The notes under the pieces: generated by a model
Databases searched by the model: none
The model's input: the letters and a program-made list of their open reading frames with translations, nothing else
What the model was told of the DNA's origin: nothing
Made by a program: the position numbers and the translations under genes
Shown here: in pieces, positions 1-64,000 of the stretch
How the letters are laid out: every line of letters begins with the position of its first letter
How positions within the stretch are numbered: position 1 is the stretch's first letter
Assembly (NCBI GenBank): GCA_026003235.1
Contig: BPGW01000006.1
Location: 62,001-126,000, forward strand
Length of the DNA stretch: 64,000 nt
Direction of reading: 5' to 3'
Origin: Bacteroidia bacterium
GTDB taxonomy: Bacteria > Bacteroidota > Bacteroidia > SpSt-205

Positions 1-703
1 ACTTGCCAGCCTGGAGAGGGGCGGTTTCGGGGGAAAGGATTTTAGCAAAGACCAGCGCAGCTGGCGCATTCATAACCGAGGCTGTCATCAAGTGAAGGGC
101 AAACGCCTGTCGCAAAAGAGGGTCGTTCCCTCCGAGAAAGCCCACATACGCAGCTAAAACGCCCCCAGCAAGGGTGGCCATGCCCGCAACCATGATGGCC
201 AGCAATTCAGAACGGGAAACCCTGGGCAGAAACGGCTTAATCAAAAGGGGCGCTTCCGTCTGCCCCAGTACGATGTTGGAGGCAGCGCAGAGGCTTTCTG
301 GCCCTGAAGTGCCCAGCGTGCGCCGCATCACCCAGCCAAAGGCCTTCACCACCTTTTGCAGAAGGCCCAAATGATACAGCGCAGAAGTCAACGCCGCAAA
401 AAACACAAGCGTGGGCAGCACCTGCAGCACAAAAATGAACCCAAATGTCTCCCTGTATTGGGGATTCACGAGGTTACCAAATAAAAAAAGGGCGCCTTCT
501 TGGGAAAAGTCCAAGACTTTTACGAAAGCCCGGCTAAAGAGAGAAAACGCCTCCCGCACTAAGGGCGCTCGCAGAAAAAGCAGGCCTAAGCCGAATTGCA
601 GGGCCAGGCCGCCCAGCACGACCCGCCAAGGGAAAGGGCGGCGCCGTTCGGCCAAAAGCCACGCCACTAGCAGCAGGAGAGGAACCCCAAAAAGGGCTTG
701 CAT
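1..703 (-). CDS. Concentrative nucleoside transporter (NupC/CNT family), C-terminus cut by window edge
   Basis: Reverse-strand translation from ATG at 703 reads MQALFGVPLLLLVAWLL...TSGPESLCAASNIVLGQTEAPLLIKPFL...SRSELLAIMVAGMATLAGGVLAAYVGFLG, the CNT core signature. Not in the ORF track because it has no stop inside the window. Confidence 0.85.
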   Translation of the reverse strand, partial: MQALFGVPLLLLVAWLLAERRRPFPWRVVLGGLALQFGLGLLFLRAPLVREAFSLFSRAFVKVLDFSQEGALFLFGNLVNPQYRETFGFIFVLQVLPTLVFFAALTSALYHLGLLQKVVKAFGWVMRRTLGTSGPESLCAASNIVLGQTEAPLLIKPFLPRVSRSELLAIMVAGMATLAGGVLAAYVGFLGGNDPLLRQAFALHLMTASVMNAPAALVFAKILSPETAPLQAGK

Positions 704-1287
704 CAGGTGTCGGCTTCGCCGGACTCCAGCTTACGCAGCTCGTCTCGCAGCCGGGCCGCCGTCTCGTAGTCTTCTCGGGCAAGCGCTTCTTCCAGAAGCC
801 GCTCCAGCTCCTCCCGAGAACGCCTACTGGTGGAGCCTCTTGCGCGGGCCTCTCTGGACTCGGTCTCTTCCTCTTCCAGGACAGGCTGGCCGGCTTGTCG
901 TAACACTTCTTCCTCGCAAAATATAGGCGCCCGCGCGCGAAGCGCCAACGCTATCCCATCGCTGGGCCGGCAGTCTATATCCACGACCTCCTGGCCTGTG
1001 TCCAACAGCAGGTAGGCGTAGAAGGTAGAATCCTGCAATTTATGAATGGTTACCTCCAGAAGCGTGACATTCAAGGCGCGCAAAGTGTTGATGAAAAGAT
1101 CGTGAGTCAGGGGCCTGGGATGCTGAAACTTTTCCAGCTCTATGTTTATCGCATGGGCTTCAGGAAGGCCTATGACGATAGGTAAGCGGCGTGAACCTTG
1201 CTTTTCCCGCAGAATGACGAGGAAAGCGTTGTAGCTCTCTGTGGGAGAACGGCTGAGGCCAGCTACTTCCATTTCCACCTTCGCCAT
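703..1287 (-). CDS. Bifunctional nuclease domain (DUF151) protein with C-terminal UVR motif
   Basis: MAKVEMEVAGLSRSPTESYNAFLVILREKQGSRRLPIVIGLPEAHAI...DCRPSDGIALALRARAPIF plus ELERLLEEALAREDYETAARLRDELRKLE (UVR). ATG at 1287 preferred over ORF start 1371 because a TACCTTTG box lies 6 nt upstream. Confidence 0.85.
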   Translation of the reverse strand: MAKVEMEVAGLSRSPTESYNAFLVILREKQGSRRLPIVIGLPEAHAINIELEKFQHPRPLTHDLFINTLRALNVTLLEVTIHKLQDSTFYAYLLLDTGQEVVDIDCRPSDGIALALRARAPIFCEEEVLRQAGQPVLEEEETESREARARGSTSRRSREELERLLEEALAREDYETAARLRDELRKLESGEADT

Positions 1288-1315
1288 TAGGGTCAAAGGT
1301 ACGAAAGCTTTGGCG

Positions 1316-2071
1316 CTAAGGAAAAGCTTTGCCTGGGCGCCACGTGTAGACCAGCAAGGCGCCTTGTGCAACCATCAGCGTGGTTAGCGTGAAAAACAGG
1401 GCTTCCTCCACGGGAAGGCCGCCAGGCAAATGCCAGCCCAGAGAAGTCGCTTCGGTGATGTGCCAGATGCCCGACCGGATAGCCCAAGTGTCCGCTGCCC
1501 ACAGATACAGGGAAAGAGGGAACACTGTAAGGCCCAGGATTCGGCGGTGTTGCAGGAAAGCGCGCCCGCCCAGAATCCACTGCCCCGCTACTACAGGTAA
1601 AGCCCAGCTCGCAATCAAGCACAAATAGGTACCCTTTTCCCATCCTATCCAAAGCCCATACCCTGCTAACCCCGCCAAGCCCGCCGAAAGCGTGGCTACC
1701 ACGTACACCCACCTCCGAGACCAAGCCAGCGGTTCGGCTTGAGAGCGTCCTGTGCGGCTGGCCCAGAAAAAAGTCAGCGTGCCTAAAATGGTTTGTAAAA
1801 CGAAAAAAAGATACTCTTCCAGGGGTACCCATCCCAGGTGCACCCCCCAGACGCGGTCTGGTGGATAGGTCCAGATCTGTCGGGCCACCAGGTAGTTGTC
1901 CCAGGGCGTGGTATACAGCACAGCTACCGTAACCAAGAAGAGTAAAGCGAGGCTGGGGTTGCGGGGAACAAAGTGGCTGGGGAAAGGGCGATCCTTAAGC
2001 CGTCTTTGGATCGAAGCCAGCAGCAGGAGCGGAGGAAGGAGAAAAACAGCTAAGAACTCACCGTAGGTCAT
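1316..2071 (-). CDS. Lycopene cyclase, fused CrtYc/CrtYd-type (carotenoid cyclase domain duplicated)
   Basis: Two copies of the short membrane lycopene-cyclase motif: VWGVHLGWVPLEEYLFFVLQTILGT and IWHITEATSLGWHLPGGLPVEEALFFTLTTLMVAQG. Confidence 0.8.
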   Translation of the reverse strand: MTYGEFLAVFLLPPLLLLASIQRRLKDRPFPSHFVPRNPSLALLFLVTVAVLYTTPWDNYLVARQIWTYPPDRVWGVHLGWVPLEEYLFFVLQTILGTLTFFWASRTGRSQAEPLAWSRRWVYVVATLSAGLAGLAGYGLWIGWEKGTYLCLIASWALPVVAGQWILGGRAFLQHRRILGLTVFPLSLYLWAADTWAIRSGIWHITEATSLGWHLPGGLPVEEALFFTLTTLMVAQGALLVYTWRPGKAFP

Positions 2072-3363
2072 ATCGCTTCGATGAAGAGGGGCACGCCGGG
2101 GCGCGGTTCAAGGGTAGCCCCCATGTAAGGCCGAGGGGAACGGCCGGCCGGACGAAAGCGATAGCGCTGCAGCAGCCGAGCCAGCACCAGCCGTAGCTCT
2201 ATCTGGGCAAAAGGCGCCCCTATACACATCCGAGGGCCCCCACTAAAAGGCACGTAAGCAAAAGTCTCCGAAGGGCCGCTTTTTTGCCATCGCTCAGGCC
2301 AGAACCGATCCGGCTCTTCCCAGAAAGCCGGATGGCGATGCACCAGGTAATAGCTCAAAAGCACGCGCTTGCCGGGGGCCAGGGTATAGCCTCCGAGCTC
2401 AACGGGTGCGACCACACGCCGGTTCCCCGCATGAATAGGGGGGTAAAGCCGCAAGACTTCTCGGACAAAGGCATCCAGATGGGGCAGGGTAGACAGGTTC
2501 GCCGGTGTGGGAGGCTGACTGCCCAAGGTATCTCGTATTTCGGCCTGGAGGGTGGCTTGGTGGTCCGGCCACTCAGCCAGCAGGTGCAGGCTCCAAGCAA
2601 GGGCCGCCGTGCTGGTGTCGTGCCCGGCAATGAACATCGTGAGCATTTGGTCTCGTACGAGCTCATCGTCTTCGTAGGCCTGGATAAGGTGGGTCAGCAG
2701 ATCGTCGGGAGGATCGGGGTTCTGGCGGCGCTCCCGAATGAGCCGGTAAAAATGAGCATCTAACGCCTTCACCTTGGGGGGAGGGGGCGCTGGACCCGTC
2801 AGAAGCCATAAACCTGGCCCAATGTACTCTATCGCAGCGAGGATAGGCTCCCAAAGTGCGGGCAGCTCCGGCCTTATGTCGTGGCTGAAGTATACCTCTT
2901 CAAACGCCTGCAGGGCCAGTTTTCGCATCTCCACCAGCATGTCCAGGGTATAGCCGGGCTGCCAGCGCCGCGTAACCTCGTCTACCAGCGTATGAAAGTC
3001 TTCTAAGCGAGGCAGCAGATGGCGCCGGCGATTGCTGCGTTCCTGCACGGCGCGCAGGTGGGCGTGCTCGGCGCCGTCCATCACCAGGAACCCTCGCCGC
3101 AGAAGCCGTACAATCGGTTCGTCGCCTACCCGCCAGGCAAAAGCCTCGCGTTTATCCACCAGCGCTTGGCGTAGCAGGGACGGATGGGCTACGATCACAA
3201 GCTGGAACCGCCCTAACCGCACTTCAAAAACATCCCCCAGGCGCCGATGTAAAAGCAGAAGAGCCTCAGGTAAGCCCGAAAGACCTTTTCGCAGGCGCCC
3301 CAGCACCTGAAGCCCTTGCCAAAAAGTTAGCTTATCTACGGAAGGGATAGTGGCTGTGCCCAT
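2068..3363 (-). CDS. Cytochrome P450 (possibly CYP175-like carotenoid hydroxylase)
   Basis: AGHDTSTAALAW (I helix), EVLRLYPP (ExxR), FSGGPRMCIGAPFAQIE (heme loop). Adjacent and overlapping with lycopene cyclase; hydroxylase role is inferred from context. Confidence 0.85.
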   Translation of the reverse strand: MGTATIPSVDKLTFWQGLQVLGRLRKGLSGLPEALLLLHRRLGDVFEVRLGRFQLVIVAHPSLLRQALVDKREAFAWRVGDEPIVRLLRRGFLVMDGAEHAHLRAVQERSNRRRHLLPRLEDFHTLVDEVTRRWQPGYTLDMLVEMRKLALQAFEEVYFSHDIRPELPALWEPILAAIEYIGPGLWLLTGPAPPPPKVKALDAHFYRLIRERRQNPDPPDDLLTHLIQAYEDDELVRDQMLTMFIAGHDTSTAALAWSLHLLAEWPDHQATLQAEIRDTLGSQPPTPANLSTLPHLDAFVREVLRLYPPIHAGNRRVVAPVELGGYTLAPGKRVLLSYYLVHRHPAFWEEPDRFWPERWQKSGPSETFAYVPFSGGPRMCIGAPFAQIELRLVLARLLQRYRFRPAGRSPRPYMGATLEPRPGVPLFIEAI

Positions 3364-3421
3364 GGCGGCTTAGAACAAAAGTAGGGCAGGAGCAGTGGTA
3401 GGGTGCCTATCTTCGGGCCGT

Positions 3422-4510
3422 ATGCTGGTGGTGGGCTTTGGGCTCTGGTGGCTGACGTATGCGTACTTTTTATGGCGGTGGGGGCGGTATGTGCCGCGAG
3501 CCGTGGCCGCGCCTGACCTGCCGCCGGTGCGTGCAGCTGTCTTGGTGCCTGTGCGCAACGAAGCCCCCCACATCACAGCATGCCTGAACTCCCTCCTGAA
3601 GCAAACTCGCCCCCCCGACGAGATCTGGGTGGTAGATGACCACAGCGAGGACGACACAGCTCAGAAGGTAGCCGAGCTTATGGCTCAGCACGAGCGTTTG
3701 CGCTACCTGCGCCTTCCCTCCCACCAGTATGGCAAAAAAGCCGCTCTGGCCTTGGGGCTGGCAGCTACACAGGCCGATATCATCCTTACTACGGATGGCG
3801 ACACCCGACACGAGTCCGATACGGTGGAGAAGATGCTGCGCCCTTTCCTTCGGCCGGAGGTTCAGGTGGTAGGGGGGTGGGTGCGCCTCCAGGCTAAAGA
3901 AGGCTGGCTGGCGGCCTTTCAGCGGATGGAGATGGCGGGGATTCTCCAGCTTACAGCAGGCAGCTGGCAGCGAGGTGAGCCCCTCACCGCTAACGGCGCT
4001 CTCTTGGCCTATCGCCGCTCCGCCTTTTACGCTGTAGGGGGATGGGGTCCGGCAGCGCACCATCCCAGCGGGGACGACGACCTGCTTGTGCATCGGATAC
4101 GACGCCACTTTGGGCCGCAAGCGTTGTTTTTCAGCGACGCTGTGGTAGAGACCTTTCCCGTGGAAACTTGGCAAGGGTGGCTCTATCAGCGTCTGCGCTG
4201 GTTGTCAAAGCGCCGCTTCTACCCAGTGCCCTGGCCATGGATAGGGATGGGGCTGCTCGGGGGTACTCAGCTGTCTTTGGTGCTTAGCTGGGTGGTTTTG
4301 CCGAGCTGGGCGGCGCTAGCCGGGTGGCTATGGGTCCAAGCCTGGCAACTCTGGCTGATTAGGCGGGGGCTCCAGGCCGTACAAAGCCCCCTCCCTTCCT
4401 TGGGGAAGGTCGTCGGCGTAGGAGCGCTCTACCCCTGGCTTGCTGTGGGGGTCGGTATCTTGGCGCTCCTTCGGCCACGCTTCCGGTGGAAGGGAAGGCC
4501 CTTCCAGTAG
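3422..4510 (+). CDS. Family 2 glycosyltransferase, membrane
   Basis: VLVPVRNEAPHITACLNSLLKQTRPPDEIWVVDDHSEDDT, TTDGDT, RLRWLSKRR; C-terminal TM segments. ATG 3422 chosen over the ORF start 3395. Confidence 0.8.
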   Translation: MLVVGFGLWWLTYAYFLWRWGRYVPRAVAAPDLPPVRAAVLVPVRNEAPHITACLNSLLKQTRPPDEIWVVDDHSEDDTAQKVAELMAQHERLRYLRLPSHQYGKKAALALGLAATQADIILTTDGDTRHESDTVEKMLRPFLRPEVQVVGGWVRLQAKEGWLAAFQRMEMAGILQLTAGSWQRGEPLTANGALLAYRRSAFYAVGGWGPAAHHPSGDDDLLVHRIRRHFGPQALFFSDAVVETFPVETWQGWLYQRLRWLSKRRFYPVPWPWIGMGLLGGTQLSLVLSWVVLPSWAALAGWLWVQAWQLWLIRRGLQAVQSPLPSLGKVVGVGALYPWLAVGVGILALLRPRFRWKGRPFQ

Positions 4511-4544
4511 CTGGAGCCCTAAACCGTATTCCCCTTCCTGGGCT

Positions 4545-4552
4545 TATCTTTG
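4545..4552 (+). promoter_or_regulatory. Bacteroidota-type -7 box TATCTTTG, 7 nt before lepA ATG
   Basis: ggcttatctttgcttacgcATGgcg. Confidence 0.6.
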
Positions 4553-4559
4553 CTTACGC

Positions 4560-6345
4560 ATGGCGACGGAGCATCTGCGCAACTTTTGCATCATCGCCCA
4601 CATAGATCACGGCAAAAAGCACCCTGGCCGACCGGCTTCTTGAAGCCACGGGCACCCTCTCTGCCCGCGAGATGATGGATCAGGTGCTGGATAGCATGGA
4701 CCTTGAGCGGGAAAAAGGCATCACCATCAAAAGCCATCCTGTCCAGATGACGTACCAGGGCTATGTGTTGAACCTGATTGACACGCCGGGGCATGTGGAT
4801 TTTTCGTACGAGGTGTCGCGGGCTATCGCCGCCTGCGAAGGTGCTCTCTTGGTCGTGGACGCAAGCCAGGGCATCCAGGCCCAGACGCTGGCCAACCTTT
4901 ACCTGGCGCTGGAGCAGGACCTGGAGATCATCCCCGTCCTCAACAAGATAGACTTGCCGGCAGCTCGCCCCGATGAGATTCGCGATCAAATCGTGGAACT
5001 TTTAGGCTGCCGCCCAGAAGACGTTCTCTACGTCAGCGCAAAAGAAGGCATCGGTATTGAGACCCTTCTCCAAGCGATCCTGGAGCGTATACCGCCGCCA
5101 GCTGACAGACCTGCGGACCCTTTGCGGGCGCTTATCTTTGACTCGCAGTTTGATCCGTACCGGGGAGCCGTCGCCTACGTGCGCGTCAAAGAAGGGGAGC
5201 TACGGCCAGGCATGCGGATTCGGCTTATGGCCACCCGGCGCCGAGTACACCGTGGAAGAAGTCGGTATCTTCCGGCTCAAGCGTGAACCCCAGGAAGCTA
5301 TCCCTTGCGGCTCCGTAGGGTACGTCGTGGCAGGCATCAAGAACATCCGCGAAATCAAGGTGGGCGATACGATCACCCAGGCCGATCGGCCTGCGGCAGA
5401 ACCCCTCAAGGGCTTCCGGGAAATGAAGCCTATGGTCTTTGCAGGGCTTTATCCGGTGGACTCCAGCCAGTTTGAGGACCTGCGGGAGGCGCTGGAAAAG
5501 CTCCGCCTCAACGATGCCGCAATCCAGTTTGAACCGGAGACGTCGGCGGCGCTGGGCTTTGGGTTTCGGGTGGGGTTTTTGGGCCTCTTGCACATGGAGA
5601 TTGTGCAGGAGCGGCTCTCGCGAGGAATTCGGCATGGAAGTGCTGGCCACCGTGCCCAATGTGCCCTACCACGCATACCTACGCAGTGGAGAAATGGTCG
5701 TGGTAACCAACCCCCGCCCACATGCCAGACCCCGCTCAGCTGGACCACCTGGAGGAACCCTATGTGCGAGCCCAGATTATCACCGACGCAGCGTATATTG
5801 GACCGCTGATGGAGCTTTGCATCAGCCGCCGGGGCCTCTTCAAGAATCAGACCTACCTTTCGCCTACCCGGGTAGAGCTTGTTTTTGAGATGCCCCTGGC
5901 CGAAGTGATCTTTGACTTTTACGACCGGCTGAAGTCCCTATCGCGGGGGTACGCTTCGCTTGACTACGACCTGATAGGGTACAGGCCCAGCGACTTGGTG
6001 CGGATGGACATCCTGCTGAATGGCGAACGCGTGGATGCTCTGAGCTGCATCATTCACCGGGATAAGGCCTACGATTGGGGGCGTCGGTTGTGCCAAAAGC
6101 TCAAGGAGCTGATTCCTCGTCAGCAATTTGAAGTGGCCATCCAAGCGGCTATTTATGGGCGGGTGATTGCGCGCGAGACGCTCAAAGCCCTTCGCAAGGA
6201 CGTCACCGCCAAATGCTATGGAGGCGACATCACCCGCAAACGCAAGCTCCTGGAGCGCCAAAAAGAAGGTAAGAAGCGTATGCGGCAGCTGGGCTCGGTG
6301 GAAGTGCCCCAGGAGGCTTTCATGGCGGTCCTCAAACTGGATTGA
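4560..6345 (+). CDS. lepA: Elongation factor 4 (LepA); four +1 frameshifts
   Basis: [19 protein letters not shown](S)[11 protein letters not shown]...[19 protein letters not shown]...[40 protein letters not shown]-term [27 protein letters not shown]...[27 protein letters not shown]. Frame changes near 4618, 5228, 5623 and 5715. Confidence 0.95.
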
Positions 6346-6346
6346 T

Positions 6347-6902
6347 ATGTCTTACCAGGAAAAATTTTTACAAGCGTGGAGCGATTACCAGCGTGAGCGG
6401 CGGACGCGCATGGAAAGCCCAAGTCTTTGAGGTGATTTTGCGCACTTTTCCGGCCGTATTGGTGGCGCAGGCCGATGGCTTTACCGACACTTCTGAGGTG
6501 CAGCGCCTGGAGGAGATCGTGGCTTTCCTCTGCAAGCAGGAAAAAGTACCGCTTGATGCCTGGGATTGGCGGGCGGAGATGCGCTACCTCGCTATAGATA
6601 GCCCCTTCTGGCGAGAGCGGTTCATGGCGGCGCTGCGAGAGCTCCTGCAGACCCGCCCCGAACTGTACAGAGAACAGGCCGAGTTTTTGTTTGCGGTGGC
6701 CGCCGCCAGCACAGGCGATATCACCCGCAATCTGCTTTTGCGCTTGCGCCGTCACGAGAACCTCGCAGGAGAATCTTTTGAGCTGATCTCAGCCAGCGAA
6801 AAGGCCGAAATAGAACGGCTGATCGCTGAATTAGGGTTTGCCGACAAGGCGCCTGAGGCTTTGTCGTACCTTCGCCAGCTTCTTGCCCAAGCCCATGGCT
6901 AA
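6347..6902 (+). CDS. Conserved hypothetical, TerB-like size and charge (weak); one +1 frameshift near 6427
   Basis: MSYQEKFLQAWSDYQRERRTR... joining VFEVILRTFPAVLVAQADGFTDTSEVQRLEEIVAFLCKQEKV... Confidence 0.4.
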
Positions 6903-8405
6903 AAAACTGGCTGCGCTGGACTTAGGCACCAATACCTTTCATTTGCTTGTCGCGCAGGTAGAGCCCCAGACGCACGACCTACGGATTGAGCGGGCGCTGC
7001 GGGAGTTTGTCTTTTTAGGACGGGAACTGGAGGGGGAGCCCCCCGTGATCTCGGAAGCGGGCCTTGCTCGGGCTATGGACGTGCTAAGGCGTTTTGTGGA
7101 GATAGCCCGGCAAGCTGGCGCCGAAACCCTCTTGGCTTGCGGTACAGAGGCTTTCCGACGCGCCCAAAATGCCTCAGAACTCATAGAAGCAGCTCGCCAT
7201 GAACTGGGCCTCCCCATCCGCGTCCTCTCCGGCGCTGAAGGAAGCGCGCCTTATCCACGAAGGCGTCAAACATGGCCTCCCCTTGCCAGAAGAACCCTAC
7301 CTTGTCATGGACATTGGCGGGGGATCGGTGGAGCTCATCGTGGGGGAAAAAGGGCAAATCCGCTACCTGGTGAGCCTCCCGGTGGGGGTTACAGCCCTTC
7401 AGCGGCGCTTTCCCGAGCCAGACCCCCTTACCCCCCGCTAAAGTAGAAGAAATGCAGGCTTACCTGGACTCGGTGATCCAGCCAGCGGTAGCCGCCGTCT
7501 CTCGCTTGGAGATCACCCATCTCATTGGCTGTTCTGGCACCTTCAAGACCTTAGGACGGCTCATTGCTCACCAGGCCGACGACGGCCTGGCTGCCCAGTC
7601 CATGCATGGCTATCGCTTCGGGCCGATGTTGTTTTATCCTGTCTACCAGCGTTTGCTCACCCTGCCTTTGTCCGAACGGCTCCGAATGAAAGGCATGCAG
7701 GCCGAGCGAGCGCCCTACATGCCCTTATGGCGCCCTCCTTGTAGAACGAATCCTACGCACTTTCCCTATCGGCACCTTGGTCGTGAGCGATTATGCCCTG
7801 CGAGAAGGCATTCTTTACGACTACATCGCCTCTACTGAAGGGGGGGCTTATCCAGGAAAGGCCTCTCCGTGAGCGCACCGTGGTGAGCCTGGGCCAGAAG
7901 TATCAGCTCGTGGAAGAGCACGCACGCCACACACGCGCCTGGGCAGAAAAGCTTTTCGATCTCCTTCGGCCCCCTGCATCACCTGGGCCAAACCGAACGC
8001 GAATGGCTCGCCTACGCCGCCTACCTCCACGACATTGGACACTTTATCAACCCCAGTGGGCACCATAAACATGGCCTGTATATCCTGCTCAACAGTCCTA
8101 TGCCGGGCTTTACCCCCGAAGAGCTGCTCCTTATGGCCAATCTGGTTCGCTACCATCGCAAGAGCTTGCCTTCTTCCGAGCATTTTCACTATGGGGCTTT
8201 ACCCCGCTCGCAGAAAAAAGTCATTGGGCTTTTAGCGCCCCTTATCCGGCTGGCGGATCAGCTGGCTAAGTACCTGCGGCATGGGCCCTTACGCGTTTCG
8301 GCGGGCTGGACCCCTACCCAAGTCCAGATTGAAGCGGATACGACCGAAGCGCAGGCCGCTTCCTACGTCGCTGCGATGTATGCGGAGGTGCAAGATTTTT
8401 TTTGA
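6895..8405 (+). CDS. Ppx/GppA exopolyphosphatase with C-terminal HD domain; several +1 frameshifts
   Basis: MAKKLAALDLGTNTFHLLVAQ, LACGTEAFRRAQN, YLVMDIGGGSVELIVGEKGQ, AAYLHDIGHFINPSGHHKHGLYILLNS. Confidence 0.88.
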
Positions 8406-8442
8406 GCGCAGTTATAACCGGCAACTTGTTTTGCCGTCTCTC

Positions 8443-10899
8443 ATGGCATCCCGGCTCCTCTGGCTGATGGGTGGGCTGCTGGCGCAGGTGTGGGAAGAGC
8501 AAGACGGGTAGGCCCTGCCTTGGTTACTTTGCCGCAGCTTGGAGCCCGACGGCCGGTGGTGGCGGTGGCGGTAGCTTGGCGGCACGCCCCCTCCCAGAAA
8601 GCCATGGGAGACTTGGTCGGTTTGCTGGCCCGCCACGATCTGGAAGGAGACTGGCGTGGGCCAGCGGCTCAGCGCTTGGCTGGACTCGCTGGGGGGGCGA
8701 TTTTTTTAGCTGGAGCCGGGCCCGAAGGAGCCGCCGTAGGGTTGGTGGTTCCGAGAGCCCTCGTTGAGCCGGCCTTAGCATGGCTGTACACCGCCCTGGC
8801 GCACTTGCCCCTGGCCGACGGTCCCGACTGGCAGCGCTATTACCGGCGATACCTGCGGCAATGGGAAGGGTTTTCCCTCACGCGGGACCTTCTGTGGCGA
8901 CTGGAAGGAGGGCCGCCCCCAGGTGCGCTTACCGCCCAAGACGTAGCGCACTATGTGGCTTGGCACCTCCAGCCGGAATCCCTCGTAGTGGTGGTGATGG
9001 GCAGCCTCCCTCTCCGACAGAAAAGGGCCCTCCTGCAGAAGCCCTTCCGGCTTCCCATCGCTTCTTCTGGAGAACCGGCGGTGGAAGCTCCTCCCCTCCT
9101 TTTCCGAGGAGATTCGTGCGAAGAGAACGTATGGGCTTACCCGGCTTATGTGGCGGTTTTTCTTCATACCCCCCGAGATCTGGCGGAGCGGATAGCTTTC
9201 TTAGCGGCGTTTCTGGAGCGCTGGCGCAGGGAAGCTCCGCCCCTTTCGTGGGAAGGTAACTTTTATGGACCAGACCGGTACAGGCTTTTTGCTCGGGTAG
9301 ATGGGCGGGGGTACGCTTTCTTGCGAAACCTACGCAAGCTCCAGCCCTACGATTCCACCGAAGCCGCTTCCTGGCAGGCGGCTTACAGCCTCCTGCGCGC
9401 CCGAATCCAGGCTTACCCAGAACTGTACCCTGACGTGTACATAGCCGGCGTGCTGCGGAGGGATACCTTAGTCCTGCCCGATACAGTGCCCTTTTCTCTC
9501 CTCCAGCGGGGCTGGCCCTTCCAGGCCGAAGGCCTCTGGCTCTACAACGAGCTTGTTTGGGCGGATACGGTTCCGGCTTCCTGGGCTGCGGCTCAGGAGC
9601 CAGACACAGGGATCGCGCAAGCCGCTCCTCCTGACGAAATGGCGCTGGGGGAGCCGCCTCTGGCTGCGTGGGCCAGCGCCCTGCGCCTGTACTGGCAACC
9701 TGACTCTCCCCCCCTGCGAACTCATTGGGTACTTTCGTAAGGCACGCCAGCGGGATCGGAAGCTGTCGCATTTGCATCAGCTGCGCCGAAGGCTCATTCA
9801 GCTGTATGGGGTTCCGCCGGAGGCCTTGCGGGTGCGCTTGCAGCCTGCCTCGGCGGACTTTCCCGAGAAAGCCGTTCGTCTGCGATGCTGCGCGCGCTAA
9901 TGGGTCTTTTCCCTCCTGGTGTGGGGGCAGCCTGTTTGTGTGTATCCTCGCGAGGGGCAGCTGGTGGGTTGGAGGCTTTATCACCCTCTGGAATTAGGGC
10001 GGGGAGAGCAGGCCGCCCGAAGCATAGCTCAAGCCCTGTTTGCCGATTCTGTGTTGCAGCAGGTGGGCTACGTGCACAGTGTGCGGTATCGGTTTGAGCG
10101 GCGAGGGCCGTGGTTTTGTGTGGAAGGGGAGGCCACGCCGGAGGGGCTTTATGCCTTTTTCGGCGCGCTTCAGGGGGCCTTGCAGCGCTTCCCTGCGCGC
10201 CTTCAGGAGGTTCGTCGCTCGGCCATCTCAGAAAGCGATCCCTTTCTCTGGGCCTACCGACTTGTGTACGAAGACACGGCCGAGGTGGCGCTTTCCCCCT
10301 TGGAGGTGAGCCAGCTGTTTTTTCGGTATTGGCGAGAAGGGGGGTTACGGTGTGTGTTGTGGGGGCGGGTGCCAGCTCCGTTGGTTCGCGCAGCGCGCCA
10401 ACTTGCGCCGGAAGCCCAACCGCTGGTTTATGTGCCGCCTTCTCTCCCGCCAGCGTTGTATCAGCCTCCTCGCCAGGGACCTGGCGCGGTGTATGTGCGC
10501 TGGCAAGTTTCGGGTGAGCGTTCTCTTCTGACGATGGGAGCCCTATGGCTGCAAGCCCAGGAACTGCTGCGTTACTTGTGTAAGGAAAAAGGGTTGGCTT
10601 GTCAAGCGCGATGGGTGCCTTTGCCGAGCGGCCTTGAACTGTGGATAGAGACGGGTTTGCCGGTGGCGGCGGAAGCTGCGGCCAGGGATTTCCTTCCGCG
10701 GCCCTTGCGTCTGCCCCCCGGAGCGGGCAACGCCTTCTTCACCTGGTTGTACGAGGCGCAGAGCGCACCCCTTGCCCTCTGGTGGGCTTGCGTATGGGGG
10801 CTGGCCACCTTGCCAGACAAACCCCTTTCCCTCCCTTCCCAAGAAGTGCGCCGTGCCCTGCGCCGCACAAGCTATACCCTCTTCGCAGTGGGATTGTAA
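8443..10899 (+). CDS. Hypothetical, M16 peptidase-like fold without an HxxEH motif (one or two proteins; frameshifted near 9725 and 9900)
   Basis: VAVAVAWRHAPSQKAMGDLVGLLAR...DWQRYYRRYLRQWEG...ALTAQDVAHYVAWHLQPESLVVVVMGSLP resembles M16 (xxYRRYYxPxNxVLVVVG). No HxxEH zinc motif found. Confidence 0.35.
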
Positions 10900-10915
10900 A
10901 TTTTACCTTTGCCCC

Positions 10916-11958
10916 ATGTACTTCCCGTACGAGGACCCGGAAAAGGTTCACCGGAGTAGGCTCTTTCCTCTTTTCCAGCAGACCGACCTTCTGGAGCGGC
11001 TCACGGGGCAGGTGCTCCAGCCGGAGTCCCTTCGTAAAGACCCGGAAGGCGAGCTTTTTGCTTGGGCTTTTCGCACCCAGGAGGGGCAGCCTGTGTACCT
11101 GTATCTGCGGGCTTCCCACCTTTGGGAGCCCCCAGACGGAGTATGACCAAATCAGTATGCAGGCGTCTTTCATCGTGCGCCATCCGGAGGCGCTTTACTA
11201 CGCGCTGCTTCTGCGAGAAGCGTGGTTTGAGTGGGATGCAGCCTACATGCAGCAGCGGTTAGATCTGCCTTTTCGGCGGGTAGGGTACGAGGAGCTTTTG
11301 CGGGCGTTAGAGCAGGTGGATTGGGCCTCTCTGCCTACCGCTGTGCGTTCGGTAGGGCAGCCCTTACTATCAAGAGCTGCGGCGGGAGTACGAAAGCTTT
11401 CGGGTGCCTTTCACGGTCTCGGATGGGCGTCTGCGGGCCTATGCCTGCCTTTTGCGAGTGAAGGAGCGCATTCTGGCTTTGTGGGCGCTGCGAGGACTTT
11501 TTCCCCCTGTGGCTGGACATTCGCACACGGCTGCACCTGCAATCGTACCGGCTTGAAGAGCATGTGCTGAATCCAGCGACCGCCCTACCGAGTGACCGTA
11601 GAAGGGCACGAAGTAGGTCTGTACTGGGAGATGGGGAAAGCGGGCCTTATTCTGAAGGTGTGGCTCCCGCCTATGCCGGAAAAGGCGGCGCGTGCGCTGC
11701 ACGCTCAGATTCGTAAGCTTGGTGCAACCCGTCGTGGGAGCGTATATGCCGCTGGGACGCACACGCGCCACCCTCAAAGGGATAGACCCTTATCGTGACC
11801 GCCAGGTGAACCTCCTGCGCGTGGATGCATACAATCCTTTAGTCCTGGCTGACCTGTATGAAGAAGCCCCGCTGGAGGCGCAGACCGAGAAGCTGGCTGG
11901 CGCGTTCGTGCAGGGACTGGAGCTACTGCCTGAACTGGTGAATGCGCTGAGTGTGTAG
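10916..11958 (+). CDS. Hypothetical protein, frameshifted
   Basis: ATG 10916 is 4 nt after TACCTTTG; MYFPYEDPEKVHRSRLFPLFQQTDLLERL..., several broken in-order ORFs to LVNALSV*. No family recognised. Confidence 0.4.
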
Positions 11959-11968
11959 CTTTGGGCCG

Positions 11969-12546
11969 GTGAACCAGCGGGAGCGGATCCTATCGGTAGC
12001 CCCTTAGCCTTTTTGCGGAGAAGGGGTATGAGCGGGGTAAGCCTGCGAGAGGTGGCTCGGACCGTAGGCCTTACGCCGGCTACCCTTTACCCACTACTTC
12101 CCCAGCAAGGAAGCTTTGTTGGAGACCTTGGCCGAGCAGATTGCTTACCGTTTTGAGGAAGCCACGGCGGGCATTGCGGAAGCGCCCTGGGAGGTGACCT
12201 ACAAACTTGAGCGCTTCTGCATAACCCATCTGGAAGCCCTCCTAGCCTCGCCTGCCCAGGCGACGATTTTTCCTCCGGGAAGCGCCGCAGTACCTGTCTG
12301 AACCTCAACGCTCGGCCTTTCTGGCCCGGCAGCGAGCCTACGAAGCTCGGTTTGAGAAGATCCTCCAGGAAGGTCTACAACGCAACCTCTTTCGCCAGAT
12401 AGAGCCGCGTTTTGTAGCGGTTTCTCTGCTGGCTGCGCTCAATGCGGTGGCCACCTGGTACCAGCCTGCTGGGCCGCTTACGCCCGCACAAATCGGCTCC
12501 CACTTTGCAGAGATTTTCTTGCGTGGCCTCATTCGGGTCGTGGTAA
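11969..12546 (+). CDS. TetR-family transcriptional regulator, frameshifted
   Basis: NQRERILSVA..FAEKGYE..SLREVARTVGLTPATLYHYFPSKEALLETLAEQIAYRFEEA reconstructed over frameshifts; GTG start 11969 is 5 nt after TAGCTTTG. Confidence 0.75.
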
Positions 12547-12594
12547 GGGCCTATTTTACACAGGCTTTACAGGACTTTTCTTGTTTTGGCTGGC

Positions 12595-13410
12595 ATGCGA
12601 TGGGTGAGGGTGGCTCTGATGATGGGGTTGATCGCAGGGTGTAAGCGTCGCACCGCTTATCACGATCAAAGGAAGCGATACGGTTCTGCCTGTGAGCCAG
12701 GCGCTGGCTGAGGCTTACTTGGCCCGGTATAAGGAGCCCCTCCTCAACGTAACCGGCGGGGGCAGTGGGGTCGGCATCGCTGCGCTCTTGCATGGAGATA
12801 CCGATATTGCGATGTCTTCCCGGCCCCTCAAGCTTTCCGAATGGCTGAAATTTGACCAAAAGGGTTGCCATCTGGTGGAAGACACCATCGGCTGGGATGT
12901 GCTGGCGATTTGTGTGCATCCTTCGCTTCCTATTGACCGGCTTACTCGGGAAGAGGTAGCCGCTATCTACACAGGCAAGGTGAAAAACTGGAAGGAACTG
13001 GGTGGGCCGGATTTGCCTATTCTGCCCTACTCACGGGAGTCCAGTTCGGGCACCTTTGAGTTTTTTCGCGAGCATGTGCTGCTGGGAAAGGACTTTGCGG
13101 AGGGGGTACGGTTTATTCCGGCCACGGGGATGCTTGTGCAGTCGGTCAGTCAGACCCCCGGGGGCGATTGGCTATCTGGGCATAGCGTATGTGGAGCCTC
13201 GGGTGAAGGTGCTACGTTTGGCGCGCGAAGGCGACACGGCGTACTACCTCCCTGCCCGTAACCGCGCGGAGCTTAGCCGGTATCCCTTGGCCCGGCCGCT
13301 GTATTACTATTACGACCCGCGCAAAAGCCGAGAAGCTTCGGCCTTTTCTCGCGTTTGTGCATTCGTCGGAGGGGCGGGCTGTCGTGGCTCAAGTGGGGTA
13401 TGTGCCATGA
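12595..13410 (+). CDS. pstS: Phosphate ABC transporter substrate-binding protein (lipoprotein); frameshifted
   Basis: Lipoprotein signal MRWVRVALMMGLIAGCK; ITIKGSDTVLPVSQALAEAY, GGGSGVGIAALLHGDTDIAMSSRPLK, REEVAAIYTGKVKNWKELGGPDLPILPYSRESSSGTFEFF. Confidence 0.9.
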
Positions 13411-14569
13411 AGGGGGGGTCTCCTGGGCAAACGGGCGGTCCAAGCGGCGGGCTGGACGACGCTCGTGGTGCTTATCGGGCTGGCGGTCTTTCTCTTTCGG
13501 GAGGGGCTGCCTGCCCTTAGCCGCACCCCTTACGAGGGGCCTGGTATTTGCCGTGCATCCCACCAATCCCGTGAGCCAGCTTGAAGCGGAAGCGGTTCGC
13601 TCGCTTCTGCGGGGGGAAAAAAAGTGGGTTGATTTGGGGGGGCCTGCGGCTCCCGTAGTCCCCGTGTATTTGGGCAATCTGGAGCGGTACGCCTCCAGGG
13701 ATCCTGCCGCCGTGCGAAGGGTGCTGGATTCGCTGGCAGGGCAGCAGGGGGTGCTTTTTGCGCTGCCTGAAGCCCTTCTGCCGGCCAGCACCCGGGCGTG
13801 TGGTGGTGCGTTGGAAGCCCTTCCAGGAGCTTTTTGGCTCTGTGCGGTGGTCCCCCACGTATGAGCCTCTGCCTTCGGTGGGGGTCTGGCCGCTTCTCGT
13901 GGGGAGCCTGTGGGTCAGCCTCATCGGCCTGGCTGTGGTGGTTCCTGTCGGCCTGGCCATGGCGATTTACGCGGTGGAATTTTTGCCCAAGCCCCTCTAC
14001 TATCCGGTCAAGATCCTGTGGGAGCTTCTGGCAGGGCTGCCGTCGGTGGTGGTGGGCTTTTGGGGGCTGGTGGTGCTTGTGCCGTGGGTGAAAGACACCT
14101 TTCACCTTGAAGCCGGGGAGACCGCCTTCACGGCGGGGCTGATCCTGGGTTGGATGACGCTTCCGCTTATGGCCAGCCTTACTGAAGAGGCCCTAAGCGC
14201 CATACCCCCCCTTCTGGTAGAAGCCAGTTATGGACTTGGCGCCACCCAGTGGCAAACGATTCGGCGCTTCAAGCTCCCCTATATCCTGCCTTCGCTGGCC
14301 GCGGCCATCCTTCCTGTCTGCCGGGACGCATCTTAGGCGAAACCATGGTGGTGCTCATCGTGAGCGGTAACGCTCCTGTCCTGACTTTTACGCCGCTTCA
14401 GCCGGTCCGTACGCTGCCTGCCACCTTGGCCGCCGAACTCGGCGAAGCCCCCGTCGGCAGCTACCACTACCACGTCCTCTTTCTGCTCGGGGTGATGCTG
14501 TTTCTCCTCACGCTTGCCCTCAACCTGGCTGCGTACTTTATTCAGAAGCGATATGTGCGCAAAGCGTGA
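13407..14569 (+). CDS. pstC: Phosphate ABC transporter permease PstC with internal PstS-like segment; frameshifted
   Basis: LLVGSLWVSLIGLAVVVPVGLAMAIYAVEFLP...LAGLPSVVVGFWGLVVLVPWV...EASYGLGATQWQTIRRFKLPYILPSLAAAI...GRILGETMVVLIVSGN. ATGA overlap with pstS. Confidence 0.9.
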
Positions 14570-15442
14570 AAGGCGACGCTTCCTTGCTTGGAGTCCCCGG
14601 CAAGGAGAGAAGCTCGCTACGGCCCTTGTGATGGGGGTCAGTTGGGGGGGCCCTTTTTGTGCTGGTAGCCATTGTGGGGCTTTGTGGCGTACCGAGGGGC
14701 CGGCGTGCTCAGTTGGGAATTTCTTGACCCAGCCCATGCGCGCTGGCATGCGAGAAGGAGGGATCGCCCCAGCTATCGTGGGAAGCCTCTCGGTGGACAG
14801 CGGTGGCGCTGGTGGTGGGAGGGCTAATTGGCACCGCCGCTGGCGCTTACCTCAGTGAGTTCACCCGTTCTCAGATGGTTCGTCAGCTCTTGACCTTCTT
14901 TGTCACGACCTTAGCTGGAGTCCCTTCCATTGTGTATGGCTTGTTTGGGCTGGCTCTTTTTGTTGTAGCGCTGGGTTTTAGGTGCTTCTATCTTGGCGGG
15001 GGGGCTTACGCTGGCGCTTCTATCCCTGCCGCTCCTCATCCGGGAATGCCCAGGAAGCTTTTTCCGGCGTGCCTGCCTCCCTCAAAGAAGCCAGTATCGG
15101 CCTTGGCGCCTCCGAATGGCAGACCTTTTGGCGTATCACGCTGCGGGTAGCCTTGCCCAGGCTCCTGACAGGCTTCGTCCTGGCTACCGGCCGGGTCCTC
15201 GGCGAAACCGCTCCTGTCCTTTTTACCGTCGCAGCCTATTACCTGCCGGTGTACCCCCAGAGCCTACTTGAGCCCACTATGCTCTTGCCTTACCACCTGT
15301 ATGCCCTCATCACCAGCGGTACCCACATCCAGGAAACTTATCCCATGGCGTTTGGGGACCGCTCTGGTGCTGCTCATGTTGACCCTTGTATTTACGCTGC
15401 TGGCGACGTACTTTCGCTATCGTCTAAAAACACCCGGCCGTG
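14553..15442 (+). CDS. pstA: Phosphate ABC transporter permease PstA; frameshifted
   Basis: LIGTAAGAYLSEFTRSQMVRQLLTFFVTTLAGVPSIVYGLFGLALFV...LKEASIGLGASEWQTFWRITLRVALPRLLTGFVLATGRVLGETAPVLFTVAAYYLP. Confidence 0.88.
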
Positions 15443-16196
15443 TATAAGATTGAGACCCGTCGTGTTTCTGTCTGGTACGGCCCGCACAAAGCGCTGGATG
15501 CCGTCTCGCTGGCCCTGGAACGGAATCAGGTGCTGGCGCTCATTGGCCCTTCCGGCTGCGGGAAATCCACCTTTCTGCGCCTGCTGAATCGCATGAACGA
15601 CTTCGTGGAAGGCTTCCGCCTGGAGGGGCAGGTGCTCATTGATGGAGAGGACATTTATGCCCCTGGCGTAGACCCGGTGCACCTGCGTCGCCGGGTAGGC
15701 ATGGTCCTTCCAGAAGCCAACGCCGTTCCCTTTTTCCATCTACGAGAATGTAGCCTACGGTCTGCGCCTGCAAAATCGGCTCAAGGAGTCTCACATCCGC
15801 GAGCGGGGTTGAGCAGGCCCTTAGGCAAGCGGCTCTATGGGACGAAGTAAAGGACAGCCTCAAGAAATCTGCTTTAGCGCTTTCGGGGGGCCAGCAGCAG
15901 CGTCTCTGCATTGCCCGGCGCTGGCGGTGCGACCAGCCCTCCTCCTGATGGACGAACCTACCTCGGCGCTGGACCCTTATCTCTACCGCCAAAATTGAAG
16001 AGCTGATCCACGAACTGCGTCAAACCTATACCATCGTGATCGTTGACCCATAACATGCAGCAAGCTGCCCGCGTCAGCGACATGACCGCCTTTTTTTACA
16101 TGGGTAGGCTCATTGAGTACGGCCGCACGAAAGACTTCTTCACAAATCCCCAGCATCCGGAAACCCTTCGCTATATTACAGGTCGTTTTTGGTTGA
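15440..16196 (+). CDS. pstB: Phosphate ABC transporter ATP-binding protein PstB; frameshifted
   Basis: Walker [53 protein letters not shown] reconstructed; [26 protein letters not shown]. Confidence 0.92.
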
Positions 16197-16198
16197 CC

Positions 16199-16905
16199 AT
16201 GAGCCTCATTGAGAACGAAATCGCTAAGCTGCGGGGCGCGAGCTTATCAGGTGGTCCAACACCTTCGGCAGCAGCTTTACCTGTTGGAAGAGGGGCTGGC
16301 TGGCCAGGACTGGGACAAGCTGCGGGCTATTGAGCGAGTCCGAGCCGAAGCCCTGGAAGGAGACATGCGCTTGGACCGGCGGTGTGCTCGCATCTTAGCT
16401 CTTCACCAGCCCGTGGCCAACGATCTCCGGCTCGTCTTGGCGGTGATGCGCATGGCACTTTTATGTGGACGAGATAGCGGAAAGGCTTGCAACCTTAGGT
16501 CCTAAGCTGGCTACCTACTTACCTGTTTTGCCGGAGTCGGAACGGGCCGAAGTGCCTCTCTTTTGCTGGTAGAGCGGGGTGCGCAGTCTGCTGGAAGCGT
16601 GTTTGGAGGCGTTTTTCCGCAATGACACCGAATGGTCCAAGCGCATAGACCAGGAAGACAACGCCGTAGATGAAGCTTACAAAGCTTGCTTGGGGCGGCT
16701 CTTGCAGGCTGTTCAGAAGCCTCTTTCTCCTGCGCAAGCGGCGGCCTGGATAGAGCTGGCCATCATCGTCAAGACCCTGGAGAAGGTTGCAGACTATGCG
16801 CTGGACATTGCCGATGCTTCTATCTACTATGCCGAGGGGGGTGTATTATTGGCATCGTTTTTCCCGGCGGTCAGACGCCCAGTCGTAGGAGGTGGGTTAG
16901 GATAG
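16199..16905 (+). CDS. phoU: Phosphate signalling complex protein PhoU; frameshifted
   Basis: [33 protein letters not shown]...[28 protein letters not shown]...[33 protein letters not shown]; operonic with pst genes. Confidence 0.85.
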
Positions 16906-17339
16906 TCGGCTCGCGTGCAGGCCAAGCAGGGCAAGGGGTGGGGCTTCGCTCCATGGAAAGACCATCCATACAGCCGCGCCAGCTCCGTCAGAATAGCGTC
17001 CGAAAAAGCTTGCAGGGTAGGAAAGGAGGACTCAACGTAGAGGTATTCCAGGAAGGGTTTCCATTCGTAGAAGAAGGGGGGCTTTGCCGTAAAGGGTGCA
17101 GAGGGTTCGCCAGTGGTAGGTGCGCCACCGATGTTCTGGGGGCCATGTGGCGGCAAACGGCGTCGCCTTCTGACTATGCACGATGGGTATAGACAGCCAA
17201 CGGCCCTCAGGCAGCCAGTATCGGTGTAATACCCGCCTTTGGGCAAACGAGCCGGATACCCTACCCCAAAGTGGCGCTCCCGCTGGGCAATCTCTATCCA
17301 GCTTTGGGGGGGCCATACAAAAGCGCGTAGCACCTTCAC
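16827..17339 (-). CDS. WbqC-like family protein; frameshifted
   Basis: GTG start: MKVLRAFVWPPQSWIEIAQRERHFGVGYPARLPKGGYYTDTG...RWLSIPIVHSQKA..PEHRWRTYHWRTLCTLYGKAPFFYEWKPFLEYLYVESS.TLQAFSDAILTELARLYGW. Confidence 0.65.
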   Translation of the reverse strand: MKVLRAFVWPPQSWIEIAQRERHFGVGYPARLPKGGYYTDTGCLRAVGCLYPSCIVRRRRRLPPHGPQNIGGAPTTGEPSAPFTAKPPFFYEWKPFLEYLYVESSFPTLQAFSDAILTELARLYGWSFHGAKPHPLPCLACTRADYPNPPPTTGRLTAGKNDANNTPPSA

Positions 17340-18383
17340 ACCGCACGGCGAAGGGTTCTCCTGCTTCTATGCGCTCCAACACGGGAAATATCGTATGTGG
17401 GTCTAAAAACTCCCCCACATATTCGGCGCTGGAGATGTACTGTACGATTCCGTGGCGGTCAATCAAGTAAGCGGCTGGCAAGGGCACTCCTGCTTCGTAA
17501 CCTGCGGCGGCTTTCTGCAGAAACTGATTCTCGTAGCGGTTACCGTAGCGGGCGGATTACGCTGAAGGTTTCGTCTGAGAGCATGTGGAAGGAAACGCCG
17601 AGCCGTTCGATCATGGCTTGGTTGACGCCTAAGGGGTCGGGGACGATGCCGAGGATGACGACGTTTTTTTTCGTAGAAGCGGTTGTTTGTAGCGCTCGTA
17701 GGTGCGCAGCATCATGTGGCAGCCCGGCACCAGTCTCCCCGTACAAAAAGCAGGAGCACGGGATTATGCGGGAAAAACTGTGAGAGGCGTACGGTTCCGC
17801 CTTTGGTGCTAGGCAGTTCAAAATCGGGCGCGGGATTCGCCTACTTTGACGGCGTAGCCGCCGGCTGCCCCTCGCGCAATAAAGGGCGCATCCTGAATAT
17901 ACCCTCCTGAGAGGGTGATGGGGCCCACCGCGGCCAAAAAGGCTGGCCAAGGCCAGGAGCCTTCCGTATGCCCTAAGAGGGCTAAAAGGCCTATCCCTGC
18001 CCCGATTAGCAGGGGGTTCCACCCACAAATAGCGGGTGTAGGTGAGCAGTACAAGAAGCGCTGGCGCACCGTAAGGGCGGCTGCAAAGAACAGGAGCGCT
18101 GGGCAGGGCTAAGAGGACCTTCCCCAGCCAGGAGTAGGTAAGGGCTAAGGCAAGAAGGGCATTACCCAGGAAGGCGGCCGCGTACTGCAGCGGACCTGTG
18201 AAGCGCTGAAAGGTCCAGCCCTATCAAGGCGCTTCCCAGCCCAGCCCCCCACAGCAGTACGCCGGATAAGCACCTCTACCCACAGGCGTGAGAAAAGCTA
18301 CCCCCCTGCGTAGCCAACCCTGCGTAGGTAAAAACAGGGGTCTTGTTCCAGAAGCGCTTAAGTGCTTGTATCATGGTCCTCAT
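17336..18383 (-). CDS. Membrane protein with C-terminal redoxin (AhpC/TSA-like) domain; frameshifted
   Basis: TM segments (LLIGAGIGLLALLGH) then ESRARFELPSTKGGTVRLSQFFPHNPVLLLFVRGDWC..HMMLRTYERYKQP...VVILGIVPDPLGVNQAMIERLGVSFHMLSDET...PLPAAYLIDRHGIVQYIS. Start ATG 18383 is 3 nt after TATTTTTG. Confidence 0.6.
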
Positions 18384-18462
18384 AAACAAAAATAAGGGTT
18401 TTTCGGAGGTGAGGGGGGAAGGGCTCCTTTGGGCATGCACAGGAAGGGTGTAGGGTGGGAGT

Positions 18463-20601
18463 TTGGGTAGGTCTGATGGTTCGCTGGCCTGGGGGCAAGT
18501 CTGCGGCACGAGTACAATAGCGGGACGAGCGCGCTCACCTGCCGGTCAGGGCTTTTCAGGGGCGGCGTGCCGGGTTGGGCCCGATACCCTTTGCCGGCCG
18601 CACGCGCAGTATGTAATCCCTGTGGTGTTTCATGTAATCCATGGTGGCGGTTCGGATAGCCTGCCGCTCTCTGTGATCGAGGACCAGATGATGCGGCTTT
18701 TTGAGGATTACCGGTGGATTCCTGGGCGGTTGGGCTTCACGCCGAAAGGCACAGATATGGGGGGTAGAGTTTTCTCTGGCCACCATAGACCCCAATGGGC
18801 AGCCCACGACAGGGGGTCGTGTATTGGCGGTGGGGACGCTCCCCCCCTGAATTGGAGTTCGCCCGGGCTGTGTGTGGGGGATGAGAGCAGCGATGAAGGC
18901 GGCTACAGGCTGGCCCACGACAAGTACCTCAATATCTGGGTGGTGCCGGCTATATGTGGGTTCTCAGGTGACTGCTCGGACTGCTCGGGGCATCGCAGGC
19001 TATGCTTACTACCCTGACATAGGCCTGTCGGAACCTGTATGGGTCGGTTGTGGAGGCGCGTTTTATTGGGGGGCAGCTTACTGGACGGGGTGGGCGCACC
19101 CTCGTCCATGAGCTGGGGCATAACTTGGGCCTTGCTCATCCTTTTGAGGGGGGTGTGGTACGACGGATTGCACCACTTCGGGTGATGAAGTGTGCGACAC
19201 CCCGCCTACAGCCCAAGAGAACTTCTCCGTGAACCGCAAAACACCTGCGCCACCGACGGGCCTGACTTGCCCGATGACCCACGCAACTACATGGATTATG
19301 TGAGCGATGCGAGCATGAGCCATTTTACGGCTGGGCAGCGGCAACGGGCGGAGGGCTTTCTTTTGTGGGACGATCCTTATTCCAGTTTGTGGCCGCTCCA
19401 CCAGCCGGCCAACTTGCAAGCCACCGGTGCTGGGCCGTATGGTCGTCCCCGGGCAGCCTTTTGGGCAGAAGCTCGGCGCGTGCTGGTAGGCACACCGGTC
19501 CGGTTTCATGCGGTTACGGCGGGGAAGCCCCACCTTTTTCAGTGGGACTTTGGCGGAGGGGCGGCTGATGATCCGACCTCTCCGTGTCCGGTGGTGACTT
19601 TCCCGGCGGCAGGCAGCTACACGGTCCACGTCATCGTGCAGAACCTCAGCGGCCGCCGCGATACTTTCGTGCAAGCTCATACCATCTCGGTGGAAGGACA
19701 CGATATGGCCCTTTGCCGCTGCGCGAGAGCTGGGAAGGGCCTACTTTTCCCCCACCAGGCTTCTCCATTGAAAAACCTCGATGCCGGACAGGGCGGCAGC
19801 CGCACCTGGGAACGGTGGCGATGGTACAATGGCCCTCCCGCAGGAGCCTATGGTCAGTCCATGTATACGGTCCGGCTGGCTTTCTTCAATTATGGCGCGT
19901 ATGGGGAAAGAGATTACCTCGTCACGCCGGCGTTGGACCTGCGGGTGGATAGCAACTACCATGTCCAGTTGCGGTTTGCGGTCAGTTATGCGTGTCTGGA
20001 ATGGGGCAGCACCACTTCTTACCCTCTTGAATACGCCGACACCCTTCGGGTGTGGGCTTCGCTGGATGGAGGCGGCCGCTGGGAACTCCTTACGAAAAGG
20101 GCGGGCGCGCCTTGGAGCACTTACCCTGGAGGGTGTGTAGTCCGCTCAGGTTCGCTTTCTGGGGCTGCCCACTTGCCCGATCCGGCTTTGTGGCGCACCG
20201 ATACGGTGAGTCTGGATGCTTATCGGGGGGTGCGTGGCCTTCGTCTGCGCTTTGAAGGCCAATCCGGTTGGGGTAATCACCTCTACTTGGATAGCCTCGT
20301 GGTAGATACCCTGCGTGACACGACCCGCTCCTCCATGACAGCGCTTTCCCGAGAAACGCCTTTTTCGCTCAAGGGGGGCTCAGGCGGTGCCTGGGTGGAG
20401 CTGAATCGTCCTCAGTGGCTCTTTTGGAAGCTGTACACGGCGGCCGGTGAGGAGGTGACCAGCGACCTCAGCTGGTTTGGCCCGGGTAGACAGGCTCTGC
20501 CTCTGCCTCCTCTCCCCGCAGGGGTCTATTTTCTCCAGGTCCTGTCAGAAGAGGGTGACCAGGCCTCGCTGCGCCTCTGGGTAGGGGAAGGTTCGCCGTA
20601 A
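18463..20601 (+). CDS. Secreted M43-family (pappalysin/cytophagalysin-like) metalloprotease with PKD-like region and T9SS-type C-terminal domain; frameshifted N-terminal half
   Basis: YVIPVVFHVIHGGGSDSLPLSVIEDQMMRLFEDYR; TLVHELGHNLGLAHPF (HExxHxxGxxH); NYMDYVSDASMSHFTAGQ; PVRFHAVTAGKPHLFQWDFGGG...YTVHVIVQN; LPAGVYFLQVLSEEGDQASLRLWV. Confidence 0.82.
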
Positions 20602-20605
20602 AGTG

Positions 20606-20613
20606 TATCTTTG
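20606..20613 (+). promoter_or_regulatory. -7 box TATCTTTG, 4 nt before ATG of second M43 protease
   Basis: aagtgtatctttgccttATGcga. Confidence 0.6.
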
Positions 20614-20617
20614 CCTT

Positions 20618-22803
20618 ATGCGAGCCTCTCTGCTTGGGCTGGCGGCCCTCGTAGTGGCGCAGGAGTCTTGTGCGGCCTGGACTCTACGAGCGCCTCCTTG
20701 CAAAGCAGTACCCCGACCTGCACCTTCGTCAGCTCCTCTTGGAAGCTGCGATGCCGGGTGGTGGAAAACCAGCGCCTTCAGTATACGGAAATGGGCTGAC
20801 GCCCAGCCGGTACATCGTCCCTGTGGGTCTTTCACGTGGTGTACTCCAGCAGTTCGGATAGCATCCCCTTTTCTCGATCTGGGGGCAGATGCTGCGGCTT
20901 TTTGAGGATTATCGGCGTGTGCCTGAGACGGGCGGGGTATGCTGGGGCGGGGGTGGATACCGGAGATTGAGTTTTCGCTGGCTACGAAGGACCCTTCTGG
21001 TAACCCTACTACGGGGGTGGTGTACTGGCGTTACGATCAGCCGCGCTGAACTGGACGAGCCGGAACTTTTGCCGGGAGACCCAAGACTATGACATGAAGC
21101 AAGCCACGGCCTGGGACCGCACCAAGTACCTCAACATCTGGGTCGTGCCCCGCTTGTGTGTCGCGCCCAGCGGAGAGTTCTACCTGCAGTAGCAGTAACT
21201 GTGGGGTCGGTGGCCGGCTACGCTTACTTCCCCTCCTCGCCGGCCTCGGTGTACGGCGCGGTAATTGGCTCGGGACTATTTCTGGGGTTCGGGGCTCAGC
21301 CGTAGCATTCGTACCACCGTCCACGAAGTAGGACATAACCTCAATCTCTACCATCCTTTTCAGGATGGGTGCGGGAGCTCTAATTGCGCTACGTCGGGGG
21401 GATAGGTTTGCGATACCCCTCCCACGGCGCAGAATAACTTTTCGGTTCGGCGGCAGAACACCTGCACCACCGATTTTCCGGATCGGCCTGACAACCCCCG
21501 CAACTACATGGACTATGTGAATGATGTGGATATGAGCTATTTCACGATGGGCAGCGAGCGCGAGCGTGGGCTGCGATCAATTCTACTGCTTCTCGCCTTT
21601 ACCCGCTTACGCGGCCTGCGAATCAACGCCGTCACTGGAACGGGGACCTTATGGGTATGTGAAAGCGTATTTTTCGGCCCGGCCCCGCGTGGGTTGTGTG
21701 GGGAAGCCGGTTCACTTCTACAGTTATAGTATGGGCATGCCTACGCTCCATCAGTGGGACTTCAGCGGGGGTACGCCTGACGGACCCTACCGCTTCCTGT
21801 CCGCAGGTGATCTTTTCGCAAGCGGGCACGTACGATGTGCGCCTGATCGTAGGAAAATCTCAGTGGTCGCCCGTGACACCCTGCTCAAGCCAGGGTATAT
21901 CCAGGTGCTGGATACGGTTTATCAGCTGCCTTACCGGGAAGGTTTTGAGGGGGCGACTTTCCCCCCCGCGCATACCTGGATAGACAACCCAGACGGAAAC
22001 CGTACTTGGGGACCGTTTTTCGCCAGTACCAGTCCTCCCCGAGGGGCTTTTGGGGCTTCGCCGACCAGCATACGCCTTCTCTTTTATAACTACAGTCGCT
22101 ACCAGGAAAAAGATAGCTGGAATCTGCGCTCCGCTGGATCTGAGCCCCTATACAGACCCGAACCTCTCGGTTGTTTTGCGCTTCTCCTGGGCTTATGCGT
22201 GTCTGGAATATGAAAATACTTCCGCGAATCCTCCCCCTTACCTACTTGATTATGTGGATAGCCTGCGAGTCTATATTTCCACGGACTGCGGTGCAAGCTG
22301 GACGCTGTCTGTGGGAGAAAGGTGGGCGCGATCTGGCTACCCATCCAGACGGCTGCCTGACTACGCTCACTTCTTTTCTGCCTACGAACGCTCAATGGAC
22401 AAGGGATAGCCTGTCTTTGGACGCTTACAAGGGGCTTTCTCCTGTCAAGTTGCGCTTTGAGGCGGTGTCAGGCTGGGGGAATAACCTTTTCCTGGATGAC
22501 ATTGAAGTGGATACCGTGCGCCGTAACAACTACTCCTTTGAGGGCTCAGACCCCGCTGGTTGAAATGTACGCAGCGCCACCTGACTTATATGTGTACACT
22601 TCGCAGCCGCTTGAGGGGGTGCGATGGGTGATGTATGATGCCCTGGGGCGGGAAGTGCATCGGCAAGCTGTGGGATGGCTGAGTGCAGGTCACCACCGAT
22701 GGGCCTTACCTGCGGGTCTGCCAGCCGGAGGGTATGATGTCGTGCGTCTGGAGAGTGTAACCGGTGTAGGGCGAACCCTGCGTTATTGGCAGGGCCTCCT
22801 TGA
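20618..22803 (+). CDS. Second secreted M43-family metalloprotease paralogue, T9SS-type C-terminal domain; frameshifted
   Basis: Signal peptide MRASLLGLAALVVAQ; TVHEVGHNLNLYHPF; NYMDYVNDVDMSYFTMGS; WDFSGGTPDGP; C-term YTSQPLEGVRWVMYDALGREVHRQAV..LPAGLPAGGYDVVRLES. Confidence 0.8.
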
Positions 22804-23458
22804 CAGAGCGGTGGTGGCGGCTTCCAACCTGGCTTCAGGCGGCGGTAGGTGCTTACATGCCTCCTCGCAGGGAAGGGGAACGCGTATTCTATCTAACCTT
22901 TGATGACGGCCCGGCAGGGGCTCTTACGCTGGAGCTTCTGCATCTTTTGGAAGCGTGGGGGTGGCAGGCGACTTTTTTCTGGGTGTGGAGCGCCTATCAG
23001 GAAGCCTGGGGGTGAACCTCTTGCCACCAAGCTAAGGGCGGGAAGGCACTCGGTGGGGCCTTCATGGAGAGCAGCATCTGAGTCCTTGGCGGTTAGGCCG
23101 CAAAGCGCATCAAGTGGCCCTCCTGAGGGCCTGGCGATGCTGGGAAAAGGCAGGGATGCCGCTGGTTCCCTATTATAGACCGCCCTATGGACATGGATGC
23201 AGCTGGGCCGTGCCTCGGGGGTTTCGGTGGGGTGCTGTGGGACCTGATGCCCTACGATTATCTACCCGACTGCAGGTGGGTAGATCCGCTTTCTGAGAAG
23301 GCTGCGTTCAGGAGGACGTGGTCGTGCTACACGAGCGGCGGTATAACCTCAGCGCCTGGGTCCGATTTTTCCAGCTGGCCGCTTGCGAGGGGTGGAGGGC
23401 GGAAGCACTACCTCCGGTGGGGGCGGCACCGAAGGTGGAATCAGTTCAGCTGCTATGA
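22800..23458 (+). CDS. Polysaccharide deacetylase (NodB-like); frameshifted
   Basis: GERVFYLTFDDGPAGALTLELLHLLEAWGWQATFFWV (TFDDGP); YYRPPYGH; DVVVLHERRYNLSAWV. Confidence 0.82.
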
Positions 23459-24757
23459 CTGGGCGTTCAAAACGAGGCGCCATGTAGAGAAGCACAGGTA
23501 AGTATTCCGGCTTCCAGGTTGTGCCGTCAAGGTAAACGCCCCACGCTTCCACGGCTTTCTGGGTCGGGTTTCTGATTCGTACCGGATCTTGAGTAGCATA
23601 CCCGGCTTCACTCGATACCCCCAGAGTTGATTCCAGCGGAGGAGCTGGTAGGGTGAGATGCGGGTAAGTGCGGGCGATGCTATAGAGGGTTTCGCCGGGA
23701 CGCACCGCATGCCAGAAGTAGCTCCGGCTTGCACTGCGGGTGGCGTAAGCTACGGCTTGCCGGGGGGGGGGGCTTCACCCTGTAGGAGGCGATCGCGCAC
23801 CTGGGCTACTTCGTAGGCGCTTACAGAGGGAACGATCAGCGTATAGTCGGCTGGGATCCAGTCAGAACGCAGTTCGGCGTTGTAAAAACCGTAGCCAGCT
23901 TAGGGGTACCCCTGCCTGCGCCGCTACATAGCTGAGCCGAGTGCGCAGGGGGAAAAAAACCGTATCGGTTTCCCGAGGGATATCTGGATAGATAGGCTGG
24001 ATGCCATGGGCAGAGGCGTAGTTCATCACATAGCACGCAGCCACGAAGGCTGGGACGTACCCTCGCGTCTCAAGGGGCAGAAGAGGAGCGATTTCCCAGT
24101 AGTTGGTGCGCCCCACCGGAGGCCTTGATAGCCCGCAGCACACGGCCTGTCCCACAGTTGTAGGCGGCGATCACCAACAGCCAGTCACCCAGGATCTGAT
24201 AGCTATCCCGCAGGTAGCGTGCCGCGGCGTGGGTGGCTTTGACGAGGTTGTACCGCTCATCTATGATGCGGTCTACGCGTAGCCCATACAGCCGAGCTGT
24301 ACTCGGGATGAATTGCCAGATACCTGCGGCCAGCCATGGGCGAAAGAGCTTCAGGTACCAGCGCACTCTCAATCACGGTCAGGTATTTTAGTTCTGGAGG
24401 TAGCCCATACGAGGTCAGAATCGGTTCAATGATAGGGAAGTAGTAGTCAGCCAAGCCCAGAAGCCGTGCCGTGAGCACCGATTCCTGAAAGAGGTAAAGC
24501 CGGATGAATTGCAGGGTCACTGAGTTCAGCTCTAAGGGAATCGTGGTTTGCAAAGCTTGTAACCGTTCTTCGTACACTTCTGGGGGCACTTCTATAGGGG
24601 ACGGCGTGACAGGAGGGGTCTCGCCGCCTTCCCGTGTCCAAGCCAGATAGGCTTTGAGGAGGCTATCCATGCGTGCGATGCGAGCAGGCCAGGTTTGGGC
24701 TCCTACCAGGGTTACCAGGCTAAGAAGGCTTAGGGTCCAGCGCATAAGCGGCGTCAA
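23349..24757 (-). CDS. Membrane-bound lytic murein transglycosylase (MltD-like) with LysM; frameshifted
   Basis: YGLPPELKYLTVIESALVP.A..AAGIWQFIPSTARLYGLRVDRIIDERYNLVKATHAAARYLRDSYQILGDWLLVIAAYNCGTGRVLRAI; C-term VRPGETLYSIARTYPHLT. Confidence 0.85.
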
Positions 24758-26129
24758 ATAGGCGATTTTCTGCGTAGAGAGGCCCCATCACCTGGAGGCC
24801 TACAGGTAGACCTTCGGGGGTTTGGCCTATAGGGATTTGGAGGGGCGGGATGGCCTGTAAGGTTCGCGTACACCGTGAGCAGGTCCGATAGGTACATCTG
24901 GATGGGATCCGCTGTCTTTTCGCCCAATCGGAAAGGCGGGGTGGCGCTGGTGGGCAAGACGAGGAGGTCATACCGCTCCCACAGCTCCTCTGTGAAGCGA
25001 TACAAAAGCCCGCGTACTTTTTGGGCCTGGGTGTAATACGCTTCGGCGTAGCCGGCCGACAACACAAAAGTGCCCAGCAGGATGCGCCGCTTGACCTCTC
25101 GGCCAAACCCCTCACTGCGGGAGCGGGCGTAGAGTTCAGCTAAGGTGTGGGCGTGGGGGGTTCGGTAGCCGTAACGCACGCCATCGTAGCGGGCGAGGTT
25201 AGAGGAAGCCTCCGCCGTGGTGAGGATGTAATAAGTGGGAATCAGATAATCCCAATAGGGGAAATCTACCGGTTCTACTGCGATGCCTTGGGCTGAGAGG
25301 TTTTGGAGGCGAGCTTGGATGAGGTCGGCTACGGCACCACTCACGCCGGTGGGCATAAGTAAGGCCCATCGCTTCGGTGGGGCTTTGCGCTGGTAGGGCT
25401 CCACGGCCTCGGTCGCTGTCGTAGGGTCTTTTTCGTCCCACCCCGCTATGACCTGATACACGGCAATCAAATCTTCCAGAACGGGGGCTATCGGACCTAT
25501 CTGGTCAAAGGAGGAAGCATAGGCAATGAGCCCATAACGGGAGACTCGGCCGTAGGTGGGCTTGAGGCCATACAGGCCGCAGAAGGCGGCGGGCTGCCGG
25601 ATGGATCCTCCTGTATCGCTTCCCAGGGCTACATGACAGAACCCTGCTGCGGCAGCGGCGGCCGATCCGCCCGAAGAGCCCCCAGGTACATACCCTTCCA
25701 AGAAGGGATGTTGCACAGGCCCGAAGGCGGAGTTTTCGTTGGAGGAGCCCATGGCAAATTCGTCGCAGTTGGCCCGGCCCACGCAGATAGCCCCAGCCGC
25801 CTCAAGCCTTTTGGATCACCGTCGCATCGTATGGAGACACAAAGCCCTCCAAGATCCGAGAGGCGGCACTCAAACGATGGCCTGCTACCGCAATGTTGTC
25901 TTTGTGTACATACAACAGCCCAGCCAGCGGAGGTAATTCCTTGCCCTGCTGCTTTGAGCGGTCCAGTTGGCGGGCCGCTTCCAGCGCTTCGTCTGCGTAG
26001 ACTTCAAGCAGGGCGTTGAGGCGGGCGTTTTGCTGGGCAATGCGCTCCAGTACGGCTTGGGTAGCCGTTTCAAAGGTGGCCTCGCCCCGCTCCACGGCAG
26101 AGCGCAGTGCGGCGTAAGGGGCCGCTCAT
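24720..26129 (-). CDS. gatA: Aspartyl/glutamyl-tRNA(Asn/Gln) amidotransferase subunit A; frameshifted at both ends
   Basis: MGRANCDEFAMGSSNENSAFGPVQHPF...PGGSSGGSAAAAAAGFCHVALGSDTGGSIRQPAAFCGLYGLKPTYGRVSRYGLIAYASSFDQIGP. Confidence 0.93.
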
Positions 26130-26138
26130 TCCAAGGTC

Positions 26139-26318
26139 TTTTCAGAGGGGGGGGGTGTGAGACTGCGAAGGGTTTTGCCGCTCCCCGCGCATCGCTTCGC
26201 GAAACTCCCGAATGCTGCTACCCAGCCCCCGGGCCAGCTCCGGAAGCTTGCGACCTCCAAATAGCAGGAGGAGGACGGCAAAAATGAGTATCCACTCCCC
26301 GTATCCGAGCCCAAACAT
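26139..26318 (-). CDS. Sec-independent protein translocase TatA/E-like (59 aa)
   Basis: Own translation (below ORF-track cutoff): MFGLGYGEWILIFAVLLLLFGGRKLPELARGLGSSIREFREAMRGERQNPSQSHTPPL*. TATCTTTG lies 4 nt before ATG. Confidence 0.88.
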
Positions 26319-26322
26319 GCGT

Positions 26323-26330
26323 CAAAGATA
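26323..26330 (-). promoter_or_regulatory. -7 box TATCTTTG, 4 nt before tatA-like ATG
   Basis: + strand caaacATgcgtcaaagata (reverse: TATCTTTGacgcATG). Confidence 0.6.
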
Positions 26331-26344
26331 CGCACTTTTGCGCC

Positions 26345-27468
26345 ATGTTGCCTTCGCCGGCTTTTGTGATAGAGCAAGCGCGCGTGCAAGCCAATCTGGC
26401 CATCCTGCGTGCCGTAAAAGAAGCCGCTGACCTGCAGCTTTTGCTGGCGCTGAAAGGGTTTGCATTACCTGCTGTATTGCCAGACTTGCTGAAGGTAGCG
26501 GATGGGGGTCGCAGCCAGCTCGCTGAATGAAGCGCGGCTCGCTGCTTCTGTCACGCCCAAGCCCATTCATCTCTTTGCGCCCGCTTATCGGCCTGCTGAA
26601 GTGCCCGAACTGGCCGCTCTCGCAGGGCATTGGGTCTTCAATAGCCTTTCTGCTTATGAAAGGTGGGCTCCTCAGGTGCCCCTCGTCGGCAGAAATAGGT
26701 CTGCGCGTTAACCCCCATTACGGTTTTGCGGCCACTCCTCTCTACAATCCGGGAAGGCCTGGCTCGCGTTTGGGGGTGCCCCCTTCGCTTGGTAGGGGGC
26801 CTCTGCCCCAGCGTATCACCGGCCTGCATGTCCATACCCTCTGCGAAGCAGGCCCCGAGGCGCTTGAAGCCCTTATAGAAGCCCTTTTAGCCCAATTCGG
26901 CCCCTGGTTGACCCAAGTAAAGTGGCTCAATTTAGGGGGGGGACACCTCCTTACCCGGGCTGATTACGATCGGGCCCGCTTTGTGGAGGCGATTCACCGG
27001 CTGCGCAGGCGCTTGCCTAACCTCCAGACGATTTACATAGAACCCAGCGCGGCCTTCGTATGGGAAGCTGGCTACCTCCTGGCCGAAGTGCTTGATATCA
27101 CGGAGGCGGAAGGGCGCTCATGGGCGCTCTTGGATGTGTCTTTCACGGCGCACATGCCCGATACGCTGGAAATGCCTTACAAGCCCCTCGTTCGCGAGGC
27201 GCTGCCGGAGCTAAACCCTCGTTACCCCACCTACTGGCTGGGAGGCAGTACCTGCCTGGCCGGGGATGAAATGGGACCTTATAGCTTTCCCCAGCCCCTC
27301 CAGGTGGGGCAGCGTATCACTTTTCACGACATGGCCCACTACACCTTCGTCAAGACGACTTTCTTCAATGGGGTAGCCCATCCTGCGCTGGTTGTCCAGG
27401 AGCCCCAAGGCTACCGAATCGTCAAAGTATTTGGCTTTGAAGACTATCGGCGTCGCTTGAGTGAGTAA
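26345..27468 (+). CDS. nspC: Carboxynorspermidine decarboxylase; frameshifted in N-terminal half
   Basis: SPAFVIEQARVQANLAILR..LALKGFAL; VHTLCEAGPEALE; WLNLGGGHLLTRADYD; YIEPSAAFVWEAGYLLAEVLDI; GGSTCLAGDEMG; DMAHYTFVKTTFFNGV. Confidence 0.92.
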
Positions 27469-28636
27469 GCAGGCCTACCACTTCCAAGGTGGAGGTGAAG
27501 CCTTCCCAGGGCGGGGGAAGGGGGCGGGGCGTTTCGTGCAGGCGCACCAGGGTAAAAGCTAAGGGAGCCCCCCTTTCTACCCGGACGGGCGGCAGCCCTA
27601 AGAACCGTCGGGGCCGGTGTGCCCACCCCTGAACCAGCCGACTTAGGCCCCACTTCTCGGGGTAGCGAGCTTTGAGCGCTTCCCACACAAGCGGAAGGGC
27701 ATAAGGCCAGGTAGGCTGACCCGGCTTAGCGGCGGCCCATTCGCACTGCTTTTCCTCCAGGGGCAGTTGGATATGCCCTGAAGCAAGCCCTACCCATCCT
27801 CCTTGTACGGTGGCGGCCTGTAGAGCGGCTTGATCCGCCGCCGGCCGGAGAGGAGGATGCACTTTCCAGAAAGCGTCGTAGGTCAAGAGCTTTTCGGCGG
27901 AGGCTATCAGGTAAGGCACAGCCGTGAAGCTGGGCAAGGAAAGGCTTTGGCTGAGGGAGTAGCCTTGAGCGGTGGTGAGGGGGCCCACTACCACAGCACC
28001 TCCTTCGCGTCGGTGCAGCGCAGCTATCAGGTGCAAGGCGATGAGTTCGGCTTCTGGGGGAATCCCTTGCCAGCCGGCCAAAGCCAGCGCTTCGGCTTCG
28101 GGCACGCCCTCTTCTCCAGGCAGGCTATCCCAATAAGGAAGAAGAAACACCGGTCCTCCGAGGTACCGTAGATAGGGCAGGGCTTGGTAGAGGGTGCGCC
28201 AAGGCATGGGCTGGCGAGGGGGCAGCGCCCATCCAAAGGCCCCTTCTGCGCGCAAGCTCTCCACGGGAGCGAGGGTTCCATCGGGCAGGGCCCAGCTGGC
28301 CAGCAGGTGAAATCGGACAGGGCTCTCTTGGAGAGCCTGGCGTACCAGGGCCAAGGTTTCGGGTTCAGCCCATCCTTCCCATCCGCCCAGCAGTACGTCC
28401 GTAAAGCCGCCTTGACGGGCTGTGTGGATGAGGTGCTCTGGCTTCTCGTGGGGTTTGTGGGGATAGCTTGTCCAGGCCTGCAGGTCTACCCCCCCAGGCA
28501 AAAGGTAAACCTGGGCAGAAGCATCCACCGCCTGAATCTCAGCAAGGCGGTTCTCAGAGATGGTTAGCTCCACGACCTGGCGGTGCCAGCGAGAGGCCGG
28601 GTCTACGACGAAGAGAGGGCCGAGCTTTCTTTCCAT
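27422..28636 (-). CDS. Dihydroorotase-like amidohydrolase lacking metal-ligand residues (probable pseudoenzyme)
   Basis: LLPGGVDLQAWTSYPH where active DHOases have PGGIDxHxH; KVHPPLRPAADQAALQAATVQGGWVGLASGH aligns to KxNPPLR...D..ATDHAPH with ligands missing. Confidence 0.65.
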   Translation of the reverse strand: MERKLGPLFVVDPASRWHRQVVELTISENRLAEIQAVDASAQVYLLPGGVDLQAWTSYPHKPHEKPEHLIHTARQGGFTDVLLGGWEGWAEPETLALVRQALQESPVRFHLLASWALPDGTLAPVESLRAEGAFGWALPPRQPMPWRTLYQALPYLRYLGGPVFLLPYWDSLPGEEGVPEAEALALAGWQGIPPEAELIALHLIAALHRREGGAVVVGPLTTAQGYSLSQSLSLPSFTAVPYLIASAEKLLTYDAFWKVHPPLRPAADQAALQAATVQGGWVGLASGHIQLPLEEKQCEWAAAKPGQPTWPYALPLVWEALKARYPEKWGLSRLVQGWAHRPRRFLGLPPVRVERGAPLAFTLVRLHETPRPLPPPWEGFTSTLEVVGLLTHSSDADSLQSQIL

Positions 28637-29343
28637 AGGTTGTACATGGCCTGGATGGAGAGTTGGTGGGGGCGGAGGGTGGCCCACTGGGGAGGGCACG
28701 GGAGGCCAGCTTGGCGAAGGTTAGCGGCGAGGGTTCGGCGGGGGTGGAGACAAGCTTTTCGTACGAAGTCAGCAAAGGCCGGCCATTCTTCGGGCGGGAC
28801 CTGAGGCGAGCGTTCAAAAGCCACCACGGCGCTCCAGACCCGGGGAGGCGGAGAAAAGGCCCCAGGCGGTACCCGAAACAGTCGCTTGACCCGGTATACA
28901 CTCTGAAAAAGGAGGCCCAACCGGCCCCACGTCCGCTGGCCCGGCTCAGCACAGAGCTTATCCGCTACTTCGGCCTGCACCATGATCACCCCTGCCCGAA
29001 TCCAACTTTGCTTCTCCAGGATGCGAAAAAGCGTCGGGCCAGTGATGCTGTAAGGGAGGTTGCTCACGAAGTAGAACGGCTTGGGGGGCAGGTCCACGGT
29101 GAGAAAGTCTCCCAAAATCCATTCGGCTTTTTCGGCCAAGGGGAGGGCTTTCAGCGTCTGGAGGAGGCGCGCATCAATCTCCACGCCAAGGTAAGGAAAA
29201 GGTTTTTCAAGGAGGTAGCGGGTAAGGTGGCCTTGGCCGGGGCCGACTTCAAGGAGGGTCTCGCCAGGCAAGGGGCTTACGGCTGCGGCTATTTTTTCAG
29301 CATAACTGCGTGCCCTCAGAAAGTGCTGATCAAAGCGCGGCAT
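28603..29343 (-). CDS. rsmA: 16S rRNA (adenine1518/1519-N6)-dimethyltransferase
   Basis: [47 protein letters not shown]...[21 protein letters not shown]...[16 protein letters not shown]. Confidence 0.95.
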
Positions 29344-29812
29344 GGGGCGGTTCGTAGCGAAGAGAAATCCCGTGGTAGGCTTCGGGAAACGGGTAGCCTT
29401 TTTGTAGGGGGTGGCCTTCCCAATCGGCAGGCAGGAGGATGCGCCGCAAGTCGGGATGGCCCGTAAAGCGCACGCCCACCAGGTCGTAGGCTTCGCGCTC
29501 CTGCCAAGCGGCGGCAGGCCACACAGAGGCCACCGAAGGCACAGGTTCCTCCATAGGCGTGAGGAAACTCACCGCTATGTCGCTTAGGCAGAGTAGGCTG
29601 CGCAGATCGTAGCGGAGCCGAAAGTAAGGCGGATCGTGCGTGGCCGTTAGCAAGACGAAGTACTCCACTTCTCCTTTTTGCTGGAGGTAGGTAGCTACCT
29701 CCAGCCAGGAAGAAGGGCCTTCAAGCCGAAGGTGCCACTGGCGGTCGGCTCCTTCCAGGGTGCCGTAGGACTTAAGCCCCTCTAAGAAGGATTCGCTCCA
29801 GCGCTTGGACAT
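29330..29812 (-). CDS. nuoC: NADH-quinone oxidoreductase subunit C
   Basis: [51 protein letters not shown] (30 kDa subunit signature). Confidence 0.9.
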
Positions 29813-31173
29813 GTTCGGCCAGTTCTGGGTCGTTCGGGAGGCGCTCTTCCACCCATTGGCAGCTGTGGAGGATGGTGGTGTGGTCCCGCTTGCCGAAGTG
29901 TTCGCCTAAAGCTTTGAGGGCGTAGCGGGTGTGCTTGCGCGCCAGGAAGACGGCCAGGTGCCGGGCGTAAGCGATTTCTTTTTTGCGGGACTTGCCAGCC
30001 AGCTCCTCAGGGTGGATGCGAAAGTAGTCCGAAACGGTGCGCAGGATTTTTTCCAGGGTCACGGCGCGGGTGCGCAGCGGCTTGAAGCGGCTCACGATTT
30101 CCTTAGCCAGGTCCAACGAAATCTCGCGGCGACGAATGGACGTTTCAGCCAAGAGCTGAATCACAACACCCTCCAAGTCTCGGACATGGCTTTCTACATG
30201 GGAGGCGATGTAAGAAAGAATCTCCTTAGGGATTTCTACGCCTTCTTGCGCCAGCTTATGCTCTAAGATAGCTAAGCGCGTCTCGTAATCGGGGGGAAGG
30301 AGCGGGGCCGCCAAGCCCCAAGCAAAACGCGACACCAGCCGCTCCTCCAGACCTCGTAACTCAGCAGGCGCCGCATCAGCAGTAAGGACGATTTGACGAT
30401 TCTTTTGGTGCAGTTCGTTGAAGATGTGGAAGAAAAATATCCTGCGTACTTTCCCTGCCTATTAGAAACTGCACATCGTCTACAATGAGCAGGTCTACGC
30501 GGTGGATTTTCTGCAGAAATTCGCTAACCTTTTTGTTGCGCACGGCTTCTACATACTCGGTGGTGAAAGCTTCGGAGGTTAGGTAGAGGATCACTTTGTC
30601 TGGGTGGAGCAGGCGTGCGTAATTGCCGATGGCGTGGGCGAGGTGGGTTTTACCTTGGCCTACTTCGCCGTAGAGGAAGAGCGGGTTGAAAGCGGTTTGG
30701 CCGGGCCGCTGGGCTACGGTAAGGGCCGCACTGCGGGCCAGCCGGTTGCATTCCCCCTCTATGAAGTTCTCAAAGGTGTACTTGGGGTTGAGGTTGGTAG
30801 GGAAGGGCTGCGTGCGATGTAGGCCTGGGTAGACCATGGGCGGGGGTAGCTCTTGCGCAGGAAACTGCATGGGTTCAGCGCGAGGGGTCGTTATCACCTG
30901 GTACACCAACCGAGCCTTAGGACCCAAAATCTTGCGTAAGATGGGTACAATAAACCGGGAGAAATGCGCTTCTATGTACTCATAGAAGAAATGGCTGGGC
31001 ACTCGTATCGTCAAAACGCTATCTTGCAAAGCTACTGGTTCAGCGCTGCGCAGGAAGACCTGCACGGGAGCAGGGTTACGGGCAAATTTGTCCTGCAGGG
31101 CCTCAAGACACCGGTTCCACACCTCTTGAGCGGTCAAGGCCGGGTCGCTATTCACGGCTTTAGCGGTGCCCAT
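29772..31173 (-). CDS. dnaA: Chromosomal replication initiator DnaA; one +1 frameshift near 30438
   Basis: [42 protein letters not shown](I)F; C-terminal [42 protein letters not shown]. Confidence 0.95.
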
Positions 31174-31248
31174 ACAGACAAGATGGCTCCTGCGTAGGAT
31201 ACAACGAAGCGCGCTTCCTGCGCCGCTTCAGCTGCCGAAGCCACGGGG

Positions 31249-31674
31249 TCACGGACCTTTGAACACCCATGGCCGAACAAAAAAGTACAAAATAGCCCCC
31301 ACCACGGCCACCGCAATGGCTACGGCAAGAAAGGTGCGAAGGAAATTACGAGGGCTGAGGGGCACTTGCGTAAGTCGGGTAGGGCTATCGCTGCCCCCTG
31401 CGGGAGGGGGAGGATTGCGCAAAATCTCTTCCCAGGGCACTTCGTACGAACCAAAAGTAAGCTTATCCCCGGGCTGGAGCTGGCTCTGGACAATACGCTG
31501 CCCGTTGATAAAGGTGCCATTCTTAGAGCCCATGTCTTGAATTTCCACCATCCCTGAGGCGTGAATCGTGAGTAAGGCATGCCGACCTGAGACTTCGGGG
31601 TGGTTTAGGACGATGTCGCATTCGCTGGAGCGGCCCAGCAAGAAGGTCCTTTTAGGAGGTGAAGAAGCACCCAT
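31249..31674 (-). CDS. FHA-domain membrane protein
   Basis: TFLLGRSSECDIVLNHPEVSGRHALLTIHASGMVEIQDMGSKNGTFINGQRI; C-terminal TM. Confidence 0.9.
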   Translation of the reverse strand: MGASSPPKRTFLLGRSSECDIVLNHPEVSGRHALLTIHASGMVEIQDMGSKNGTFINGQRIVQSQLQPGDKLTFGSYEVPWEEILRNPPPPAGGSDSPTRLTQVPLSPRNFLRTFLAVAIAVAVVGAILYFFVRPWVFKGP

Positions 31675-31678
31675 GGGG

Positions 31679-31686
31679 CAAATTTA
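31679..31686 (-). promoter_or_regulatory. -7 box TAAATTTG, 4 nt before FHA gene ATG
   Basis: reverse strand TAAATTTGccccATGGGTG. Confidence 0.6.
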
Positions 31687-31690
31687 GCAC

Positions 31691-33145
31691 TCAGCTGGCA
31701 GGTAACACACGCCGCGCCCTCGCCGAAGGAATGCCCAGCTGCTGGCGGTACTTGGCTACGGTGCGCCGTTGAATATCAATCCCTCTCTGCCGAAGGATTT
31801 TCGCTATCTTATCGTCTGAATAGGGATTGTGGGGGTCTTCCTGCGCAATGAGCTCCTGCAAGAGCTTCTTTATCGCCTTGTTTGAGATGTCTTTGCCTTC
31901 CGTAGTGCGAAGCCCCTCTGAAAAGAAGTACTTGAGAGGGAAAATACCGCACGGAGTTTGAATATATTTCCTGTTTACAGTTCGGCTAATAGTAGAGATG
32001 TCCATTTTGACAGCTTGGGCAATGTCTTGGAGAATGAGCGGGCGCAGGGCTTTTTCGTCACATCCCCGCAAAAAGAAAGCCCGCTGATGTAGCACAATTT
32101 CCCGAGCGATGCGTAAAAGCGTCTTTTCTCGCTGTTGGAGAAGTTCAATAAACCGTTCTGCGCGCTCAATGCGGTCCTTTAGGTGGCGAATCACTGCAGC
32201 GGTTTCCTCATCCGTTTGCTTCTCGGCATAGGATTCCACGAGTTTTTTGTAAGCTTTGTTCACCCGCAGGCGGATGGGTCGGTAATACATAAGCTCTACC
32301 TCCAGCCGTCCATCCGGTTCGATCCGCAGCAAAAAGTCTGGCGAGACCTGGGGCGCCGTTTCCTCCGTTAGGTTGGCTGCGGGGTTATGATGGAAGAGGC
32401 GAAGCTTTTGAAGCAGGGCTTCCCACTCTTCTTGGCTTAGGCGATATTTTTTTTGGATCTTGCTTAGCTTGCCCGCGGAAAGAAGGGGGTAGTCCTCCGT
32501 AAAAAGTCTCACGAGGAGAGGTTTATGGGGGTCGGTCTCAGGTAAGGCCTGGGCTTGGAGCAGCAAGCACTCTTGGAGGGAACGAGCGGCGATGCCGGGC
32601 GGCTCCAGACGCTGAAGTTTCTGCAAAACGGCTTCCACTTCCTCCACAGAAACAGGGGGGTCCTGGAGGTCCGGCTCGCTGGCCAGGTAGCGGGTCAGCT
32701 TGGGCAAGGGCTCTGCTAAAAATCCTTTTTCGTTCAGGTTGCCAATCAGGTACTCCGCAATTCGCCAAGCGCGCGGACTAAGCTCCAGACTGGGAAGCTG
32801 CGCTATCAAGTGCTCATACAGCGAAGGCGGGGCGCTAAAATTGTAAGGGCCGTAAAAATCTTCGGATTCTGATTCGGTCAAAGCGGAGGAAGTAGCTGGC
32901 TTAGCTCCCTCCTCTTCGTCGGACCCTGAGTTGGGGGTAAAGAGGCCCCCCTGTATAATAGGCCCTTGGGGCAAAGTCAAGGGTATCTCTACTTCAAGCG
33001 CTTCGTTTTTTTCGGCTTCTACTTCAATGGCTTTTTCCAGGTCGCTGTTGGGCACTTCCAGCAGACGCGCCAGTTGAATCTGGTGCAGATTCTGGCGCAG
33101 GAGCTGGCGCTGGACCAATTGAGAACGCAGTTGGGGGGAGGTCAT
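31691..33145 (-). CDS. rpoN: RNA polymerase sigma-54 factor
   Basis: MTSPQLRSQLVQRQLLRQNLHQIQLARLLEVPNSDLEKAIEVEAEKNEALE; DISTISRTVNRKYIQTPCGIFPLKYFFSEG; RQRGIDIQRRTVAKYRQQLGIPSARARR (RpoN box). Confidence 0.95.
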   Translation of the reverse strand: MTSPQLRSQLVQRQLLRQNLHQIQLARLLEVPNSDLEKAIEVEAEKNEALEVEIPLTLPQGPIIQGGLFTPNSGSDEEEGAKPATSSALTESESEDFYGPYNFSAPPSLYEHLIAQLPSLELSPRAWRIAEYLIGNLNEKGFLAEPLPKLTRYLASEPDLQDPPVSVEEVEAVLQKLQRLEPPGIAARSLQECLLLQAQALPETDPHKPLLVRLFTEDYPLLSAGKLSKIQKKYRLSQEEWEALLQKLRLFHHNPAANLTEETAPQVSPDFLLRIEPDGRLEVELMYYRPIRLRVNKAYKKLVESYAEKQTDEETAAVIRHLKDRIERAERFIELLQQREKTLLRIAREIVLHQRAFFLRGCDEKALRPLILQDIAQAVKMDISTISRTVNRKYIQTPCGIFPLKYFFSEGLRTTEGKDISNKAIKKLLQELIAQEDPHNPYSDDKIAKILRQRGIDIQRRTVAKYRQQLGIPSARARRVLPAS

Positions 33146-33899
33146 ACCTTTCCAGCAAATATAACGAATCGGGCGGATACGCCACCTCCCAGAAAAAGAG
33201 TCCTTGGGGCGGGGCCAGGTGAAGGCCCCAGCTGCGGTCTTGCTGGATAAGGGCGGCTTGGAAACGCTGCCAAGAAAGCCGGCCTTGGGCCAGACGCACC
33301 TGCGCTCCCACCAGAGCGCGCACCATAGCCCGCAGAAAGCGGTTGGCTTCAACCACGAACTGGTACAAGCCCTCCGTATAGCTCCATTGGGCACGGATTA
33401 CCTTGCAGCGGGTGTGGGGGTAGCGGTTCAGCTCCTTGCCGAAGGCGGCAAAATCGTGTTCTCCGACCAGGAGTGCGGCCGCTTGCTGCAGCATGGTCAG
33501 GTCTAAGGGGGGCTGCGCTTCCAGCGAATAGGCCCGAAGAAAGGGGTTAGGGTAGGTGCGCACCCAGTAGCGGTAGGTGCGGCTGAGCGCGCTATGACGC
33601 GCGTGGAAGCCTGGAGCTGCTTCATACAAGGCCAAGGCCCGAATATCCCCTGGCAGCAGGGCATTCAGTCGGCTTAGGAAGGGCGTGGGCAGGGGTTTGG
33701 CCGTTTCCCAGTGCGCTACTTGGCCCCAGGCGTGCACCCCCGCATCGGTGCGGCCTGCTCCGACTACACGAACCGGCTCCCCAAGGAGGCGCGCCAGGTG
33801 CCCTTCCAGCGTGCCCGCAATCGTGGAGGCGTTGGGCTGGACCTGCCAGCCGGCGTACTTCGTGCCGTCGTAAGCGAGCTTCAGCGCATAGCGCTTCAT
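33024..33899 (-). CDS. truA: tRNA pseudouridine synthase A (3' end may really stop earlier)
   Basis: MKRYALKLAYDGTKYAGWQVQPNASTIAGTLEGHLARLLGEPVRVVGAGRTDAGVHAWGQVAHW. The ORF runs about 122 nt into rpoN. Confidence 0.93.
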   Translation of the reverse strand: MKRYALKLAYDGTKYAGWQVQPNASTIAGTLEGHLARLLGEPVRVVGAGRTDAGVHAWGQVAHWETAKPLPTPFLSRLNALLPGDIRALALYEAAPGFHARHSALSRTYRYWVRTYPNPFLRAYSLEAQPPLDLTMLQQAAALLVGEHDFAAFGKELNRYPHTRCKVIRAQWSYTEGLYQFVVEANRFLRAMVRALVGAQVRLAQGRLSWQRFQAALIQQDRSWGLHLAPPQGLFFWEVAYPPDSLYLLERYDLPPTAFSIGPAPAPAPESAPDSTGASAGSAQQRPGKSH

Positions 33900-34780
33900 G
33901 GGAAAGGCCGAAAAACCGCAATGCCTGTCACCTTCTCTCGGCGCTTGTCCAGATAGGCGCAGAGATCCTCGCCGGTAACCCACGCTCGGGCTTTGAGGGA
34001 AGCGTGGGCAAAAGTAGCCTTTGTGCCTTCCCAGAAGAATACCCCCACGTGCGAGACATCAAGCCCTTCTTCGGTGGAGACGAAAGCGATGAAGTCCCCA
34101 TCTTGGAGCAAGGGTAGCCATTGCGCCAGCTGGGATGTAGGAATGTAGTAGCGGGGGTAGGCCGAGAGGCGAGCTTCTATTTTGCGGATGTAGGCCCAGT
34201 CGGTGAAGCCGCGGTATTTTTGGGGGTGGCGAGACAAGTAGTGAATGGGGCGAGGGTCGGGTTGGCCCAGGCGCAGCCAGCTTCCCCATCCCCGCTCTTC
34301 CCACACCAGGAAGCTGTGGAGTAGGTAGTGCAGGCGATCTTCCCACCGGCAGGGTGGGATCGTGATGTAGCGCACCTGCGCTAAATACGAGGCGAAAGTT
34401 TCGGGGCTGGGATGGGGGCTTTTGCGATTCAGGTGCAAGGCAAGTAGGTTCTCTACGGCCGTCATGCAATCCATCTGGGAGAGGTTGAGAAGGATTTCGT
34501 GGGCTTGGAGGCCTGTGCCGCCGCTGCCGTAGGGCAGGCCTTCCCAGCTTTTAGCCACCTCTCGCACCCATGTCGGATAAGCTGCCCCTTGTTGGCAGGT
34601 GAGGGCCTTTTGGTAGGCCTCGGAAAAGTTTCCCACTATCCGGTAAGTAAGGGGTAGAGCTAACCCTACGAGCGGCGTGTCAGCGGCCAAGCCCGAGGAA
34701 GGGCGGGCTTGATTAGAAGGGGAGGGTGCCACCAGCAGAAGGGCTCCAGCGGCCCCTATCGCCCAGCTGCTGCGCTTCAT
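33896..34780 (-). CDS. DUF1460 (N-acetylmuramoyl-L-alanine amidase-like) protein
   Basis: WEGLPYGSGGTG..EILLNLSQMDCMTAVENLLALHL; DGDFIAFVSTEEGLDVSHVGVFF. Confidence 0.75.
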   Translation of the reverse strand: MKRSSWAIGAAGALLLVAPSPSNQARPSSGLAADTPLVGLALPLTYRIVGNFSEAYQKALTCQQGAAYPTWVREVAKSWEGLPYGSGGTGLQAHEILLNLSQMDCMTAVENLLALHLNRKSPHPSPETFASYLAQVRYITIPPCRWEDRLHYLLHSFLVWEERGWGSWLRLGQPDPRPIHYLSRHPQKYRGFTDWAYIRKIEARLSAYPRYYIPTSQLAQWLPLLQDGDFIAFVSTEEGLDVSHVGVFFWEGTKATFAHASLKARAWVTGEDLCAYLDKRREKVTGIAVFRPFP

Positions 34781-35839
34781 TCCACCCAGTCTGCGATGAA
34801 GAGGTTGGTTTCCCGGGGTTTTTTGCCATTCCGGTTGCTGGCCCAGATAAGCTTTTTGCCATCGGGGGAAAACATAGGGAAAGCGTCAAACTCGGGATCG
34901 AAAGTAACTTGCTCCAGCCCCGTGCCGTCCAGGTTTATCAGGAAGAGGTTGAACTGGCGGCCGCCTTTGTCAAGGGTGTGGTGGTTGCTGGAGAAGAGGA
35001 TTTTTTTGCCGCTGGGGTGGAAAAACGGTGCCCAGTTTGCCCCAGGCAGGTGGGTAACCTGATGAGGCACCAGGGAATCTATGTTCATGACGAAAATCTG
35101 GAGTTCAGAGGGCTCGACCAGGCCTTGAGACAGGAGGGTTTTGTAGGAGTCGGCTTGAGGGGCTTTGGGGCGGCTGGCCCGCCACACGATCGTGCGGGAG
35201 TCAGGCCCGAAGAAAGCTCCCCCATCATAGCCCAGTTCGTGCGTAAGCTGGCGCAAGCTCTGCGTGTCAAAGTCATACAGCCACAGGTCCAAGTCGCCCC
35301 CCCCGCTGCGAGGTGAAAATCAAATAGCGGCCGTCGGGTGAGAGGGTGGCTTCGGCATCGTATCCTTTGTGAGGGAGGAAGGCGGTGAGCGAGTCTGTGC
35401 GGGGGTCGTACACATAGAGGTCGTACTCGTAGAGAGGCCAGGTGTAGCGACCTTGGAGGCGAGGGGGGCGAGGGCAGCTATCCGCCACGCCGTGGGTGGA
35501 AGCGTAAACGATGCGCCCATCACGCAAGAAATAGCTGCAAGTGGTGCGCCCTTTCCCTGTAGAAATGCGTCGATACCGAGGAGGATTGTCCCTCAGCTCC
35601 AACATAAATATTTGGTCGCAGCCTTGCGGATTGATCTCGCTCCAGTCGCTCTGGAAGACGATCTTTTCTCCTGTCGGGTCAAAGTAGCCCTCGGCGTTGT
35701 TCCCGCCGAAGGTGAGCTGACGCACATGTCGGAGGTGCTTCTCGCCTGGGTAAGTGAGAGAAGGGGCGGCTTTTTGGGCAGGGGTAGCGGGGCGCTGCTG
35801 GGCACACGCCACCACCGCCAGAGCCCAGAGGTGTCGCAT
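34777..35839 (-). CDS. TolB-like WD40 beta-propeller protein (PD40 repeats); frameshift near 35295
   Basis: HLRHVRQLTFGGNNAEGYFDPTGEKIVFQSDW; ATLSPDGRYLIFTSQRGG; DGGAFFGPDSRTIVWRASRP; FDAFPMFSPDGKKLIWASNRNGK. Confidence 0.82.
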
Positions 35840-35843
35840 AGCT

Positions 35844-35851
35844 CAAAGATA
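35844..35851 (-). promoter_or_regulatory. -7 box TATCTTTG, 4 nt before TolB-like gene ATG
   Basis: reverse strand TATCTTTGagctATGCGAC. Confidence 0.6.
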
Positions 35852-35898
35852 CGATGCCCGCTAATAGGATATGGGGAAATTGAAGTATCTTCGTAGCA

Positions 35899-36783
35899 GT
35901 GCAGGGGGAGCTGCCTGAGCCTATTCGGAGCCTGGCTGATCTGGAACGGCTCCTGATTGAGTCGCCGGAGTGGCGTGCCCGGCTGCGTTCGCTTTTGCTG
36001 ACGCAGGAACTGGTGGAGCTGCCGCAGCGATTCGAACGGTTCGTACAAGAAGACCACGATCCGCTCAAGGAAACCATGACGGCACTGGCCCGTCAGGTAC
36101 AACGGCTTGCGGAGGAGAATGTCCTTCTCTCGCAGGAAGTGCGCCAGCTCACCCAGCGGGTGAACGACCTGACCCAGCGGGTGAATGACCTGACCCAGCG
36201 GGTGAATGACCTAACCCAGCGGGTGAACGACCTGACCCAGCGGGTGAACGACCTGACGGGGCGGATGGAGCGGGTAGAGGCCCAGATTGCCGCCCTTACT
36301 CGGCAGGTCAAACGCAACACCGACGATATCGCTGAAATGAAAGGTAAGCTGGAGGAAAGCGTAGCCCTGCGGAAAGCCGCAGCTTACTTTGCTCACCTTC
36401 TTCGTAGGCATCGGGCTATGCTTCCCCAAGACCTGCTGGAAGCCATTGACGATGCGTGGGAAGAAGGCCGCCTTACTGACGAGCAGCGCCGTGACCTTCT
36501 CCTCACAGACATGGTGGTCCTTGGGAAGCGGATAGATACCGGCGAGCCTTTCGCTTACGCGGTTGAAGTCTCTTATCGGGTGGAAAAGGAGGATGTCAAG
36601 CGAGCTCATCGGCGTGCCCTCCTGCTTCAGCAGGCCCTTCAAGACCAGGTCAAGGGCACAGGAGCGGCCGTATGGGGGGTGATCTTTTCCGAAGGGGCCC
36701 AGCGTGAACTGGCAACCTTGCAGGTAGAGCCTATCTACGCTCCCCGGGAAGTACCTCCTTCCGACCCGGAGGAGGACCTCTGA
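35899..36783 (+). CDS. Coiled-coil protein with heptad tandem repeat and C-terminal PD-(D/E)XK-like domain (DUF3782-type, tentative)
   Basis: GTG start 5 nt after TATCTTCG; (LTQRVND)x5; C-term GEPFAYAVEVSYRVEKEDVKRAHRRALLLQQAL...AAVWGVIFSEGA. Confidence 0.55.
   Translation: MQGELPEPIRSLADLERLLIESPEWRARLRSLLLTQELVELPQRFERFVQEDHDPLKETMTALARQVQRLAEENVLLSQEVRQLTQRVNDLTQRVNDLTQRVNDLTQRVNDLTQRVNDLTGRMERVEAQIAALTRQVKRNTDDIAEMKGKLEESVALRKAAAYFAHLLRRHRAMLPQDLLEAIDDAWEEGRLTDEQRRDLLLTDMVVLGKRIDTGEPFAYAVEVSYRVEKEDVKRAHRRALLLQQALQDQVKGTGAAVWGVIFSEGAQRELATLQVEPIYAPREVPPSDPEEDL
36148..36252 (+). repeat. Five tandem 21-bp units (ctgacccagcgggtgaaYgac) encoding LTQRVND heptads
   Basis: Direct reading; units at 36148, 36169, 36190, 36211, 36232 with only 1-2 substitutions each; flanked by partial/degenerate heptads. 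Confidence 0.97.
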
Positions 36784-36810
36784 AAAGAGAGCCTGTTCTA
36801 CCTTCGCTGG

Positions 36811-37749
36811 GTGGCTGCGTCCGTCGCCTTGGTTATCCCCACCTACAATAACCTTCCTCAGCTGCGCGTCACACTCCGAGCCCTGGCGCAGCAGACTTTT
36901 CAGGATTTCGTGGCCTATGTATGCGTGGATGGGTCTACGGATGCTACACTGGCTTATTTGGAGCGGTATGCTCCTCCCTTCGTGCGTGTGCTGACCCACC
37001 CCGATGGCCAAAATAGAGGCCGCAACGCCGCCCGCAACCTGGCTCTGCCCTACCTTTCCGCCCATGCATGGGTGGCTTTCTTAGACTCGGACTCTGTGCC
37101 GCTACCTGGATGGCTTGAGGCTTTTTTAGCCGCAGAACCCACCCCTCAGGAAGTCCTGCTCGGAGCGGTGCTGTACTACGCTGATACAAACCCTCACCCC
37201 TGGGTCGCCTACCTGCGGTGGCGAGAACGCCTCCGAAGCCAGGGCTCACCCACCTTCAAGAACTTTCTCTCAGGCAATGCTTTTCTCCCCGCGCAAGCTT
37301 TCCTTGCCTCTCAAGGCATGGACCCCCAGATTCGGCGGCACGGATTAGGGGATACGGAACTGGGTTGGCGACTTCAGGAAGCGGGCTATCGGTTCCGATA
37401 TGTGCCCGCAGCGCGGGTATGGAGCGATGCCAGCCTTTCTTTGGGGGCCGTGCTTTTACGAGCCTATGAGATGGGCCGTTACAACCTTCGTTATTTGGCT
37501 CAGAAACATCCGGCCATGGTGCCTCACCTTTTTGGGGGGAAGTGGCTCCACCAAAGCTGGCGCCGAGTGCTGCTGAGGGGTCTTTTCGCGCTTACGGGTA
37601 CTTCTCGTCTGCTGAAGGGCCTTCCTGCGCTGCCGCCGCCTCTGCAAAAGTGGGGGGTGCGGTACCTTTTATTTCAGGCTGTGGCTCGGGGCTATTGGGG
37701 GCTAAGGCCGCCCGTGCGTCTCCCAGACATGGAAGGCCCAAGCATGTAG
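36811..37749 (+). CDS. Family 2 glycosyltransferase
   Basis: VIPTYNNLPQLRVTLRALAQQTFQDFVAYVCVDGSTDAT; GRNAARNLAL; AFLDSDSVPL; GTG start 4 nt after TACCTTCG. Confidence 0.85.
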   Translation: MAASVALVIPTYNNLPQLRVTLRALAQQTFQDFVAYVCVDGSTDATLAYLERYAPPFVRVLTHPDGQNRGRNAARNLALPYLSAHAWVAFLDSDSVPLPGWLEAFLAAEPTPQEVLLGAVLYYADTNPHPWVAYLRWRERLRSQGSPTFKNFLSGNAFLPAQAFLASQGMDPQIRRHGLGDTELGWRLQEAGYRFRYVPAARVWSDASLSLGAVLLRAYEMGRYNLRYLAQKHPAMVPHLFGGKWLHQSWRRVLLRGLFALTGTSRLLKGLPALPPPLQKWGVRYLLFQAVARGYWGLRPPVRLPDMEGPSM

Positions 37750-38256
37750 AGAAGGCCATATCTCCTCGGCTTCTTCGGTTTGGGGAGCAGGGGCTACTGA
37801 GGCTATCCAGACCCTGTACATGCCCAGGCTTCGTCCGAAAGCCATGTCTTTGTCGCTGTTGCCCACCATAACCGACCGACGAAAGTCTATTTCCGGAAAG
37901 TCTCTTTGGGCTGCAAGGGCCATGCCAGGGTTAGGTTTACGGCAGGGGCTGTGGTCTTCCAGATCAGGGCAGTAGTAGATCGCATCTAAGCGCCCTCCTG
38001 CGGCATGTATTTCGCCTCTCATGCGCTCATGCAGGGCCTCAAGCGCTTCGGGGGTTAGGAGCCCCTTGCCTACGCATCGCTGGTTTGTCACTACGATCAG
38101 GCGGCCAAAGATTCGGCTCAGCCAGGTTACCCCTTGGAGGGCGCCGGGCTCAAAACGAAACTCTTCCCAGGATAGGATGTAGCTACCCACTTTCTCGGTG
38201 TTCAGCACACCATCCCGGTCCAGGAAGAGCGTCCAGGTGCGATCAAAACGAGGCAT
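37702..38256 (-). CDS. HAD-IIIA phosphatase, heptose-bisphosphate phosphatase-like (GmhB-like)
   Basis: TLFLDRDGVLNTEKVGSYILSWEEFRFEPGALQG...IVVTNQRCVGKGLLTPEALEALHERM...YYCPDLEDHSPCRKPNPGM. Confidence 0.82.
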   Translation of the reverse strand: MPRFDRTWTLFLDRDGVLNTEKVGSYILSWEEFRFEPGALQGVTWLSRIFGRLIVVTNQRCVGKGLLTPEALEALHERMRGEIHAAGGRLDAIYYCPDLEDHSPCRKPNPGMALAAQRDFPEIDFRRSVMVGNSDKDMAFGRSLGMYRVWIASVAPAPQTEEAEEIWPSLHAWAFHVWETHGRP

Positions 38257-38992
38257 AGCGGGGTAGGAAAGTCTGAGCCTTTTCGTAATCCGCTGGCACG
38301 CCTATGTCAAGGAAGGGCAGGTCCTTGGCCAGAAAAGCGGCGGGGCGCAGGGTAGTCGCAGCTTCTTTGAGGTAGAGCTCCCAGGAGAATTGCTTAGGCC
38401 AGGACTGGGCCCGCCACCAGGCGGTCTCTATTAGGGCTATGCCTCCGTATATCCATCCTGAGGGGCGGGGTTCCTTTTCCCGAAAGGCCGTGACAAAGCC
38501 GTCCTGCACTTCTACCAGGCCGTACCGGTCGGCAGGGCTCACATAAGCTAGGGCTAGCGTGAGGGAAGCGCCCTTTTGCGTGTGGTAGCTTTCCATCTGG
38601 CTGAGGGGGAGGGGGAAAAAAGTGTCCCCATTCAGGATAAAGAGGCGAGGCGCTTGAAGGTGGGGAATGGCTTGGGCCAGCGCGCCGCCTGTACCCAGCG
38701 GCTCCGCTTCTATGGAAGCGGAGAGCTGGAGGCCTTTCCATTGGCCTATCTGCGGGAGGAAGCCCTCGGAGGGCCGCACGGGCAGGGGGGACGAGCCGTA
38801 GCGCTCAAGGATTTTGTCGGCCTGGTAGCCCAAGGCCAGGCATGCGTGTTTTGCCCCTTCGGAGGCCAGGTAGTCTAAGAGGTAATCCAGAAAAGGACGC
38901 CCTTGGATGGGGGCCAGGGCTTTAGGTGCATCGGGCAGGACGCTACGCAACCGTGTGCCCAGGCCACCTGCCAGCACAATGGCCTCTCTCAT
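38243..38992 (-). CDS. Sugar-phosphate nucleotidyltransferase, HddC-like
   Basis: MREAIVLAGGLGTRLRSVLPDAPKALAPIQGRPFLDYLLDYLASEG; FILNGDTFFPLPL. Confidence 0.8.
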   Translation of the reverse strand: MREAIVLAGGLGTRLRSVLPDAPKALAPIQGRPFLDYLLDYLASEGAKHACLALGYQADKILERYGSSPLPVRPSEGFLPQIGQWKGLQLSASIEAEPLGTGGALAQAIPHLQAPRLFILNGDTFFPLPLSQMESYHTQKGASLTLALAYVSPADRYGLVEVQDGFVTAFREKEPRPSGWIYGGIALIETAWWRAQSWPKQFSWELYLKEAATTLRPAAFLAKDLPFLDIGVPADYEKAQTFLPRYASF

Positions 38993-40017
38993 GCCCTCCA
39001 GGTGGTAAGTCCATGTTTGACGAAGTGGTAGGGAAAGACCTGACCTTCAAAGGCTTCAAGGGCGCGCATCACCGCGTACCGGCTCGTGCCAGGGCAGTAG
39101 AAGATCATAAATCCCCCCCCTCCTGCGCCGGAGATTTTGCCGCCGGTAGCCCCTGCCGCTCGGGCCGTCTGGTAAAGCGCTTCAATATGGGGGTTGGTGA
39201 TGCCTTCAGCAAGCTGGCGCTTGTGCTCAAAGCCCTCATGCAGAATTTCCCCTATTTCGTGCAGACGCCCTTTGAGCAAGGCTTCCTTCATGCGGTAAGC
39301 TTCTTGTTTGAGGCGGTGGGTTGCCTCCAGGGCTTTCTCGTGGCCACTCTGGATGCGTTTCTGCTGGGCTTCAATGATGGTAGAGGAAAAGCGGCTGGTC
39401 GTAGTGTAGTACAGGAGCAGGTTGTGTTCCAGCTCGTAGAGGTATTCGGCTTTGATGCGGAGGGGGTTTACGATTACGCGCTCTTCGGCGTAAAACTCCA
39501 TAAAGTTGACGCCGCCGAAAGTCGCCGCGTATTGGTCTTGGCGGCCGCCGGCCTGCTGAAGCTCTATCCGCTCAATCTCATAGGCCAGCCGAGCGATTTC
39601 ATACTCGCCCAAGGGCAGCTGGAGGGCTTCCACGAAAGCGCCTACCACGGCCACCACGAGGGTAGAAGAGGTACCTAAGCCGGAACCTGGAGGCACGTCC
39701 ACCCAGGTGGTGAGGTGTAGGGGGAGCGGGCGTCCGACAAATTCCCGTACGATGCGGTTGTACACCCCCCGAAGCAAGAGTAGCGGTTCTTCAAGCGGCA
39801 GCTGCAGGGCAGCGGGCAGTTCTACGCGCTGGTGGCGGTCTTCGGCTTCTAAGATGATGGTGGGGGTATCCAGCAGGCGGAGGGAAGCGTGGGCATACAG
39901 GGAGATGGTAGCATTCAAGACAGCGCCGCCCCACTGGTCGCAGTAAGGGCTTACATCGGTGCCACCCCCTGCCAGGCCTATGCGCAGCGGGGCCCTACTT
40001 CGGTACAGCGTGGCCAT
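38989..40017 (-). CDS. GHMP kinase, heptose-7-phosphate kinase (HddA)-like
   Basis: RSRAPLRIGLAGGGTDVSPYCDQWGGAVLNATISLYAHASL; VDVPPGSGLGTSSTLVVAVVGAF; GGKISGAGGGGFMIFYC. Confidence 0.85.
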   Translation of the reverse strand: MATLYRSRAPLRIGLAGGGTDVSPYCDQWGGAVLNATISLYAHASLRLLDTPTIILEAEDRHQRVELPAALQLPLEEPLLLLRGVYNRIVREFVGRPLPLHLTTWVDVPPGSGLGTSSTLVVAVVGAFVEALQLPLGEYEIARLAYEIERIELQQAGGRQDQYAATFGGVNFMEFYAEERVIVNPLRIKAEYLYELEHNLLLYYTTTSRFSSTIIEAQQKRIQSGHEKALEATHRLKQEAYRMKEALLKGRLHEIGEILHEGFEHKRQLAEGITNPHIEALYQTARAAGATGGKISGAGGGGFMIFYCPGTSRYAVMRALEAFEGQVFPYHFVKHGLTTWRA

Positions 40018-41147
40018 TGGACAAAGATGCGGCAAACTCCAAAAGCTCTTTCGCAAAGGCGCGCCAACTCCAGGTCTCTCGGAGGAGCCTCAGGGCCGGG
40101 TGGAATCGTTCGGGGGGGGTCTCTGCCATTTGCACTAAGGCTTGGCTCAGAGCCGCAGGGCTTGGTTCGCATACCAGGCCTGCTTGGCCGTGGGGAACCA
40201 TCTCAGGTAGGCCGCCGGTGTGGGTCACCACCATCGGCCGCAAAAAGTGATATGCAATCTGCGTGACGCCGCTTTGGGTGGCGCTTCGGTAGGGCTGCAC
40301 CACGACATCGGCCGCACTGAAGTAGAGGGGCACCTTTTCGTCAGGTACGAAGCCTTCGTGAAAAACCACTCGGCCCTGGTTTTCGGGCGCTTGGAGCAGA
40401 GGAGCGTACCGCTCAAAGGGCTCATAGAGTTCGCCGGCAATCAGAAGGCGCAGGTTAGTGTGGGCCTGAAGGGCAGGGGCTTTCCACGCTTCCAGCAGCA
40501 AGTCCAGGCCTTTGTAGGGGCGAATCAGCCCGAAAAACAAGAAATACCGGCAGGCTGGGTCCAGCCCCAGGGCCTTACAGGCCTCTTCTCGGGGTAGAGG
40601 TGGGCCGTACGAGTCGTAGATGGGATGGAAAAGCCGTCGCACGGGCTTGGAAGTCAGTTTCTGCCAGTCTTCTTCTACGGTGCGGCTCATGGCCACGGCT
40701 CCCTCCACGGCGCCAATGAAGTAGCGCGTGAAAAGCCTATCTCCGGGGCGTGCTTCGTGGGGCACTACATTATCCAGGATCGCCAAGCGCAGCAGGGAAG
40801 GGTATCGCCTCCGAGCTATGCGCAGCGCCGAGCCAAACGCAGGAGCCATAAAGGGCAGCCAGAATTTCGTCAGCACAAGGTCAGGCCGAAAAGCGGCGAT
40901 AGCTTGGCCAGTTTTGAGCCAGGAGAGGGGATTCAGCGAATGCAGCGTCCGGAGGATGGGTAGGGGTGGGGGGGGGCCCTTCCCGGTACTGGGTTTTGCC
41001 GGGAAAGAGCCAGGCAGGGTACTGCACCGTAAAGGTGAAGAGGCGTACCTGGTGGCCTTGCGCAAGCAGTTCAGCAGCCAGCCGTTCGTTGAAGGCGGCG
41101 AGGCCCCCCCGAAAGGGGTAAGCCGGGCCCACGAGAGCTATTCGCAC
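39995..41147 (-). CDS. Family 4 glycosyltransferase; +1 frameshift near 40975
   Basis: MRIALVGPAYPFRGGLAAFNERLAAELLAQGHQVRLFTF; YFLFFGLIRPYKGLDLLLEAWK; VVQPYRSATQSGVTQIAYHFLRPMVVTHTGGLPEMV. GTG start. Confidence 0.88.
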
Positions 41148-41151
41148 GGCT

Positions 41152-41171
41152 CAAAAGTAGCCTTACCTTTG
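41152..41171. promoter_or_regulatory. Divergent pair of -7 boxes: TACTTTTG (minus, 41152-41159) and TACCTTTG (plus, 41164-41171), each 4 nt from its start codon
   Basis: cACggctcaaaagtagccttacctttgcactATG: minus GTG at 41147, plus ATG at 41176. Confidence 0.65.
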
Positions 41172-41175
41172 CACT

Positions 41176-41829
41176 ATGCGGTTTTTCCTGGACACGGCCG
41201 TGCTGGCCGAGATTGAAGAAGCGGCCGCCTGGGGTCTTCTGGACGGGGTCACCACCAACCCTTCCCTCATGGCCAAAGCCGGCGTGCGGGACTTTGATGC
41301 GCATTACCGGGCCATCGCCTCCCTCACGCCAGGGCCCGTCAGCGCAGAAGTCCTTGCCACCACCTACGAAGAGATATTAGCCGAAGCACGCCACCTCTAC
41401 AGCCTGGCCGACAACATTGTCGTCAAGATCCCCTTCATTCCGGCGGGGGTGCAGGCCATCCGTACCCTCCATGCGGAAGGTATTCCAACCAATTGCACCC
41501 TGGTTTTTTCTCCTCTCCAGGCCCTGATTGCAGCCAAAGCCGGCGCGACGTATGTGAGCCCTTTCCTGGGGCGGTTGGATGACATCGGCCACGATGGCAT
41601 GGAGCTCATCCGGCAAATACGGCAGATTTTTGATAACTACGGCTTTGAGACGAAAATTCTTGCGGCCAGTCTGCGACATCCTCAGCATGTGCTTCATTGC
41701 GCTCTGGAGGGAGCCGACGTCGCCACCATGCCTTTTGCCGTGATGAAGCAGCTTTTTCACCATCCCCTTACAGACAAGGGCTTGGCCCAATTCCTGGCCG
41801 ACTACCAGAAGCTCCATGCCGGCGCCTGA
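41176..41829 (+). CDS. Transaldolase / fructose-6-phosphate aldolase family (TalC-like)
   Basis: MRFFLDTAVLAEIEEAAAWGLLDGVTTNPSLMAKAG...NIVVKIPFIPAGVQAIRTLHAEGIPTNCTLVFSPLQALIAAKAGATYVSPFLGRLDDIG. Confidence 0.95.
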   Translation: MRFFLDTAVLAEIEEAAAWGLLDGVTTNPSLMAKAGVRDFDAHYRAIASLTPGPVSAEVLATTYEEILAEARHLYSLADNIVVKIPFIPAGVQAIRTLHAEGIPTNCTLVFSPLQALIAAKAGATYVSPFLGRLDDIGHDGMELIRQIRQIFDNYGFETKILAASLRHPQHVLHCALEGADVATMPFAVMKQLFHHPLTDKGLAQFLADYQKLHAGA

Positions 41830-43084
41830 GGCGCTTGTCCTGCTGATCGGCAGCGAGCTGACCGAAGGCCGCCTCCGGGATCAAAACGGCTTTTTCCTTT
41901 CGCAGGAACTGACGGAGCTGGGGTTTTTCGTGCGGGAAGTGCGTCTTCTCCCCGACGAACCCTCGCTCCTGCGGGCAGCTTTTTCCGAAGCGCTGGCTAC
42001 GCCCGCCCGCCTTCTCATTTCCAGCGGAGGGCTTGGGCACACGTCGGATGACCTCACCGCTGACCTTTGGGCCGAAGCGCTGGGGGATGTCCTTCAGGTT
42101 TCACCTGCCCTGCTTGCGGCGTTGGAGGAGCGCTTTCGGCAGGTAGGCCGTACCCCTCTGCCTTACCTGGAGCGGTATGCGCGGGTTCCCCAGCGAGGGG
42201 AGGCCCTTCCTAACCCCGTGGGGCTGTCGCCTGGGCTGTGGTGGGAAAGGGGCCTTCGGGTGATTGTAGCGTTGCCGGGGCCGCCCGCCGAGCTGCGTGC
42301 CCTCTGGCAAGAAGCCGTTGCCCCTCGTCTCCGAGACCGCTTTGGAGCGCGAGCTCCCTTCACGGCTACCCTTCGCACGACAGGCCTGCCAGAAAGTCGC
42401 GTCTCGGCCCTCCTGGCTGAGTGGGAAAAGCGCTTGCCCTCCGCCTTTCGTCTTGCCTACAACCCCTCCTGGGAAGGGGTGAGCTTGCACCTTCACGCGC
42501 CGGCTGAGATAGACCCAGGGCTTTTTGAGCAGCAGGTCCAGGAGCTTCGCAGGCTGCTGGCACCTTACCTCTACGGAGAAGGGGCCGTTTCTCTGGCAGA
42601 AGCGATCCTGCATCTGTGCCGGCAGCAGGGCTATACCCTCGCCACGGCTGAAAGCTGTACAGGCGGGCATCTGGCCGCTTCTCTTGTGGACGTGCCTGGA
42701 GCTTCCGAGGTGTTCTTAGGGGGGGTGGTTTCGTACGCCAACTCCGCTAAGGAAACCCTTCTTGGGGTCTCGGCGTGGACCTTGGCCGACAAGGGCGCCG
42801 TCAGCGAAGAGGTAGCCCTGCAGATGGCTGAGGGCGTGCGGCAGCGTCTGGGAGCCAGCGTGGGGGTGGCCACCACAGGCATCGCAGGACCTACAGGCGG
42901 TTCGCCAGACAAGCCTGTCGGCACCGTCTGGATTGCTCAGGTGGGCCCGGGTGCGCACCGCTCAGCCCATCGCTTCATTTTCCCAGGTGACCGCCAAACG
43001 ATAATCCAGCGGGCCACAGCCGCAGCTTTGAGCCTTCTTTGGAGAGGCCTTCGGCAGACCTTACCTCAAACCTCGGAGGCCTAA
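41816..43084 (+). CDS. cinA: CinA-family nicotinamide-nucleotide amidohydrolase / competence-damage protein
   Basis: LLIGSELTEGRLRDQNGFFLSQELTELGFFVREV; SSGGLGHTSDDLTADLWAEAL; ATAESCTGGHLAASLVDVPGASEVFLGGVVSYANSAK; GIAGPTGGSPDKPVGTVW. Confidence 0.95.
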   Translation: MPAPEALVLLIGSELTEGRLRDQNGFFLSQELTELGFFVREVRLLPDEPSLLRAAFSEALATPARLLISSGGLGHTSDDLTADLWAEALGDVLQVSPALLAALEERFRQVGRTPLPYLERYARVPQRGEALPNPVGLSPGLWWERGLRVIVALPGPPAELRALWQEAVAPRLRDRFGARAPFTATLRTTGLPESRVSALLAEWEKRLPSAFRLAYNPSWEGVSLHLHAPAEIDPGLFEQQVQELRRLLAPYLYGEGAVSLAEAILHLCRQQGYTLATAESCTGGHLAASLVDVPGASEVFLGGVVSYANSAKETLLGVSAWTLADKGAVSEEVALQMAEGVRQRLGASVGVATTGIAGPTGGSPDKPVGTVWIAQVGPGAHRSAHRFIFPGDRQTIIQRATAAALSLLWRGLRQTLPQTSEA

Positions 43085-43088
43085 GGGC

Positions 43089-43096
43089 TATTTTTG
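43089..43096 (+). promoter_or_regulatory. -7 box TATTTTTG, 4 nt before hldD ATG
   Basis: gggctatttttgcggcATGctg. Confidence 0.55.
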
Positions 43097-43100
43097 CGGC

Positions 43101-44069
43101 ATGCTGGTCATCACCGGCGCCGCGGGCTTCATCGGCAGCGCCTTGGCCGCCTACCTCAATGAGCAAGGCCACACCGACCTGGTGCTGGTAGACGATTTTA
43201 CGCCCCTCCCCAAGCGCCCCAACTGGACCCGACGACAGTATCGGTTTGCCGTAGAGCGAACCCACCTTTTTGACTGGCTGGATAGCTACAAGGGGGAAGT
43301 GCAGGGTATTTTTCATCTGGGGGCTCGCACCGACACCACCTTGCAGGATGAAGCGGTTTTTCACCAGCTCAACCTAACCTATTCCCAGCGTTTGTGGGCT
43401 TTCGCTGTGCAGGTAGGGGTCCCGTTTTTCTATGCCTCCAGCGCAGCCACCTACGGCGATGGAAGCCAGGGCTTTTCCGACGAAGAAGACCGGCTTCCTG
43501 CCCTCAAGCCCCTCAACCCCTACGCTCGTTCTAAGCACGCTTTTGATGTGTGGGCCCTCCAGCAGGCCGAGCGTCCTCCTCGTTGGGCGGGGTTCAAGCT
43601 CTTCAATGTGTTTGGTCCCAACGAATACCACAAAGGCCGCATGGCCAGCGTAGTCTGGCATGGTTATCAGCAGATTCGCCAGACAGGCAAAATGCAGCTT
43701 TTCCGTTCCCATCGTCCCGACTACCCGGATGGCCACCAAAAGCGCGACTTTATTTACGTCAAGGATGTGGTGCGAGTCCTCTACCACGCCTGGCAGCAGG
43801 GGCTGCCTTCGGGTATCTATAACCTGGGCACAGGCCAAGCCCGTACGTTTTTGGACTTAGCTCATGCGCTGTTTAGGGCTTTGGGTCAGCCGCCCCACAT
43901 TGAGTTCGTAGACACGCCGGCTTCTATCCGGGACAGTTACCAGTACTTCACCCAGGCCGAGATGTCCAAGCTCCGAAAAGCCGGCTATACCCACCCCTTC
44001 ACCCCCCTGGAAGAAGCCATCCAGGACTATGTGCAGAACCACTTGCTTCCCGAGCCTCAACCCTGGTAA
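43101..44069 (+). CDS. hldD: ADP-L-glycero-D-manno-heptose 6-epimerase-like
   Basis: MLVITGAAGFIGSALAAYLNEQGHTDLVLVDDF; HLGARTDTT; YASSAATYGDGSQGFSDE; FNVFGPNEYHKGRMASVV; DGHQKRDFIYVKDVV. Confidence 0.88.
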   Translation: MLVITGAAGFIGSALAAYLNEQGHTDLVLVDDFTPLPKRPNWTRRQYRFAVERTHLFDWLDSYKGEVQGIFHLGARTDTTLQDEAVFHQLNLTYSQRLWAFAVQVGVPFFYASSAATYGDGSQGFSDEEDRLPALKPLNPYARSKHAFDVWALQQAERPPRWAGFKLFNVFGPNEYHKGRMASVVWHGYQQIRQTGKMQLFRSHRPDYPDGHQKRDFIYVKDVVRVLYHAWQQGLPSGIYNLGTGQARTFLDLAHALFRALGQPPHIEFVDTPASIRDSYQYFTQAEMSKLRKAGYTHPFTPLEEAIQDYVQNHLLPEPQPW

Positions 44070-44095
44070 AGCGATTCTACCCCCGCTATTTTCGT

Positions 44096-44103
44096 TACTT
44101 TTG
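44096..44103 (+). promoter_or_regulatory. -7 box TACTTTTG, 7 nt before sdhC ATG
   Basis: cgttacttttgtacgggtATGagc. Confidence 0.6.
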
Positions 44104-44110
44104 TACGGGT

Positions 44111-44785
44111 ATGAGCAGCGTACAAACCCTTCCTCGCCCAAGCTGGCTTCATACGGCGGTTGGCCGCAAAGTGGTCATGGCCCTTACAGGCCTTTTCCTG
44201 ATGTCGTTTCTCGTGGTGCACCTGGCTGGCAACCTCCTGCTTTTGCGAAACGATGGCGGAGCGGCTTTCAACGCCTATGCGGAATTCATGAGCACCAACC
44301 CGTTTATCCGAGTGCTGGAGATTCTCCTTTTTGCGGGCTTCGTGCTGCATATCTACCAGGGTTTGTACTTCATTTGGCGGGAAAAGAAAAGCCGCCCTAT
44401 TGGCTATGCCCGTAACGCAGCCCATGCCAACACCACCCTCTTTGCCCGCAGCATGCGCATTAGCGCGCTGGTGATTCTGCTTTTTTTGGTGGTGCATCTG
44501 CGGCACTTTTTTGTAGAACACCGGTTTCTGGGGTCTTCGCTTACGATGTACGACTCTTGCAAGCTGGCCTTTGAAAACCCCTATTACACCCTCTTCTATG
44601 TGGCCAGCAGCGTGCTTTTGGCTTTTCACTTGGCGCATGGTTTTTATAGCAGCTTCCAAACGCTGGGCTTGGTCATGAATCACCGGATTGAACGGCTTGT
44701 CAAGGTGGCAGGGGCGGCCTTTGCGTTTCTCGTGCCGCTGGGGTTTGCGGTCATTCCGCTGTACTTCTGGATACGAACCTTCTAA
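44111..44785 (+). CDS. sdhC: Succinate dehydrogenase cytochrome b subunit
   Basis: VGRKVVMALTGLFLMSFLVVHLAGNLLLLRNDGGAAFNAYAEFM...VVHLRHFFVEHRF...AFHLAHGFYSSFQTLGL. Confidence 0.9.
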   Translation: MSSVQTLPRPSWLHTAVGRKVVMALTGLFLMSFLVVHLAGNLLLLRNDGGAAFNAYAEFMSTNPFIRVLEILLFAGFVLHIYQGLYFIWREKKSRPIGYARNAAHANTTLFARSMRISALVILLFLVVHLRHFFVEHRFLGSSLTMYDSCKLAFENPYYTLFYVASSVLLAFHLAHGFYSSFQTLGLVMNHRIERLVKVAGAAFAFLVPLGFAVIPLYFWIRTF

Positions 44786-44797
44786 CCTGGAATACCT

Positions 44798-46779
44798 ATG
44801 AGTGAGATTCTCACGCCTGCTGCTCCGGTAAAAAGCTCGCCTATCACCTGGCGAGAGGGCAGTCCTATTTTGGATAGCCGTTGTCCTTCGGGGGAGCTGG
44901 AGAAGCGCTGGACCCGACACAAAGACAACCTGAAGCTGGTGGCCCCTCACAACAAGCGCAAACTTGAAGTGATTGTGGTGGGGGCTGGCCTGGCGGGGGC
45001 TTCGGCGGCTGCCACCCTCGGAGAGCTGGGCTACAACGTCAAAGTGTTCGTCTACCACAATTCCCCTCGCCGAGCGCATAGCATCGCCGCCCAAGGGGGC
45101 ATCAACGCAGCTAAGAATTACCGCAACGACGGCGATAGCGTATGGCGGCTCTTTTACGACACGATCAAGGGAGGTGATTTCCGGGCCCGCGAGTCTAATG
45201 TCTATCGTTTAGCCGAAGTCAGCGTCAAAATCATTGACCACTGCGTGGCGCAGGGCATTCCGTTTGCGCGGGAGTACGGGGGCTACTTAGATACGCGCTC
45301 GTTTGGGGGGGCTCAGCTCATGCGCACTTTTTATGCGCGGGGCCAAACGGGGCAGCAGCTCCTGCTCGGTGCGTACGCGGCCCTTCAGCGGCAAGTTGCG
45401 CTCGGCAATGTCCAAGTGTATTACAACCACGATGTGCTGGACGTGGTGGTGGAGGAGGGCCGCGCTCGCGGGATCATCGTGCGCAACCTCATCACCGGCG
45501 AACTGCATCGGGTCGCTGCCCACGCCGTGGTGCTCGCCACCGGCGGCTACGGCAACGCCTACTACCTCTCCACCAACGCCAAGCTTTCCAACGCTACGGC
45601 TATATGGCGAGCTCATAAGCGGGGCGCTTACTTTGGCAATCCCAGTTTTGTGCAGATTCACCCTACCTGCATACCCCAGTCTGGAGAGTACCAGTCCAAG
45701 CTCACCCTCATGAGCGAGAGCCTGCGCAACGACGGTCGGGTCTGGGTGCCTCGTACCCCTGGTGACAAGCGCCGGCCCCAGGACATCCCAGAGTCGGAAC
45801 GGTGGTACTACCTGGAAGAATGGTACCCGTCCTTCGGTAACCTGGTGCCCCGAGACATCGCTTCCCGAGCCGCCAAGCGGGTCTGCGACATGGGGTATGG
45901 CGTAGGGCCCACCGGCCGGGCGGTGTACCTGGACTTCTCTGACGCCATCAAACGGCTCGGCCGAGAAGTGATCTACCAGCGCTACGGAAACCTCTTTGAA
46001 ATGTACGAGGAGATCACCGGCGAAAGCCCCTGGGAAACCCCCATGCGCATTTATCCCGCTGTACACTACACAATGGGAGGGCTGTGGGTGGATTACAACC
46101 TCATGACCAACATTGAGGGGCTCTACGCCATTGGCGAAGCGAACTTTTCCGACCATGGCGCTAATCGCCTGGGCGCCAGCGCTCTCATGCAAGGGGCTGG
46201 CGGATGGGTACTTCATTCTGCCTTATACCATCGGGGACTACTTGGCGACGCAGCTTTTCGTGAAGCCTTCCACCGATACGGCGGCTTTTGCTCAGGCTGA
46301 GCGGGAAACCCAAGAACGCATAGAACGCGTGCTCTCCACCAAAGGCACCCGTTCTGTAGATGAGTTTCACCGAGAATTGGGGAAAATCTTGTGGGACCAC
46401 TGTGGGCTTGCCCGCAACGCCGAAGGGCTCACGCAGGCCCCTACAGCAGGTGCGGGAGCTGCGGGAGCGCTTCTGGCGGGAGGTCCGTGTGCCAGGAACC
46501 GGCGCCGAGTTCAACCAAAACCTTGAAAAGGCCCTTCGTGTGGCGGACTTCCTGGAGCTCGGTGAGCTCATGATCGTGGACGCCTACCACCGAGAGGAAT
46601 CCTGCGGCTGCCACCTGAGAGAAGAGTATCAAACCCCCGAAGGAGAAGCTCTGCGCCGAGACGAAGAGTACGCCTACGTGGCCGCTTGGGAGTGGGCCGG
46701 GGAAAATGAACCCCCCATCCTGCACAAGGAACCCCTCCAGTTTGAGTTCGTCAAACCTACCGTCCGAAGCTACAAATAA
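44798..46779 (+). CDS. sdhA: Succinate dehydrogenase/fumarate reductase flavoprotein subunit; +1 frameshifts near 46193 and 46437
   Basis: [129 protein letters not shown]. Confidence 0.96.
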
Positions 46780-46787
46780 GTTCAGCT

Positions 46788-47546
46788 ATGCGTTTCACCT
46801 TGCGGATTTGGCGTCAGAAAAACGCTCAGGACCCTGGGCGTTTTGAGACCTATGAAGTGGATGGGATTTCGCCGAATACCTCCTTCCTGGAGATGCTGGA
46901 TGTGCTGAACGAGCGCCTGATCAAGGAGGGCAAAGAGCCGGTTGCTTTTGATCACGACTGCCGAGAAGGGATATGTGGGTCCTGTGGGCTTTTCATCAAT
47001 GGGCGAGCGCACGGGCCTTTGCCCAACATCACCACCTGCCGGCTTTACATGCGACATTTCCGGGATGGAGAAACGATTACGATTGAGCCTTTTCGGGCTA
47101 AGCCCTTCCCGGTTATTCGGGATCTGGTGGTGGACCGTTCGGCGCTGGATCGGATCATCCAGGCGGGGGGCTACATCTCGGTCAATGCGGGCAGCGCTCC
47201 GGACGCCAACGCCATTCCTATTCCCAAGCCGGTAGCGGATCGGGCCTTTGATTACGCCACGTGTATTGGCTGTGGGGCCTGCGTGGCCGCCTGCAAGAAC
47301 GCTTCTGCCATGCTCTTCACGGCGGCGAAGGTGGCTCACCTGGCCCTCTTGCCGCAAGGGCAGCCAGAGCGGCGCCAGCGTGTGCAAAAAATGGTGGCCC
47401 AGATGGACCTGGAGGGGTTTGGTCATTGCAGCAATACCGGCGCTTGCGCCGTAGAGTGCCCGGCCAAGATTCCGCTCACGGCGATTGCGCAATTGCAGCG
47501 GGACTTTATCTGGGCGCACTTCACGCCGGACCCTTACGCGCGCTGA
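46788..47546 (+). CDS. sdhB: Succinate dehydrogenase/fumarate reductase iron-sulfur subunit
   Basis: [77 protein letters not shown]. Confidence 0.96.
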
Positions 47547-47554
47547 GGGGCCCT

Positions 47555-47562
47555 TACCTTTG
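47555..47562 (+). promoter_or_regulatory. -7 box TACCTTTG, 5 nt before aspS GTG
   Basis: cccttacctttgcgccgGTGgaa. Confidence 0.6.
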
Positions 47563-47567
47563 CGCCG

Positions 47568-49277
47568 GTGGAAGCTACTTCGTATCGCACGCACGGGTGC
47601 GGTGAGCTGCGTCCTCATCACGTAGGGCAGCGTCTACGCGTGGCTGGCTGGGTGCGCCGGGTGCGAGACCTGGGGCGCTTCGTCTTTGTGGACCTACGGG
47701 ACCGTACGGGTATCCTCCAGTTGTATGCGAGAGCGGAAAGCCCTCTCTACGCTTCCCTCCGCAAACTGGGCCGGGAATGGGTCATCCAGGCGGAAGGCAC
47801 CCTTCGCCTGCGTGAAAGCCCCAATCCAGCCCTCCCCACCGGCCAGGTGGAATTGGAAGTGGAGTCCCTTACGGTGCTCAATCCTTCCCTCACACCGCCT
47901 TTTCTCATTGAGGACGAAACGGATGGCCTGGAAGAGCTCCGGCTTCAGTATCGCTACCTGGACCTGCGCCGGCCCGTGATGCAGGCGCGCCTCATGCTGC
48001 GAGCTCGCCTTCTTGCGGTGCTGCGCCATTACCTCACAAGCCGGGGGTTCGTGGAGATAGAGACCCCCATGCTCATCCGTTCCACGCCAGAAGGCGCACG
48101 CGACTTCCTGGTTCCTTCCCGCCTCAAGCCAGGCGCCTTCTATGCCCTGCCTCAGTCCCCTCAGCTGCTCAAGCAGCTGCTCATGATTGCGGGCTACGAC
48201 CGCTACTTTCAGATTGCCCGCTGTTTTCGGGACGAAGACTACCGAGGTGACCGCCAGGCGGAATTCACCCAGCTGGACTGCGAGCTAAGCTTCGTAACCC
48301 AGGAGGAAATCCTTGAGCTTTTTACGGACCTGGTGCGGTTCACTTTTCGGGAGGTACTGGGGGTGGAGATCGGACCGGTGCCCCGGCTTACCTATGCTGA
48401 AGCGTTGGCGCAGTATGGTTCCGACAAGCCCGACTTGCGTTACGCCCTTCGGTGGGAAGAGGTCACAGCGTGGGCGCACCAGCAGCCGGTTCCTTTTTGG
48501 GAGGGGCGTCGGGTCTTCTGGATGTGGGTGCCAGGGGGGCACGCCTCCCGTAAGGTGCAAGACACCTGGCGCGCTTTGGCCCAGGAAGCTGGCGTCGCTT
48601 CGGTGGCCTTCGTCCAAAAAACCCCTCAGCAGGTCTCTACCTCCCTCTCCAAGTTCCTTTCGCCGGAATCCCTTGAGCTGCCTGGGGAAGGGCTTGGGCT
48701 CTGGGTGGCCCTTGAAGACGGTCCTACCTCTGCCTTGGGGGCGCTGCGGTCAGCGGTGATCCGAGACCTCAACCTTCAGCCCGAACGCGAATGGGCCGTG
48801 CTCTGGGTGACGGACTTCCCGCTCTTTGAGAAAACGGAAGAGGGGCGCTTGGCGCCGGCGCATCATCCCTTCGTGCATCCCCACCCCGAGGATTTAGATC
48901 GGCTTCAGACGGATCCGTTGAGTGTGCGAGGCCTGGCTTACGACCTCGTCATCAACGGCTACGAAATCCTCAGCGGAAGCCTGCGGTGCCATGTGCCGGA
49001 GCTGCAGCGGCAAATCTTTCGCCTGTTGGGCTTCAGCCCCGCTGAGATGGAAGAGAAGTTCGGTTTTCTCCTGCAAGCGCTCAGTTATGGGGCTCCGCCG
49101 CATGGAGGGTGTGCGTTTGGCCTAGACCGGTGGGTGATGCTCTTGGCGGGAGGGCAAAGTTTGCGGGATGTGATCGCCTTCCCGAAGACGGCCAGTGGGG
49201 CCGACCTCATGCTGGGGGCCCCGGCCCCCCTTGATCCCGCCCAGAAGGCCGAACTCCTCGGCTGGCTATCTTCCTAA
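47568..49277 (+). CDS. aspS: Aspartyl-tRNA synthetase
   Basis: GTG start; VAGWVRRVRDLGRFVFVDLRDRTGILQLYA; RYLDLRRPVMQARLMLRARLLAVLRHYLTSRGFVEIETPMLIRSTPEGARDFLVPSR; FALPQSPQLLKQLLMIAGYDRYFQIARCFRDEDYRGDRQAEFTQLDCE. Confidence 0.96.
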   Translation: MEATSYRTHGCGELRPHHVGQRLRVAGWVRRVRDLGRFVFVDLRDRTGILQLYARAESPLYASLRKLGREWVIQAEGTLRLRESPNPALPTGQVELEVESLTVLNPSLTPPFLIEDETDGLEELRLQYRYLDLRRPVMQARLMLRARLLAVLRHYLTSRGFVEIETPMLIRSTPEGARDFLVPSRLKPGAFYALPQSPQLLKQLLMIAGYDRYFQIARCFRDEDYRGDRQAEFTQLDCELSFVTQEEILELFTDLVRFTFREVLGVEIGPVPRLTYAEALAQYGSDKPDLRYALRWEEVTAWAHQQPVPFWEGRRVFWMWVPGGHASRKVQDTWRALAQEAGVASVAFVQKTPQQVSTSLSKFLSPESLELPGEGLGLWVALEDGPTSALGALRSAVIRDLNLQPEREWAVLWVTDFPLFEKTEEGRLAPAHHPFVHPHPEDLDRLQTDPLSVRGLAYDLVINGYEILSGSLRCHVPELQRQIFRLLGFSPAEMEEKFGFLLQALSYGAPPHGGCAFGLDRWVMLLAGGQSLRDVIAFPKTASGADLMLGAPAPLDPAQKAELLGWLSS

Positions 49278-49295
49278 CCGATGTACCTTTGTCCG

Positions 49296-49556
49296 GTGCC
49301 TGCAAAGCCCAGCACAGCTCAGGCTCTGGCACAACTGGAGGCTATTTTCCGGCGCCATGGCTATCGCCTCCGCTACATGAAAGGCCCCTTTCGGGGTGGA
49401 GCTTGCCGGCTCTACGAGGAAAAGCTGGTCGTCATCAACGCCGTGTATCCCCCTTTAGGACGAGCCCGGGCCCTGGCTACCATCGCTGATCAGCTTCGCG
49501 ACCAGCTGGACCTTACCCCAGAAGAAAGCCAGCTCATCCAGCGTTTCGCTCTTTGA
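49296..49556 (+). CDS. Conserved hypothetical, about 86 aa
   Basis: In-frame GTG 49296, 4 nt after TACCTTTG, preferred over ATG 49281 which sits upstream of and inside the box. Confidence 0.5.
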   Translation: MPAKPSTAQALAQLEAIFRRHGYRLRYMKGPFRGGACRLYEEKLVVINAVYPPLGRARALATIADQLRDQLDLTPEESQLIQRFAL

Positions 49557-50329
49557 AGCTCGTCTTTCTTGGTACAGGGACTTCGCAGGGGGTGCCGGTC
49601 GTCGGCTGCGCTTGTCCTGTGTGCCGTTCGCCTGACCCCCGCGATAAGCGCCTGCGCACTTCGGCGGCCATCGTGGTCCAAGGGCGAGTATGGGTGCTGG
49701 ACACAGGACCGGACTTTCGCACGCAGCTCATAGCGGCCCGCTTGCCCACGCTTGACGCCGTTCTCTTTACGCATGCCCACAAGGATCACACGGCCGGCCT
49801 GGACGATGTGCGTCCCTTCAACTACCTCCAAGGCAAGCGCATCTCCCTCTACGCCGAAGGCCAAGCCCTGGCGCAAATCCGGCGAGAGTATGCCTACGCC
49901 TTTGAGGGGCCGCCTTATCCGGGCTTGCCTCAGTTTTCGCTGTGGGAAATCGAGCCGTATGCCCCTTTCTCCCTGCAGGGGGTGGAAGTAAAACCCTTCC
50001 TGGTGTGGCATTACAAGCTCCCCGTGCTGGGCTTCCGAATCGGGGGGCTGGTCTACATCACCGACGCCAGCGCCATCCCAGAAGAGTCGTGGCCTTACCT
50101 CTACGACGCAGAAGTCCTGGTCTTGAACGCCCTCCGTAAAGAACCCCACATCTCGCACTTCCACCTTGAGGCGGCCGTGGAAGTGGTAAAAAAAGCGCGC
50201 CCTCGGCAAGCCTACTTCACCCACATCAGTCATCTCTTGGGCTTGCACGCCGAAGTGGAGAAAGAATTGCCTGCTTCGGTACGCTTGGCCTACGATGGGC
50301 TGGTTGTGCGGCTGTCGGACCCCTCGTAG
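49553..50329 (+). CDS. MBL-fold phosphohydrolase (PhnP / phosphoribosyl cyclic phosphodiesterase-like)
   Basis: LVFLGTGTSQGVPVVGCACPVCRSPDPRDKRLRTSAAI; FTHAHKDHTAGLDDVRPF; YFTHISHLLG. TTG start with ATGA-like overlap. Confidence 0.88.
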   Translation: MKLVFLGTGTSQGVPVVGCACPVCRSPDPRDKRLRTSAAIVVQGRVWVLDTGPDFRTQLIAARLPTLDAVLFTHAHKDHTAGLDDVRPFNYLQGKRISLYAEGQALAQIRREYAYAFEGPPYPGLPQFSLWEIEPYAPFSLQGVEVKPFLVWHYKLPVLGFRIGGLVYITDASAIPEESWPYLYDAEVLVLNALRKEPHISHFHLEAAVEVVKKARPRQAYFTHISHLLGLHAEVEKELPASVRLAYDGLVVRLSDPS

Positions 50330-50340
50330 CTTTGCAGAAC

Positions 50341-50913
50341 ATGCGCAGCTACCGGGTCCTGCTCGTGCGGAAGTTTCCTGAAAACCCCACCCTCGGCTTT
50401 TATCGCCATCCTAAGCTGCCCAGTTCTCTACTGGGTCGCACCCTGGTGCGGTTTTTGCATGTCACTTCGCCCGCTGACGTGGTGGCTTTTTACTACCACA
50501 ATGGCTTTTTGCGCAGCTATGAGGTGCTCTTCACGGACACGCATGTCTATGACAAAGAGGCCTACTTCCCTCTGGAAGATATTCGGGGTGTGCAGCGCGA
50601 GGGCAGGAAGCTGATCCTTCAAATCAACCATGTCGGACGCATCCTTCCCCACACCATGAAACTGGGCTCCGAATTGGCAGCGGAGCTTATGCAGCGTGTA
50701 TTTGACCTGATTGTGCATGTGCCCAAAGAAGACATGATTGAGCGGGTGATAGAGCGCCGCGCCAACCTCAACTTAGCCAGCGTCCAATGGCTGGAGCTGC
50801 GAGACGAAGTGCTGCGGACCATAGACCTCCTCTACGAGAAGTACCAAGAAGGAAAACTCTCCCTGCTTGAGTACGAGATGCTGCGAGAAGACCTCTTGCG
50901 TCGCTTGGTGTGA
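50341..50913 (+). CDS. Hypothetical protein with SHOCT-like C-terminal segment
   Basis: ATG 50341 (MRSYRVLLV) 6 nt after TAGCTTTG; C-term IDLLYEKYQEGKLSLLEYEMLREDLLRRL. Confidence 0.5.
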   Translation: MRSYRVLLVRKFPENPTLGFYRHPKLPSSLLGRTLVRFLHVTSPADVVAFYYHNGFLRSYEVLFTDTHVYDKEAYFPLEDIRGVQREGRKLILQINHVGRILPHTMKLGSELAAELMQRVFDLIVHVPKEDMIERVIERRANLNLASVQWLELRDEVLRTIDLLYEKYQEGKLSLLEYEMLREDLLRRLV

Positions 50914-50916
50914 GGT

Positions 50917-52143
50917 ATGTACAGCGATAGGCTTTTGCGGTGGCTTTTTCTGGTAGGCTTGTGGGTGCTGGCGGAAGTCTTGGGCTACTACGGACTCAAG
51001 CGGTTGGGGCTGTGGCGCCGGTGGCTGGGGTGGAGTACGGCGATAGCTTTTCTCTTGGGAACGATCCTTTTTGGAGCGGGGTACCTGCTGCAAACTCGCC
51101 CTGGAGGGCACACCCTCTACCTTTCCATACAGAGGGTAGGGGGGGTGCTATTTCTGGTTTGGCTGGGGCTTACGATGGGAAAGTTGCTGGGTGGGGTTTG
51201 GGGCTTGTTGGCGGGAAGGCAGAAAACCCCTAAGGCTGGCTTTTCTCCCTCACGGCGAGCATTCTTGCAGACGGTGGGAGCGGCAGCGGCGGCCCTACCT
51301 TGCGTCGGTCTGGGCTATGGCTTCTGGATCGGGCGGTATCGCTTCCGCTTTGAGACGATTGAAGTGGCCCTGCCCGACCTCCCACCCGCCTGGGAAGGCC
51401 TCTCTATCCTCCAGTTTTCTGACTTGCACAGCGGCAGCTTCGTAGAGCCGGCGGCGCTCAAGCCGGTATGGGAAGCCATCCAGAAGGCAGCCGCAGATCT
51501 TTGCGTCTTTACAGGCGACTGGGTCAATGTCTATGCCGAAGAGCTGGAGCCTTTTGTCGCTGACCTGGCGAGCCTTTCGGCGCCCCTCGGTAAGTGGGCC
51601 GTGCTGGGCAACCACGACTACGGCGACTACGCCCGCTGGAAGGACCCCACCGAGAAAGCCGCTAACCTTGCCTACCTGCGCCGGCTCATCGCTCAGAGTG
51701 GCTTTCGCTTGCTGGAAGATGCCGCTTACACGCTCTACCAAGGTGGGGAACCTCTTACGCTGGTAGGCGTGGGCAACTGGAGCGCTTGGCGGCGCTTCCA
51801 ACGGTATGGCGACTTAGCTCGCGCCTGGAAAGACGTGCCTTCCCAAGGGCCCAAGATCCTTCTCTCCCACGATCCCACCCACTGGGAAGCCCAGGTGCAA
51901 GGGCGCTATCCCATTTCGCTTACGCTGAGCGGGCATACGCACGGCCTGCAGTTCGGCCTGGAATGGGGGCGGTGGCGCTTCAGCCCAGCCCAATGGCTCT
52001 ATACCTACTGGGCCGGTCTGTATCAAGTGGGTTCGCAGTTTCTGTACGTCAATCGGGGTCTCGGCTATGTAGGGGTCCCAGCCCGACTGGGGATATGGCC
52101 CGAAGTGACGATCCTGCGCTTGCGTCGGCAAAGGCCCGTCTGA
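50917..52143 (+). CDS. Membrane metallophosphoesterase (YkuE-like)
   Basis: TM N-terminus; LSILQFSDLHSGSFV, VFTGDWVN, AVLGNHDYGDY, LLSHDPTHWE, LSGHTHGLQFG. Confidence 0.9.
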   Translation: MYSDRLLRWLFLVGLWVLAEVLGYYGLKRLGLWRRWLGWSTAIAFLLGTILFGAGYLLQTRPGGHTLYLSIQRVGGVLFLVWLGLTMGKLLGGVWGLLAGRQKTPKAGFSPSRRAFLQTVGAAAAALPCVGLGYGFWIGRYRFRFETIEVALPDLPPAWEGLSILQFSDLHSGSFVEPAALKPVWEAIQKAAADLCVFTGDWVNVYAEELEPFVADLASLSAPLGKWAVLGNHDYGDYARWKDPTEKAANLAYLRRLIAQSGFRLLEDAAYTLYQGGEPLTLVGVGNWSAWRRFQRYGDLARAWKDVPSQGPKILLSHDPTHWEAQVQGRYPISLTLSGHTHGLQFGLEWGRWRFSPAQWLYTYWAGLYQVGSQFLYVNRGLGYVGVPARLGIWPEVTILRLRRQRPV

Positions 52144-52159
52144 GCTAACTTAGTCCCCT

Positions 52160-52996
52160 GTGCTGCCCGAGGCTTTACCGGAGATCGCGGAGGCTGACCT
52201 GGAGCGGTTTTTCCAGATCATGCAAGCCCAATTTGGGTATGACTTTCGGGGCTATGCGCCAGCCTCTCTAAAGCGCAGGTTGGGCACGGTGCTCAAGCGC
52301 TACGGCCTGAAAGACCTGCATGCCCTCAACCAGCGCCTGCTAGCTCAACCCGACTATGGCGAGCGGTTCATTAGCGAGATCACCGTTTCTACTACGGAGT
52401 TGTTTCGGGACCCCTCAGCTTGGGTAGCTTTTCGGCTGCAGGCCTTACCTCTCTTTGCCCAAGCTCCCCACCTGCGCATCTGGCATGTGGGGGCCTCCAC
52501 CGGGGAGGAAGTGCTTTCCATGGCTATCCTACTCAAGGAGACGGGCCTCTACGAGCGCGCCCATCTGTACGCCACGGATATAGACACCTACTCCCTGGCC
52601 CAGGCTCAACGCGCTCGGTATCCCCTCCGGCTGAAAAACCTCTACCAGCAAAACTTCGCCGCCGTCTTGCCTGGCGTCCCTTGGCAGCGCTACGTGAAGG
52701 AAGAGGGAAATGAAATGGTGTTTGATCCGGCGCTCTTGGAACGAGTGCGGTTTCTGAAGCACAACATCGTCTCGGAGGCCCCTTTTGCCAGCTTTGAGGT
52801 CGTGGTATGCCGAAATCTGCTGATTTACTTCACGCCTGCTTTGCAGGACCAGGTGGTGACCCGGCTGGTGGATAGCCTCATGCCGGGGGGTATTTTGATG
52901 ATTGGGACCAAGGAATCGCTTTTTTGGTGCGCTGCGGCCAAACGCCTGGTGGCCGTGAACGAGACAGAACGCATTTACCGGCGCCGTTCCCTATGA
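52160..52996 (+). CDS. CheR-type protein-glutamate methyltransferase
   Basis: FGYDFRGYAPASLKRRLGTVLKRYG; FISEITVSTTELFRDPSAW; IWHVGASTGEEVLSMAILLKE; FEVVVCRNLLIYF; LMIGTKESL. GTG start 6 nt after TAACTTAG. Confidence 0.9.
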   Translation: MLPEALPEIAEADLERFFQIMQAQFGYDFRGYAPASLKRRLGTVLKRYGLKDLHALNQRLLAQPDYGERFISEITVSTTELFRDPSAWVAFRLQALPLFAQAPHLRIWHVGASTGEEVLSMAILLKETGLYERAHLYATDIDTYSLAQAQRARYPLRLKNLYQQNFAAVLPGVPWQRYVKEEGNEMVFDPALLERVRFLKHNIVSEAPFASFEVVVCRNLLIYFTPALQDQVVTRLVDSLMPGGILMIGTKESLFWCAAAKRLVAVNETERIYRRRSL

Positions 52997-53565
52997 CCGA
53001 ACGGCCTTTTTTGTGGGTGGTGGCCGGTTCAGCGGGTAGCTTCACCCCCGCGCGGCAGTTTGTCCAAGAAATGCCCTATCGGCCCCAGGTAGCGATTGTG
53101 CTATGCCTGCATCGCATGCGAAAGCCCCGTGTGCCTATGATAGAGGCTTTTAGCCGTATACCCTACTGGCAGGTGGTGGAGCCCCAGGACAAGGACCCGA
53201 TAGAAAGCGGAAAGGTGTACCTGGCTCCGGCGGATTATCACCTCCTGGTGGAGCGAGAGGGGTACTTTAGCTTGTCGGTAGACGAACCTGTGCATTTCTC
53301 CCGGCCGAGCATAGATGTGCTCTTGGAGTCTGTGGTGGAGGCTCGTTGGCCCAGGGCCGGTGCCGTACTTCTCTCGGGCGCCAACCGAGATGGCGCATGG
53401 GGGCTCTACCTTTTCCATCGGGCGGGCTACTTCACTGCTGTGCAGGACCCCCAAGAGGCCGAAGTACCTACCATGCCCCGCGCCGCCTTGGAACTCTTTA
53501 CGCCCAATCGGCTCTGCAAAGCCCATGAGCTGGTACAAGTATGCCTTGAGGCCCTATCTTTGTAA
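52993..53565 (+). CDS. CheB-type methylesterase domain (no receiver domain)
   Basis: LWVVAGSAGSFTPARQFVQEMPYRPQVAIVLCLHRM; GKVYLAPADYHLLVEREGYFSLSVDEPVHFSRPSIDVLLESV; AVLLSGANRDGAWGLYLFHRAGYFTAVQDPQEAEVPTMPRAAL. Ser/His/Asp catalytic positions present. Confidence 0.88.
   Translation: MTERPFLWVVAGSAGSFTPARQFVQEMPYRPQVAIVLCLHRMRKPRVPMIEAFSRIPYWQVVEPQDKDPIESGKVYLAPADYHLLVEREGYFSLSVDEPVHFSRPSIDVLLESVVEARWPRAGAVLLSGANRDGAWGLYLFHRAGYFTAVQDPQEAEVPTMPRAALELFTPNRLCKAHELVQVCLEALSL
53555..53562 (+). promoter_or_regulatory. -7 box TATCTTTG, 5 nt before PEBP-family gene ATG
   Basis: gccctatctttgtaaggATGaag. Confidence 0.6.
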
Positions 53566-53567
53566 GG

Positions 53568-54053
53568 ATGAAGGTCTTATGGGCTTTGCTCGGGGCAGGT
53601 TCCCTCTTGGCCCAGATGTGGGTTCGCATAGAGGGGTACGAACGCGGGGCTTTTGTACGCCCAGAACACACCTGCGATGGGGCCAATGTGCCCCTCTCTA
53701 TCCAGTGGGGTGGGGCGCCGCCGGCTGCGCGCGCTTTTGTCGTGCGTATGTACGACCCCGACGCGCCTCAAGATACCTTTATCCACTGGCTCGTGTGTAA
53801 TGTGAAAGGCACTCAGCTGGGCCCCGGCCAAGAGGAAGGGCTCGTGGGCTACAACGACTTCGGGAAGCTGGGGTATGGGGGGCCCTGCCCGCCGGCTCGC
53901 GATGCAGCGCACCGGTACTTCGTAGAAGTGTACGCGTTGTCAGAGCCGCTAAGTGTGCGACCTCCCGTAACCTGGGAAAAGGTTCGGCCGCTTCTGGCGG
54001 GGCGCACGCTGGCCCGCAGCGAAACCTTTGTGCGATACAAGCGTAAAATGTGA
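53568..54053 (+). CDS. YbhB/YbcL-family (PEBP / RKIP-like) protein
   Basis: GAFVRPEHTCDGANVPLSIQWGGAPPAARAFVVRMYDPDAPQDTFIHWLVCNV; NDFGKLGYGGPCPP...HRYFVEVYAL. Confidence 0.92.
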   Translation: MKVLWALLGAGSLLAQMWVRIEGYERGAFVRPEHTCDGANVPLSIQWGGAPPAARAFVVRMYDPDAPQDTFIHWLVCNVKGTQLGPGQEEGLVGYNDFGKLGYGGPCPPARDAAHRYFVEVYALSEPLSVRPPVTWEKVRPLLAGRTLARSETFVRYKRKM

Positions 54054-54075
54054 AGCGGAGGCACGCTTAGCGTAC

Positions 54076-56802
54076 ATGGGTCGCTGGACTGTATCCGAGA
54101 TTCTGGGGGTGGGCATTGCGCTGATGGTGGGGGGGATGGGAGGGATTGTGCTGATGGGGCTTTGGGTTGTTACGCAGCGAGATGCGGCCCTGGCTGCGGG
54201 CGCAGAAACGTGGGCTATATGGGATCGGGCGCTGGTGTTGTGGGCTTACGGGGCCGTGGTAGCGCTCTTGGGCCTGGCCGTCGCCATGGGGCTGTGGTGG
54301 TGGCGAAGGCTCGGACGCGGCCTTTTGGGGCTCCAAGAAGGATGGCGGGGGCTCCTGTGGGAGGACCGCGCCCCTTCGGAGCCGCTCCCCGTCCCTTTCC
54401 AGGAAGCCGAAGAGCCTGCGCGAGCCCTCCTCCTCTTCAAGGAGGTGATCGCGGTCTGGCAGGAGATAGGACGGGGAGAACGAACCAGCCTGCCCCCTCA
54501 AAGCGCAGCGTGGCCCCCTGTCCTGCGGCAGGCTTTTGCCCAGATGCTGGCCCAGCTGGCCTGGCACAAACAGCGCCACACCCTTTGGCAAAGCCTCTGG
54601 CAAAAGGCCTTGGACATGTTGCGCCTGGCTCAGCGGGAAACAGACCTGGTTCGCTATCTGGAACGGGTGGGCCCCGCTTTTCTGCAGGGGATAGGGGCGA
54701 CCATGGGGGCTTACTATCGCCTGGAAGGGGACCGACTTCGCCGCATCTATCAGTACGCTTATCCCCCAGAAGCCCCTGACGCCTTCCAGGTAGGCGAAGG
54801 GTGGATAGGCCAAGCCGCTCGCGAAGGGCAGGCTTTGTGGCTGGCAGACCTGCCCAGCGGATACCTGGAAGCGCTCTCTGGACTTGGGCGTGTCAGGCCT
54901 CGAGCGGTAGCGGTGGTGCCCGTTATCGCCGGCGAAAGCATCCATGGCGTGTGGGACCTGGCAAGCCTCTCAGAGTGGGAACCTGCCCAACAGGAAGCGG
55001 CCCAGATGCTGGTAGCGGTTTTTTCTGCAGGGGTTCTGCTGGTCCAAGAGGCCCAGAAAGAAGCCCAGGCCCACGCCCAACTCCATCGCCTCCAGGCCGA
55101 AGCGGCCCAAAAAGCCACGGAATACCAGGCCTTGCTGGAGCGGTTCAGGGGCCTGGAAGAGGAGCGGCGGCTGCTGAGCCAAGCCCTGGCCGAAAAGCAG
55201 GCTATGCTTCAGCAGGCCGAAAAACGCGCCGCCCTTGAAGAGGCCCGCTGGCAGCTGGTCGCCTCTCACCTGTCAGAAGCCTTGCTCTTTTTTGATGCGG
55301 TGGGACGCCCTCGGTATCTCAGCCCAAGCGTGACCTCCCTTTTAGGTTACCTCCCTCATGAATTGGAAGTTTTTTTCCGCTACATAGACAAAGCAGACAT
55401 TCAAGAGGTGCGCGATTTTTTTGCCAAGCTCTTGCGATCCCCCGGCGAAACCCTTTCCTTGCGTTTTCGCTATCTGCACAAGAAGGGCCATATCGTTTGG
55501 CTGGAGGCCCAAGCTTGCAATTACTTGCAAGATCCGGCCCTGCAAGCCATTCTTGTTGTGCTTCGGGACGTCTCTACCCAGGTGGAGTACGAAAAGCAGT
55601 ACCGTACCCGGCTCAAGTTCCAGTCTCTCGTGGAAAATTCCACCGATATCATTTTCCGGCTGGACCGGGGAGGTACGTTTCTTTATGCTAACCCCACCAT
55701 TGAGCGCTATACCGGCTATTCGCCGGCCCATTACATTCGCAATACCATCTATTCGGTGGGGTTCTCCATCCAGGAGGTACAGTTTTGGGAAGGGTTTATC
55801 CGAGAGGTTTTTGAGAGCATGCAGGTTACTTCCGCCGAGATAGACTTTCCTTCCATATACGGGACGCGCCGAATGATGGTTCGGGGTATTCCGGAGGTGG
55901 GCCCCGAAGGCGAAGTGGAGACGCTGGTGGTGCTTTTGCAAGACATTACAGAGCTGAGGCAGGTGCAGCAGCAGCTTCACCAGCAGAACCTTCGCCTGGA
56001 GCAGGCGAGGGTGGAATTGGAACGCCAGAAAAAAGAACTGGAGGAGCGCAACCGGGACATCATGGAGAGCATTGCCTACGCTCGGCGCATTCAGGGGGCG
56101 CTCATCCCTGGAGAGGAAGGTTTGCGAGCCCTCTTTCCGGATAGCTTTGTCCTGCACTGGCTGAGAGATGTGGTAGGCGGAGACTTTTACTGGTATGGAG
56201 AGTCTGAGGGTCAGATCATCGTGGCGGTGGTGGACTGTACTGGGCACGGGGTGCCAGGGGCTTTCATGACTTTTTTGGGGTACACGCTCCTGGAGGGGGC
56301 TGTGCGTGAGCGAAAGCTCACCGATCCGGCGGCGATTTTGTACGATATGGATGGCCGGTTGCGCGAGCTTTTGGCTAGCCAAGAAGCTATTCAGGATGGC
56401 ATGGATGTGGCTCTGTGCGTGATAGATCGCCATCGGCAGATCCTCCGGTTTGCCGGAGCGCACCGCCCGCTTCTGATGCAGCAAGAAGGACGATGGCTTC
56501 TTGTACAGGGGGCCCCTGCCGGCCTAGGAGGAGCTCCCTGGCTGGAAGAAGTGAAAACCTTCACCACCCACACCTTTTCCTACCGGCCTGGTGACCTGGT
56601 CTACCTTTACACCGACGGCTACCCCGATCAGTTCGGAGAAGGAGGCAAACGCTACACCCACCGGCGCTTTCGTCAGCAGCTGGCCGTGTGGGCTTCCTTG
56701 CCGATGGCCCAGCAGCGAGAACGGCTCATAGAAGAACTTCGCACCTGGATGGGGGATACTCCCCCTACCGATGATATCACCGTCCTCGGCCTGCGTTTGT
56801 GA
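54076..56802 (+). CDS. SiaA/RsbU-like PP2C (SpoIIE) phosphatase with TM, GAF and two PAS domains
   Basis: TM helices at N-term; GAF-like LVRYLERVGPAFLQGIGATMGAYY; PAS LSEALLFFDAVGRPRYLSPSVTSLLGY and FQSLVENSTDIIFRLDRGGTFLYANPTIERYTGY; C-term VVGGDFYWYGESEGQIIVAVVDCTGHGVPGAFMTFLGYTLL...DDITVLGLRL. Confidence 0.9.
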   Translation: MGRWTVSEILGVGIALMVGGMGGIVLMGLWVVTQRDAALAAGAETWAIWDRALVLWAYGAVVALLGLAVAMGLWWWRRLGRGLLGLQEGWRGLLWEDRAPSEPLPVPFQEAEEPARALLLFKEVIAVWQEIGRGERTSLPPQSAAWPPVLRQAFAQMLAQLAWHKQRHTLWQSLWQKALDMLRLAQRETDLVRYLERVGPAFLQGIGATMGAYYRLEGDRLRRIYQYAYPPEAPDAFQVGEGWIGQAAREGQALWLADLPSGYLEALSGLGRVRPRAVAVVPVIAGESIHGVWDLASLSEWEPAQQEAAQMLVAVFSAGVLLVQEAQKEAQAHAQLHRLQAEAAQKATEYQALLERFRGLEEERRLLSQALAEKQAMLQQAEKRAALEEARWQLVASHLSEALLFFDAVGRPRYLSPSVTSLLGYLPHELEVFFRYIDKADIQEVRDFFAKLLRSPGETLSLRFRYLHKKGHIVWLEAQACNYLQDPALQAILVVLRDVSTQVEYEKQYRTRLKFQSLVENSTDIIFRLDRGGTFLYANPTIERYTGYSPAHYIRNTIYSVGFSIQEVQFWEGFIREVFESMQVTSAEIDFPSIYGTRRMMVRGIPEVGPEGEVETLVVLLQDITELRQVQQQLHQQNLRLEQARVELERQKKELEERNRDIMESIAYARRIQGALIPGEEGLRALFPDSFVLHWLRDVVGGDFYWYGESEGQIIVAVVDCTGHGVPGAFMTFLGYTLLEGAVRERKLTDPAAILYDMDGRLRELLASQEAIQDGMDVALCVIDRHRQILRFAGAHRPLLMQQEGRWLLVQGAPAGLGGAPWLEEVKTFTTHTFSYRPGDLVYLYTDGYPDQFGEGGKRYTHRRFRQQLAVWASLPMAQQRERLIEELRTWMGDTPPTDDITVLGLRL

Positions 56803-56810
56803 GGTTTTCC

Positions 56811-56818
56811 TATCTTTG
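56811..56818 (+). promoter_or_regulatory. -7 box TATCTTTG upstream of SiaB1 (2 nt to GTG, 8 nt to ATG)
   Basis: ttcctatctttgccGTGgttATGgat. Confidence 0.6.
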
Positions 56819-56820
56819 CC

Positions 56821-57396
56821 GTGGTTATGGATGCTTTACAGTCCAGCCTCTTGCACCAGTCGGCCCTCTCCTACGCTTACCCCCTCTACCGAAACCTCCT
56901 GGATAATAGCATTGTCTTCTTGTACCATGGCCCCATTACGCCTGACCTGGTGGTGGATATCTTGAGCCTCGTAGAGAATAGACTTGATGATACAGGTGAA
57001 GATCGCCGCATTAGCAAAAAGCTCTTCAATATCATGGTGGAATCTTTCAGTTTGGGAGAGGATGTGGAAAGGGGGCATGCGGTTCTCCTGGTGCGTCAGC
57101 TACCTTACCTGTATACGGTCGCCATCGGCCGCAGAATCGCCAGCTCAGCCGTCTATCAAGTCAAGGCGTTTCTGGATTGGGTCAACACCCTCTCCCCGGA
57201 AGCCCTCCGGGAAGCGTATCAGCGCCAGCTTGAAAAAGACGACCCCCGAAACCTCTCCTTGGTGGGAGGCGTGCCGGCTATCAGCATCCTGGACCTGGCT
57301 AGGAAGTCTCACGGCATACTGAACTACAACTTTGAGTACCTCAACGATAGTGATACTTTCTTTTCCCTTGAAGCCAGACTGCAAAAAACTATATAG
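56821..57396 (+). CDS. SiaB-family (GHKL-fold) protein kinase paralogue 1, N-box and G-box degenerate
   Basis: IVFLYHGPITPDLVVDILSLVENRLDDTGEDRRISKKLFNIMVESFSLGEDV...; aligns with 57789-58352 protein. GTG 56821 or ATG 56827 are alternative starts. Confidence 0.75.
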   Translation: MVMDALQSSLLHQSALSYAYPLYRNLLDNSIVFLYHGPITPDLVVDILSLVENRLDDTGEDRRISKKLFNIMVESFSLGEDVERGHAVLLVRQLPYLYTVAIGRRIASSAVYQVKAFLDWVNTLSPEALREAYQRQLEKDDPRNLSLVGGVPAISILDLARKSHGILNYNFEYLNDSDTFFSLEARLQKTI

Positions 57397-57399
57397 CCT

Positions 57400-57783
57400 A
57401 TGGAAGCCCTGCGTATAGAATCTACCCACAAGACTCCTCGAGTGATTCTGGATCCGGAAAATGGTATTTTTGAGTTTTCGGGCCGGAGCATTCCAGAAGA
57501 CTCGGTGGGTTTTTACACCCCCATCTTTGAATGGCTTGACAAGTACGCCCAACAGCCTTTGCCGCTCACCCATGTGCGCTTTGATCTGGAGTATTTCAAC
57601 ACCAGCTCTTCCAAAAACATCTTGGAAATCCTCAAACGGCTTGAGGCCATTCATGCAGCAGGCCACGAGGTGCGCGTGACTTGGTACTACGACGAAGACG
57701 ATGAGGACATGGAAGAGACCGGACAGGATTACCAAGCGCTCCTCAACCTTCCTATAGAACTCTCGGTGAAAGTCCAATCATAG
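57400..57783 (+). CDS. SiaC-family (DUF1987) regulatory phosphoprotein 1
   Basis: IESTHKTPRVILDPENGIFEFSGRSIPEDSVGFYTPIFEWLDKY...LEYFNTSSSKNILEILKRLEAIHAAGHEVRVTWYYDEDDEDMEETGQDYQALL. Confidence 0.88.
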   Translation: MEALRIESTHKTPRVILDPENGIFEFSGRSIPEDSVGFYTPIFEWLDKYAQQPLPLTHVRFDLEYFNTSSSKNILEILKRLEAIHAAGHEVRVTWYYDEDDEDMEETGQDYQALLNLPIELSVKVQS

Positions 57784-57788
57784 CGCCT

Positions 57789-58352
57789 ATGAGCATGACT
57801 TATAGCTACTACAAGAACATGCAGCTGAATAACATCATTTTCGTCTACCAAGGCGAAGTGACAGCTGACTTGGTCTCCTCCATCTTGCAAATGATAGAAA
57901 ACAAGCTGGAGGGCGAGGGGGAAGACCGAAAGGTCAAAAAGCGGGTCTTCAATGTGATGGTGGAGTGCTTGCAAAATGTCTATCACCATTTAGATGCTCT
58001 GCCGCCTACCGACCCCAACAATCCGGTAAAAGATAAAACGGCGCTTTTGATGATTGGAAGGGAAGAGAAGGACTACTACATCATTACGGGCAACCATATT
58101 TTGAACGACCGCATTCCCGAGCTCAAGGCGCGTTTGGATCGCATCAACCGGGCCACCAAAGAGGAGCTCAAGCAATTGTACCAGGAAGTGCTCACCGGTT
58201 CAGGTTTCTCGGAAAAAGGTACAGCGGGATTAGGCATCATTGATATTGCCCGCAAATCCGGGCAAAAGCTGGGTTATGACTTCCATCCCGTCAATGACAG
58301 GTACTCCTTTTTCAGCCTGGAAGCGCGAGTGTCCCGCATCCCCGAGAAGTAG
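57789..58352 (+). CDS. SiaB-family protein kinase paralogue 2, canonical N-box/G-box
   Basis: IIFVYQGEVTADLVSSILQMIENKLEGEGEDRKVKKRVFNVMVECLQNVYHH; GSGFSEKGTAGLGIIDIARKSGQKLGYDF. Confidence 0.85.
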   Translation: MSMTYSYYKNMQLNNIIFVYQGEVTADLVSSILQMIENKLEGEGEDRKVKKRVFNVMVECLQNVYHHLDALPPTDPNNPVKDKTALLMIGREEKDYYIITGNHILNDRIPELKARLDRINRATKEELKQLYQEVLTGSGFSEKGTAGLGIIDIARKSGQKLGYDFHPVNDRYSFFSLEARVSRIPEK

Positions 58353-58353
58353 G

Positions 58354-58361
58354 TAAATTTG
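58354..58361 (+). promoter_or_regulatory. -7 box TAAATTTG, 8 nt before SiaC2 ATG (internal promoter in the Sia cluster)
   Basis: aggtaaatttgccccgcccATGcga. Confidence 0.5.
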
Positions 58362-58369
58362 CCCCGCCC

Positions 58370-58744
58370 ATGCGAAACTTAGTGATCGAGCCTACCTCCA
58401 AAACCCCCAAGGTCATCTTGAACGCCGACTTGGGTATTTTTGAGATTACGGGACGCAGTATCCCGGAGGATGCTATTGGTTTTTACCGAAAGGTACTGGA
58501 CTGGATAGAAGAGTATAGCAAATCTCCTTTGCCTGAAACGACTTTCAAGTTTCACTTGGAGTACTTCAATACCAGCTCATCCAAATGTCTCCTTGATATT
58601 TTCCGCAAGCTGGAGCGCATGCATAAAGCCGGGCACAAGGTCACCATTCGGTGGCACTATGACGCCGACGACGAAGACATGGCCGAAACCGGTCAAGACT
58701 ACCAGGCCCTTCTCGATGTGCCCTTTGAACTGGTTCCGGTATGA
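58370..58744 (+). CDS. SiaC-family (DUF1987) regulatory phosphoprotein 2
   Basis: IEPTSKTPKVILNADLGIFEITGRSIPEDAIGFYRKVLDWIEEY...LEYFNTSSSKCLLDIFRKLERMHKAGHKVTIRWHYDADDEDMAETGQDYQALL. Confidence 0.88.
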   Translation: MRNLVIEPTSKTPKVILNADLGIFEITGRSIPEDAIGFYRKVLDWIEEYSKSPLPETTFKFHLEYFNTSSSKCLLDIFRKLERMHKAGHKVTIRWHYDADDEDMAETGQDYQALLDVPFELVPV

Positions 58745-59196
58745 AAGATCAATACTTCCCTGAAGAGACCGCCTTCTTGGAAGCGGCCCGGAATCGCGCC
58801 GAGCAAGGGGGGCTTTCCGTCCAAGCCTGGCGGGAGGCTTATCAGCAGCTTGTGGAAAATTATGAGAACCTTCTAAAAGTTGTTCAGGTTCTGACCCATC
58901 AAGCTACGCAGCTGGAAGCTAAACTTGAAAAAGCGCGGGCCCAGCTTGAGCTTCAGCGAAAAGCGCTTGCATCGGAAGTGGAAGGTTTAGAGAAGCAGAT
59001 ACAAGTGAAGCAAAAGGAAGTTCATAAAAAGGCCGAGGAGCGCAATGTTTTATACGATAGAATGGAGCGTACCCGCATGATGCTCATTGTGCTTTTTGCG
59101 GCTCTCCTCGTTATTGTGGGCTTCATGGCTTATTACCTCTTTGTTGACACCGACAAGATGATAAGTCTAGTCAAAAAACTCCGGGGGCTGGAATGA
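58741..59196 (+). CDS. Coiled-coil protein with C-terminal TM helix (paralogue A)
   Basis: FPEETAFLEAARNRAEQGGLSVQAWREAYQQLVENYENLLKVVQVLTHQATQLEAKLEKA...MMLIVLFAALLVIVGFMAYYLFV. Overlaps SiaC2 stop (ATGA). Confidence 0.6.
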   Translation: MKDQYFPEETAFLEAARNRAEQGGLSVQAWREAYQQLVENYENLLKVVQVLTHQATQLEAKLEKARAQLELQRKALASEVEGLEKQIQVKQKEVHKKAEERNVLYDRMERTRMMLIVLFAALLVIVGFMAYYLFVDTDKMISLVKKLRGLE

Positions 59197-59218
59197 GAAG
59201 CCTTTCAAAGGGAGTGCC

Positions 59219-59226
59219 TACCTTTG
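59219..59226 (+). promoter_or_regulatory. -7 box TACCTTTG, 6 nt before ATG of coiled-coil/TM paralogue B
   Basis: gcctacctttgcagggtATGagc. Confidence 0.55.
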
Positions 59227-59232
59227 CAGGGT

Positions 59233-59700
59233 ATGAGCAGCAGTAGCCGTCGCGACCTCTTTGCCGAGGAGACCCAGCTTTTACAAGAAGCGCGCCTGAC
59301 CTTGGCTCGCGTCGATCTGAGCGAAGCCGACTGGCAAGCCGAATACAAAAAAATGGTGGAAGAGTACGAAAAACTCCTTGGCGAAGCCCGTACGCTGACT
59401 CGCATCGCAGACCGCAATCAACGCCGCTTGGACGAAATGAATGCAGAGCTGGAGCGGCAAACCCAACTACTCAAACAAAAAGAAGAAGAAGCCAAAAAAG
59501 CCCAAAAGGCCATCGTACAGAATTATGAGCGCATTATACAGGATCAAACGATCATGGACAAAAGGGTAGGTCGCATTCAGATTGCGCTGGTGGTGATGAT
59601 AGCTATCTTGACGGTGATGATTTTGTTTATGCTCTACTACTTTATCTTCGAGCCTCAGCGCGCTGTTGAGCTGATGGAAATGATAAAGAAAAAGCAGTAA
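59233..59700 (+). CDS. Coiled-coil protein with C-terminal TM helix (paralogue B)
   Basis: LFAEETQLLQEARLTLARVDLSEADWQAEYKKMVEEYEKLLGEARTLTRIADRNQRRLDEMNAELERQ...IQIALVVMIAILTVMILFMLYYFIF; N-terminus homologous to preceding ORF. Confidence 0.6.
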   Translation: MSSSSRRDLFAEETQLLQEARLTLARVDLSEADWQAEYKKMVEEYEKLLGEARTLTRIADRNQRRLDEMNAELERQTQLLKQKEEEAKKAQKAIVQNYERIIQDQTIMDKRVGRIQIALVVMIAILTVMILFMLYYFIFEPQRAVELMEMIKKKQ

Positions 59701-59702
59701 AG

Positions 59703-60293
59703 ATGCTTTTCCTTTTCTTCTTGTTTTTTATCTCCTCTGACTCTTTGGTGCTGGAGTACCGGTGGGAAGGGCCCTTTTATGAGGAGCGTGCGCTGTGTTT
59801 TTCTGTAGAGGTTAGAAGGGTGGACCGGCCTGTGTATCTGCTTCTTTTGGAGCAGCGGCCAGGGGAAGGTTGGCGCGAAACCAGTCGTCAGTTGATTGAC
59901 CGATGGGCGCTTCCGCAGAAAAAGCAGCTTTGTTTAGCTGAGGCCCCGGCCGGTACCCGGGTGCGCCTCGTGGTGCGGGGACTTTCCGCCCAGGCTCCCC
60001 AGGCTGTCCTCTATGAGGGCTACCCATGGGGAGAGCCGCCCGAACTGCCCAGCGTGGATATCCTCCAAGCTCGTCCAGCTCCTCTCCTCACCCTCTACTT
60101 CCCTACAGCGGGTCGTTACCTCTTACGCTGTTACAATCGCTTTGGTGAAGAAATCTTCACCCTGCCCTTTCATCCAACTCATCAGGAAAAAGTTCAATAC
60201 GCCCTCCCCAAACTTTTCAAAGGCGTGTACCTTCTCCAACTATACGATCTGTCTTCATCTAAGCTTCTGGTTGAGAAGAGTGTAAAATTGTAG
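59703..60293 (+). CDS. Secreted hypothetical with T9SS-type C-terminal domain
   Basis: Signal peptide [15 protein letters not shown]-term [68 protein letters not shown]. Confidence 0.6.
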
Positions 60294-60297
60294 CGGT

Positions 60298-61149
60298 ATG
60301 AAGCCTAAAGTCGCTGTCTTGGGGGCAGGCACCATGGGTACAGGGATAGCCCATGTTTTTGCGCAGTTTGGCTATCCGGTCGCTTGGGTGGAAACCAACC
60401 TCTCACAATGGGAAAAAGCCCGAAATACGGTTTCCCAAAATGCTGACCGTCAGATCAAGAAAGGCATCCTGACCCCTCAAGAAAAGGAAGAACTCCTTGC
60501 GCGGTTGGCTTTTTATGCCGAGATTCCTCCGGCTGTCCAGGATGTAGCCCTGGTGGTGGAAGCGGTACCTGAAGATTTCGCCCTCAAGGTCCAGGTCTGG
60601 CGAGAAGTGAGCCGCCACGCACCAGCTCAGGCTATCCTGGCTACGAACACTTCTTCTATCTCTATCACGGCTTTGGCGGCCGAGGTAGAGCGACCTGAGC
60701 GGTTTATTGGGATGCACTTCATGAACCCCGTGCCTGTGATGCGTCTCGTGGAGGTGATCCAAGGGCTTCAGACCAGTCAGGAAACCCTCCAGCAGACGCT
60801 GGCCTGGGCTCGTGACCTGGGCAAAGAGCCCGTGGTCGTCCAAGATTACCCCGGTTTTGTGTCTAACCGGATTCTCATGCCCATGATCAACGAAGCCATT
60901 TATGCGCTCTATCAAGGGGTGGCCACTCGGGAAGCTATAGATACCGTCATGAAGCTGGGCATGAACCATCCTATGGGTCCGCTTGAACTGGCGGATTTCA
61001 TCGGGCTGGATGTATGCCTGGCGATCCTGCGGGTTCTGCACGAAGGCTTCGGAGATCCGCGCTATGCCCCTTGTCCGCTTCTGGTGAAGATGGTGAAAGC
61101 TGGCTATCTGGGACGCAAAACGGGAAAAGGCTTCTACGAGTACACCTGA
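60298..61149 (+). CDS. 3-hydroxyacyl-CoA (3-hydroxybutyryl-CoA) dehydrogenase
   Basis: [147 protein letters not shown]. Confidence 0.95.
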
Positions 61150-61790
61150 TGCGCTTGCGCGTGCTGGAAGTCAACCCTTACCAGGAAAACACCTACCTGC
61201 TTGTGGCCCAGACGGGCCAGGCTTGGGTCATCGATCCAGGACTATACTCGGCTCAGGAACGGGCCGCTTTCGCCGCCCTCCTGGAGGAAGAAAAAGCCCA
61301 CCTGGAGGCGATTTATTTGACCCATGCTCACCTTGACCATATTCTGGGTGTGGCCTGGGTGGCCAGCACGTATGGGGTGCCGTTGTTTTTCCACATGGCT
61401 GAGGCTGTAGTGTATGAACATGCCGAGGAGTGGGCTACCCTGATGGGGCTTTCCTACACGCCGGGCCCTCCCCCTGCCGCCTATCTGGAAGCGGGGGTTT
61501 CCCTGGAGTGGGGCGGCCAGGAAGTGCAAGTGCTTTTTGTTCCGGGCCACTCTCCAGGCCATGTGGCTTTCTACTTGCCGGCGCAGCGGTGGCTCCTCTC
61601 GGGGGATGTGCTCTTTCGGGGAAGCATCGGCAATTATCAGCTGCCGCTGGCCGATTATACCCTTCTCATGCACAGTTTGCGCGAAAAAGTGCTAAAGCTT
61701 CCTCCAGAGACGATCGTATGGCCAGGGCATGGCCCTGCTACGACCATCGGCCACGAACGGCAAACAAACCCCTTCCTGCAAGCTGTATGA
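61149..61790 (+). CDS. MBL-fold hydrolase (GloB-like)
   Basis: [107 protein letters not shown]. Confidence 0.92.
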   Translation: MRLRVLEVNPYQENTYLLVAQTGQAWVIDPGLYSAQERAAFAALLEEEKAHLEAIYLTHAHLDHILGVAWVASTYGVPLFFHMAEAVVYEHAEEWATLMGLSYTPGPPPAAYLEAGVSLEWGGQEVQVLFVPGHSPGHVAFYLPAQRWLLSGDVLFRGSIGNYQLPLADYTLLMHSLREKVLKLPPETIVWPGHGPATTIGHERQTNPFLQAV

Positions 61791-62359
61791 ACTACACTAT
61801 CCAGCCCCACGGCGAAGCGGTGGTCTTTCGCCTGCAGGAGCCTCGTTTGAATGCCTCCCATGCGCCCGAACTCAAAGCCGCTCTCACTGTGCTGGCGCAT
61901 GAGCACCAGGGCCCTGTGGTTGTAGATTTGTCTGCTGTCCAAAGCCTGGACAGTGCGGTTCTAAGCGCTTTGCTACTTTTGCGGCGCCTCCTGGAGGGAC
62001 AGGGCCGGCCTCTCGCCCTCGTGGCCCCAACCCCCGGAGTGCAGTCCGTTTTTTCTCTCTCTCGCCTAAATGAAATTTTTACGCTTATGCAGTCGATAGA
62101 TGAAGCCCTCTTGTACCTGCAAAATCAAGCCTCTCTCCTCATGAAGAAGAAAGCCGAAGAAGAGGAAGAAGAGTTTGACGAAGAAGAGGATTGGGACGAA
62201 GAAGAGCTGGAGGATTGGGAAGAGGAGGAAGAGGACTGGGAGGAGGATTGGGACGAGGAAGACTGGGATGAAGAGGAGTGGGACGAAGAGGACTGGGAAG
62301 AAGAGGAAGAGGACTGGGAAGGAGAGGAGGAGGACGAAGACGAAGAGGAGGAAGAGTAA
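61787..62359 (+). CDS. STAS-domain protein with extreme D/E/W-rich acidic C-terminal tail
   Basis: MNYTIQPHGEAVVFRLQEPRLNASHAPELKAALTVLAHEHQGPVVVDLSAVQSLDSAVLSALLLLRRLLEGQGRPLALVAPTPGVQSVFSLSRLNEIFTLMQSIDEALLYL then EEEEEEFDEEEDWDEEELEDWEEEEEDWEEDWDEEDW... ATG 61787 overlaps the MBL stop. Confidence 0.85.
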   Translation: MNYTIQPHGEAVVFRLQEPRLNASHAPELKAALTVLAHEHQGPVVVDLSAVQSLDSAVLSALLLLRRLLEGQGRPLALVAPTPGVQSVFSLSRLNEIFTLMQSIDEALLYLQNQASLLMKKKAEEEEEEFDEEEDWDEEELEDWEEEEEDWEEDWDEEDWDEEEWDEEDWEEEEEDWEGEEEDEDEEEEE

Positions 62360-62376
62360 GGGCCGCTCCGTCGCCC

Positions 62377-63295
62377 ATGTTTTCTGTGCAGGTGCTGGGC
62401 AGTAGCAGCGCCATGCCGCTCCATGGCCGGCACCATTCCGCTCAGTGGGTCGTATATGAGGGGATGCACTTCCTCGTAGATTGTGGGGAGGCGGCACAGA
62501 ACCAGGCCTTGCGGTACGGTTTGAAGCTCCACCGCCTGCAGGCCATCCTGGTGTCTCATCTGCATGCTGACCATGTGGCAGGCTTGGGGGGGTCTTTTGA
62601 CCACCCTGCACATGCAAGGCCATCAGAAGCCTCTCTATCTCTGGGGGCCTGTAGGTTTGCGTAGCTTCGTGGAGGGGCAGCTGCAGGGCACCTTGGCTGC
62701 GCTTCGGTATCGCCTGTACATTCGGGAGCTCCTTTTGCCGCCGGAACGGGGAGTGCTTCTCTGGGAGACCCCTCGCTTCCTCATTCAGGCCTTCCCGCTG
62801 CGGCATGGCGTGCCGGCTGTGGGGTATGTGTTTCGGGAAAAGGAGCGCCCCCGCCGGCTCAATCGGGCTCGCCTGGAGGAGCTGGGCCTGCCAGAGGCCC
62901 TCCTGCCTGAGCTGCGCACCCAAGGAGAGGTTCTTTACCAGGGCCAGCTTTACCGATGGGCCGACCTCACGCTGCCTCCGCCGCCCCCGCGGGCTTTTGC
63001 CTACTGCAGCGATACCCTGTACGACCCCGAGCTGCGGCATTTTGTTAGAGGGGTTACCGTGCTCTACCACGAGGCAACTTTTCTTTCAGAGCACGCCGAA
63101 CGAGCCCGCCAGACTTTTCATGCGACCGCTCACGAGGCAGCCCTCCTGGCGCGCGAAGCCGGAGTCCAGCGCCTCCTCATCGGACACTTCTCCACCCGCT
63201 ATCGCAATGTAAGCCCCCTCTTAGAGGAGGCCCGAGCTACTTTTCCCGAAACTTACCTCGTTGAGGAAGGCAAAATTTACCCCATCGGTGAATAA
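62377..63295 (+). CDS. rnz: Ribonuclease Z; +1 frameshift near 62585
   Basis: FSVQVLGSSSAMPLHGRHHSAQWVVYEGMHFLVDCGEAAQNQALRYGLKLHRLQAILVSHLHADHVAGLGG; GYVFREKERPRRLNRARLEELGLP; AFAYCSDTLYDPELRHFVRGVTVLYHEATFL; LLIGHFSTRYRNVSPLLEEA. Confidence 0.95.
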
Positions 63296-64000
63296 CAAGG
63301 TCCACAGGCTTTTTGTTTTTCTCGCAGCGTTTTTTCTCACCAATGCCCTCGTAGCTGAATTCATAGGGGTCAAAGTCTTTTCCCTTGAAGGCTCTGGTGG
63401 GTCAGGAACCGGTAGCTCTCTACCTTTTGGGGGAAGGGCCGCTGACGCTTTCCTTATCGGCCGGGGTTCTGCTCTGGCCTTGGGTTTTTATCACGACCGA
63501 TCTTTTGAACGAGTACTTTGGTCTGCGTGCGGTACGATGGCTTTCTTGGCTGGGGGCCGGGGTGATTGCTTACGCGTTTCTGATGGTGTGGCTGGCCTTG
63601 CAGCTGCCGCCGGCTGAGTTCTGGATCTGGCGTGAGATCCAGGGCCAGAAGGTGCACATGCCTGCGGCGTTCCAGGCTATTTTCGGGCAAAGCTTGTGGA
63701 TCGTGGTGGGTTCCCTCACCGCCTTTTTGCTGGGGCAATTCGTAGATGTGGTGAGCTTTCACTGGCTGCGGCGTCTGACGAGGGGGAAAATGGCTGGCGG
63801 TGCGCGCAACAGGTTCTACGCTTATCTCCCAGCTCATTGACAGCTTCGTGGTGCTTTATATCGCCTTTTACTGGGGTGCTGGCTGGAGTTTTGCCCAGGT
63901 CACGGTGATCGCCTTGCTGAATTACGCTTATAAAGCGCTTGCCGCCCTCTTACTTACGCCAGTGTTGTACTTTGTGCATCTTGCTATTGATTGGTACTTA
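63288..64000 (+). CDS. Queuosine precursor transporter (VUT/YhhQ family), partial; frameshifted
   Basis: VNNKVHRLFVFLAAFFLTNALVAEFIGVKVF..; LSAGVLLWPWVFITTDLLNEYFGLRAVRWLSWLGAGVIAYAFLMVWLA; SLTAFLLGQFVDVVSFHWLRRLT; ISQLIDSFVVLYIAFY. Confidence 0.85.

Follow-up and report, generated by a model that had tools for sequence, protein, structure and literature searches.

In the window (the whole 64,000-nucleotide stretch of DNA that we analysed), a gene for a SiaA-like sensor phosphatase is followed by two consecutive siaB-siaC pairs and two coiled-coil genes. SiaB is a bacterial threonine kinase of a type described only recently, and the first of the two SiaB proteins, SiaB1, carries a degenerate nucleotide site. 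The features of the locus are as follows:

52160, plus strand: cheR, upstream of the siaA-like gene
52924, plus strand: cheB
53568, plus strand: PEBP-like gene
54028-56802, plus strand: siaA-like sensor phosphatase with GAF, PAS, PAS and C-terminal SpoIIE/PP2C domains (Pfam PF07228 at 6e-24, GAF, PAS)
56827-57396, plus strand: siaB1, SiaB/DUF6272-family pseudokinase of 189 aa, upstream of siaC1, siaB2 and siaC2
57034-57063, plus strand: degenerate N-box of siaB1, MVESFSLGED, with Glu kept and Asn and His lost, followed by a deletion
57094-57135, plus strand: siaB1 segment RQLPYLYTVAIGRR, conserved and genus-specific, with Arg in place of the G1-like Asn
57259-57309, plus strand: degenerate glycine-rich loop of siaB1, LVGGVPAISI, then the conserved LDLARKS
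57400-57783, plus strand: siaC1, SiaC/DUF1987 phosphoprotein, Thr68 codon at 57601 (PF09345, 3e-42)
57789-58352, plus strand: siaB2, canonical SiaB threonine kinase
58370-58744, plus strand: siaC2, SiaC/DUF1987 phosphoprotein, Thr68 codon at 58571 (PF09345, 2e-43)
58741-59196, plus strand: CC1, judged from its sequence to have a coiled coil and a single transmembrane segment; a paralogue of CC2 with the motif region altered (HQATQLE)
59233-59700, plus strand: CC2, judged from its sequence to have a coiled coil and a single transmembrane segment, with RIADRNQ at 59401-59421

The siaA-like product matches NF038263 at 2e-59, the match spanning its C-terminal phosphatase part, and its gene lies next to siaB1 in every species of the genus, 11 in all. 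Judging from relatives, siaB1 probably starts at the ATG at 56827 rather than at the listed GTG at 56821. A third siaB-siaC pair lies elsewhere in the same genome (L043:3382-4872, C1, minus strand) and is followed by a coiled-coil membrane protein of its own. Also in the window (61802-62359) is a STAS-domain protein whose long tail is of low complexity, made up of Asp, Glu and Trp.

The initial annotation described SiaB1 as an apparent pseudokinase that had lost its N-box and glycine-rich loop, next to a canonical SiaB2. Both segments on which it relied are present in the plus frame, namely LFNIMVESFSLGEDV, which includes the N-box MVESFSLGED, and LVGGVPAISILDLARKS (nt 57259-57309). The loop is indeed altered, from GTAGLG in SiaB2 (GxxGLG type) to a VGGxPxIS-like sequence, and SiaB2 is canonical, with its N-box MVECLQNVYHH, TGN and GTAGLG intact and a PF19788 score of 144 bits. 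Loss of the N-box was overstated: the Asn four positions after the Glu and the His are gone, but the Glu is retained as E72, which aligns with the predicted catalytic E61 of Pseudomonas aeruginosa SiaB. To these we add a third degenerate element, the G1-like GN (TGNHI in SiaB2), which reads GR in SiaB1 (AIGRR). The two proteins share 34% identity, with a 13-residue gap immediately after the SiaB1 N-box; this deletion could lie near the SiaC-binding surface.

Family profiles reflect the same departure. SiaB1 reaches the Pfam gathering score of PF19788 (SiaB/DUF6272; 49.3 bits, with the cut-off at 26.6) and falls under the curated cut-off of NF038262 (SiaB family protein kinase; 75.8 against 85 bits), where SiaB2 scores 170.2. 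In 11 of 11 species SiaB1 departs from the motif set of an active SiaB, consisting of the N-box Glu/Asn/His, the G1-like Asn and the GxxGLG loop. The N-box Asn is retained in 106 of 120 distinct DUF6272 domains, and the 14 domains that lack it are the 11 SiaB1 proteins of the genus and three others. When positions at least 90% conserved in other SiaB proteins were scored, SiaB1 of the genus had lost 9 of 12 nucleotide-motif positions versus 1 of the 11 outside the motifs (Fisher's test, p = 0.003, indicative only because the sequences are related), and its orthologues outside the genus 5 of 12 versus 0 of 11.

The kinase fold is nevertheless kept. An AlphaFold2 model of SiaB1 (mean pLDDT 78.5) has P. 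aeruginosa SiaB (6kko_A) as its top PDB match at an E value of 8e-9, and the SiaB2 model finds the same structure at 4e-12; TM scores to chain A of 6kko are 0.69-0.77 for SiaB1 and 0.77-0.83 for SiaB2. The N-box helix spans 18 residues in the SiaB1 model versus 24 in that of SiaB2, although models built on 13-sequence alignments, with a mean pLDDT near 78, do not warrant interpretation in fine detail. Judged by its motifs, SiaB1 has in all likelihood lost nucleotide binding in this genus.

The operon, CC1 and CC2 included, occurs in identical gene order in all 11 genomes of the genus, whose named members, KatS3mg025 and the SKYB, SKYG and SKW isolates among them, are Bacteroidia MAGs; going by the names, we take these to come from hot-spring or thermal samples. 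The SiaB1 motif losses are common to these 11 independently assembled species, so that neither sequencing error nor a frameshift, already rejected in the initial annotation, accounts for them. R90, Q91, L92, P93, Y94, G101 and R102 of SiaB1 are invariant across the genus. Within the genus, SiaB1 proteins share 70% amino-acid identity on average, compared with 93-95% for SiaB2, SiaC1 and SiaC2. The pN/pS ratio is about 0.24 for SiaB1 versus 0.045 for SiaB2, a rough guide only since synonymous sites are saturated; SiaB1 differences per site amount to 0.138 at second and 0.605 at third codon positions. Mean dN (0.234 versus 0.039) indicates protein-level evolution about six times faster in SiaB1 than in SiaB2. 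Purifying selection on SiaB1 is therefore clear, though looser than on its neighbours, and its faster evolution could reflect a new partner.

Five further Bacteroidia families yielded orthologues when a SiaB1 profile was searched against 395 genomes of the class; seven genomes are involved, each with the order B1-C1-B2-C2, which brings the total to 18 SiaB1 proteins (11 in the genus and 7 outside). Their glycine loop is altered in every family, and the other two elements read:

Family f49: N-box ECLRNVYFDE, G1-like residue N
Family f74: N-box ECLTNVYVDE, G1-like residue N
Family f68: N-box ECLTNVYLDE, G1-like residue S
Family f67: N-box ECLTNVYAE, G1-like residue S
Family f79: N-box ECFQGVYQEV, G1-like residue R

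The orthologues that keep the N-box Asn, those of four of the five families, may retain some nucleotide binding. In a tree that took in 14 of the 18, SiaB1 formed a monophyletic clade with support of 100/99, also after removal of the motif columns and of four rows that were long or degenerate, which argues against long-branch attraction and answers the question raised in the initial annotation of whether the degenerate copies form a conserved clade of their own. SiaB2 likewise formed one clade at 100/99 under the same treatment. One very long row (L081_N) fell inside the SiaB1 clade in the first tree, a placement that we do not believe. SiaC1 and SiaC2 form two separate groups (99/97), in agreement with duplication of a siaB-siaC cassette, which predicts such a grouping. 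Some other SiaB proteins scored fairly well in a phylum-wide search; among these the copy in family f17 (L020, G027) is canonical.

The N-box Asn is also missing from the second SiaB of another B-C-B-C operon (L084) and from L091. Both fall outside the SiaB1 clade, so copies without this residue arose more than once. In L081, a fused SiaB-SiaB protein, the N-terminal half lacks the N-box Asn and the C-terminal half is intact. Arg at the G1-like position was found in SiaB1 of the genus, in SiaB1 of f79 and in the separate dead copy L084:4034, and in none of the 106 DUF6272 domains that keep the N-box Asn. Fusions of one SiaB domain to another (L060-L083) are common in Bacteroidia, mostly with the N-box Asn in both halves, and in some of them the glycine loops of the second half are altered. 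In another genome of the same order (L047, G012), one SiaB gene is followed by three consecutive SiaC genes.

P. aeruginosa SiaC is phosphorylated at Thr68 (PMC7647112), and this residue (NTSS site) is intact, at the same residue number, in SiaC1, SiaC2 and all their orthologues. SiaC1 evolves as slowly as SiaC2. No GGDEF protein was detected in the genus, whose 11 genomes include 8 that are at least 90% complete; the output of the operon is therefore something other than a cyclase of the SiaD type. The stalk of P. aeruginosa SiaD is helical and serves as the docking site for SiaC, with R80, I81, S82, D83, R84, Y85 and Q86 among the residues involved (PMC8457831). The RIADRNQ of CC2, within its presumed coiled coil, resembles these docking residues, and CC2 homologues beside the operon in other families carry KVSDKLE, KISDKLE, KTADKLE or KTSDRQQ; RMGDRLQ is found in the coiled-coil protein that follows the third siaB-siaC pair of the same genome. 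A regular expression for the SiaD-like motif was weakly enriched in ORFs within 250 bp of siaC (4 of 68 versus 15 of 837 ORFs, p = 0.048), the four being homologues of one another, and CC2 of the window stands outside the 250 bp limit since CC1 separates it from siaC2. Given this weak enrichment, the motif is a lead rather than a result, and CC2 may be regarded as a candidate SiaC target and output of the operon.

CC1 matches the CC2 profile at 6e-25; the SiaD-like motif is lost from CC1 and kept in CC2, and next to the operons of other families a CC2-like copy alone was found. PDB searches with the single CC1 and CC2 sequences returned chance coiled coils only. At least three genomes (L139, L141, L142), from two other families, also have homologues of cheR-cheB (52160-53565 in the window) adjoining the operon. 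Neither a chemoreceptor (PF00015) nor CheW was found in the 11 genomes of the genus, and the orphan CheR-CheB pair may modify SiaA or another sensor.

Taken together, sequence, phylogeny and selection strongly support the reading of SiaB1 as a pseudokinase. That it has a conserved function is close to certain, and since it is kept under selection in 11 species and occurs in less decayed form in five other families, this "dead" kinase very probably performs a regulatory function in its own right. Either role proposed in the initial annotation, sequestering or scaffolding SiaC1 or controlling SiaB2, is plausible and would fit the intact Thr68 of SiaC1, its slow evolution and the position of SiaB2 as the only canonical SiaB of the operon.

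The mechanism that we infer as likeliest, with about even confidence, makes SiaB1 a non-catalytic subunit that holds SiaC, either by itself or as part of a SiaB1:SiaB2 dimer, and leaves the kinase role to SiaB2. According to this model, duplication of the siaB-siaC cassette gave rise to SiaB1, whose nucleotide site would then have been lost stepwise. As SiaB1 retains the SiaB fold and the Glu that should face the threonine of SiaC, it would still bind unphosphorylated SiaC, SiaC1 foremost, and without use of ATP it would neither phosphorylate nor release it. It would thus serve as a stoichiometric holder in competition with the downstream target, and the threshold of the switch would be set by it; SiaB2 would act as kinase for both SiaC proteins and SiaA as phosphatase. 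In P. aeruginosa the SiaB-SiaC complex forms without ATP and dissociates upon addition of ATP and Mg (PMC7647112); because SiaC is released there when ATP and Mg permit its phosphorylation, a SiaB that lacks ATP chemistry and retains the Glu is expected to hold it.

The role of SiaB1 could instead be mainly allosteric, the dead half of a SiaB1:SiaB2 heterodimer raising or lowering the activity of SiaB2 rather than holding SiaC. By analogy this has some appeal, as P. aeruginosa SiaB and SiaC form a 2:2 complex (PMC7647112), and RsbW3, a mycobacterial kinase-negative RsbW homologue, binds RsbW1, for which its authors proposed a heterodimer (PMC7693655). The tandem and fused SiaB-SiaB proteins of Bacteroidia, several of which occur with a single SiaC, and the L081 fusion of a dead with a live domain point in the same direction. 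However, a siaC1 neighbour is kept in every SiaB1 operon found, suggesting a link to SiaC1, and we consider a mainly allosteric role rather unlikely, though the next likeliest after that of a holder.

It is improbable that SiaB1 binds nucleotide or phosphorylates SiaC1 through an unusual mechanism. ATP binding is known for some eukaryotic pseudokinases, the putative catalytic Glu does not vary, and of the four families that keep the N-box Asn two (f49 and f74) also have the G1-like Asn; in the genus, however, Asn, His, the G1-like Asn and the glycine loop are all missing, and the modelled N-box helix is shorter. An equally doubtful proposal is that the former ATP pocket, with its conserved Arg (RQLPY...GRR), has gained a new binding function and reads another ligand, for example SiaC phosphorylated at Thr68. 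The invariant residues 90-94 and 101-102 and the recurrent replacement of the G1-like Asn by Arg would suit such a function, although the Arg may have a structural role alone. That SiaB1 is a reader or holder beside the writer SiaB2 and the eraser SiaA, its pocket having been repurposed stepwise, for example for phospho-SiaC, would likewise be a long shot. Finally, a decaying pseudogene or an assembly artefact, which the faster evolution of SiaB1 might suggest, has a negligible probability, since the frame is intact, codon positions 1 and 2 are constrained, and the gene with its losses occupies the same place in all 11 species.

In the open-access literature searched, no paper naming a SiaB pseudokinase or DUF6272 came up. 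Living families whose ATP site ranges from nearly intact to fully dismantled offer a natural series of a partner-switching kinase becoming a regulator. In this genus the Sia module seems to operate with no diguanylate cyclase at all, and the membrane coiled-coil gene that accompanies it encodes a possible SiaC target.

In principle, kinase-negative partner-switching paralogues are already known. RsbW3 of the Mycobacterium smegmatis SigF system (PMC7693655) is one such protein and works through protein-protein binding; unlike SiaB1, it belongs to the RsbW family, is encoded at a locus of its own and acts on an anti-sigma factor. The GHKL anti-sigma kinases SpoIIAB and RsbW resemble SiaB1 in a related fold, seen as weak Foldseek matches, and in a phospho-switch with a STAS-like partner, but they are of a different family and SiaB1 lacks the nucleotide motifs. 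The closest likeness is to P. aeruginosa SiaB (PA0171; PDB 6kko; NF038264) of the SiaABCD pathway, with which SiaB1 shares fold, family, SiaA and Thr68-bearing SiaC as neighbours, and the equivalent of Glu61. That protein is an active kinase, whereas SiaB1 is degenerate; the output of the SiaABCD biofilm pathway is the diguanylate cyclase SiaD, a GGDEF output of the kind not found here; and the P. aeruginosa operon has one SiaB and one SiaC that act on SiaD, whereas the operon described here has two B-C pairs.
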